Shown piece by piece: positions 1 to 36,111 of a stretch of 36,111 nucleotides of DNA. The notes beneath the pieces were generated by a model, which was not told the origin of the DNA, ran no database searches, and was given only the letters and a program-made list of their open reading frames with translations. The stretch comes from Candidatus Gastranaerophilales bacterium. Its GTDB lineage: Bacteria > Cyanobacteriota > Vampirovibrionia > Gastranaerophilales > Gastranaerophilaceae. The stretch is from assembly GCA_944325665.1 (NCBI GenBank), contig CALVAY010000017.1:1-36111 (forward strand). The letters are read 5' to 3'. Every line of letters begins with the position of its first letter. Within the stretch, counting starts at the first letter, position 1. Position numbers and translations under genes: made by a program.

Positions 1-543
1 TATACCCATATTAGCGCCGCGTCTTGTACCGCCTTGTTTAACGGCTTCGGTTGCAGCGTTAAATACTTCCATAAAAGAAACAGGGCCTGAAGAAACACCC
101 ATGGTAGAGTGAACCACATCGTTTTTGGGTCTTAGTCTTGAGAAAGAAAAACCTGTACCGCCGCCTGATTTGTGTATTAAAGCTGTATTTTTAATTGTTT
201 CAAATATTCCTTCAAGTGAATCTTCAACAGGAAGAACAAAACAAGCACTAAGTTGTCCCAATTCTCTTCCTGCATTCATTAATGTAGGTGAGTTAGGCAT
301 AAAATAGCGTTGCGTAATCATTTCATAAAATTCTTGTGCAGTTTTGCTGACTTCCTCTTCGGTTGCGCCAAATTGTCTGTCTGCTCCCGCTATTGTATTT
401 GCAACTCTGTGGAATAAATCTTCCGGAGTTTCAATAACTTCTCCGTCTAAATTCCTCTGTAAATACCTTTTTTCTAAAACTTTGATGGCATTGTTTGATA
501 ATGACAATCCTGAAGTACTAACACCTTCGTTAAGCGAGTTCAC
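1..543 (-). CDS. nrdJ: Adenosylcobalamin-dependent (class II) ribonucleotide reductase, N-terminal 181 residues
   Basis: Reduces ribonucleotides to deoxyribonucleotides using B12 radical chemistry; cytosolic. The frame is open to the left edge, so only the N-terminus is present. The start is a GTG at 541-543, preceded by a perfect GGAGGT (552-557) eight bases away. The family core is clear: [11 protein letters not shown] near residues 82-92, then [13 protein letters not shown] with C101 as the expected first half of the redox cysteine pair, then [16 protein letters not shown] and [10 protein letters not shown] at the edge. There is no ATP-cone in front of the core. Assignment to class II rather than class I rests on the overall match of this N-terminus to NrdJ proteins; the diagnostic C-terminus is outside the window. 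It is transcribed divergently from the small TPR gene. Confidence 0.88.
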
Positions 544-588
544 GTTTTTCTACCTCCAACCAATAATTCGTTTAATTAATTTCTTCTT

Positions 589-594
589 ATTATA
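589..594 (-). promoter_or_regulatory. Candidate -10 element for nrdJ
   Basis: A TATAAT hexamer on the minus strand lies 45 bases before the GTG start, leaving a leader of roughly 35-40 bases with a strong Shine-Dalgarno. The -35 at 17-bp spacing (TGAATT, 612-617) is weak and overlaps one copy of a direct repeat, so an activator or repressor may act here. No cobalamin riboswitch landmark was seen in the leader. Confidence 0.4.
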
Positions 595-613
595 TATTAA
601 AACTTTTTTAAAA

Positions 614-650
614 TTCATGCCTTAATGTAACGTTTTGTAATTTCATGCCT
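614..650. repeat. Two direct TTCATGCCT repeats upstream of nrdJ
   Basis: TTCATGCCT occurs at 614-622 and again at 642-650, 28 bp apart start to start, in the 215-bp gap between nrdJ and the TPR gene. The proximal copy overlaps the expected -35 of nrdJ and the distal copy lies just upstream. Between them is an imperfect palindrome centred on AACGTT. The arrangement suggests a tandem regulator site; it does not match the NrdR box as I know it. Confidence 0.4.
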
Positions 651-758
651 ATTTTGCACCCTGTCATGGTTTTAGACTTTTTTAAAAATAATACTAGCCC
701 GCAATTTTAACTCTTTATACAATGGAATTTATAGAGAGTTTATAGAGTTAATAATTAA

Positions 759-1295
759 ATGCAGGTCATAAATTTTTTAGCGGAAAAGTATTATAAAATT
801 GCCTACGACACCTTTTTTTACATAGAAGACAGTAAAAAAACACACAAATACATCAATCTTGCTCTTGAAATTGAACCAAAGCATATAAAAGCTCTTCGTC
901 TTTTGGGAGTTGTTCTTCTTTTTGAGGATAAAATTAAAGAAGCTTTGTTAATCTGGCAAAAGCTTTATAGTATGGGCGAAGAGGACTTTGAGGTAGTCTC
1001 TAAGCTTGCTTTTTGCTATGGGCAGACAGGTGAGTACAATAAGGCTTTTGAATTTTGTGAAAAAAGCGCTTTGACTGTTGATTTGGGTGATTTTGATAAA
1101 ATGTGTTCGCTTTACAAATTAAAAATTGACTTGCTTTTGGATACCAAAAAGCCAAAAAGTGCTTTTAAACTTTTTAAGAATGCTCTTAAAAATTTGGGGT
1201 CTAATCAGGCTTGCGAACTTAAAAACTGCTATACTTTCGGTGATTTTTACATAGATCCGGTTATCGAGTTAAAAAATAGAAACAGAGCATTTTAA
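759..1295 (+). CDS. Small TPR-repeat protein (178 aa)
   Basis: Unidentified protein made of tetratricopeptide-like helical pairs. Residues about 25-95 read as two TPR units (pattern A-L-x-x-x-P-x-x-x-x-A-L-x-x-L-G and E-x-x-x-K-L-A-F-C-Y-x-x-x-G-x-Y-x-x-A), and residues 100-150 form a further helical pair. No signal peptide or membrane segment is visible, so it is probably a cytosolic scaffold or adaptor. The start has no convincing Shine-Dalgarno. It stands alone between the divergent nrdJ and the nrnA promoter; its 3' end is 40 bp from nrnA. TPR folds give no specific function, so the role is unknown. Confidence 0.75.
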   Translation: MQVINFLAEKYYKIAYDTFFYIEDSKKTHKYINLALEIEPKHIKALRLLGVVLLFEDKIKEALLIWQKLYSMGEEDFEVVSKLAFCYGQTGEYNKAFEFCEKSALTVDLGDFDKMCSLYKLKIDLLLDTKKPKSAFKLFKNALKNLGSNQACELKNCYTFGDFYIDPVIELKNRNRAF

Positions 1296-1299
1296 AAAA

Positions 1300-1329
1300 T
1301 TGCACCATAATATTTTTTTGTGCTAATCT
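1300..1329 (+). promoter_or_regulatory. Leaderless promoter of nrnA
   Basis: TTGCAC (1300-1305), an 18-bp spacer and TAATCT (1324-1329) with an extended TGTGC in front. Only six bases separate the -10 from the ATG at 1336, so transcription should start at or very near the A of the start codon. No Shine-Dalgarno is present. Confidence 0.55.
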
Positions 1330-1335
1330 TTCAAC

Positions 1336-2292
1336 ATGATTAAAAAAATTTTTGAGCAAATTCAAAAAGCAAAGAAAATTTTAATAATCACGCACGTTAA
1401 CCCTGACGGAGATACTTTGGGCTGTGCGTGTGCCTTAAAATCTTACCTGAAAGATAAGGCGGATATACTTTTAGAGGTGTCCGACGGTCGAAAATACCCC
1501 GAAATTTACTCTTTTATGCCCTATCTGGACGACGCACTTACTTTAGATAATGTCAAAAACATTTATGACACGGTCGTTTGCGTTGATGTTGCCTCTTATG
1601 ACAGGATTGTAGAGAAGGCAAGAGAGATTTTTGACAGTGCAAAAGTAACGATTAACATCGACCACCACAAAACAAACAAAGGTTATGCTATGTATAACTA
1701 CGTTTTGGGCGGTTTTTCAAGTGCGGGCGAGGTTTTGTATGAAATGTTTGAAAGTATGGGTATAGAATTGAGCAGCGAGATGGCAAGTTGCCTCTATGTT
1801 TCAATTTTGACCGATACGGGCTGTTTTAAATATGAAACTGTTACACCAAGAACCTTTGAAATTGCTTCAAATTTGGCAAAATTAGGAGTTGACTGTGCAA
1901 AAATTGCAAGAAATTGCTATGATTTAAAATCCAAAGCAATGGTTATGTTTCAGGCACATTGCCTTTCTAAGTGCGAATTTATTTGCAATGATAAAATTGC
2001 ATATACTTTAATTAAAAAGTCCGATTTAGAAAAATTCGGAGCAAAAGACGAGCATACAGAGGGCATAAGTGAAGCAATACGTTCGATTAGACCTGTTGAG
2101 TTTGCCTGTGTTTTAAAAGAGAGTGGCGTAAGTTCCACAAAGGTTTCGCTGCGCTCAAAAGAAAAAGACGTTACAAAAGTTGTTCAAAAGTTTGGCGGCG
2201 GCGGACACATAAGGGCTGCCGGCTGCACAATAAAAAAACCTTTAAAAGAGGCGTTAGATTTACTTTTAGCTGAAATTAAGAAATATCTGTAA
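1336..2292 (+). CDS. nrnA: DHH-family oligoribonuclease / pAp phosphatase (NrnA-like)
   Basis: Expected to degrade very short RNA oligomers and to hydrolyse 3'-phosphoadenosine 5'-phosphate; cytosolic, manganese-dependent family. The DHH domain carries NPDGD at residues 22-26, a VCVDVA strand with the metal-binding Asp, the name-giving DHH in INIDHHKTN, and a SILTDTG motif. The C-terminal DHHA1 substrate-binding domain ends with GGGGH at 287-291 followed by IRAAG. At 318 residues it has the usual NrnA length and is much shorter than RecJ. It is the first gene of a close set with the YihY gene, which follows after eight bases. Confidence 0.9.
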   Translation: MIKKIFEQIQKAKKILIITHVNPDGDTLGCACALKSYLKDKADILLEVSDGRKYPEIYSFMPYLDDALTLDNVKNIYDTVVCVDVASYDRIVEKAREIFDSAKVTINIDHHKTNKGYAMYNYVLGGFSSAGEVLYEMFESMGIELSSEMASCLYVSILTDTGCFKYETVTPRTFEIASNLAKLGVDCAKIARNCYDLKSKAMVMFQAHCLSKCEFICNDKIAYTLIKKSDLEKFGAKDEHTEGISEAIRSIRPVEFACVLKESGVSSTKVSLRSKEKDVTKVVQKFGGGGHIRAAGCTIKKPLKEALDLLLAEIKKYL

Positions 2293-2300
2293 GGCGGTTT

Positions 2301-3149
2301 ATGAAAGCACTTTTAAAAGAATATGTTATAAATTTGAAAAATTCTATCGTAAACGAGGACTTCCCGGGGGCAGCCTCAGAGATGGCATTTATGCTTGTTA
2401 TCGGGATTTTCCCCTTTATGTTATTCTTAATGGCTGTTTTTGGTTGGCTTGGCAAGAAGTTTTTTGTTGATAAGGTTATATTTGCAATTTCCGCCTTTAC
2501 GCCCCATGGGGTTGCCGACCTTCTAAGAAGCGTTTTGAGAGAAGTTATACTTTTTCAAAACGGCGGACTTATGGCCATTGTGGGTTTTCTTGTAACTTTA
2601 TTTTTAACCTCTAACGCAATAGCAGTCATCATTAAGGGTCTTAATCGTGCTAATAAAGTGGAAGAAAACAGAAGTTTTATCCAAACAAGATTGCTTTCAA
2701 TTTTAATGGTTTTTGTAAATACATTTTTCCTTTTTATCTCGGTTAACTTAATTATCTTTGGTAAGGTTATTATAAATTTTGTGGCTTTGCATATTCAAAT
2801 TCCGCAAAATGTCGTTCATACGTTACTAATCGGACGCTGGCCCCTTGCTTTTATAATGCTATTTATTTTGGCGTCTATTAACTACTATGTTCTTCCGGCA
2901 AGAGATTTTTCAATTAAAAGAAAAAGCGTTGTACCGGGGGCACTGTTCTTTTGTGTATTTTGGCTGCTTGGCTCTTGGCTTTTTTCGCTTTATGTAAATG
3001 AACTTGGCACATACAACAGAGTGTACGGTACGATTGGTACATTTGCAATTTTAATGGTGTGGCTGTATTACACCTCGATTATTATGCTAATCGGCGGGGA
3101 AATTAATAACCAAACACTTGTAAAACTAACGTGTAAGGATGAGAAATAA
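2301..3149 (+). CDS. YihY/BrkB-family inner membrane protein
   Basis: Polytopic inner-membrane protein of the YihY/BrkB (formerly 'ribonuclease BN') family, whose molecular function is not established. The N-terminus has the family signature in which a short amphipathic stretch leads to FPGAASEMAFMLVIGIFPFMLFL, and the C-terminus has YNRVYGTIGTFAILMVWLYYTSIIMLIGGEIN, the most conserved stretch. About six hydrophobic segments can be counted over 282 residues, the usual size. The start lies nine bases after the nrnA stop with AAGGCGG as ribosome site, so the two are co-transcribed. The old RNase BN name should not be used: that activity belongs to another protein. Confidence 0.88.
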   Translation: MKALLKEYVINLKNSIVNEDFPGAASEMAFMLVIGIFPFMLFLMAVFGWLGKKFFVDKVIFAISAFTPHGVADLLRSVLREVILFQNGGLMAIVGFLVTLFLTSNAIAVIIKGLNRANKVEENRSFIQTRLLSILMVFVNTFFLFISVNLIIFGKVIINFVALHIQIPQNVVHTLLIGRWPLAFIMLFILASINYYVLPARDFSIKRKSVVPGALFFCVFWLLGSWLFSLYVNELGTYNRVYGTIGTFAILMVWLYYTSIIMLIGGEINNQTLVKLTCKDEK

Positions 3150-3164
3150 TAATTTTAATAAATC

Positions 3165-3193
3165 TTTACAAAAGTTTAATTTTATACTAAAAT
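3165..3193 (+). promoter_or_regulatory. Leaderless promoter of the YhaM-like gene
   Basis: TTTACA (3165-3170), a 17-bp spacer and TAAAAT (3188-3193), preceded by TATAC in the extended -10 position. The ATG at 3200 is six bases beyond the -10, which predicts a leaderless mRNA; no Shine-Dalgarno is visible. Confidence 0.6.
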
Positions 3194-3199
3194 CGTAAC

Positions 3200-4039
3200 A
3201 TGCTAGACTTAAATGCTAATTACGAAGTTATAAATTATATTGTAGGGGACACAAAAGCGGGAACTAAAATGGGTAAGCTCCAGCTTAAAAATCTTGATGA
3301 TTCAAGTATTTTAAACTGTGTTCTTTGGGAAGAAACGCTTAACAGGATTGACCCCAAGACTTTTAAAACGGGAAACATTGTTAAAATTTTAACGGCAAGC
3401 TATAACGAAAAGTATAATAACTGCCTTGTAAATAACCTTGAGTTAATCGAAGAAGCTATCTGCGGGCTGGATTTAGACAAGTGTGAAGAAAAATTTAGTG
3501 AGCTTTTAAATTTTGTTGAAGGCTTTAAAAACCAAAAGCTAAAAGAATTTTTACTGAAGGTTTTAAGTGAAAATAAGGAAAAAATTAAATTTGCTCCTGC
3601 TGCAAAAGCGATGCATCACAACTACATTGGCGGCCTTTTGGTGCATACTTTGGAGTGCTTAGACTTTGCAAGAGCGATTTATCCTAAATTAAATAACAAG
3701 GTAAATGAAGAAGAGCTTTATGCCGCTTGCATTTTACACGATATAGGTAAGATTTTTGAATACGACATCGAGCTTGAAACAGGCTTTATTGATTATAACG
3801 AAAACTTCCGCAAGGACTGGATTTCGCACTCTCAATACGGCTATACGCTCTGTATGTCAAACGGCTTTAAAAATATTGCAAAAATGATAGCCGCACATCA
3901 CGGAAGAAGCGAGTGGGGCGCTATGATTGACTTGTCCGAGAAGGATTTAGAGCCATTTTATTACATAGTTCATCACATAGATGACCTAAGTGCGAAATTT
4001 GGGAAAATCAACGTACGAGATTTAAAAGCTGAGGGGTAA
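3200..4039 (+). CDS. yhaM: 3'-5' exoribonuclease of the YhaM type (OB fold + HD domain)
   Basis: Likely trims RNA or DNA from the 3' end. An N-terminal OB-like nucleic-acid-binding region occupies about residues 5-85, and an HD phosphohydrolase domain follows. Metal ligands are visible: HH at 139-140, H149 in GGLLVHTLE, the HD pair H180-D181 in ILHDIGK, and a later AAHHGRSEWG. Length (279 aa) is slightly below the roughly 310 aa of Firmicutes YhaM. The order of domains and the HHNYIGGLLVHT motif make YhaM the best match; another HD hydrolase with an OB domain is the alternative. It shares its transcript with the secreted-protein gene that starts five bases after its stop. Confidence 0.8.
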   Translation: MLDLNANYEVINYIVGDTKAGTKMGKLQLKNLDDSSILNCVLWEETLNRIDPKTFKTGNIVKILTASYNEKYNNCLVNNLELIEEAICGLDLDKCEEKFSELLNFVEGFKNQKLKEFLLKVLSENKEKIKFAPAAKAMHHNYIGGLLVHTLECLDFARAIYPKLNNKVNEEELYAACILHDIGKIFEYDIELETGFIDYNENFRKDWISHSQYGYTLCMSNGFKNIAKMIAAHHGRSEWGAMIDLSEKDLEPFYYIVHHIDDLSAKFGKINVRDLKAEG

Positions 4040-4043
4040 AATT

Positions 4044-4739
4044 ATGAAAAGATTATTTTCATTATTTACGGGTTTATTTTTAATAACAGCAATTCTGCTA
4101 AATACAAGCGTTTTTGCCTATCAACTTAATGCGGATATTTCATCAAAAAGGCTTCCTAAGGGAACAAAAATGAATGTTGTTATGTCAGAGGCTGTTGTAA
4201 CAAACCAAATTCAGGTCGGCGATTTGTTCAGTGCGAGGTTAACCTCTGATATAAAACAAGACGGCAGAACCGTTCTGCCTCAAGGAACACTGGTTCGCGG
4301 TACGGTTAAAGACTATACTACAACGGCAAGGCTTTCAAAGTCGGCGGTGTTGTATTTGACTTTTGACCACATTGTTACCCCCCAAGGCAAGCAAATTCCA
4401 ATAAATGCCGCTATTTGCTCAGGTTTTGATTTAAAACAAGACGGTGCAATTTCAGGCGGTGGAAATTATTTTGACGAGTTAAAACGAAATGTTTCAAAAA
4501 GCGGATATATTATCTCAAAAACTACAAAATGGGGTATAACTTCGGGAGATGAGCTGTTCAGTGGCGGAAGATTTCTTGTAACCCCTATTGCTGCAATCGG
4601 CGGCACGGTCGGCGGAGTTGTATATCTTGTTGGGGATAGCATAATTGATTTATTTAGACGGGGAAATGACGTAATAGTTGATCAGGGCAAGAGTTTCGAT
4701 ATAATTCTTCTTGAGCCGCTGGATATTCCGTTAATGTAG
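4044..4739 (+). CDS. Secreted protein of unknown role with a VirB10/TrbI-like beta segment
   Basis: 231 residues with a clear signal peptide (basic KR, hydrophobic core to about residue 22, cleavage near VFA-YQ). The mature part has the pattern LPKGTKMNVVMSE, then LPQGTLVRGTV, then SAVLYLTFDHIVTPQGKQIPI. Alternating beta strands with 'P-x-G-T-x-V-x-G' and 'P-x-G-x-x-I-P-I' resemble the periplasmic beta-barrel part of VirB10/TrbI-type proteins, but no other conjugation gene is nearby, so a free-standing envelope protein is more likely. A Gly-rich stretch near residues 175-195 (GGTVGGVVYLVGD) could contact the membrane. GAGGGG overlapping the preceding stop region is the ribosome site. Function unknown. 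Confidence 0.72.
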   Translation: MKRLFSLFTGLFLITAILLNTSVFAYQLNADISSKRLPKGTKMNVVMSEAVVTNQIQVGDLFSARLTSDIKQDGRTVLPQGTLVRGTVKDYTTTARLSKSAVLYLTFDHIVTPQGKQIPINAAICSGFDLKQDGAISGGGNYFDELKRNVSKSGYIISKTTKWGITSGDELFSGGRFLVTPIAAIGGTVGGVVYLVGDSIIDLFRRGNDVIVDQGKSFDIILLEPLDIPLM

Positions 4740-4745
4740 GATGAT

Positions 4746-5270
4746 ATGGATTTAGAGAGTTTACTTGAGAAAATAAAAGACATTTTAATAAAAAATAATT
4801 TAAAGATCGCCACGGCAGAATCCTGCACAGGCGGTCTTGTCAGTTCTTATCTTACGGATGTTGCAGGCTCAAGTGCCTACATTGAGCAAAATTTTGTAAC
4901 ATATTCAAATGAAGCAAAAACAAGGTTTTTGGGAGTTAAAGAGGAAACCTTAAATTCGGTTGGTGCAGTCAGTGTAGAAGTTGCACAACAAATGGCGGCG
5001 GGGCTTTTAAACTATGCACACATAAGTCTTGCTACAACAGGAATTTTAGGTCCAAGCGGAGGAAGTGAGAAAAAACCAATCGGGCTTTGTTATTTTGGAA
5101 TCGGTTTGAAAAATACTCAGGATGAGCCGATAATTAAAGTAATAAAGTTTCAATCTCAGATAAAATACGAGCAAGGGGAGAATAAGAGGGTAGAAATTAA
5201 AATAGACATTGCACAAAATGCGCTTAAAAATTTGCTCAATTTTCTTGAAGAAAATTTTAGCGCCATTTAA
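4746..5270 (+). CDS. pncC: CinA C-terminal-domain protein, nicotinamide-nucleotide amidase
   Basis: Predicted to hydrolyse nicotinamide mononucleotide to nicotinate mononucleotide in NAD salvage; cytosolic. The whole 174-residue protein corresponds to the C-terminal domain of CinA. The family signature ATAESCTGGLVSSYLTDVAGSS is near residues 21-42, followed by VTYSNEAKTRFLGV, VGAVSVEVAQQMA and the ATTGILGPSGG loop. No N-terminal MoCF-like domain is present, so this is a stand-alone PncC rather than full CinA. It follows the secreted protein by six bases and ends the housekeeping run before the pilus operon. Confidence 0.88.
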   Translation: MDLESLLEKIKDILIKNNLKIATAESCTGGLVSSYLTDVAGSSAYIEQNFVTYSNEAKTRFLGVKEETLNSVGAVSVEVAQQMAAGLLNYAHISLATTGILGPSGGSEKKPIGLCYFGIGLKNTQDEPIIKVIKFQSQIKYEQGENKRVEIKIDIAQNALKNLLNFLEENFSAI

Positions 5271-5285
5271 TGAAACTTAACGGAT

Positions 5286-5314
5286 TTTCCTTGCTGATTA
5301 AAATAATGTACAAT
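5286..5314 (+). promoter_or_regulatory. Candidate promoter of the pilus-to-ispD operon
   Basis: The only gap before the long operon (5271-5336) holds TACAAT (5309-5314) directly after TG, with a weak TTTCCT 17 bp upstream. An inverted repeat TGTAC/GTACA (5307-5311 and 5319-5323) straddles the -10, a plausible operator. The leader is about 15 bases and lacks a good Shine-Dalgarno. Confidence 0.35.
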
Positions 5315-5336
5315 GTGAGTACAAGCCTTAGAGTGT

Positions 5337-6245
5337 ATGAATATCAAAAAGAACAAAAATCAGCTGATAATTTCTATTATTGTGGGAGTAGCTATTGCAG
5401 TGGTCTCCTATCAAGTCATGGGCAAATTAAAAATTGAAAACGAAAATTTGAAAAAACTTACACAAACAAGCGAGGTTGCTCCCCCTAAAAAAATTGTTTA
5501 CGTTGTTGCTAAGGCTGATATAAAAAAAGGTACAAAAGTTGAGGCTTCAAACCTTACTACAAAGCAGTTTCCCATTGAAATTGAAGGAGCTTTAGAGGAT
5601 AGTTCAAAAATCGCAGGACTTGTTGCTGCACAAGATATTAAGGCTGACTCCCCAATTGTTGAGGACTATTTTAAAGTTTCCGATATGGATACCATAAGTG
5701 TTGAGCCAAGAAAAGGGTATCGCGCGGTGGGTGTCTTTATGGCGTCTGAACAATTTCCGACATTTGCAAAAATAGGCGATTATGTCGATATTTACTCCGT
5801 TAAAAACCTTATGCAGGCTCAAAATGTTAAAATTTTAAACATAGAAAAAATAGGTACAGGTACCCAAAAATCAATTATGCTCGAGATAAAAGATAAGGAT
5901 GTTCCTGCTTTTATTACTGCTGCAAACGAAGACAAGGTTATTTTCGTTCAAAGAAACAGGCATGAAAACCCCACATACAGCTTTAGCATAGCTTCATACA
6001 CTCTAAATTCTCAAGGACTTCCCCAACCGCCTGAGCTTGTTGAAATTTCTGACATTTCAGCAGAAAACGAAATTCCTGTTCCTTCATACAAGCCAAAGGC
6101 AACCTCATCAAAAAAAACAAAACAAAAAGTTGCAAAGCAAGAGGATGAAATCCCTGTGGTGCAAGCACAAACAAAAAATGTAGATGAAATAGAATTTATT
6201 TCAGGTGATAAAAAAATGATAATCGGAGCGCCAAAACAATGGTAG
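5337..6245 (+). CDS. cpaB: Tad/Flp pilus assembly protein CpaB (RcpC)
   Basis: Periplasmic protein that works with the secretin of the Tad pilus. A single N-terminal membrane anchor lies at about residues 10-28 (LIISIIVGVAIAVVSYQVMG). An SAF domain follows at about 52-115 (VVAKADIKKGTKVEASNLTTKQFP ending in ADSPIVEDYF), then the RcpC/CpaB region (YRAVGVFM, FAKIGDYVDIYSV). Residues 235-285 are Lys/Pro/Gln-rich and probably disordered. 302 residues is normal for the family. It is the first gene of the pilus operon and its last codons overlap the secretin start by seven bases. Confidence 0.87.
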   Translation: MNIKKNKNQLIISIIVGVAIAVVSYQVMGKLKIENENLKKLTQTSEVAPPKKIVYVVAKADIKKGTKVEASNLTTKQFPIEIEGALEDSSKIAGLVAAQDIKADSPIVEDYFKVSDMDTISVEPRKGYRAVGVFMASEQFPTFAKIGDYVDIYSVKNLMQAQNVKILNIEKIGTGTQKSIMLEIKDKDVPAFITAANEDKVIFVQRNRHENPTYSFSIASYTLNSQGLPQPPELVEISDISAENEIPVPSYKPKATSSKKTKQKVAKQEDEIPVVQAQTKNVDEIEFISGDKKMIIGAPKQW

Positions 6246-7570
6246 GAGTAAACTTAAGGAAAATTTCATATTTGTTTTTAACTCTGCTTTTGGGGTTATC
6301 ATTTGCCGCAAATGCGCAATACCGTGAAATTACGCCTGAAAATTCAAATTTAGATATACCATACGAAAACTCACAAAATTTTGATACAATGGTGGTTAAA
6401 AACACCTTCAAAGACTCAAATCAAAGGCTTGATGCGATTGTAGGCAAATCGCAAATTGTAAATTTTGACATCCCCGTTAAAAGAATTTCAATCGCAGATC
6501 CCACTCTTGCGGACATCGTTATTTTGACTTCAAAGCAGTTGATGATTAACGGTAAAAAACCGGGTTCGACAAGTTTAATCTTCTGGAGCGACAGTTCTAA
6601 TCCTGTTTTTTACAACTTAAATGTTCAGCAAAATGCGGATGAATTTTTAAAAGCGGTTGAATATATCGCTCCAAACGAGGACATATCGATTATCTTTAAC
6701 GACAACGGTGCAGTTTTGTCGGGCAAGGTAAGCACAAGTGCAACAAGGAAGAAAATTCAAGACCTTGCAAATGCCTATAAAATTAATCTTGTCGATATGT
6801 CTGAAAGCGCCACAAAGCAAGTGCTGCTTGAAGTTAAGGTTGCAGAGGTTTCAAAAAATTTCTCAAGAAATTTAGGAACGGGCTTTAGTATCGGCAACAA
6901 CTCAAAATACACTCAAGCAGGCGGAGATGTCGGCACTGACATTGGTTCGCCGAATTTGCCCTTGGGTAAATTTTCAAGAGTGCTTGTCAACAACGGTGTT
7001 AAGTACTTTTTCTCTAATGCTTCGGGCGATATAGCTCTTGAATTGCAAGCAGCGGAAACAAAAGGAGATGCCCAAATTCTTGCCGAGCCTAAACTTTTGG
7101 CAGTTGACGGGGAAGAGGCAAGCTTTAATGTGGGTAACGAAGTCCCTGTTCCTTCAAGCATGGGGCAATACGGGCAAATTGCATACAGTTTCAAAAAAAC
7201 GGGTGTAATTTTAAACTTTACTCCGACTATTATGGAAAAATCAAAAAGAATTAAGTTAAAACTTGCCCCCGAGGTTAGTGAAATTGACCGTTCTTCAGGA
7301 GTTGTAGATAATAACAATGCGGTTGTAATCCCCGGATTTAAAACAAGAAAAGTTGAAACGACGGTTGAATTAATGGACGGGGAAACACTTGTTATTGCCG
7401 GACTTTTGAACAATACAAGTTCAAAAACCAATAACCAAGTCCCGCTTTTAGGCGATTTACCCGTAATCGGCGTTTTATTCAAAACTATCGAAGATAAAAA
7501 GTCTGATACGGAACTTATGATTTTTATAACACCAAAAATAATTGATGCAGTACAAATGGAAAGTATTTAG
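6239..7570 (+). CDS. cpaC: Tad pilus outer-membrane secretin CpaC (RcpA)
   Basis: Forms the outer-membrane channel through which the pilus leaves the cell. A signal peptide (hydrophobic core LFLTLLLGLSFA, cleavage near ANA-QY) is followed by the pilus/BON-like N-terminal domain (about 60-180: IVNFDIPVKRISIADPTLADI and KKPGSTSLIFW). The secretin core has VLLEVKVAEVSKNFSRNLG, GDAQILAEPKLLAVDGEEASFNVGNEVPVP, and the C-terminal hallmark GETLVIAGLL...QVPLLGDLPVIGVLFK, ending in ELMIFITPKII. The ATG overlaps the cpaB end, and GGAG at 6225-6229 supports it. 443 residues is typical. Its presence is direct evidence for an outer membrane. Confidence 0.92.
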   Translation: MVGVNLRKISYLFLTLLLGLSFAANAQYREITPENSNLDIPYENSQNFDTMVVKNTFKDSNQRLDAIVGKSQIVNFDIPVKRISIADPTLADIVILTSKQLMINGKKPGSTSLIFWSDSSNPVFYNLNVQQNADEFLKAVEYIAPNEDISIIFNDNGAVLSGKVSTSATRKKIQDLANAYKINLVDMSESATKQVLLEVKVAEVSKNFSRNLGTGFSIGNNSKYTQAGGDVGTDIGSPNLPLGKFSRVLVNNGVKYFFSNASGDIALELQAAETKGDAQILAEPKLLAVDGEEASFNVGNEVPVPSSMGQYGQIAYSFKKTGVILNFTPTIMEKSKRIKLKLAPEVSEIDRSSGVVDNNNAVVIPGFKTRKVETTVELMDGETLVIAGLLNNTSSKTNNQVPLLGDLPVIGVLFKTIEDKKSDTELMIFITPKIIDAVQMESI

Positions 7571-7572
7571 TT

Positions 7573-8781
7573 ATGAGCATAAAAATAGATACGGTTATTA
7601 TTGATTCTGAAGATACAACAAGGGAGCTTATAAAAAACTATTTGTCCAAGGTTGATGATATAAACATTGTCGGCGAATTTTATGATGCTATAAATTCGTA
7701 CGGCGAAATAGTTGAGATGCATCCAAACCTTGTGATTGTTGATATTTCTCAAAGACCTCAGCTTACTTTAGATGTTGTTGTTAAACTTACAAAAAATCTT
7801 AGAAATGTAAAAATAATCGTTTTATCTTACGATATGGACTCTGAGCTTGTAATAAAATCTCTTCGTGCGGGTGCAAGAGAATTTCTTGTAAAACCGCTTA
7901 TAGAAAACGATTTTATTGAATCAATCGAAAAAATAAAAGATTTAATTTTAGGTAACATCAACGACACAACAAAATGTAAGGTTATAACTACTTTTTCAAA
8001 TAAAGGCGGAATCGGAAAAACTTCAATTGCAACAAATTTGGCATTTGAGCTTGCAACGATTACAAATGAAAAAGTTGCTCTTGTTGACCTTAACTTTCAA
8101 ATGGGCGATGTTACAACGTTTTTAGACCTAAATCCCGCATTTGATACCTCATACGTTGTAAATAACTTAGAGAGAATTGACGAAACATTTTTATTGTCAA
8201 CATTAGAAAAGTACAAAAACACATCCTTATACGTTCTTGCCGATCCTCCGGATTTAGAGCAGGCGGAAATAATTACAAGCGAAAACATTACAACTTTAAT
8301 TAACGTTTTAAGAAGTGTCTTTTCATACGTCATAATTGATACTACAAGTTCTTTTGACGGTAAAACAATAACCGCTCTTGATAATTCGGATTTAATTTTA
8401 CTTGTATCAATTCTAAATCTTCCATCTGTCAGAAACTGTCAAAGGTGCTTTGACTTGTTCAAGCGTTTAGGCTACCAAAAAGACAAAATTAAGTTAATTA
8501 TTAACAGGTACATGGAAAATGATGAAATCAAAATTGAGGACGTGGAAGACGTTTTAGGGCATAATGTTTATTATAAAATACCAAATAATTATTTTACAAT
8601 CATAAACGCCATTAACAAGGGTGTTCCCGCAAGCGATATAAATCACCAGTCAAACCTTGCAAAGGCATACAGAGAGCTTGCAGCGCTTTTGTCGGATAAC
8701 TTTACTTATTCTTCTGTTAAGCCTCAAAAGCGTGAGGAAAGTGGTTTTTTGGGATTATTCAAAAAGAAAGAGAGAAAGTAA
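7573..8781 (+). CDS. cpaE: Tad pilus ATPase CpaE/TadZ with N-terminal receiver domain
   Basis: ParA/MinD-type protein that localises the Tad pilus machine. Residues 5-120 form a response-regulator-like receiver fold with a potential phospho-acceptor D57 (NLVIVDISQ) and the conserved Lys in VKP at 107. Residues 137-380 form the P-loop ATPase, with the deviant Walker A KGGIGKT at 144-150 and LVDLNFQMGD as the switch region. The C-terminal tail is Lys-rich (GLFKKKERK), which fits membrane binding. The gene starts two bases after the cpaC stop and ends one base before cpaF. Because D57 and K107 are kept, phosphorylation control is possible, though many TadZ receivers are inactive. Confidence 0.88.
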   Translation: MSIKIDTVIIDSEDTTRELIKNYLSKVDDINIVGEFYDAINSYGEIVEMHPNLVIVDISQRPQLTLDVVVKLTKNLRNVKIIVLSYDMDSELVIKSLRAGAREFLVKPLIENDFIESIEKIKDLILGNINDTTKCKVITTFSNKGGIGKTSIATNLAFELATITNEKVALVDLNFQMGDVTTFLDLNPAFDTSYVVNNLERIDETFLLSTLEKYKNTSLYVLADPPDLEQAEIITSENITTLINVLRSVFSYVIIDTTSSFDGKTITALDNSDLILLVSILNLPSVRNCQRCFDLFKRLGYQKDKIKLIINRYMENDEIKIEDVEDVLGHNVYYKIPNNYFTIINAINKGVPASDINHQSNLAKAYRELAALLSDNFTYSSVKPQKREESGFLGLFKKKERK

Positions 8782-10278
8782 TTGTCATTAAAAGATAGGT
8801 TAAATAACAGTTCAAAAAAAACACTGGATATTCAAGACATACAAAGAAGCGATTTTTTATCCGAATTGCCCTTGAGTGAAGAATTTAGCACGCTAAAGGA
8901 AAAACTTCATGCACTTTTAATCGACAAGGTTAATACCACGGCCAATTGGAGCCAATATGACGATGAAGAGCAAAAAAATCTTATAAAACAATTTATTGAG
9001 TATCAAATCAGCTCAAATTTCAAAACAACTCCTTTAAATAAAATTGAAAAAGACAGATTAATAAGGGAAATCATCCAAGAAGCAAAGGGTTTTGGACCTC
9101 TTGACCCTCTTTTGTCAGACCCCTCGATAAGTGATATTTTGGTTAACGGTGCGAAAAATGTTTATGTTGAAAAAAACGGTAAACTTTATAAAACCTCGGT
9201 AACTTTTAAAGATAATTATCACTTGAAAAATATAATTGAAAGAATTGTTTCTAAAGTCGGCAGAAGAATTGACGAAAAATCTCCGATGGTAGATGCCCGC
9301 TTGCCTGACGGCTCAAGGGTGAACGCGATTATTCCGCCTCTTGCGGTTGACGGGCCTTCGCTTTCAATAAGAAGATTTAGGGCAGACAGCGGTACCATGG
9401 AAGCACTTTTAAAATGGGGTTCAATTTCAACCGAAATGGCGCAAGTGCTTGAGGCTGCCGTTGCTGCAAGGTTGAATATAATAATAAGCGGCGGAACGGG
9501 CGCAGGTAAAACAACTCTTTTAAACAGTTTGTCGGCTAAAATTCCTAACGGTGAGCGCATTATTACAATCGAGGACTCAGCAGAGCTTTCCTTACAACAA
9601 GAGCACATTGTTCGACTTGAAACCCGTCCTTCAAACATTGAGGGCGAAGGTCAGGTTACTGCAAGGGATTTGGTTATAAACAGTTTGCGTATGCGTCCTG
9701 ACAGAATAATTATCGGTGAATGCCGCGGGGCAGAGACACTTGATATGCTTCAGGCAATGAATACGGGTCATGACGGTTCTTTGACCACACTTCACGCTAA
9801 TTCGCCAAGAGATGCCCTCTCAAGGCTTGAAACAATGGTAATGTTCTCAGGTATTGATTTGCCTGAGAGAAACATAAAAAGCCAAATAGCCTCGGCTATT
9901 AACATTATAATTCAAGCTTCAAGGCTTCAAGACGGTTCAAGAAAAGTTACCAAAGTATCCGAAATTGTCGGTATGGAAGGTGATGTTATAACCATGCAGG
10001 ATATTTTTGTGTGGGAGCAAACAGGTGTAAGCGTTAATTCCGTTATGGGTATGCACACCTCAACAGGTATAAGACCCAAGTTTATGGACAAAATTAATGC
10101 AAGGGGCATTGAGATTAATCCGCAAATATTTGATAAACATTACAGACACACATATTTATCAAAAAATTCTCAAGTGCAGCCTCAACACACCCATAGCGAA
10201 CAGGAAGATGCCAGAGCAGAGATTGTGAATAAAAATTCTTCGCTTAATCTTGATTTATTAAAGAGGCTTAAGAGATGA
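8782..10278 (+). CDS. cpaF: Tad pilus assembly ATPase CpaF/TadA
   Basis: Hexameric secretion ATPase that powers assembly of the Flp pilus on the cytoplasmic face. The start is TTG directly after the cpaE stop; translation from it gives 498 residues. The N1 region carries ILVNGAKNVYVEKNGKLYK and RIDEKSPMVDARLPDGSRVNAIIPP. The motor has Walker A GGTGAGKTT, the Asp box IITIEDSAEL, the Walker B region RMRPDRIIIGECRGAE and the His box HDGSLTTLHAN. The last 50 residues are a polar His/Gln-rich tail ending in LLKRLKR that goes beyond the usual domain. It overlaps tadB by four bases, as expected for coupled translation. Confidence 0.94.
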   Translation: MSLKDRLNNSSKKTLDIQDIQRSDFLSELPLSEEFSTLKEKLHALLIDKVNTTANWSQYDDEEQKNLIKQFIEYQISSNFKTTPLNKIEKDRLIREIIQEAKGFGPLDPLLSDPSISDILVNGAKNVYVEKNGKLYKTSVTFKDNYHLKNIIERIVSKVGRRIDEKSPMVDARLPDGSRVNAIIPPLAVDGPSLSIRRFRADSGTMEALLKWGSISTEMAQVLEAAVAARLNIIISGGTGAGKTTLLNSLSAKIPNGERIITIEDSAELSLQQEHIVRLETRPSNIEGEGQVTARDLVINSLRMRPDRIIIGECRGAETLDMLQAMNTGHDGSLTTLHANSPRDALSRLETMVMFSGIDLPERNIKSQIASAINIIIQASRLQDGSRKVTKVSEIVGMEGDVITMQDIFVWEQTGVSVNSVMGMHTSTGIRPKFMDKINARGIEINPQIFDKHYRHTYLSKNSQVQPQHTHSEQEDARAEIVNKNSSLNLDLLKRLKR

Positions 10279-11240
10279 ATACAATTTTTGCTTCTGTTTT
10301 ATTGGGCTTTCTAGGCTTTCTTTTTGTTGCCAATCTTTTTTCGGTTAAATTAACCGGATACTCCGAAGTGCAAAAAAGATTGGAAGAAATTAAAATCAGA
10401 GGCAATAATAAACCGTCGCAAGCATTAAAATCCGATGAATTATCTTTTCTGTACAATAACTTCCGCTATAAATTTTTTGCAAAGTATTTTAATAACTGGA
10501 AAATAACCGAAAAAATTAAAGAGGAAATTTTGTTTTCGGGTGTAGATATGGAAGTTGACGCTTTTGTTATCTTAAGCCTGATGTGCATGGTTCCTCCTTT
10601 GGCAATAATTATTATGACAAGTGCAAAACTATTTCCTTTGGCTATTGTCGGGGGGTTAATTCCTTGGTTTGTATTAAAATTTAAAGCTTCAATGAGACAG
10701 TCCGCCCTTGCAAGACAGCTGCCCGACACGCTTGATTTGCTTTCAAATTCTCTTCGTGCGGGACATTCAATATACAGCGCTTTTGAGGTTATAACAAAAG
10801 AAATGCCAATGCCCGTATCAGGGATTTTTAAAACTGCACTTGATGAGCTGACGGTAGGTTCTGATGCTAAGCTTGCAATTTTATCTCTTTCAAAAACTGT
10901 TCCCAATAATATGGATTTAAAGTTTTTTATAACCGCCGTAATTTTGCAAAGAGAGGTGGGTGGTAATTTAGCTAAGATTTTAGACGGCTTGTCAATTACC
11001 ATCAGGGAAAGATTTAAAATGGCGGGTCAATTAAGGGCACAGACAGCACAGGCAAGGTTTTCAGGCGCAATGTTAATTTGTGTACCGCCTGCAATAGGCG
11101 GAATTTTGTTTGTTTTGTCTCCTGATTACATGAAACCGCTTTTAGACACTCAACAAGGCAATATTGCCCTTTTGTTTTCAATAATTTTGCTACTCTTTGG
11201 CGCATATTTGATTAAAAAAATTATTACGATAGAAATTTAA
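10275..11240 (+). CDS. tadB: Tad pilus inner-membrane platform protein TadB
   Basis: Type II secretion F-domain protein that forms the inner-membrane platform of the pilus together with TadC. One N-terminal membrane segment (residues 4-20) is followed by a pair near 95-140, then the T2SSF domain at about 150-270 (LPDTLDLLSNSLRAGHSIYSAFEVITKEMP, ILQREVGGNLAKILDGLSITIRER), and two C-terminal membrane segments. The motif REVGGNLAKILD is characteristic of TadB. The start overlaps the cpaF stop (ATGA). 321 residues is normal. Confidence 0.9.
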   Translation: MNTIFASVLLGFLGFLFVANLFSVKLTGYSEVQKRLEEIKIRGNNKPSQALKSDELSFLYNNFRYKFFAKYFNNWKITEKIKEEILFSGVDMEVDAFVILSLMCMVPPLAIIIMTSAKLFPLAIVGGLIPWFVLKFKASMRQSALARQLPDTLDLLSNSLRAGHSIYSAFEVITKEMPMPVSGIFKTALDELTVGSDAKLAILSLSKTVPNNMDLKFFITAVILQREVGGNLAKILDGLSITIRERFKMAGQLRAQTAQARFSGAMLICVPPAIGGILFVLSPDYMKPLLDTQQGNIALLFSIILLLFGAYLIKKIITIEI

Positions 11241-11249
11241 GGAGAGAGT

Positions 11250-12140
11250 TTGAAGTTTGAATTTATACCGATTTTAATAGGCTTATGGACTGCTTACTTT
11301 CTCTATACATTGTTTAGTGATGAAAGCGATGACTTTTTGCGCTCTCGCTTAAAAAAAGCGGCAGGAGGGGGCAAAAAAAATGTAACTTACAAGTTTTTAC
11401 TTGATTTGGTTAAACCTCTTTCTTCAAAAAATCTTACAAATAAAGAATCAAAGAGCAAGATACATAAGCTTTTGCAAACTTTAGGCGTATCTTCAAGCGA
11501 CGAAGATATTTTGGAATTTGAAAACAAAAGACTGTTTTCACTTTTGGTTGCGGTTGTTTTATGCTCTTTTCTTTTAATTTTTTCTTTTAACAATATGAGC
11601 GTTTCAATTGCGATTTTAATTTGTTATCTTGTTTATAAATATCCCGAATTTAAAATTCAGAGCCTGATTAAACAAAAGCAAAAAGAATTTTTAAGATTTT
11701 TTCCTGATGCGGTTGATTTATTATCAGTTTGCGTTGAAGCGGGTCTTGGTATAGATAGCGCAATAGAGCGTGTGGCTCAAGAGTTTAGCGGCTTGTCAAA
11801 GGCTGTAAGCGGTGAGTTTTCAAGGCTTTCAAAAGATGTTATGTCAGGTTTGCCAAGGGAAGAGGCGCTTAAGAACATGACAAAAAGAGTAAATACTCAA
11901 GATTTGCAGTCCTTTAGCGCTATGTTAATTCAATCGGATAAAATGGGTACAAGTGTAGTTCAATCTTTAAGGGTTTATTGTGATACTTTAAGAACGCGCA
12001 AAAAACAAAGAATTGAAGAGCTTGTACAGGGTGCAAGTGCAAAAATGACAGTACCTATGATATTATTTTTATTACCGGCACTGTTTATTGTAATCTTGTA
12101 TCCGGCTATAATTAAAATTATGGAGAACATGGCAGGTTAG
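11250..12140 (+). CDS. tadC: Tad pilus inner-membrane platform protein TadC
   Basis: Second F-domain platform protein. The TTG start at 11250 is preceded by AGGAGAG, nine bases after the tadB stop. Membrane segments occur at about residues 5-20 and 90-130, then the T2SSF domain (FFPDAVDLLSVCVEAGLGIDSAIERVAQEF, LSKDVMSGLPREEALKNM, SFSAMLIQSDKMGTSVVQSLRVY), and a last membrane helix (VPMILFLLPALFIVILYP). The Q-S-D-K-x-G-T-S motif is typical of TadC. It is the last pilus gene; ribD follows after one base, so no promoter lies between pilus and metabolic genes. Confidence 0.9.
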   Translation: MKFEFIPILIGLWTAYFLYTLFSDESDDFLRSRLKKAAGGGKKNVTYKFLLDLVKPLSSKNLTNKESKSKIHKLLQTLGVSSSDEDILEFENKRLFSLLVAVVLCSFLLIFSFNNMSVSIAILICYLVYKYPEFKIQSLIKQKQKEFLRFFPDAVDLLSVCVEAGLGIDSAIERVAQEFSGLSKAVSGEFSRLSKDVMSGLPREEALKNMTKRVNTQDLQSFSAMLIQSDKMGTSVVQSLRVYCDTLRTRKKQRIEELVQGASAKMTVPMILFLLPALFIVILYPAIIKIMENMAG

Positions 12141-12141
12141 T

Positions 12142-13206
12142 ATGATGAAAAAATACGAAGAGTTAATGGATTTATGTATTAAAAATGCTGCAAAATACAG
12201 GTTTGACGTTGCCCCAAACCCCATGGTGGCGGCAATAGTTTACGATGAAAATCAAGACAAAATAATTTCTATGGGTGTTCATAAAAAATACGGAGAAAAC
12301 CACGCCGAAAGAAATGCTATTTTAGAAGCCCAAGATTGTGATTTTTCAGATAAAACATTAATTGTAAACCTTGAGCCTTGTTCTCATCACGGAAATACAC
12401 CGCCTTGTGCAGATTTAATCATAGAAAAAGGTTTTAAAAAAGTCGTTATAGGTATGTTTGACCCTAATCCAAAAGTATCCGGCAGCGGTATTATGAAGCT
12501 TAAAAATGCGGGTATTGAAGTTGTTACAGGGGTTTTAGAGGACGAGTGCAAAGAATTAAACAAAGTTTTTACAAAAAATATTACAAAAAATATGCCCTAC
12601 GTTCTGATTAAAATTGCAACGACTTTTGATTCAAAAATTGCAACGGCAGGCGGTGAATCCAAGTGGATTACTGGTGAAACATCAAGAGAATATGTGCAAT
12701 GCCTAAGAGCTCAACATTTTGCAATTTTAAGCGGAAGCGGCACAATTCTTGCGGATAATCCGGCTCTAACTTGCAGACTTAAGGGCGAGAGGACGCCGGA
12801 TAGGATAATAATAGACAGGAACGGTAAAATTCCTTTTGATTATCAAGTGTTTAAAGAGGACGGGGCAAGAGTTTTTCTTGCAACAAATAATTTAAACCGA
12901 GATTTCCCTCCAAATGTTATTCCTGTTGAGTTTGCAAATTTTAGAGATTTATTTGCCAAATTGTACAACAAGGGAGTGTATTCAATTTTGGTTGAAACGG
13001 GTCAGACAAGCTTGAGTGTTTTAATTAAGCAAGAGATGGCCGATGAAATTTATAAATTTGTTTCACCAAAGATTTTTGGCGAAGGAATGAGCTATCTTCG
13101 CAATTTGTACGTGTTTAAGATTGATGAAGCTTACAAATTGAAATTTGAGCATGTTCAAAAAGTTGCAGAGGATATTTTAATTACCGCAAAATTTTTGTAT
13201 GATTAA
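12142..13206 (+). CDS. ribD: Bifunctional riboflavin biosynthesis deaminase/reductase
   Basis: Catalyses the deaminase and reductase steps after GTP cyclohydrolase II in riboflavin synthesis. The N-terminal zinc deaminase domain (about 1-145) has HAERNAI and PCSHHGNTPPCAD, giving the catalytic Glu and the His/Cys/Cys zinc ligands. The C-terminal reductase domain (about 150-350) has LIKIATTFDSKIATAGGESKWITG, GSGTILADNPALTCR and SILVETGQTSL. The length, 354 residues, is typical of RibD. No other rib gene is in the window. It is probably carried on the pilus transcript, one base after tadC. Confidence 0.93.
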   Translation: MMKKYEELMDLCIKNAAKYRFDVAPNPMVAAIVYDENQDKIISMGVHKKYGENHAERNAILEAQDCDFSDKTLIVNLEPCSHHGNTPPCADLIIEKGFKKVVIGMFDPNPKVSGSGIMKLKNAGIEVVTGVLEDECKELNKVFTKNITKNMPYVLIKIATTFDSKIATAGGESKWITGETSREYVQCLRAQHFAILSGSGTILADNPALTCRLKGERTPDRIIIDRNGKIPFDYQVFKEDGARVFLATNNLNRDFPPNVIPVEFANFRDLFAKLYNKGVYSILVETGQTSLSVLIKQEMADEIYKFVSPKIFGEGMSYLRNLYVFKIDEAYKLKFEHVQKVAEDILITAKFLYD

Positions 13207-13222
13207 TAAAAAGGAGTAAATT

Positions 13223-13660
13223 TTGAAAATTCTTGTCATAAATGGCCCAAATCTTAATATGCTTGGCTCAAGAGAGCCTGAAATATACGGCTCAAGCACT
13301 CTTTTAGATATTGAAAACGAGCTTTCGGAATTTGCGTCAAAATTGGATAATAAAATTGAGTTGGAATTTTTTCAATCTAATACTGAAGGTGAAATTGTTG
13401 ATAAAATTCAAAAAGCAATGGGGCAAATTGACGGTATAATCATTAATCCGGCTGCTTATACCCATACAAGCGTTGCAATTTCTGATGCCATAGCTTGTGT
13501 AAATATAAAAACCGTTGAGGTTCATTTAAGCAATATTTACTCAAGAGAAGGCTTTAGGCACAATTCCTTTATTGCGCCAAAGTGCGTGGGTCAAGTTGCA
13601 GGCTTTGGCAAAGACAGCTATAAAATGGCACTTTTAGGCTTATATAATTCTCTAAAATAA
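13223..13660 (+). CDS. aroQ: Type II 3-dehydroquinate dehydratase
   Basis: Third step of the shikimate pathway (3-dehydroquinate to 3-dehydroshikimate). Start is a TTG with AAAAAGGAG upstream, 16 bases after ribD. Family signatures are complete: [17 protein letters not shown] (catalytic Tyr), [45 protein letters not shown] (catalytic His) and VGQVAGFG. The length of 145 residues is standard for the dodecameric type II enzyme. Confidence 0.95.
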
Positions 13661-13662
13661 AA

Positions 13663-14559
13663 ATGCAAAACAAAGAGTTACAATTTATTCAAATAATTAA
13701 AAATTCGCTTTCCGATAGCTCCTATCTGGGCGATGATTGCGCTTATCTTAGGGACTTTAACCTTACAATAAGCAAAGATTTATTAATTGAAGATGTCCAT
13801 TTTTCACTTTGTACAACGGATGTAAAAACTCTTGCAAGAAAAGCCCTAAAGGTTAATATAAGTGATATTTTAGCCTCGGGCGCAAAACCTCTTTACGCTC
13901 TTGTCGGTTTAAGCGGAAAGCTTGATAGGGACTTTGTTTCCAAGTTTTATTCCTCTTTAGATGAGTGTGCAAGAGAATTTGAACTTAAAATTATCGGCGG
14001 AGATTTAACTGCGGGGGACAAGCTTGCAATTTCCATAACGGTTTTGGGGGATACCAGAGGCAGAAATATTTCTTCAAGAAAAAACGCAAAAGAAGGTTAT
14101 ATTTTGGCTCTTTGCGGAGAATTTGGCAGCTCATCCAAGGGGTTAGAGGAGCTTTTTAAAGATAAAAATTCAACGGATTATTTTGCACAAGTCCACAAAG
14201 ACCCTAAATTGCACCTGAAATGTGCCCTTGAAATATCAAAAAAAGCGCAATTTCCTTACGCTATGATGGACTCTTCAGACGGGTTAATTAACGCACTTGA
14301 ATGGATTAGTATTTCCTCAGGTGTTGGTTTTAGTCTTGAATATGATAAAATTCCTAAAAAACAAGGAGTTGAGCGGGAAAAAGTGCTCTTTGGCGGGGAA
14401 GATTATTCTCTTGTCTGTGTTTTAGATGAAAGAGATTTTGAAAAAATAAGCTGTGAGGATTTAATTCCGGTTGGCAGGGCAACAATTCAAAAGGACATAC
14501 TGATTGACGGCAAAAACGTCAAGGAAGAAAAAAGAGAGGAATTTTTGCATTTTGATTAG
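13663..14559 (+). CDS. thiL: Thiamine-monophosphate kinase
   Basis: Phosphorylates thiamine monophosphate to thiamine diphosphate. AIR-synthase-like fold: LGDDCAYLRDFNLTISKDLLIEDVHFS at the N-terminus gives the metal-binding Asp residues, then KALKVNISDILASGAKPLYALVGL, GGDLTAGDKLAISITVLGDTRG, AMMDSSDGL and FGGEDYSLVCV. 298 residues, slightly short of E. coli ThiL (325). It starts two bases after aroQ and its last codons overlap the ispD start. Confidence 0.9.
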   Translation: MQNKELQFIQIIKNSLSDSSYLGDDCAYLRDFNLTISKDLLIEDVHFSLCTTDVKTLARKALKVNISDILASGAKPLYALVGLSGKLDRDFVSKFYSSLDECAREFELKIIGGDLTAGDKLAISITVLGDTRGRNISSRKNAKEGYILALCGEFGSSSKGLEELFKDKNSTDYFAQVHKDPKLHLKCALEISKKAQFPYAMMDSSDGLINALEWISISSGVGFSLEYDKIPKKQGVEREKVLFGGEDYSLVCVLDERDFEKISCEDLIPVGRATIQKDILIDGKNVKEEKREEFLHFD

Positions 14560-15178
14560 TACAATTATAACCGCAGGCGGTGTTTCAAGGCGTTTTGGCT
14601 CAAATAAACTTCTGGAGTTAATGGATGATAAAACGGTAATTGAGCACACTATTTTAAAATTTTTAAAATATTCGGATGAAATTGTTATCCCTTGTGCCGA
14701 TGAAACAAAAGAAATTATTTTAAACTCAAAGGCTTTTAATAAAGAGAAAATTAAATTTGTCCCTTTTGGTCAGACGCGTCAAAAGAGTGTTTATAACGGG
14801 CTTTTAGGGTGTACGTATAAAGATTTTGTTCTAATTCACGACGGGGCGAGACCTTTTATTGAAGAGGAAACAATTAAAGAGGCAATTGAGCTTGTAAAAG
14901 TCAAAAAAGCCGTCTGTGTTGGCTCTTGGGCTGTTGATACAATTAAAATGACTGACAAAGAGGGCAAAATAGTTAACACGCTTGACAGAAATTTTATCTT
15001 TCAGGCGCAAACTCCTCAGGCGTTTGAATATGAGCTAATTTTGTCTGCTCACAAAAAGTTTTGCGATAAAGACAACTTTACCGATGATTCAAGCATGGTT
15101 GAAGCCTTGGGGTGCGATGTTTTTGCACTTGCTTCTTTGGGTGTGAACAGAAAAATTACAACACGGGCTGATCTATAA
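14552..15178 (+). CDS. ispD: 2-C-methyl-D-erythritol 4-phosphate cytidylyltransferase
   Basis: Makes CDP-methylerythritol in the MEP isoprenoid pathway, which supplies the precursors used by UppS encoded nearby. The start is chosen as TTG at 14552: it gives MISTIITAGGVSRRFGSNK, so the nucleotide-binding loop sits at the N-terminus as in the family, and AGAGAGGAA lies upstream. The first ATG in frame (14504) would add 16 basic residues inside thiL and is less likely. Other motifs: GQTRQKSVYNGL, LIHDGARPFI, QAQTPQAFEY and TDDSSMVEALG. 208 residues. The 3' end overlaps the convergent TPR gene by 23 bases. Confidence 0.88.
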   Translation: MISTIITAGGVSRRFGSNKLLELMDDKTVIEHTILKFLKYSDEIVIPCADETKEIILNSKAFNKEKIKFVPFGQTRQKSVYNGLLGCTYKDFVLIHDGARPFIEEETIKEAIELVKVKKAVCVGSWAVDTIKMTDKEGKIVNTLDRNFIFQAQTPQAFEYELILSAHKKFCDKDNFTDDSSMVEALGCDVFALASLGVNRKITTRADL

Positions 15179-16835
15179 GATTTGGTGAAATTTCCCTCTG
15201 CTCAAGACTTTTATATTCAGACGGAATAAGCTCCAAAAGCTTTTTGCTTGCTTCTTCAAAGTCAGGATTTAAACTTAAACAGTTTTTAAGGTTTACAACC
15301 GCTCTTTCTTTTTTACCTGTTTTAATGTCGTAGAGAGCATTTAAGTAAAAGTAAGTATAGTTTGTCCTGTTTGAAAATGAAATCATATACAAGAAATTTT
15401 TTGCAACATCAAGGTGCTTGTTGTCCAATTCGTAGTTAAGGAAAGCTACCCAGCCGTTTTCATAAAGCGGATTAATTGAAGTTGCTTTTTTAATGTACTC
15501 GCCCCTGAGGTTTTGGTTGCCCCTTGCAATTGTAGCTGCAATGCTTTGATAAGACATATAAGGAGTCGGGTTCATTTTGGCAAGCTTTTTTTCAAGATTT
15601 TTTAAATCCTTTGAATATTTAGGATTGTTTTTGTAGATCAAAGCCAACTTTAGAGCACTTGTTTGGTCATTTGGGTCTTTAGACAGTGCTTTTTTGTAAT
15701 ATTGCGCTGCCTGCTCAAGGTTGTATTCCAAAAATTTACAATCTCCAAGCCCGCTTAGGGTAAGTGGGTAATTTTTGTTTATTTCATAACTTTTAAGGTA
15801 ATTTTTCTTTGCTTCTTCGGTGTTGCCGCTTATAAACTGACCCAAAGCCATTAAAGTCAGGGCTTTGTAGTTATTTTTATCAAAATTTACGATATTTTTG
15901 CAGTCTTTAATTGCTTTTTGATAATTGCCTTCAAGGAAGGTTTTATAAGCCAGATAATATTTTTTCTCGCTGTCGTCTTTGGTTAAATTGGCAAGAATAT
16001 TTTGCTTTTGCACCATAAAGTTATTTTTAAAAATGTAGTTATTTTCAATTAGATTTTCATTTAACTCAATTAACTTAAGTGCGTCTTTATATTTTTTGTA
16101 ATTTGTTAAAATATTCACTTCAAAGTTAATATAGGCAACGTTTTTGGGGTTCATCTGTCTTGCTTTGTTTACAAAAATCAGTGCTTGCTGATACTGTCCC
16201 GTTTCTTTCATTGCCTGAGCAAGAATATAGTTAGCATAGTCAGACTTTGACATAATTTCGGTATTTTTGTTCAATTCAAAAGCAATCTCTTGAGCCGAAT
16301 TGTCAAAATGTATTGAAGAGTAAGCTTTTGCAAGATAAATTTCCTCGTTTTTATCAGGCGTGTAAAGAGGAAGATAAGAGTTTTTAAGGTTTTCAACCAA
16401 GTCTTTAAGAAAACTTTTGTGTTTAATTTTCTCTAAACTCTTGTTACCGACCGAAAACAGCCCTATCTCGTACATACTTTTGGCAAAAACCAAAAGAGCA
16501 TAATCGCTGTTTATAACTTCAAGCAAATTTTCAAAATCACTGTACGCTACAACTACGTTACCCTGATTAAATTTCTTTGTTGCCTCGACAAAAGCAAGTC
16601 TTTGTCTTTCGTTTTCTTCTAAATTTTCAAGATTGGCATTTTGACCGAAATTTAAGAAAGTGTCCATAATGGTTGTGAGACTAAAAGTCCCGTCATTTGC
16701 TTCCTTTTTTGGCATGATGTTTGTTATTGGGACATTTGAGCTTTGAAATTCCAGCAAATTGTCTTCTGCTGCAAAAATCGGGGCAATATTGCAGCACATA
16801 AAAAAGCATAGAACTGTTAAACTTATATGTTTCAT
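15156..16835 (-). CDS. Exported TPR-repeat protein (559 aa)
   Basis: Unidentified exported protein. The start at 16835 gives MKHISLTVLCFFMCCNIAPIFAAED, a good signal peptide with possible cleavage at IFA-AE; an ATG-less extension further upstream would bury it and overlap the previous gene. The body from about residue 75 to the end is TPR-like: units such as NYILAQAMKETGQYQQALIFVNKARQMNP, ALTLMALGQFISGNTEEAKKNYLKSYEIN and LGDCKFLEYNLEQAAQYYKKALSKDP are recognisable. It follows the HD-GYP gene by ten bases, so the two are co-transcribed. Likely a periplasmic or outer-membrane-facing scaffold; no partner can be named. Confidence 0.78.
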   Translation of the reverse strand: MKHISLTVLCFFMCCNIAPIFAAEDNLLEFQSSNVPITNIMPKKEANDGTFSLTTIMDTFLNFGQNANLENLEENERQRLAFVEATKKFNQGNVVVAYSDFENLLEVINSDYALLVFAKSMYEIGLFSVGNKSLEKIKHKSFLKDLVENLKNSYLPLYTPDKNEEIYLAKAYSSIHFDNSAQEIAFELNKNTEIMSKSDYANYILAQAMKETGQYQQALIFVNKARQMNPKNVAYINFEVNILTNYKKYKDALKLIELNENLIENNYIFKNNFMVQKQNILANLTKDDSEKKYYLAYKTFLEGNYQKAIKDCKNIVNFDKNNYKALTLMALGQFISGNTEEAKKNYLKSYEINKNYPLTLSGLGDCKFLEYNLEQAAQYYKKALSKDPNDQTSALKLALIYKNNPKYSKDLKNLEKKLAKMNPTPYMSYQSIAATIARGNQNLRGEYIKKATSINPLYENGWVAFLNYELDNKHLDVAKNFLYMISFSNRTNYTYFYLNALYDIKTGKKERAVVNLKNCLSLNPDFEEASKKLLELIPSEYKSLEQREISPNLIDQPVL

Positions 16836-16845
16836 TAGAAAATCT

Positions 16846-18618
16846 CTAATTTTGATTTGAATTATAATACTTGTCAAAAATTTGTATTAAAATTTCTTCC
16901 TGAGATTCAAAGTTTTCTGTTTTTTGTAATATTGCATATAAATCCGCAAGTCTGTATTTTTCAAGAAGAAGCTTGTCATTTTGAATTATTTCAAGATTAA
17001 AATCACAAGTTAATACATTTATTATTTTATCACATGTAATGGATAAAAACACGTCAACAATTTTTTTGTCAAAGTGGCTGTTTACTCCGTCTAATAATAC
17101 TTGTATAGCGTCTTGAATTTTCATTTTTGAACGATAGTGCCTTTTTGAGGTTATCGCGTCAAAGACATCGCAAACGGCAAGTATTCTTCCGCCAAGAGGA
17201 ATTTCTTCACCTTTAAGTCCTTGAAAATAGCCGTTTCCGTCATATCTTTCATGGTGAGATGATGCAATTTGTGCTACATCTTTAAATTCTTTTGAAACGT
17301 AGATTTTGCCTAAAATATCATGGGTCATATTAGCATGAAGCTTGATGTGGTCATATTCTTCAGGAGTTAGTTTACCCTCTTTTTGCAAAATTGAATCTTT
17401 AATACCGATTTTTCCTATGTCATGCAAAAGAGAGGCGTGTTTTATAACTTCCTTTTCTTTATTGTCCATGCCTAATTCATCACAAATTAAAGAAGCATAC
17501 ATCGTAACACGTTTTGAATGACCTGATGTAATCTTATCTCGAGCATCGATTGAGGCTGAAAGCGTGTCTATAAAGCTTGAGAACAATTGCTTTTGCTCTT
17601 CGATTAAGATTTTTTGCTTGTTGAACAAATTGGCGTTTTCAAGCGCTATACCTGCTGATGAACCTATTGCGATAAGCAAATCTTCGTCTTTTTGTGTAAA
17701 CTCTCCGTTTTTTTTGTTTAAAACCTGAAATACGCCTACAATTTGGTGGCTTAGGTTGCGAATGGGCATACACAAAATTGTCTTTGTTGTGTAGCCTGTC
17801 TGCATATCTATTTCTTTGTTAAAACGCTTATCAGTGTATGCGTCTTTAATATTAATCGTTTCGCCGCTTGTTGCAACGTGTCCTGCAAGACCCAAGTTTG
17901 AGGCAAAGCGAATTTCTTGCATTTCAAGACCCAGTGCGACTTTTGACCAAAGCTCGTGTTTTTCTTCATCCAAAAGAAAAACAGTACACCTATCCGCGTT
18001 AAGTGCTTGTTTAATTTCTTGTGCAATTATGGTTAAAAGTGTGTCTATATTTGTTTCGACAGCAATTGTTCTGCCCACTTTAAGAAGTGCAATCAGCGGG
18101 TCTTCTTGTGTATTTTCAGGAATAAACGTAGGCGGGGCTTGGGTTATTACCTTTTGTTTATTCATTTTTTCAATTCTGGTCTTTGTTTCTGCCATTTTTT
18201 CATCAAAAGAAATGCCCTCTGGAACTTTAATGTGAATGGCAGCCTCCATAAGCTCCAGTGATTGAATATAGTTTTGCTCCAAAAATTCAATTTGACCCAT
18301 AAGATACATATTGATTTTTTTTGCAAGGAGTGAATTGGACGAGTTTGCAAGATAGTGAGCATCATTTAATATATTCAGAGTCTTATAGTATCTTTCCTGA
18401 TTCCACCTGTAACCGATATAGCCCATTAAAGACATTGAAATTGAAACCAAGTCAAAGGCCTTAAGCGAAATTGCTTTTTTATGGCATTGCTCGATTTTTG
18501 TAAGCTTAGGTGCTTTTGTGTCATCAAGAACGCTGTCAAAAGTTTTTAGCAGGAAATCCTGAATTTCTTTTTGCTCTTGCTCTACATTTTGCACATTTTC
18601 AAAATGTTTTATCATCAA
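16846..18618 (-). CDS. GAF domain plus HD-GYP-type phosphohydrolase, variant GYF motif
   Basis: Cytosolic signalling protein of 590 residues. Residues 1-160 are helical and TPR-like; 172-330 form a GAF domain (TLLTIIAQEIKQALNADRCTVFLLDE to GSSAGIALENANLF); 350-530 form an HD-GYP domain with the HD pair H399-D400 (ASLLHDIGKIG), H-D at 433-434, HH at 455-456 and the D484 region. The usual DGxGYP is DGNGYF here (463-465), so the Pro that names the family is replaced by Phe; the metal-binding residues are intact. HD-GYP enzymes usually hydrolyse cyclic di-GMP, but the substitution makes the substrate uncertain. The start is supported by a promoter 28 bases upstream and by AGGGA. Confidence 0.85.
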   Translation of the reverse strand: MMIKHFENVQNVEQEQKEIQDFLLKTFDSVLDDTKAPKLTKIEQCHKKAISLKAFDLVSISMSLMGYIGYRWNQERYYKTLNILNDAHYLANSSNSLLAKKINMYLMGQIEFLEQNYIQSLELMEAAIHIKVPEGISFDEKMAETKTRIEKMNKQKVITQAPPTFIPENTQEDPLIALLKVGRTIAVETNIDTLLTIIAQEIKQALNADRCTVFLLDEEKHELWSKVALGLEMQEIRFASNLGLAGHVATSGETINIKDAYTDKRFNKEIDMQTGYTTKTILCMPIRNLSHQIVGVFQVLNKKNGEFTQKDEDLLIAIGSSAGIALENANLFNKQKILIEEQKQLFSSFIDTLSASIDARDKITSGHSKRVTMYASLICDELGMDNKEKEVIKHASLLHDIGKIGIKDSILQKEGKLTPEEYDHIKLHANMTHDILGKIYVSKEFKDVAQIASSHHERYDGNGYFQGLKGEEIPLGGRILAVCDVFDAITSKRHYRSKMKIQDAIQVLLDGVNSHFDKKIVDVFLSITCDKIINVLTCDFNLEIIQNDKLLLEKYRLADLYAILQKTENFESQEEILIQIFDKYYNSNQN

Positions 18619-18645
18619 CTGTCCCTGTATTCTATCCTTGACTAA

Positions 18646-18674
18646 ATTATACTATATTTTTTTACAATGGGAAA
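18646..18674 (-). promoter_or_regulatory. Promoter of the GAF/HD-GYP operon
   Basis: Minus-strand TATAAT (18646-18651) with an extended TATAG in front; the -35 at 17 bp (TTTCCC, 18669-18674) is weak. The predicted start of transcription leaves a leader of about 20 bases that includes AGGGA before the ATG. It lies in the 57-bp gap after rdgB, so this operon is separate from uppS-rdgB. Confidence 0.55.
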
Positions 18675-18675
18675 A

Positions 18676-19269
18676 TTATTTTAAATCAGAACATTTAATC
18701 CACATAAGCATATCCATTAAAGCCCTGCCACGGTGGGAAATGCGGTTTTTTTCGTCTTGAGCCAAAGAGGCCATGGTTTTATTTTTATTTTCTACGACAA
18801 AAACGGGGTCATATCCAAAACCGCCCTCGCCGCTTTGCTTGTGGGCAATTTTACCTTTGCATATTCCAAGTGTCTTATTTAAAATTTGTCCTGTGGCATT
18901 GATTAAAACAAGCGAGCAAACAAATTTTGCCCCTCTTTGATTTTCTTTTGCGTCTTTAAGTGCGTCCAAAAGCTTGTTAATTCTTTCTTGAGCGGTATTA
19001 GCGTATCTTGCGCTTTTAATTCCGGGTGCACCGTTTAGAAAATCCACGCAAAGCCCCGAATCATCCGCCATAAAATATTTTTTGCCTCTATTTTCGCACT
19101 GTGCAGCCGCAAGAGCTTTAGAATAAGAATTTTCTTCAAAAGTTGTTCCGTCCTCTGTGGGGTTAAAATTTTCATCAGGCAAAATAAACTTCACGCCAAA
19201 GGGCATTGAAATTTCATTCATTTCTTGGATTTTATGCTCGTTTGAGCTTGCAAGTACAATCTCAAACAT
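18676..19269 (-). CDS. rdgB: XTP/dITP diphosphatase (RdgB/HAM1 family)
   Basis: Removes non-canonical purine triphosphates (ITP, dITP, XTP) by hydrolysis to monophosphates. The N-terminal LASSNEHKIQEMNEI, the catalytic-loop FMADDSGLCVDFLNGAPGIKSARYA, the GFGYDPVFV substrate loop and the C-terminal ISHRGRAL are all present. 197 residues is standard. The ATG overlaps the uppS stop as TAATG, so translation is coupled. Confidence 0.94.
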   Translation of the reverse strand: MFEIVLASSNEHKIQEMNEISMPFGVKFILPDENFNPTEDGTTFEENSYSKALAAAQCENRGKKYFMADDSGLCVDFLNGAPGIKSARYANTAQERINKLLDALKDAKENQRGAKFVCSLVLINATGQILNKTLGICKGKIAHKQSGEGGFGYDPVFVVENKNKTMASLAQDEKNRISHRGRALMDMLMWIKCSDLK

Positions 19270-19997
19270 TAGCCACCCCAGCGTCTTTGTCTTTTTGCAA
19301 ATTCTAAAATTGCAACCCTTAGGGCATCTTCGTCAAATTCGGGCCAGAACATTTTTGTTGTGTAAAATTCGCTGTAAGCTATTTGCCAAAGCAAATAGTT
19401 GCTGACTCTCATCTCGCCCCCTGTTCTGATTAACAAATCAGGGTCGGGAATGTTGCTTGTGTATAAAAATTCGCTGATTACTTCTTCCGTTATGTCTTTT
19501 GGGTCAATTCCTTTTTGTACAATTTTTTTAACGGCATTTGTAATTTCATTCCTTGCACCGTAATTGATTGCAATTTGAAGATTTACGCCAGTGTTATTTT
19601 CCGTTGTCTTAACGGCTTCGGATAAAATATTTTGTAAGTCTTTGTTTAATCCTTCCAAGTAGCCGATAAACCTTAATTTGACGTTGTTTTCGTTTAATTC
19701 TGCAAGTTGAGATTTAATAGTGTTGGCTAAAAGCCCCATTAAAAAATCTACTTCTTCTTTTGCCCTGTTCCAGTTTTCGGTTGAAAAAGCATAAAGGGTA
19801 AGATATTTAACGCCGAATTTGTGTGCGGCTTTAAGAGTTTTTTTAAGGGCGTCAACTCCCTTTTTGTGTCCCATAGCCGAAGGCAAATGGTTTTCCTTTG
19901 CCCAACGGCGATTTCCGTCCATTATAATTGCAATGTGTTGAAGATTTGTTTTCTCTGCAATGCTTTTTACATCTTCTTTTTCAAGAGCTTCTATCAA
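19269..19997 (-). CDS. uppS: Isoprenyl transferase (undecaprenyl diphosphate synthase)
   Basis: Builds the long-chain polyprenyl diphosphate carrier for peptidoglycan and LPS by cis-condensation of isopentenyl diphosphate. HIAIIMDGNRRWA at 21-33 contains the catalytic Asp27; GHKKGVDALKKTL, TLYAFSTENWNR, INYGARNEI and the C-terminal PDPDLLIRTGGEMRVSNYLLWQIAYSE follow. The TTG start at 19997 is preceded by AGGGA; a downstream ATG would remove the strand before the active site. 242 residues. First gene of the uppS-rdgB pair, divergent from the PadR-like gene. Confidence 0.94.
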   Translation of the reverse strand: MIEALEKEDVKSIAEKTNLQHIAIIMDGNRRWAKENHLPSAMGHKKGVDALKKTLKAAHKFGVKYLTLYAFSTENWNRAKEEVDFLMGLLANTIKSQLAELNENNVKLRFIGYLEGLNKDLQNILSEAVKTTENNTGVNLQIAINYGARNEITNAVKKIVQKGIDPKDITEEVISEFLYTSNIPDPDLLIRTGGEMRVSNYLLWQIAYSEFYTTKMFWPEFDEDALRVAILEFAKRQRRWGG

Positions 19998-20028
19998 AAT
20001 TAATTCCCTGTGTATTTAACTAAATAAA

Positions 20029-20056
20029 ATTATAAATTAAATAAATTTAATAACAA
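20029..20056 (-). promoter_or_regulatory. Promoter of uppS-rdgB
   Basis: Minus-strand TTGTTA (20051-20056), a 16-bp spacer and TATAAT (20029-20034). The leader is about 25 bases and contains AGGGA before the TTG start. Its -35 abuts the -35 of the divergent promoter for the PadR-like gene, so the two may compete for polymerase. Confidence 0.6.
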
Positions 20057-20074
20057 CAAAATTTATGATAAAAT
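20046..20074 (+). promoter_or_regulatory. Leaderless promoter of the PadR-like gene
   Basis: TTTAAT (20046-20051), a 17-bp spacer and TAAAAT (20069-20074), with a perfect extended TATGA before the -10. The ATG at 20084 is nine bases beyond the -10. The in-frame TTG at 20079 is only four bases beyond it and would probably lie upstream of the transcription start, which favours the ATG. Confidence 0.55.
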
Positions 20075-20083
20075 TAACTTGAT

Positions 20084-20576
20084 TATGAGCGAAATTGTTA
20101 TCTTATACATATTATGCAGGTATGATGCGACTATTTACAAAATTTCAAAAATAGTCGAGGAGCTTTTTTTCGCCTTTTTAAAGCCGAGCTTAGGCTCTCT
20201 TAATCCTGCTGTAAAAAAGCTTGAAAAGCTTGGTTGTATTGAGATTGAAGATAAAATGTCGCAAGGTGGGATGAACTCTAAAATTTGCTCAATTACCCCC
20301 TATGGCAGAAAATATTTAAAAAGTTTGCTTTTGGATTTTGATTTTTCAAATCCTTCAAATTTGCTCAATAACGCAAGAATTGCGCTTTTTTGCTCTAATG
20401 TCTTAGATGAAGGCGAAAAAGAAGAGTTTAAAAATAACATTAAAAATCATTTGATTTTACTTAAGGCGAAAATTAATCAAGGACTAAATGACCCCTATAT
20501 AACCCTTGATGAGCTACAAAAAAAACTATGCGAGCAAAAGGCGTCTGAAATAGAAAAGATATTGGATATTCTATGA
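20084..20576 (+). CDS. PadR-like winged-helix transcription regulator
   Basis: 163-residue protein with a PadR-type winged helix at the N-terminus: SEIVILYILCRYDATIYKISKIVEE, then LGSLNPAVKKLEKLGCIEIED (recognition helix and wing) and SKICSITPYGRKYLKSLL. The second half is helical and probably dimerises. The family usually represses neighbouring genes in answer to small molecules or stress. Its 3' end overlaps the DUF512 gene by four bases (ATGA), so it most likely controls or senses something linked to that iron-sulfur protein. The start has no Shine-Dalgarno and fits a leaderless mRNA. The PadR assignment is by helix pattern and is moderate. Confidence 0.7.
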
Positions 20577-21862
20577 AAATAATAATTTCGCAGGTTGAAA
20601 AAGATTCAATAGCAGATGAATTAGGCTTAAGTGAAGGTGATGAGATAATTTCAATCAATTCAACAAAGCCGCGGGATATTATCGATTACAGTTTTTGTAT
20701 AAGAGATGAAAATATTTTGCTGCACATTAAGCACAAAGACGGCGAAGAAGAGCTTTTTGAAATCGAAAAAGATTACGAAGACGACCTTGGAATAAGCTTT
20801 GAAAGTGCAGTTTTTGACAGAGTGAAGCCTTGCGCGAATAAGTGCATTTTCTGCTTTGTTGACCAACAGCCAAAAGGCTTAAGAGAAAGTTTGTACGTAA
20901 AAGACGATGACTGGCGGCTTTCTTATCTTCAAGGGACTTATATTACCCTTACCAATATGAGCGAAAAAGACTGGCAAAGGCTTGAGGCGTTTCATCCTTC
21001 ACCTTTGTTTGTTTCAATTCACACAACAAACCCTTCTTTAAGGGCCAAGATGACAAATAATCCAAAGGCTGCAAATATTTTAGCCGATTTAGACAGATTA
21101 AAGAAAAATGATATAAAAATCCATGCTCAAATTGTTTTATGTCCTTCATACAATGACGGAGACGAGCTTTTAAGAACATTAGAAGATTTAAAAAAATACA
21201 AAAAAATTATTCAAAGTATAGCCATTGTCCCTGTTGGAATTTCAAGATACAGAAAAGAAAAACTAAAGCCTGTTGACTCTGAAATTGCAAAATTCGTCAT
21301 CGAGGCTGTTGATAAATTCAACCAAGATGTCAAAAAAAATCTTCTTATGGCGTCTGATGAGTTCTTTTTGCTTGCAGGACAAGAAATTCCGCCAAAAAAA
21401 TATTACGGAAAGTTTTCTCAAATTGAAGACGGTGTAGGAGCTGTAAGGCTTTTAATTGACGATTTTGAAAAGTGTACAAAGAAATTCAAAAAGAAACTTA
21501 AAAATCCTACAAAATTAACTCTTTTCACAGGTTTGAGCGCTGCAAAAATTTTTGACACATTAAAAGAAAAAATTTCGGTTGAAAACTTGGACTTTGAGGT
21601 TATTGGAGTTAAAAATAAGTTTTTTGGCGATATGATTAACGTTTCAGGGCTTGTTGTGGGTGAAGACATAAAAAATCTCCTTGAGAGCGGAGATTATCAA
21701 AACGTTATAATACCCTCTATTATGCTAAGAGAAGGAACTGATGAATTTTTAGACGGGATAAAAATTTCGGATTTTAAGAAAAAATTTCCCAAAATTAACT
21801 TCTTTGTTATAAATGATTGTTACAAATTCCAAGAAATTTTAACAATAATCAACTCTTTTTAA
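20573..21862 (+). CDS. DUF512 iron-sulfur protein with PDZ-like N-terminus
   Basis: 429-residue putative FeS oxidoreductase of the family known as a conserved protein of Cyanobacteria, also present in Clostridia. Residues 1-70 form a PDZ-like domain (SIADELGLSEGDEIISINSTKPRDIIDYSF). C87, C91 and C94 make a C-x3-C-x2-C cluster motif (CANKCIFCFVDQQP) of radical-SAM type, followed by DDWRLSYLQGTYITLTN. The C-terminal DUF512 part includes VPVGISRYR and ASDEFFLLAGQEIP. Its reaction is not known. It is translationally coupled to the PadR-like gene. The occurrence fits a lineage close to Cyanobacteria. Confidence 0.85.
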   Translation: MKIIISQVEKDSIADELGLSEGDEIISINSTKPRDIIDYSFCIRDENILLHIKHKDGEEELFEIEKDYEDDLGISFESAVFDRVKPCANKCIFCFVDQQPKGLRESLYVKDDDWRLSYLQGTYITLTNMSEKDWQRLEAFHPSPLFVSIHTTNPSLRAKMTNNPKAANILADLDRLKKNDIKIHAQIVLCPSYNDGDELLRTLEDLKKYKKIIQSIAIVPVGISRYRKEKLKPVDSEIAKFVIEAVDKFNQDVKKNLLMASDEFFLLAGQEIPPKKYYGKFSQIEDGVGAVRLLIDDFEKCTKKFKKKLKNPTKLTLFTGLSAAKIFDTLKEKISVENLDFEVIGVKNKFFGDMINVSGLVVGEDIKNLLESGDYQNVIIPSIMLREGTDEFLDGIKISDFKKKFPKINFFVINDCYKFQEILTIINSF

Positions 21863-21921
21863 CAATAAAATCTGATTTTGATTTTTATTAATAATGTGAA
21901 GTTTAAAAAATTGGAGTAATT

Positions 21922-22692
21922 ATGTCCGTAAACGCTGTACAAACTACTCAGAGCAGTCAGTCAAAAAGCCAAAGCATTTCTTCTGCTATGTTAGATCAGG
22001 CAAAAAGAGGTGTAATCGGTGCTGTTGCAGGCGCTGCAATAGGTAAGGGCGTAAGTGTCGTTGCTCCTGTTTCACATAATAAAATTGCGGCTGAAATTGT
22101 TGATCATTATGTTAAAACAAATAAAGACGGGCTTTATGATTTAGCCCAAGATGCTGCAAATTTGGCAGTAAAAAGTGCCGAAAATGATGTTTTAAAACAA
22201 ACGGTTGAAGTTGTTAAAAAAGGAACGCCAGAAGCTTTTACATCAAAAAAAGATGCGCTCAAAGAGATGTTAAAGCAAATCGGTCAACAAGTACCCGAGG
22301 GCGCTGATATTACAAAAGACGGTTTTATAAAAACCGTTGAAGATTATTTGAAAGATAACGCCGTAACTAAGGATGCCGTCGAAACTGCTAAGAATAGCGT
22401 GGATGAAGCACTTAAAAAAGCAGGCGATGACGCTCTAACACTTGTAAAAGATTTCTTTAAAAAGCCGAGAAAAGAACGCTTGGCAGATGATATTGTCTCA
22501 TTTGCAAAAAAAGCTGCCAAAAAAGCTCAAAGCGGTAAAATAATAGGTACTGCAATATTAGCAGGTACTTTTACAATGCTGTTTTCTGATGTAATTTCAG
22601 GCATATTTGCAAAAAAAGCGCCAAAAGGACAGGCTCAAACAACTCCTGATGCTGCCGTGCAAAGTTCTCAGCTTAATACGCATCAAGGATAA
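21922..22692 (+). CDS. Unknown helical protein with two Gly/Ala-rich hydrophobic segments
   Basis: 256 residues, not recognised. There is no signal peptide; the N-terminus is Ser/Gln-rich (residues 1-25). A glycine-zipper-like segment RGVIGAVAGAAIGKG lies near 30-45, and a second hydrophobic stretch IIGTAILAGTFTMLFSDVISGIF near 212-235; between them lies a long Lys/Asp/Glu/Ala-rich amphipathic helical region. The C-terminal 20 residues are Gln/Pro/Thr-rich. This layout could be a membrane-associated or pore-like protein, but nothing identifies a role. It has its own Shine-Dalgarno (GGAG) and stands between the DUF512 gene and ffh. Confidence 0.65.
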   Translation: MSVNAVQTTQSSQSKSQSISSAMLDQAKRGVIGAVAGAAIGKGVSVVAPVSHNKIAAEIVDHYVKTNKDGLYDLAQDAANLAVKSAENDVLKQTVEVVKKGTPEAFTSKKDALKEMLKQIGQQVPEGADITKDGFIKTVEDYLKDNAVTKDAVETAKNSVDEALKKAGDDALTLVKDFFKKPRKERLADDIVSFAKKAAKKAQSGKIIGTAILAGTFTMLFSDVISGIFAKKAPKGQAQTTPDAAVQSSQLNTHQG

Positions 22693-22693
22693 T

Positions 22694-22721
22694 TTTACTT
22701 AAATGTTTTTTATAGTAAAAT
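22694..22721 (+). promoter_or_regulatory. Leaderless promoter of ffh
   Basis: TTTACT (22694-22699), a 16-bp spacer and TAAAAT (22716-22721) with TATAG before it. Six bases separate the -10 from the ATG at 22728; no Shine-Dalgarno is present. The arrangement is nearly the same as at the YhaM-like gene. Confidence 0.6.
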
Positions 22722-22727
22722 TTTTAT

Positions 22728-24095
22728 ATGTTTGATTCACTTTCTGAAAGATTACAGGAAATAATTAAAAAAACTGCGGGCAATTCGCAACTAAGCGAAG
22801 ATAATATGCAAGATGCCCTTCGTGAAATTCGCCGTGCTCTTTTGGGTGCGGATGTTTCACTTAATGTTGTTAAGTCTTTTATTTCAAATATTAAAGATAA
22901 GGCATTAGGGCAAGAGGTTATAAAAAGCGTTAACCCTTCTCAAATGCTAATAAAGATTGTAAATGATGAGTTAGTTGAGCTTTTGGGGAAAGAACAGGCA
23001 CCATTAAAGCTTGATACTAACCCGTCTTTGATTATGATGCTTGGCTTGCAAGGTTCAGGTAAAACCACAAGCAGTGCAAAGTTGGGCTTAAAGTTTAAAA
23101 GGGAAGGCAAAAAACCTCTTTTAATTGCGGCAGACGTTTATCGTCCCGCTGCAATATTGCAGCTAAAAACACTGTGTGAGGAAAATAATCTTGATTTCTT
23201 TTCTTTGGAGAATGAAAAGGATGTAAGAAAAATTGTCGATGGGGCAATTAAGTTTGCAAAGGATAATCAAAACAACGTTTTAATTATCGATACGGCGGGT
23301 CGTTTGCAGATAGATACTTCTATGATGGCAGAGCTTTTGTTGATTGACAGAATGTATCCGCTTAATGAAAAACTGCTTGTAATTGACTCTATGACAGGGC
23401 AAGAGGCAATTGACGTTGCAAGAAACTTTGACGAGCAGCTTGGCATAACAGGTATAATTTTAACAAAACTTGACGGTGATACAAAAGGCGGTTGCGCTCT
23501 AAGTGTCGTTTATTCAACACATAAGCCGATTAAACTTGTTGGTATGGGCGAAAAAATCGCACCGTTAGAGGACTTCTACCCTGACAGAATGGCTTCTCGA
23601 ATTTTGGGCATGGGCGATATTGTTTCTCTTGTTGAAAAAGCCCAGCAAAATATTGATGTTGAAGAGGCAAAAAAACTTGAAGAAAAACTGCTTAAGGCAC
23701 AGTTTAGTTTTGAGGATTTTTTGAAAATTCAAAAACAAATAAAAATGCTCGGCTCTTTTGAAGGAATTTTGGGCATGTTGCCAATTCCGGGGTTAAATAA
23801 AGACGACAGGCAAAAAATTTCTCATGAAGGGGAAAAGCAGTTTAAAAAAATGGAGGTTTTAATATCCTCTATGACGCCTGATGAAAGGAAAAACCCTGAT
23901 TTATTAAATGCTTCAAGGAAAAAAAGAATAGCACGCGGGGCAGGCATGGAATTGAGCGAGCTAAATGCATTTGTAACTCAATTTGAACAGATGAGAAAGA
24001 TGATGCAAGGCTTCGGAGCTTTAAAGAATACTTTTAAAAAGGGCGGAAAATCTGCTCTGTATGGTAAATTACCAAAGGGCGGCAGATTTAGATAA
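22728..24095 (+). CDS. ffh: Signal recognition particle protein Ffh (SRP54)
   Basis: GTPase of the signal recognition particle; binds signal sequences and 4.5S RNA and delivers ribosomes to FtsY. N-domain at 1-90, then the G-domain with GLQGSGKT at 106-113, DTAGRLQ, TKLDGDTKGG and GMGEKIAPLEDFYPDRMASRILGMGD. The methionine-rich M-domain at about 330-455 contains the RNA-binding helix region (SRKKRIARGAGMELSELNAFVTQFEQMRKMM). 455 residues is the expected length. The usual partner rpsP follows after 109 bp. Confidence 0.96.
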   Translation: MFDSLSERLQEIIKKTAGNSQLSEDNMQDALREIRRALLGADVSLNVVKSFISNIKDKALGQEVIKSVNPSQMLIKIVNDELVELLGKEQAPLKLDTNPSLIMMLGLQGSGKTTSSAKLGLKFKREGKKPLLIAADVYRPAAILQLKTLCEENNLDFFSLENEKDVRKIVDGAIKFAKDNQNNVLIIDTAGRLQIDTSMMAELLLIDRMYPLNEKLLVIDSMTGQEAIDVARNFDEQLGITGIILTKLDGDTKGGCALSVVYSTHKPIKLVGMGEKIAPLEDFYPDRMASRILGMGDIVSLVEKAQQNIDVEEAKKLEEKLLKAQFSFEDFLKIQKQIKMLGSFEGILGMLPIPGLNKDDRQKISHEGEKQFKKMEVLISSMTPDERKNPDLLNASRKKRIARGAGMELSELNAFVTQFEQMRKMMQGFGALKNTFKKGGKSALYGKLPKGGRFR

Positions 24096-24150
24096 ATTTT
24101 TTTTAAAATGTCAAGCAAATTTACTAAAATCTCTTGCAAATAAATTATGC

Positions 24151-24178
24151 TTGTGTTTTGATTATCTTATACAAAATT
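24151..24178 (+). promoter_or_regulatory. Candidate promoter of rpsP
   Basis: TTGTGT (24151-24156), a 16-bp spacer and CAAAAT (24173-24178) within TATACAAAAT. The -10 could instead be TATACA at 24168. The leader would be about 20 bases and contains AAGGAG, 14 bases from the GTG start. Confidence 0.35.
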
Positions 24179-24204
24179 AATGACTAAGGAGAAAATTAAA
24201 AGAA

Positions 24205-24600
24205 GTGGTTAAGATTAGACTTAAAAGATTAGGTTATAAAAAGAATCCTACTTACCGTATCGTTGTTATTGACGGTCGTTGCAAAAGAGAAGGTGCTCCT
24301 ATTGAAGAATTAGGACACTACAATCCTAAAACAAAAGAAATGAAATTGAACTTAGCTTCAGCACAAGAATGGGTAAAAAAAGGTGCTCAACCTACTGCTA
24401 CTGTTGTTTACCTTATGAAAAATTGTGATGAAGAAGGTAAATTAGTTTATAACAAAAAAGAAACAGTAAAATTATCTAAGAAAGCTCAAGCTAAACTCCA
24501 AGCTGAAAAAGAAGCCCAAGCGGCGGCAGCCCAAGCTGCGGCAAATGAAGCTGCGGCAGCGGAAGAAAATCAGTCTGAGGCGAGTGAAGCTAACGAATAA
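24205..24600 (+). CDS. rpsP: 30S ribosomal protein bS16 with long Ala/Glu-rich tail
   Basis: Small-subunit assembly protein. The GTG start gives MVKIRLKRLGYKKNPTYRIVV, the conserved N-terminus; GRCKREGAPIEELGHYNPKTKE and WVKKGAQPTATVVYLMKN complete the S16 fold by about residue 80. The remaining 50 residues are Lys/Gln/Ala then Ala/Glu/Ser-rich (AQAAAAQAAANEAAAAEENQ) and are probably a flexible acidic tail absent from E. coli bS16 (82 aa). The codons are strongly biased as in highly expressed genes. The rimM-trmD-rplS genes that often follow are absent; a terminator comes instead. Confidence 0.95.
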   Translation: MVKIRLKRLGYKKNPTYRIVVIDGRCKREGAPIEELGHYNPKTKEMKLNLASAQEWVKKGAQPTATVVYLMKNCDEEGKLVYNKKETVKLSKKAQAKLQAEKEAQAAAAQAAANEAAAAEENQSEASEANE

Positions 24601-24618
24601 AATCGAAAAGAACACTTT

Positions 24619-24649
24619 AATGAGCCTCAGAATTGAGGCTCATTTTTTT
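24619..24649 (+). terminator. Intrinsic terminator of rpsP
   Basis: Perfect 11-bp stem AATGAGCCTCA / TGAGGCTCATT (24619-24629 and 24634-24644) with a four-base loop and a run of seven T (24643-24649). It starts 18 bases after the rpsP stop. Confidence 0.93.
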
Positions 24650-24671
24650 ATATAAATTTTTGAGGGAAAAA

Positions 24672-25661
24672 TTGCAAAACATCTTAATCATATCACCCAT
24701 AAGCATAGCAGGCGAACTGATTTTAAAGGGCTTTTATGAAGGCTTTTTAAAATTGGGGCATAAGGTTGATTTTGTTGATGTTAGAGAACTAAAAAATTAT
24801 GAATCCAAAAATGAGCCCGATTTTATACTTTGTTATGATTATGGCTATTTGATTTTACAGGACGCTTTTTTAAAAGTTAAAAAATTTCTTGAAAAAAATA
24901 AAAACTTAAAACTCATACACTACTTTGCAGATGACCCTTTTTCAAACTATGCTCTAAGCTCAAATGACTCTCTAATTCAGACTTTTAAGAATTTGCTTTT
25001 GGACTGTTCAAATAATATTGAGCTTTATTTTTGGGATGAAAAGTTTTTAAATTCTTTTAGCGAAAAAGAAGGAAAATTTTTCCCGCTGTGTGTAAATTGT
25101 GATAAGTATAAAGATTGGGACTTAGAGAAAAAATACGACATAACCTTTGTGGGGCGTCCTTTAGGGGGAAACAGAGAAGAGATTTTAGCTCAAGTTGTTA
25201 AGCAATTTAAAAATAAGTTAAAAATTTTTTCCTACCCTAAGCATTTTGAAAAAAGTGTTGAGCTTATGAAAAAATTCCTTAATGAAGAAGAGTTAAAGTG
25301 TTATAAAGACTGTTTTTCGGGCTATATTTGCGAACAAGAAGAATTGTCGAGAATATATAACAGTTCAAAAATAAATTTGAATATTAATTTACAAGGCGAA
25401 AATTCCCTTAACTTTAGAACCTTTGAGGTTTTATCCTCTAAGGGTTTTTTATTGCAAGATAAAAGGGGAGATGTCCAAAAATTAGGACTTTTTGATACCC
25501 TTGTTGAATATGATGATAAAAAAGATTTAATCGAAAAAATCACTTATTATCTTGATAAGCACGATGAGCGTGAAAAAATTGCGCTCCGAGCGAGAAAGCT
25601 CACTTGTGAGCACTACAATATACTGTCCCGAGCGGGCGAGATACTCAATATAGTTGAGTAA
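24672..25661 (+). CDS. CgeB/DUF3880-like glycosyltransferase
   Basis: Probable GT-B glycosyltransferase acting on a surface glycan or protein; 329 residues. The TTG start at 24672, with GAGGGA upstream, gives MQNILIISPISIAGELILKGF, a Rossmann strand-loop-helix; a longer frame would run into the rpsP terminator. Motifs: HYFADDPFSNYAL near residue 90, DITFVGRPLGGNREEI at mid-protein, and the donor-binding end NSLNFRTFEVLSSKGFLLQDKRGDV followed by a helical tail ARKLTCEHYNILSRAGEIL. This end pattern is typical of CgeB-type proteins. Substrate unknown. It stands alone between the rpsP terminator and dapL. Confidence 0.75.
   Translation: MQNILIISPISIAGELILKGFYEGFLKLGHKVDFVDVRELKNYESKNEPDFILCYDYGYLILQDAFLKVKKFLEKNKNLKLIHYFADDPFSNYALSSNDSLIQTFKNLLLDCSNNIELYFWDEKFLNSFSEKEGKFFPLCVNCDKYKDWDLEKKYDITFVGRPLGGNREEILAQVVKQFKNKLKIFSYPKHFEKSVELMKKFLNEEELKCYKDCFSGYICEQEELSRIYNSSKINLNINLQGENSLNFRTFEVLSSKGFLLQDKRGDVQKLGLFDTLVEYDDKKDLIEKITYYLDKHDEREKIALRARKLTCEHYNILSRAGEILNIVE
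25642..25660. promoter_or_regulatory. Inverted repeat TACTCAA-n5-TTGAGTA ahead of dapL
   Basis: Perfect 7-bp arms (25642-25648, 25654-25660) with a five-base centre at the very end of the glycosyltransferase gene. It is followed by A rather than T residues on either strand, so it is not a standard terminator. It overlaps the -35 zone of the dapL promoter and could be an operator. Confidence 0.35.
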
Positions 25662-25676
25662 AAATCGAAAAATAAG

Positions 25677-25685
25677 TGATAAAAT
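25677..25685 (+). promoter_or_regulatory. Extended -10 element of dapL
   Basis: TGATAAAAT is a perfect TGn extended -10 followed by a 21-base interval to the ATG containing AAGGAG (25695-25700). No good -35 is present at 16-18 bp, as is common for extended -10 promoters. Confidence 0.5.
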
Positions 25686-25706
25686 AAATAAATTAAGGAG
25701 AATAAA

Positions 25707-26894
25707 ATGGAATTAACATATACAATTAAGCCCTCAAAAAGAATTTTAGAATTACCGAAATATATTTTTGCAGAACTTAATGAATGGAAGGATGAAGCCC
25801 GCTCACAGGGAATAGATTTAATAGATTTAGGAATAGGAAACCCTGACGGTGCTACTCCAAGACCGGTTGTCGAGGCTGCACTAAAGTCTATTCAAATGCC
25901 AGAAAGCCACGGTTACCCGAGCTTTAGAGGTAAAGATGACTTCAGACGTTCAATTGCAAATTGGATGAAAAAAAGATACGACGTAGATATTGACCCGATT
26001 GACGAAGTTCAAACTCTAATCGGTGAAAAAGAAGGTCTTGCAAATATTGCGCTTGCATACTCAGGCCCCGGTGATATAAACATTGTTCCTGACCCTTATT
26101 ACCCCGTATTGTCGCGTGGTTCTTGGGTTGCCGGGGCTGATGTTTACCATGTTCCATTAACCGATGATAATGACTATTTGCCCGATTTAGACTCAATTCC
26201 TGAAGATATTGCAAAAAGGGCAAAAATGTTCTTTATAAATTATCCTAACAATCCGACAGGTGCTACTGCTCCAAGAGAATTTTTGGAAAAAATGGTTGCA
26301 TATTGCAAAAAATACAACATTTTACTTGTATCGGATTTAGCATACGGCGAAGTTTGTTATGATAATTACCGTCCTTTGAGCATTTTCAACATTGAAGGCG
26401 CTAAAGATATTGCAATTGAGTTCCATTCGTTCTCAAAAACTTTCAACATGGCAGGCTGGAGAGCAGGCTTTGCGGTTGGTAAAAAAGAATTTATCGATGT
26501 ACTTTATGCTATGAAATCAAATATTGATTACGGTACAAGTTCAATCGTTCAAGACGCTTGTATTGCAGCTCTTGAGATGGATTATAAATATGTTCAGGAA
26601 ATTATGGACAAATATAATTCACGAAGAGAGCTTGTAGCACAAAGCTTTAATAAGCTTGGCTGGCATATGAAAAGAAGTTCGGCTACTATGTACTTTTGGC
26701 TAAAAGTACCAAAGGGCAGAAAATCTAAAGAATTCTGTAAAGATGTACTGTTTAAAACAGGTGTTATGTTTACCCCAGGTATTGCTTTTGGCGAGTATAG
26801 CGATGATCACTTCAGAGTTTCAATTGTTCAGCCTACTTCACGTCTTGAAGAAGCTTTCAGAAGATTAGAAAAAGCAAATATAAGATTTGAGTAA
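25707..26894 (+). CDS. dapL: LL-diaminopimelate aminotransferase-like PLP enzyme
   Basis: Fold-type I aminotransferase; best match is LL-diaminopimelate aminotransferase, which converts tetrahydrodipicolinate directly to LL-DAP for lysine and peptidoglycan synthesis in plants, Cyanobacteria and Chlamydiae. Features: DLGIGNPDGATPRPVVEAAL (37-59), Y-x-x-F-R-G substrate loop (70-75), YPNNPTGA (179-186), D210 and Y213 of the cofactor site, and the PLP lysine K244 in SFSKTFNMAGWR, with a C-terminal FRVSIVQP carrying the carboxylate-binding Arg. 395 residues. A closely related alanine or aspartate aminotransferase is the alternative, since specificity is hard to read from sequence. Confidence 0.82.
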   Translation: MELTYTIKPSKRILELPKYIFAELNEWKDEARSQGIDLIDLGIGNPDGATPRPVVEAALKSIQMPESHGYPSFRGKDDFRRSIANWMKKRYDVDIDPIDEVQTLIGEKEGLANIALAYSGPGDINIVPDPYYPVLSRGSWVAGADVYHVPLTDDNDYLPDLDSIPEDIAKRAKMFFINYPNNPTGATAPREFLEKMVAYCKKYNILLVSDLAYGEVCYDNYRPLSIFNIEGAKDIAIEFHSFSKTFNMAGWRAGFAVGKKEFIDVLYAMKSNIDYGTSSIVQDACIAALEMDYKYVQEIMDKYNSRRELVAQSFNKLGWHMKRSSATMYFWLKVPKGRKSKEFCKDVLFKTGVMFTPGIAFGEYSDDHFRVSIVQPTSRLEEAFRRLEKANIRFE

Positions 26895-26912
26895 ATGTAA
26901 ACTTATTTACAT
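26895..26912. promoter_or_regulatory. Palindromic operator candidate over the pilin -35
   Basis: ATGTAAA-CTTA-TTTACAT, perfect 7-bp arms, begins right after the dapL stop and its right arm contains the TTTACA -35 of the pilin promoter (26906-26911). Binding of a dimeric regulator here would block polymerase. Without a T-run it is unlikely to be a terminator. Confidence 0.5.
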
Positions 26913-26933
26913 CAAAAAAAAGTATGGTAAAAT
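26906..26933 (+). promoter_or_regulatory. Promoter of the Flp pilin gene
   Basis: TTTACA (26906-26911), a 16-bp spacer and TAAAAT (26928-26933) with a perfect extended TATGG. It is the best-formed promoter in the window, as expected for an abundant structural protein. The leader of about 22 bases carries AAGGAA before the ATG. Confidence 0.75.
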
Positions 26934-26961
26934 ACAGTTATAAAGAAAAAAGGAATAATAA

Positions 26962-27216
26962 ATGAATTTTTTAAAGAAAAGCAGTGCACAAAGTTTGGTA
27001 GAATATGCATTAATCTTGGCCCTTGTTACGGTTATCGCAATTACAGCCCTGCAGTTCTTGGGTCAAAAAGTTAATACTGCGGTAACCGGAGTCGGTGATG
27101 ATGTTGAAAAAACAACGCAAGACGCCGCAAAAACATACTGTGAAGGTCTTGGCAGCGGTTACAGCTGGAATGAATCAACAGGTAAATGCGAAAGTTCAGG
27201 CAATACAAACCCTTAG
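26962..27216 (+). CDS. flp: Flp/Tad-type major pilin, orphan
   Basis: 84-residue prepilin. A short basic leader MNFLKKSSA precedes QSLVEYALILALVTVIAITALQFLG, the hydrophobic pilin helix with the Flp hallmark Glu-Tyr at positions 14-15. Processing is expected before Q10 or nearby; the residue at -1 would be Ala9 rather than the usual Gly. The mature C-terminus carries two Cys (C60, C76) that may form a disulfide loop, and it ends in a Ser/Gly/Asn tail. It lies about 15 kb from the Tad machine genes and is transcribed alone. Its last four bases overlap the convergent kdsB stop. Confidence 0.85.
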   Translation: MNFLKKSSAQSLVEYALILALVTVIAITALQFLGQKVNTAVTGVGDDVEKTTQDAAKTYCEGLGSGYSWNESTGKCESSGNTNP

Positions 27217-27947
27217 TTTGCTTTGTTTTCAGAAATATTTTTAAACTTGTCTAAATCCCGTTGGGTGTCAATCCCGATGGGATTTAGTGTTGTAAGCGCA
27301 ACTTTTATTTTCATTCCGTTTTTAAGCGCGCGCAGCTGCTCTAAGCTTTCAGCCTTTTCAAGGTCGGATTGTTCAAGGGAAGTCATTTTGATTAGCGAGT
27401 CGCGCCTGTAGCCGTAAATGCCGATGTGGGCGTAGTATTTTGCTTCTCCTTTGTTTCTTTCGTATGGTATGGGGCAGCGCGAAAAATACAGCGCGTTAAA
27501 ATCGTTGTCAAATACGCATTTTACGCAGTTGGGATCTTGTATTTGTTCCTCTTGTGTTATTTGTCTTACAAGGGTTGAAATATCGCAGTCATTTTCAACT
27601 AAAGTCGATATTGCAAGGTCTATGACCTCGGGAGTAATTTGCGGCTCATCTCCCTGCATATTTAAAATAAAGTTGTATTCATCGTGTCTTTTTGCGACTT
27701 CACAAATCCTGTCAGAGCCTGATTTATGCTCACAAGAGGTCATCTCGACATTTGCGCCGAATTTTTTTGCACTGTCATATATAAGTTCGCTGTCTGTTGC
27801 TATTATAACCTCATCCGCCAGTTGAGATTTTTTTGCGGCTTCCCAAACCCACTGGATTATGGGTTTGTTATCTACCTCTTTAAGTAATTTTCCGCATAAT
27901 CTTGTTGATGAGTATCTTGCAGGTATTATAATAACGGTTTTATTCAT
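27213..27947 (-). CDS. kdsB: 3-deoxy-manno-octulosonate cytidylyltransferase
   Basis: Activates Kdo as CMP-Kdo for the inner core of lipopolysaccharide; its presence argues for an LPS-bearing outer membrane. IIPARYSSTRLCGKLL at residues 6-21 forms the CTP loop, then PIIQWVWEAAKKS, EVIIATDSE, SGSDRICEV, FILNMQGDEPQI, YFSRCPIPYERN, and IGIYGYRRDSL; the end has IGIDTQRDLDKF. 244 residues is standard. It follows the exported TPR gene by 11 bases with AAAGGA as ribosome site, so it depends on that gene's promoter. Confidence 0.94.
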   Translation of the reverse strand: MNKTVIIIPARYSSTRLCGKLLKEVDNKPIIQWVWEAAKKSQLADEVIIATDSELIYDSAKKFGANVEMTSCEHKSGSDRICEVAKRHDEYNFILNMQGDEPQITPEVIDLAISTLVENDCDISTLVRQITQEEQIQDPNCVKCVFDNDFNALYFSRCPIPYERNKGEAKYYAHIGIYGYRRDSLIKMTSLEQSDLEKAESLEQLRALKNGMKIKVALTTLNPIGIDTQRDLDKFKNISENKAN

Positions 27948-27958
27948 TTTTTTGTCCT

Positions 27959-30055
27959 TTAGTAATATTTTTCACCTAATTCAATAACTTTTTTTTCGGC
28001 TTCTTTGATAAGCTCTTCTTCTTTTGGGTCAACAGAGAGATATTTTTCATAAGCTTCAAGTGCGTCTCTGAATCTTCCGTATTTTTCACAAACTTTTGCA
28101 AGTGAATAGTAGCCCAGGCTGAAGCTTCTGTTTAGTTTTACCGACATCCTGTAACTTTTAATTGCTTCAGGATACATCTCCATTGCTTCTAAAATTATAC
28201 CCCTGTAATAGTAGGCTTGAGGGTCATCGGGATACAATTTCATTGCGGTTTCAATTTTCTTTAGTGCATTTTTGTAGTCTTTTTTATCATAATACGTATA
28301 TGCTTCATTTAAAAGATTTGTTGTATTTTGATTTTTTAAATAATTTGAAAGTTTAATTGCTTTTACGTTCTTCGGGTTAAGTTCAACAGACTTTAAGAGC
28401 ATACTTTGTGCAAGCTGCGGACTGTTTTGGTCAAGATAAGTAAGAGCAAGCGAATAGTATGTGTCAGAGTTTGTATTATCAAGAGAGATGGCTTTTTTGT
28501 AGTTTTCGGCAGCCATTTTATAATTTTTTAAATATCTGTAACAGTTGGCAATAGCAATATGAATATCGGCATTTTTAGGCTCGATTTGCTCGTAAATCTT
28601 AATTGCTTTTGTCCATTGGTTAGACTTTAGATAATTAAGCGCCAATTCGTCTTTTTTTGTATCAACATTTTTTGCTTGGTTTAAGTATATTTTCTTTATT
28701 TCTTCATTTTGAGGAATGTGTTTGTATGCTTCAAGTATAAGCTTTTGAGCTTCAAGATTTTTCCCTTCAAGCTCATATATTTCATACAATTTTAGATAAG
28801 CTTTTTCGTTCTTCGGGTCTTTTAAAATAGTTTTCTTGTAAAGTTCAATTGCTCCTTGGGTTTGGTCAAAACTTATTAAAAGCTCGGCAAAATCATATAA
28901 AAATTCTGCGTCGGCAACAAAATTTTCATTCAGGGGATATAAATTGTTGATGACTAAATCAATATCACCTTTGTTTTTTAAGGTTTCATAAACCCCGTAT
29001 TTTGCCTGTTTTGAGTCGGGGTATATTGCCAAAATTACCTGATATTCTTTTAGTGCTTCTTGAGTTTGACCCATGGCCAAAAGGGATTTTGCTTTTCCTG
29101 CGCGAATTTGAGATTCATACATATTATCCCTCAATATATTGTCATAAACCCTTATTGCCTGAGGGTATTGCTTTGTATCGTATAAAAAGCCGCCAAGTCG
29201 GTATTTTAAAAATACGTCTTTAGGGTTTAAAAATATTGCCCTTTGATACAGCTCATAAGCTTTTTTATAATCTCCCGTTTTCTCACTTATAATACCTTGC
29301 GCCTCATACAAGTTAGCACTTCTGGGACTTCTTTTTGTAGCTATTGTCAAAGGTATAACGCATTGTTTTAAAATTTGCTCATCATCGGATAAATTTATGA
29401 CCTTAAGGTAATATTCAAGAGCGAGAGAGTTTCTGTTTGTTTGCGTGTATAATTTTGCAATTTTAAAAAGGCAGGAAACATTGTTAGGGTTAATCTCAAG
29501 AGCTTTTTTATAGTAGTTTAGAGCACTGTCTTTAAAAGTGTTTGTTTTTTGCTCAATGTCCCCAAGGTATTCAAGGCAAACTTCTCTTTCGACGTTTTTT
29601 GCATAAAGCTCTTCAAATTCATAAGCACTTGCGTAATATTTACCCTCAAGGTAGAGATTTTTTGCTATTTCGAGCCGATTATAATTATCGTATTCAAAGC
29701 CTGATTTTTTAACGGTTTCATTGAGCTGCTCCAAAAGCGTTTGGTATTCTTTTGAGAAATTATATTTTTTTGCAAAATAAAGTGCCGAGCGAAGGCAGTC
29801 TGTGGCTTCAATGTAGTCTTTTTTAAATACTCTTAATTGTCTTGCAAGTTTCTTTTGCGCTTTTATGTATTCTTTTATTGTGTCTTGAGATTTGTCTTGA
29901 AGAAGTTTTTTTTCAAGTGAATATATTTTTTCATTGTTATAACTGTTTTTTAACGGTGTTGAGTTAATCTCTTGCGAGTAGGCTAAGGGTGAAAAAGCAA
30001 GCGATAAACAAAACGAGGTTATTATAAAATTTTTCTTAAAGTTATAATTGTACAT
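27959..30055 (-). CDS. Large exported TPR-repeat protein (698 aa)
   Basis: Unidentified. The start at 30055 is preferred because it gives a standard signal peptide (MYNYNFKKNFIITSFCLSLAFSPLAYS, cleavage near AYS-QE) and lies nine bases after an extended -10; an upstream ATG at 30118 would add a second hydrophobic stretch and sits at the preceding terminator. The body carries a dozen or more TPR units, for example ALNYYKKALEINPNNVSCLFKIAKLYTQTNRNS, ANLYEAQGIISEKTGDYKKAYELYQRAIFLNP and AYYYRGIILEAMEMYPEAIKSYRMSVKLN, reaching almost to the C-terminus. Probably periplasmic. Being upstream of kdsB suggests an envelope role, but this is inference. Confidence 0.8.
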   Translation of the reverse strand: MYNYNFKKNFIITSFCLSLAFSPLAYSQEINSTPLKNSYNNEKIYSLEKKLLQDKSQDTIKEYIKAQKKLARQLRVFKKDYIEATDCLRSALYFAKKYNFSKEYQTLLEQLNETVKKSGFEYDNYNRLEIAKNLYLEGKYYASAYEFEELYAKNVEREVCLEYLGDIEQKTNTFKDSALNYYKKALEINPNNVSCLFKIAKLYTQTNRNSLALEYYLKVINLSDDEQILKQCVIPLTIATKRSPRSANLYEAQGIISEKTGDYKKAYELYQRAIFLNPKDVFLKYRLGGFLYDTKQYPQAIRVYDNILRDNMYESQIRAGKAKSLLAMGQTQEALKEYQVILAIYPDSKQAKYGVYETLKNKGDIDLVINNLYPLNENFVADAEFLYDFAELLISFDQTQGAIELYKKTILKDPKNEKAYLKLYEIYELEGKNLEAQKLILEAYKHIPQNEEIKKIYLNQAKNVDTKKDELALNYLKSNQWTKAIKIYEQIEPKNADIHIAIANCYRYLKNYKMAAENYKKAISLDNTNSDTYYSLALTYLDQNSPQLAQSMLLKSVELNPKNVKAIKLSNYLKNQNTTNLLNEAYTYYDKKDYKNALKKIETAMKLYPDDPQAYYYRGIILEAMEMYPEAIKSYRMSVKLNRSFSLGYYSLAKVCEKYGRFRDALEAYEKYLSVDPKEEELIKEAEKKVIELGEKYY

Positions 30056-30064
30056 TGTAATTAA

Positions 30065-30073
30065 TTTATAACA
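30065..30073 (-). promoter_or_regulatory. Extended -10 for the TPR-kdsB operon, probably leaderless
   Basis: Minus-strand TGT-TATAAA (TATAAA at 30065-30070) lies nine bases before the ATG at 30055, which lacks a Shine-Dalgarno. A second TATAAT is just upstream (30075-30080) and could give a longer leader. The -35 region is weak. Confidence 0.45.
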
Positions 30074-30118
30074 AATTATAACCCCTAAAAACACTATCAT
30101 TTGTATGATTTTGAGCAT

Positions 30119-30148
30119 AAAAAAACGCCCTCATTGTTGAGGGCGTTT
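30119..30148 (-). terminator. Intrinsic terminator of tpsA
   Basis: On the minus strand an 11-bp perfect stem AAACGCCCTCA / TGAGGGCGTTT with a four-base loop is followed by seven T (30119-30125). It starts 18 bases after the tpsA stop and separates it from the TPR-kdsB operon. Confidence 0.93.
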
Positions 30149-30165
30149 GAAAATCAGATTATGAA

Positions 30166-33100
30166 TTATATTTCGTATTCATTTTCTTTTTTTTGTGTTG
30201 TAGTAGCTTCATCATCGATTTGAATTCTTGCTGCTGCACTAACGATACCTGTTGTAGGATCTGTTGTGTTGTTAGCAATCGGAGCTACTCTGCTTACCGG
30301 TTCTAATTGACGAGGTAGGCGCATTTGGTTAATTAAGCTGTCTAAACCTAGGTCAGGATTGAATTCCGGTGGGTTTGGATTAACTTCCGGTGGAGGTTCA
30401 CAACCTGAAACAGGTTTTTCGTAAACTAGTAGGAATTTTTCCATTACACCGTTAGAGTCAAATTCGATGAAGTGTTTTTTGTATGTGTCGATTGCTTCAC
30501 CTGCTTCCGGTTGGTGTTTACCGGGAACGAAGTGGTCTGTGTATGTGAAGGAATCAGGTTGAATGAATTGGTCGAATGATTCCATAGGATCTAAGTTGAA
30601 TTGACCCCAGTTAGCAACTTCGATATATGCTCTGCCTGAAGGATCTTTTGTAACGCCTTCGATATCAGAAGCAGTTAAATCAGTGATAGCTGCTAGGAAT
30701 GTATCGTTTTTATCAAGGTTCAAGTTACCTGATTTGATTTTTGAAATTGCAAGTACGTCGTCTGCTGCGTTAATTGTAACAGTTTTGTTTGATAGTTGAT
30801 TGCTGTTATATTTAGCGTTGATTTCAATACCTGCTTTTTTGTTGTTAGCACCAACTAAGTTGATGTTTGTATCTTTATCAGCATTTGCGATAAGTTTTGT
30901 GCTGTTAACTTTAAGAACTGAACCGTCAGGAGTTGTAAAGTTTCCGCCTGCATTGATGATAGTTTTTGTAGCTTCAGGAGCAGAAGAATTTTTAGCTTTG
31001 ATAGTTACGTTCTTAAGTGCTACATCGCCTGTGGCAGTGATGTTGTTTACATGACCGTTGAATGTTGTATCATCAGCGTAAACATTGCCGTTTGTAATGT
31101 TGATGTTGTTATTGCGATTAGCGTTGAAGTCAACTCTTGTAGCGTTAAGTGATTTGTTTGTACCTGTGATATTGTTGTCTCTGCCTGCGTTTAGAACTAA
31201 GCGTTCGCTGTAACTTAAGTTAGCAAAGTTGTCAATATCAGCGTTAATATCAGCGTCATTGTTTTTAGTTGTGATTCTGATGTTTTTGCCTTTAAGAGTT
31301 GAATCTTTTGTGATGTGTGTACCTGCATTGTGAGTCAATGCTTGGTTTAGGTTGATATCACCTGCTGAAGTTAGTTTTGAGTTTTGAACAAATACTTCAC
31401 CTTTTGTGCTGTCTAATGCGTTAGCTGTGATATCGCCTTTGTTAGTTGTGATATTTGAACCGTTTTTGATTGTAACTTTACCGCCTGTTGATTCAAGAGT
31501 TATGCTGTCTTGATTTTGAGCTTGGTTTAATGTTACGTTCATATCAAGGGTATCTTGATCAACTGTTGCTTTAAAACCTCTTCTTTGAAGTTTAGCGTTG
31601 TCGATTGTTAAGTTACCGTTTGTTGAAATTTTAATACCTTCTGAGTAAGGATTTGTTTCAGATAAAGTTGTACCGTCTTTGATTGTTACGTTGTTAACCA
31701 TACCTGACGGGTGAACAAAGTTCAAACCGTTGAACACTAGTGTTGAGTCAGCAATTGTTGTGTCTGTACCATACATATTAAGAGCTTTGTTTGTTGTGTA
31801 TAGAACAGAATTGTTTTTAACGTCAATGCTGCCTGGTGTATATAGTGTTGTGTAGTTTGTTGATTCAGAGTAAGTATTGTCAAGAGTGATACCTTTGCCT
31901 GCTGCTAATTCAACTGTTTTTAGTAAATTAGCTGCACTTGCGTCGTTATCAGAGTGGTTTCTTGCTCTTAGAACTGAATCTTTAGCAGAGATTTTTCCTG
32001 CTGCTGCAACAAGTAAGTTACCTTTAGCGTGAAGATTTGTGTTTTCGATTTTAACATCTCCGCCTTTTGCAGAAACAGAAATATCACCTGCATAAGAACC
32101 GTTTACATTTGGATCGCCAAGGTTTTTGTTAGCATAAGCAGATTCAAATTTAGAATTTGTTAAGTTAACGTTTTTACCTGCTGTAACGGCAATTCTACCA
32201 CCTTTTTGAGAGTAAGTATTTTTACCGTCAGCTTTGTGGTATGTGTTATTTGTTTGTAGGTGAGTATTATCAATGTTTACGTCGTTTTGACCTTTGATGA
32301 TAATATCGCCGTATTCGTTATTAACAAGTTTGTAGCCTTTAACAATTGAGTTTTTAATGTTGATGTCGGAACCTGCTTTTTTTCCTGCGTTTTCAATTGT
32401 TATTGAACCTGATTGGATAGTTGCTCCGTCCATGTTGATATTGTTTGTAATTGAAGAATTTGAATTTGAAGCAACTTTGTGTCCGTTAATATTACCGTTT
32501 AATTGGTAATTAAAGTTAACGCCATCACCCGTAACGATTCTTACGTTAGAGAAAGATTGGTGGTGCTTAGAAGCATCTTGACCGCCGCCGTAGTTGTAAT
32601 TTAAGTTTGTTCTGATTAAAGAATCTTTGTAGATGTTAACGTTATCTGCTGCTATACCTAGAGACTTATCTACGTTAAAGTCTGTACCTTGTAAAGTAAC
32701 GGCAGCGCCGTCAGTAGTTTTTAGCGCACCATTTCTGATGAATTGTGCCTTCGTAACTAAATCAGAAGGAGTACCGTCTGATTTAATGTTAAATGTTGCT
32801 TTGTAAGCTTGTAATTGTTCAGGTGTTAAATCTTTAAGGTTTTTAGCACCTTTAAGGTCAAATGTAGTTGCAGTGAATGAGTTCAAGTCAACTTGTGAAC
32901 CTTCACCAAACATTAGACCGTTGGGGTTGATTAAAATTACTTTACCTGTACCTGAATAGCTTGCACAATCTCCGCCTACGCAAGAGTTTGTTAATTTACC
33001 GTAAATTTGTGATAAACCGCCTGTTGCAAGTACACGGTTCAATGATGTTTGCGAGTTGTTTGTAAACCCGAAGTTTACATGACCGTCTTTGCCTACGTTG

Positions 33101-33318
33101 AAGCTGTTCCAGTCGAATTGACCAACTGCACCTGCACCGCCGTTAACAACAACATCCATTCTGTTTCCGTCTGTGGTAACGGAACCGTTGATAGAGCCGT
33201 TAAGGTCGGGCATTGCTCCCGCATCAAGTGCTAAAGCAGTTGTTGTGGAGAGCGGCATGTAGCTCAAGAAACTGAACAAAATCAAAGCTGAGGCTAATTT
33301 TTTGTGCTTAAGTTTCAT
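30166..33318 (-). CDS. TpsA exoprotein, filamentous-haemagglutinin-type (two-partner secretion)
   Basis: Large secreted or surface-held beta-helix protein exported by the TpsB encoded divergently. The start at 33318 gives MKLKHKKLASALILFSFLSY, a signal peptide cleaved near ALA-LD, and AAAGGGAA lies upstream. The TPS secretion domain spans about residues 31-260: DVVVNGGAGAVGQFDWNSFNVG, LNRVLATGG, then INPNGLMFGEGSQVDLNSF with NPNG at 131-134, and Cys113/Cys118 before it. The rest to about 880 is parallel beta-helix with repeated 'ITIENA', 'VKIENT', 'VTIKNG' strands and much Asn. The end is Pro/Glu-rich with one Cys (SGCEPPPEVNPNPPEFNPD) and closes in KKENEYEI. 1050 residues; adhesin role inferred, no toxin domain seen. 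Confidence 0.9.
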   Translation of the reverse strand: MKLKHKKLASALILFSFLSYMPLSTTTALALDAGAMPDLNGSINGSVTTDGNRMDVVVNGGAGAVGQFDWNSFNVGKDGHVNFGFTNNSQTSLNRVLATGGLSQIYGKLTNSCVGGDCASYSGTGKVILINPNGLMFGEGSQVDLNSFTATTFDLKGAKNLKDLTPEQLQAYKATFNIKSDGTPSDLVTKAQFIRNGALKTTDGAAVTLQGTDFNVDKSLGIAADNVNIYKDSLIRTNLNYNYGGGQDASKHHQSFSNVRIVTGDGVNFNYQLNGNINGHKVASNSNSSITNNINMDGATIQSGSITIENAGKKAGSDINIKNSIVKGYKLVNNEYGDIIIKGQNDVNIDNTHLQTNNTYHKADGKNTYSQKGGRIAVTAGKNVNLTNSKFESAYANKNLGDPNVNGSYAGDISVSAKGGDVKIENTNLHAKGNLLVAAAGKISAKDSVLRARNHSDNDASAANLLKTVELAAGKGITLDNTYSESTNYTTLYTPGSIDVKNNSVLYTTNKALNMYGTDTTIADSTLVFNGLNFVHPSGMVNNVTIKDGTTLSETNPYSEGIKISTNGNLTIDNAKLQRRGFKATVDQDTLDMNVTLNQAQNQDSITLESTGGKVTIKNGSNITTNKGDITANALDSTKGEVFVQNSKLTSAGDINLNQALTHNAGTHITKDSTLKGKNIRITTKNNDADINADIDNFANLSYSERLVLNAGRDNNITGTNKSLNATRVDFNANRNNNINITNGNVYADDTTFNGHVNNITATGDVALKNVTIKAKNSSAPEATKTIINAGGNFTTPDGSVLKVNSTKLIANADKDTNINLVGANNKKAGIEINAKYNSNQLSNKTVTINAADDVLAISKIKSGNLNLDKNDTFLAAITDLTASDIEGVTKDPSGRAYIEVANWGQFNLDPMESFDQFIQPDSFTYTDHFVPGKHQPEAGEAIDTYKKHFIEFDSNGVMEKFLLVYEKPVSGCEPPPEVNPNPPEFNPDLGLDSLINQMRLPRQLEPVSRVAPIANNTTDPTTGIVSAAARIQIDDEATTTQKKENEYEI

Positions 33319-33679
33319 ATGTTCCCTTTCTTCTAATAGAGTTAGAAAATTTTTATACAAACACTTATAGTTTTCTAAAACTTGGCAATAAAAAAACTTG
33401 CCTTTATGTGTAGAAATGTTTTAAAAATTTACAAAAGTTTACTTTACCAAGTCCTAAAGTCTTATAATTATAAGCTAAACGGGAATATTAATCATGCATG
33501 CAAAAAAAATTATTTACATATTTTAATAGATATATTGATAAAGTTTGTTTTTTAAAATATCTTATAAAAACATCCCTTTATTAAAAATAAATAAACCATT
33601 AATATGATTTATTTATGCCGTTACCATTATATATTTATTGTGTGATATCACAGCTAAAAAAGTAAGAAAAGGAATTAAA
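33319..33679. promoter_or_regulatory. Divergent tpsA-tpsB control region (361 bp)
   Basis: No gene is visible here. For tpsA (minus) the best -10 is TATAAA at 33352-33357 with TTTTAG 17 bp upstream (33375-33380). Two AAAACTTG copies (33377 and 33393) and a GGCAA/TTGCC inverted repeat (33384-33402) lie just upstream. A perfect 14-bp palindrome CTTATAATTATAAG at 33461-33474 contains TATAAT on both strands. TTTAC recurs at 33427, 33438 and 33443. For tpsB (plus) a TATATT at 33630-33635 with a weak TTTATT is the closest candidate, followed by the palindrome at 33641. Which elements are used cannot be decided by eye. Confidence 0.5.
33641..33652. promoter_or_regulatory. Perfect palindrome TGTGATATCACA upstream of tpsB
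   Basis: A 12-bp perfect palindrome 27 bases before the tpsB ATG and just downstream of a candidate -10. It resembles half-sites of CRP (TGTGA/TCACA), but the spacer is two bases instead of six, so another dimeric regulator is more likely. Its place at the expected transcription start suits a repressor. Confidence 0.45.
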
Positions 33680-35449
33680 ATGCTGCATTGTAGATTTAAG
33701 AAGTTGGGCGCGCCGCTGTTGCTATTGTGTTTTTTGGCAACAACCAATACGGCTCTTTCTATCCCCATGGAAGCCGCCCAAAACGTCGGTAACTTTGACC
33801 CCGGTGTTATCGACCAAACTAACTTAATCCAGATGAAAGAGTATGAATACCGCACTCGTGAGAACCTTAAGGAACACGAACGCGGTCGTGAAGTTATCGA
33901 AATGGACAAAAAAATGCGCGATGAAATCGATAAACTTCCGAATAAAGAAGTTAGTTTTAAACTGAATTCGATAAAGTTTACAGGTAACACGCAATTTACT
34001 GAAGAACAGTTAATGGATTTAATTTGCGAAAAGATAGGTCAAGAAGTTACAATTAACGACCTAATCGGCTTTGCAAATATGGTTACCGAATATTACCAAC
34101 AGCGCGGTTATATCTCAACAATTGCTTATCTTCCTCCTCAAAAGGTTCAAGACGGTAACGTTGAGATTATCGTTATGGAAGGTAAATACGGTAAGGTTGA
34201 AATTGAAGGTAATAAATGGGCAAGGGACAAATTTGTTCGTGCTACATATTTAAAAGATAAAAATATTGAACCCGGAAAAGTTTTGAATATCGCTGATATT
34301 CAAGAATCTTTAAGGGAAATGAACGCTACAAGGTATATGAGAGGTCAAGTCTCTATGCAAGACAGTGAAGAATCCGCTCAATATACCGATTTCACCTTGG
34401 AGATGAAAGACAGATTTCCGATTGACTTTGACTTCCGTTTTGATAACCAAGGTCGTGATGCAGTAGGTCTAAACCGTGCGGTATTCTTTGCAGGCATGTA
34501 CAACCTAACAGGTTGGGGCGATAAATTATTGTCAACAACAACCTTAGGAAGACGTTCAGTTGGTCAAGGTGTTTTCTACTCTGTTCCAATCGGACGCCAT
34601 GAAACAAAATTGAACTTAGGTTACAGTTACAGTGGTATTACCATGGGTGAGCAATGGGCTGATTTAGACATCAGAGGTAAATCTCACAACTTCTTCGGTG
34701 GCTTATCAAGAAGATTGGTAAAAACTGAAAACTACAAGTTATACGGTGATGTTTCTTTGGATATCAGAAACACTGAAACAACTTTCGGGCCTCAAAAAAT
34801 ATCTTTGTATGATTACAGAACAAGAGCCCTAAGGGTTAACTTTACAAACATTAAAGATGACTTTAGCGGTAAATGGTTCGGAAACGTTGGTGCCAGTGTT
34901 GGTTTACCTATATTCGGAGCATCTGACGAGTATGATTACCTTGGATACAGATGGCTTCCAAGTAACAAATTTGTTAAAGTTAATGCTAATTTAGCCAGAT
35001 TGCAAATATTGCCTATGAGATCAATGGCAATTGTTCAAGTTGGCGGTCAGTGGGCTAACCATTCACTATATCCGTCTGAAAAAATGCAATTTGGTGGTAT
35101 TTCATCCGTAAGAGGTTATGAAGAAGGTTTCACAATCCGTGATTACGGTGTTACAGCATCATTGGAATTCAGGTCTCACATTCCTTTCTTAAATAGAATC
35201 TTGCCTGAAAAATTGAGATTTATAGATGATTCAATTCAATGGGCAGCCTTCTATGATGCAGGTTGGTTTGGTGATGTTGCAACAGATACATACGGTCCAA
35301 GTTACTTAATGAGTGTGGGCGGCGGTCTTATCCTAAGACTTACAAAATACTTATCAGGTAACGTTTATATAGGTGTTCCGATTGGTAATAAATTGGAAGG
35401 TGCATCTAACTGCCGTGTCCACTTTACAATTACATCAAACATCCTGTAG
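33680..35449 (+). CDS. TpsB outer-membrane transporter (ShlB/FhaC family)
   Basis: Omp85-superfamily pore that exports the TpsA exoprotein. The start at 33680 follows AAAAGGAA and gives a signal peptide (MLHCRFKKLGAPLLLLCFLATTNTALS). A charged linker at 45-88 precedes two POTRA domains: one at about 91-165 (VSFKLNSIKFTGNTQFTEEQL, YYQQRGYISTIAYLPPQ) and one at 166-245 (YGKVEIEGNKWARDKFVRA). The 16-strand barrel follows (FDFRFDNQGRDAVGLNRA onwards) with the conserved VRGY loop motif at 477-480 and a D-A-G-W-F near 525. The last residues are TITSNIL, ending in Leu where most outer-membrane barrels end in Phe or Trp. 589 residues, typical. It is divergent from tpsA instead of forming an operon. 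Confidence 0.93.
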   Translation: MLHCRFKKLGAPLLLLCFLATTNTALSIPMEAAQNVGNFDPGVIDQTNLIQMKEYEYRTRENLKEHERGREVIEMDKKMRDEIDKLPNKEVSFKLNSIKFTGNTQFTEEQLMDLICEKIGQEVTINDLIGFANMVTEYYQQRGYISTIAYLPPQKVQDGNVEIIVMEGKYGKVEIEGNKWARDKFVRATYLKDKNIEPGKVLNIADIQESLREMNATRYMRGQVSMQDSEESAQYTDFTLEMKDRFPIDFDFRFDNQGRDAVGLNRAVFFAGMYNLTGWGDKLLSTTTLGRRSVGQGVFYSVPIGRHETKLNLGYSYSGITMGEQWADLDIRGKSHNFFGGLSRRLVKTENYKLYGDVSLDIRNTETTFGPQKISLYDYRTRALRVNFTNIKDDFSGKWFGNVGASVGLPIFGASDEYDYLGYRWLPSNKFVKVNANLARLQILPMRSMAIVQVGGQWANHSLYPSEKMQFGGISSVRGYEEGFTIRDYGVTASLEFRSHIPFLNRILPEKLRFIDDSIQWAAFYDAGWFGDVATDTYGPSYLMSVGGGLILRLTKYLSGNVYIGVPIGNKLEGASNCRVHFTITSNIL

Positions 35450-35465
35450 TTTGAAAATGAAGTTT

Positions 35466-35492
35466 AAAAGCCCTGAATTTCAGGGCTTTTTT
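35466..35492 (+). terminator. Intrinsic terminator between tpsB and the convergent gene
   Basis: AAAAGCCCTGAA / TTTCAGGGCTTTT forms a near-perfect 12-bp stem with a minimal loop, followed by T residues to 35492 on the plus strand. It begins 17 bases after the tpsB stop and four bases past its end comes the stop of the convergent gene; a shorter T-run on the minus strand suggests it also works in reverse. Confidence 0.9.
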
Positions 35493-35496
35493 GTGC

Positions 35497-36111
35497 TTAT
35501 CTTTTTCTGTAATAGCCTTTTACTTTTGTTCCGTCATCTCTTGTATACTCATCCACATAAATATAGGCACCTGAGGCAACACCTTGTTTGGCTTCATACT
35601 CTGATGGCGCAAATTTATTTTTAATTTGCGTGTCGATTATATCTTGTACGTTTAAAAATTCTTTATTTGTCATATTGTCAATTGCTTTGCTTGTAAAGAA
35701 AGTCTTGCCGTCATTTAACGGTGCAATAACTTTCTCTTTAAAATGATTGAATCCCTCTAGAGCATTAATAGCAAACGGATCTATTTTAGTAAACAGCTTG
35801 TTTTCTACAAATTTTCTCGGGTCATCAGGACTTGTAATCAGCTTGCCTTCGCGCATTTTCTGCATAACAAGTTCAGCCGCCAGATTTTTAATATATCTGT
35901 CATTTTTTGCTCCGGGGTCATTTCTTAGCATTTCTCTTAATTCAAGCCCTATTTCTCTGCCTACTCTGTTGTTCCAGTTGTCCATGTTCTCTTCCGCTTC
36001 CGGCTGCCCTTTGTTAACTTTGCCGTTTAATTCATGTCCTTTTGCAAATATTGCAGCTATTGGTACATTATATCTTTGCACCCCTATTGCCTGCATAAAA
36101 GCGTGTTTAAA
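35497..36111 (-). CDS. C-terminal part of an unknown protein, possible DUF6973-type domain
   Basis: The frame is open to the right edge, so the N-terminus is missing; 204 residues are visible. The visible start reads FKHAFMQAIGVQRYN, then AAIFAKGHELNGK, then MDNWNNRVGREIGLEL. The order 'H-A-F', '(A)xxHE' and 'M-D-x-x-N-N-x-x-G-R' recalls the DUF6973-type domain found at the ends of some secreted or polymorphic-toxin-like proteins, but I can only compare from memory. The remainder is charged and helical, with a C-terminal beta-like end AYIYVDEYTRDDGTKVKGYYRKR. It converges on tpsB across a shared terminator, so it is not in that operon. Function unknown. Confidence 0.6.
   Translation of the reverse strand, partial: FKHAFMQAIGVQRYNVPIAAIFAKGHELNGKVNKGQPEAEENMDNWNNRVGREIGLELREMLRNDPGAKNDRYIKNLAAELVMQKMREGKLITSPDDPRKFVENKLFTKIDPFAINALEGFNHFKEKVIAPLNDGKTFFTSKAIDNMTNKEFLNVQDIIDTQIKNKFAPSEYEAKQGVASGAYIYVDEYTRDDGTKVKGYYRKR

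What the first reader, a model, noticed from the sequence alone, without database searches (positions are those of the whole stretch)
35497..36111. Possible DUF6973-type secreted-protein end next to the secretion locus
The partial protein shows 'H-A-F', 'AKGHE' and 'MDNWNNRVGREIG' in an order that recalls a domain at the ends of secreted and polymorphic-toxin-like proteins. It sits beside TpsB with a shared terminator. If the missing part is a delivery domain, this could be a new effector linked to two-partner secretion.
Basis: inference. Interest (0 to 1): 0.5.

Follow-up and report, generated by a model that had tools for sequence, protein, structure and literature searches.

The report
Toxin tagged for a phage-like capsid
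At the edge of this gut-bacterium contig lies the end of a probable antibacterial toxin gene; it carries the same end tag as the capsid scaffold of a domesticated-looking phage gene cluster next door, and its relatives usually sit beside a small membrane protein that looks like the antidote, so these bacteria may load toxins into phage-like particles.

Summary
The DUF6973 call is right; the two-partner-secretion link is not supported. The window is a whole contig; contig C1 of the same genome starts with its last 77 bases and supplies the missing 47 residues: no signal peptide, no delivery domain. The 251-aa protein has (i) an all-helical DUF6973 domain related by sequence (E 3.6e-6) and fold (Z 10.2) to a Bacteroides fragilis T6SS effector, and (ii) a 69-aa C-terminal module shared with lysozyme-, lipase- and nuclease-type proteins. 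The module's first half matches the C-end of the scaffold-like protein of a phage-like cluster (capsid, portal, TerS, TerL, amidase) about 2 kb away. TerL occurs in 81 of 117 genomes, one match in 76 of them, and its tree tracks the host tree: a gene-transfer-agent-like element of Gastranaerophilales. Of 103 DUF6973 genes with an upstream gene, 90 have a divergent small membrane protein there; lipase-type ones have relatives of it, and one GH108 lysozyme has an LprI inhibitor. Best reading: effector plus immunity, loaded into a domesticated phage head by scaffold mimicry. Packaging, toxicity, immunity and delivery are inferred; six genomes have tagged proteins but no detectable cluster.

The parts
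35497..36111 (-). 3' part of the effector gene: codons 48-251 plus stop; the first 47 codons are on contig C1
35908..36111 (-). DUF6973 stretch matched by Pfam (residues 1-68 of the window part); toxin-domain candidate
35500..35706 (-). 69-aa C-terminal module shared with other effector-like proteins
35614..35700 (-). first half of the module: scaffold-like helix-turn-helix motif FFTSKAIDNMTNKEFLNVQDIIDTQIKNK
35500..35571 (-). second half: GAYIYVDEYTRDDGTKVKGYYRKR end motif, absent from the scaffold-like proteins
35466..35490 (.). terminator-like hairpin between TpsB and the effector gene
36035..36111 (.). 77 bases shared with the start of contig C1, which carries the gene's start, four small membrane-protein genes and the phage-like cluster

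Best explanation
The gene encodes an antibacterial effector of Candidatus Gastranaerophilales: an N-terminal DUF6973 toxin domain (probably an enzyme acting on the cell envelope) followed by a C-terminal tag. The tag copies the helix-turn-helix at the C-end of the scaffold-like protein of a resident, vertically inherited phage-like cluster (a gene-transfer-agent-like element). During assembly the tag would carry the effector into the procapsid along with scaffold; the particle would then release it, with or without DNA, into a neighbouring cell. The small membrane proteins encoded divergently upstream (four copies here) would be immunity proteins. Shown by sequence: domain, tag, tag/scaffold similarity, pairing with membrane proteins, single-copy and vertical pattern of TerL. 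Inferred: that the 203-aa protein is the scaffold, packaging, toxicity, immunity, delivery and target.
For: DUF6973 matches BteO, a B. fragilis T6SS effector, by profile (E 3.6e-6, only PDB hit) and fold (Z 10.2, next 6.8). Same C-module on GH108, Lipase_3 and PBECR1-nuclease proteins. A profile of 14 scaffold C-ends hits 139 of 2479 distinct proteins: 28 scaffold-like, 88 full-module, 13 DUF6973 without full module, 10 others that look like effectors or divergent scaffolds. Same predicted helices at both ends. Divergent small membrane protein upstream in 90 of 103 DUF6973 genes against 20 of 674 other genes in the same loci; a GH108 partner is LprI. TerL in 81 of 117 genomes, one match in 76 of the 81; TerL and AlaRS distances correlate, r 0.72 without the outgroup, 0 of 2000 permutations. 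Effector cassettes sit inside the cluster at several positions.
Against: No experiment. Six genomes have tagged proteins without TerL, capsid gene or a full scaffold match. Tagged proteins often lie away from the cluster: 48 of 88 DUF6973 loci show none of eight cluster genes in the fetched stretch. The scaffold name rests on position and predicted helices; no family matches it and its model is weak (pTM 0.27). Own scaffold and effector motifs are not more alike than chance outside the window's genus (514 of 2000). Z 10 for a helical domain can be fortuitous (note), and Foldseek alone had no PDB match at E<=0.001. In the window's genus the cluster has another site and gene order.
Confidence: 0.55

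Rival explanations
1. The cluster is an ordinary small temperate phage with a preferred site, and the tagged proteins are its virion cargo, like T4 internal proteins or polyvalent proteins, used against the phage's host or rival phages; the membrane protein protects the lysogen.
For: Effector cassettes lie inside the cluster; a similar cluster is on contigs filed as viral (L093, L174, L178, L180); packaged PBECR and lysozyme proteins are known from phages (PMC5512222, passages).
Against: Mostly one TerL match per genome, host-like tree, the same 543-aa neighbour gene in 14 of 20 fetched regions and SecA in 8, flanks of L248 are host genes, and the tag has no match in 50,697 phage records with the one query tried. 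No integrase search was run.
Confidence: 0.25
2. The membrane protein and the enzyme are a holin/endolysin-like lysis pair of the phage-like cluster rather than immunity and toxin.
For: Small proteins with several membrane spans beside enzymes are typical of lysis cassettes (recalled); lysozyme-type proteins share the tag.
Against: The cluster already has an amidase and an 82-aa protein with holin matches; the partners are divergently transcribed, vary, occur in tandem and away from phage genes; partners of lysozyme-type proteins are secreted or LprI.
Confidence: 0.05
3. The C-module is a signal for some other secretion route (not identified), and the scaffold-like protein shares it by descent without capsid loading of the effectors.
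For: Tagged proteins occur in genomes without a detectable cluster; most copies lie outside the cluster; the second half of the module is absent from scaffold-like proteins.
Against: In the 2479 proteins tested the first half is seen in scaffold-like and effector-like proteins only (the last ten by inspection).
Confidence: 0.15
4. A two-partner-secretion effector.
For: TpsB is the convergent neighbour.
Against: No signal (0 of 77), no TPS domain, TpsB in 11 of 88 loci.
Confidence: 0.02

Closest known systems
Gene transfer agents
   Same: Phage-like structural cluster in the chromosome, mostly one copy, vertical pattern, purifying selection; described as domesticated prophages (PMC13236601, passages)
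   Different: No particle or transfer shown; tagged toxin-immunity pairs are not a feature of the passages I read
T4 internal proteins with capsid targeting sequence
   Same: Diverse proteins share one sequence that takes them into the scaffolding core (PMC3012670, passages)
   Different: Here the tag is C-terminal, resembles the scaffold's own end, and most tagged genes are outside the cluster with partner genes; T4's tag was not compared
Engineered P22 cargo fused to scaffold C-end
   Same: C-terminal helix-turn-helix of the scaffold binds coat and carries fused cargo (PMC9962691, PMC9965877, passages)
   Different: Engineered, and no sequence relation was tested
Polyvalent proteins / MuF-type phage effectors
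   Same: Phage-packaged toxins; PBECR1 and LPD3 domains occur here too (PMC5512222, passages)
   Different: Here mostly single toxin domains with partner genes, spread over host chromosomes
B. fragilis T6SS effector BteO (PDB 9uu0)
   Same: DUF6973-type domain
   Different: Different delivery; no T6SS was looked for in this genome

Membership tests
DUF6973 (PF22322) | score over the curated cut-off | tested here: met
   28.6 bits for the window's gene and 49.1 for the C7 paralogue in the genome search; 26.4 against 27 for the truncated peptide alone
Gene transfer agent | complete set of head and packaging genes in the chromosome | tested here: met
   Ten genes in one order in 12 of 20 fetched regions, eight in two more; own cluster by PHROGs
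Gene transfer agent | vertical inheritance | tested here: met
   30 genomes, TerL against AlaRS, r 0.72 without outgroup, 0 of 2000; one gene pair only
Gene transfer agent | no integration and replication genes of its own | tested here: inconclusive
   Flanks of one region (L248) are host genes; no integrase search over all regions
Gene transfer agent | packages random host DNA and transfers it | not testable with these tools
   needs particles
Polymorphic toxin system | constant trafficking module with exchangeable toxin domains | tested here: met
   here the constant part is usually C-terminal (107 of 125 hits end within 4 residues of the C-end)
Polymorphic toxin system | adjacent immunity gene | tested here: inconclusive
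   Adjacent partner in 90 of 103; protection not testable
Two-partner secretion exoprotein (TpsA) | signal peptide and TPS domain | tested here: not met
T6SS effector | encoded with or delivered by a T6SS | not tested
   The genome was not searched for T6SS genes

The most novel reading that the evidence does not exclude
Gastranaerophilales keep a domesticated phage head as a weapon: many unrelated toxins, most with a partner gene of their own, carry a copy of the scaffold's C-terminal end and are loaded into the particle, which delivers toxin and possibly DNA to neighbours. That would be a capsid-based effector delivery system, distinct from tail-based tailocins, eCIS and T6SS, and would couple gene transfer to killing.
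Probability: 0.4. Interest if true: 0.95.

Novelty: new variant of a known kind. Interest (0 to 1): 0.8.

Why it matters
It would give gut Gastranaerophilales a gene-transfer-agent-like element (none reported in the papers found), show natural cargo loading by mimicry of a scaffold's end, which I know from engineered P22, and suggest a function for DUF6973, for which no paper was found. The tag makes the effector set searchable across the order.

Tried and rejected
Holin/endolysin reading: unlikely. Likeness of own scaffold and effector motifs within a locus (20 loci) exceeded all 2000 permutations but came from the window's genus alone (514 of 2000 reach it in the 14 other loci). CarB failed as species marker (2 of 30 genomes); AlaRS was used (one of the 30 is split over two contigs and entered with 546 aa). 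PHROGs and NCBIfam gave nothing for the scaffold-like protein or the DUF6973 protein. One tag query had no match at E<=1 in the phage collection. Foldseek gave no match at E<=0.001 in PDB or BFVD; BFVD's best rows include phage proteins named DUF6973. No paper on BteO with B. fragilis or on DUF6973.

Caveats on counts: the pairing set comes from loci picked by DUF6973 or tag patterns (best 80 of 234 relatives, plus viral loci); one viral contig is in twice (L092, L175) and some loci are near duplicates. ORF calling, membrane and signal tests are crude scripts of mine. The 18 of 18 scaffold-like ORFs with the motif were found by likeness to the 203-aa protein, which may itself rest partly on the motif. 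The TerL/tag table uses 72 genomes: handles G098 and up that one search listed; 16 genomes without TerL that one search did not list are left out, and genomes unlisted are taken as without tag. Single-linkage clustering of effector N-parts merged classes through repeats; seeds were used instead. dN/dS pairs are not independent and many have dS above 1.

Full report
What is in the window. The finding is the 3' part of a gene on the minus strand, 35497-36111, cut by the contig end. The window is the whole contig C17 of a 1.65-Mb genome; its last 77 bases are bases 1-77 of contig C1. In congeneric genomes G007 and G008 the order from t222 to TpsA is on one contig, in G004 from TerS to TpsA (L086, L088, L089); in G007 the effector frame is shorter at its start (210 codons). 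The closest complete relatives (L011-L015) have 244-251 aa. Named relatives are Candidatus Gastranaerophilales, Galligastranaerophilus and Melainabacteria, besides many 'uncultured bacterium'.

Anatomy. The DUF6973 part is all-helical in an AlphaFold2 model of the 92%-identical relative L095 (71 sequences; mean pLDDT 84, pTM 0.69; identities; model). Invariant in the 71 are D46, A47, F48, H50, E74, N89, D91, N94, N95, G98, I139. The profile hits one PDB sequence, BteO, a Bacteroides fragilis T6SS effector (9uu0; E 3.6e-6), and the structural second look puts the same chain first (Z 10.2, rmsd 3.6, 115 residues, 24% identity; next 6.8). For helical domains such a Z can be fortuitous, so the sequence match carries the weight; Foldseek alone had no PDB match at E<=0.001. 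By a crude test, 0 of 77 tagged DUF6973 proteins have a hydrophobic N-terminal stretch.

The C-terminal module. The last 69 residues recur in other proteins, usually at the C-end. In the order, 115 of 192 genomes (at least 90% complete) have a match at E<=1e-6, up to 22 in one genome; weak matches can be scaffold-like proteins. In the proteins collected, 107 of 125 full-module hits end within 4 residues of the C-terminus. Partner domains by Pfam: GH108 (E 5.6e-28), PBECR1 nuclease (7.2e-13), DUF6973 (3.9e-9), Lipase_3 (1.5e-7), and a transglycosylase-like match below its cut-off. Eight of 40 others share an N-terminal MPKNY region, and in a few proteins the module is at the N-end.

The phage-like cluster. 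On C1, about 2 kb beyond the effector start and on the same strand, lie genes for TerL (PHROG E 1.1e-39), portal/head-tail adaptor (3.7e-30), TerS (5.1e-8), a 203-aa protein, major head protein (8.5e-36), a 222-aa and a 510-aa protein (virion-type matches) and an amidase/endolysin, with a LuxR-like regulator at the far end. The 203-aa protein lies beside the capsid gene, as scaffolds do; I call it scaffold by position and predicted helices, not by a family hit. Its C-end matches the first half of the effector module: E 1e-5 here, 2e-7 in two relatives, 1.6e-11 in viral contig L093. In 14 other clusters it ends in (I/V)FTREQIGKMSGAEFAKNEKLIMEQLRQGLIK or variants. A profile of these 14 ends against 2479 distinct proteins gave 139 hits: 28 scaffold-like, 88 full-module, 13 DUF6973 without full module, and 10 others which by inspection are effectors with another tail or divergent scaffolds. 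All 18 scaffold-like ORFs listed have the motif. Predicted helices coincide (effector 188-192, 196-201, 203-211; scaffold 187-192, 195-200, 202-214), although the scaffold model is weak overall (pLDDT 68.5, pTM 0.27).

Is the cluster domesticated? TerL matches in 81 of 117 genomes (at least 95% complete, own genome included) of the order; 76 have one match, five have two or three, some of these fragments. Of 20 fetched regions, 12 have LuxR-Ami-t510-MCP-scaffold-t222-TerS-GNAT-portal-TerL in one order and two lack two of these; six are partial or divergent. The same 543-aa neighbour gene is present in 14 of the 20 and SecA in 8 (families). In the window's genus site and order differ. TerL distances follow alanyl-tRNA synthetase distances in 30 genomes: r 0.93, 0.72 without the outgroup, 0.68 without three long branches, 0 of 2000 permutations each. 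Median dN/dS is 0.016 for TerL (5 pairs), 0.074 portal (7), 0.11 capsid (41), 0.30 scaffold (31), 0.42 DUF6973 (9). This fits a gene-transfer-agent-like element; a temperate phage with a fixed site is not excluded.

Partner genes. In L092-L181 I found 107 DUF6973 genes; 103 have an upstream gene, and in 90 it is divergent, at most 200 aa, with two or more membrane stretches, mostly 20-60 bases away; the same holds for 20 of 674 other genes in these loci. The window's gene has four tandem copies, its paralogue on C7 one. Lipase-type proteins have such a partner in 19 of 32 cases, in 10 of 12 with full module. A profile of the 90 partners finds lipase partners of L076, L127, L071, L051 and L112 at E 2.7e-13 to 2.5e-10 in a set of 152 small membrane proteins; five of the eight lipase partners that I had labelled are not in the 45 rows printed. 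Transglycosylase-type proteins have a secreted-looking protein upstream on the same strand in 9 of 12, GH108-type ones in 3 of 7 plus two divergent; the one tested is LprI, 'Lysozyme inhibitor' (E 1.3e-10), while the two secreted partners of transglycosylase-type proteins tested had no relevant family. Partner type thus follows the likely site of action, as in effector-immunity pairs. Because DUF6973 and lipases share a partner family, I guess that DUF6973 acts on the membrane or its lipids; this is inference.

Linking the two. Cassettes of membrane protein plus effector lie inside the cluster at several positions (between t510 and MCP, GNAT and portal, portal and TerL, after TerL) and elsewhere: 40 of 88 DUF6973 loci have at least one, 22 at least three of eight cluster genes in the fetched stretch. 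Among 72 comparable genomes a module match at E<=1e-12 is present in 43 of 60 with TerL and 4 of 12 without (p 0.018); at 1e-6, which also counts scaffolds, 52 of 60 and 4 of 12. Related genomes are not independent, so these p-values are optimistic. Six genomes with tagged proteins but no TerL have no match to this capsid gene, and their matches to the scaffold profile cover only its C-end, in frames of 270-375 aa, or are absent: lost carriers, imported cassettes or another carrier.

Mechanism. In P22 the scaffold's C-terminal helix-turn-helix anchors it to the coat protein (PMC9965877, passages) and foreign proteins fused to truncated scaffold are encapsulated (PMC9962691, passages). T4 packs diverse internal proteins through a common targeting sequence (PMC3012670, passages). 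By analogy the tag would bring the toxin into the head. The end motif Y.R.DGT.V.GYYR, missing from scaffolds, could serve retention or ejection; unknown.

Literature. No paper with DUF6973 or with BteO and B. fragilis. Two papers hold Gastranaerophilales and prophage, three hold gene transfer agent and Melainabacteria, none with both terms in title or abstract (listings). Three hold gene transfer agent, capsid, toxin and immunity protein (listing); passages of one describe gene transfer agents as domesticated prophages whose heads are too small for their cluster (PMC13236601).

Noticed in passing
window 30166-33360 (-) and 33638-35449 (+): Divergent two-partner-secretion pair: TPS-domain exoprotein and ShlB/FhaC-type transporter, kept beside the effector in several genomes of the genus.
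   Followed up: partly
window 26962-27216 (+): 84-aa protein with an N-terminal hydrophobic stretch that looks like a Flp-type pilin (recalled, not tested).
   Followed up: no
L155 6217-7398, L133 11308-12324: Effector-like proteins with the scaffold-like motif but another tail, GRWVTINGNHVF, instead of the Y.R.DGT.V.GYYR end.
   Followed up: no
L163, L178, L261, L063, L176, L159: Proteins in which the module or its end motif stands at the N-terminus.
   Followed up: no
L245 14125-14838, L248 14394-15047: Lipase-like proteins without the tag and without membrane partner just after TerL.
   Followed up: no
L248 15404-17035: 543-aa protein of unknown family (MGLAASQARFLAITARK start) next to the cluster in 14 of 20 fetched regions; whether it belongs to the particle is unknown.
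   Followed up: partly
L009 11795-15019: The own genome's large carbamoyl-phosphate synthase gene has a match in only 2 of 30 related genomes at E<=1e-50, the own one included.
   Followed up: no
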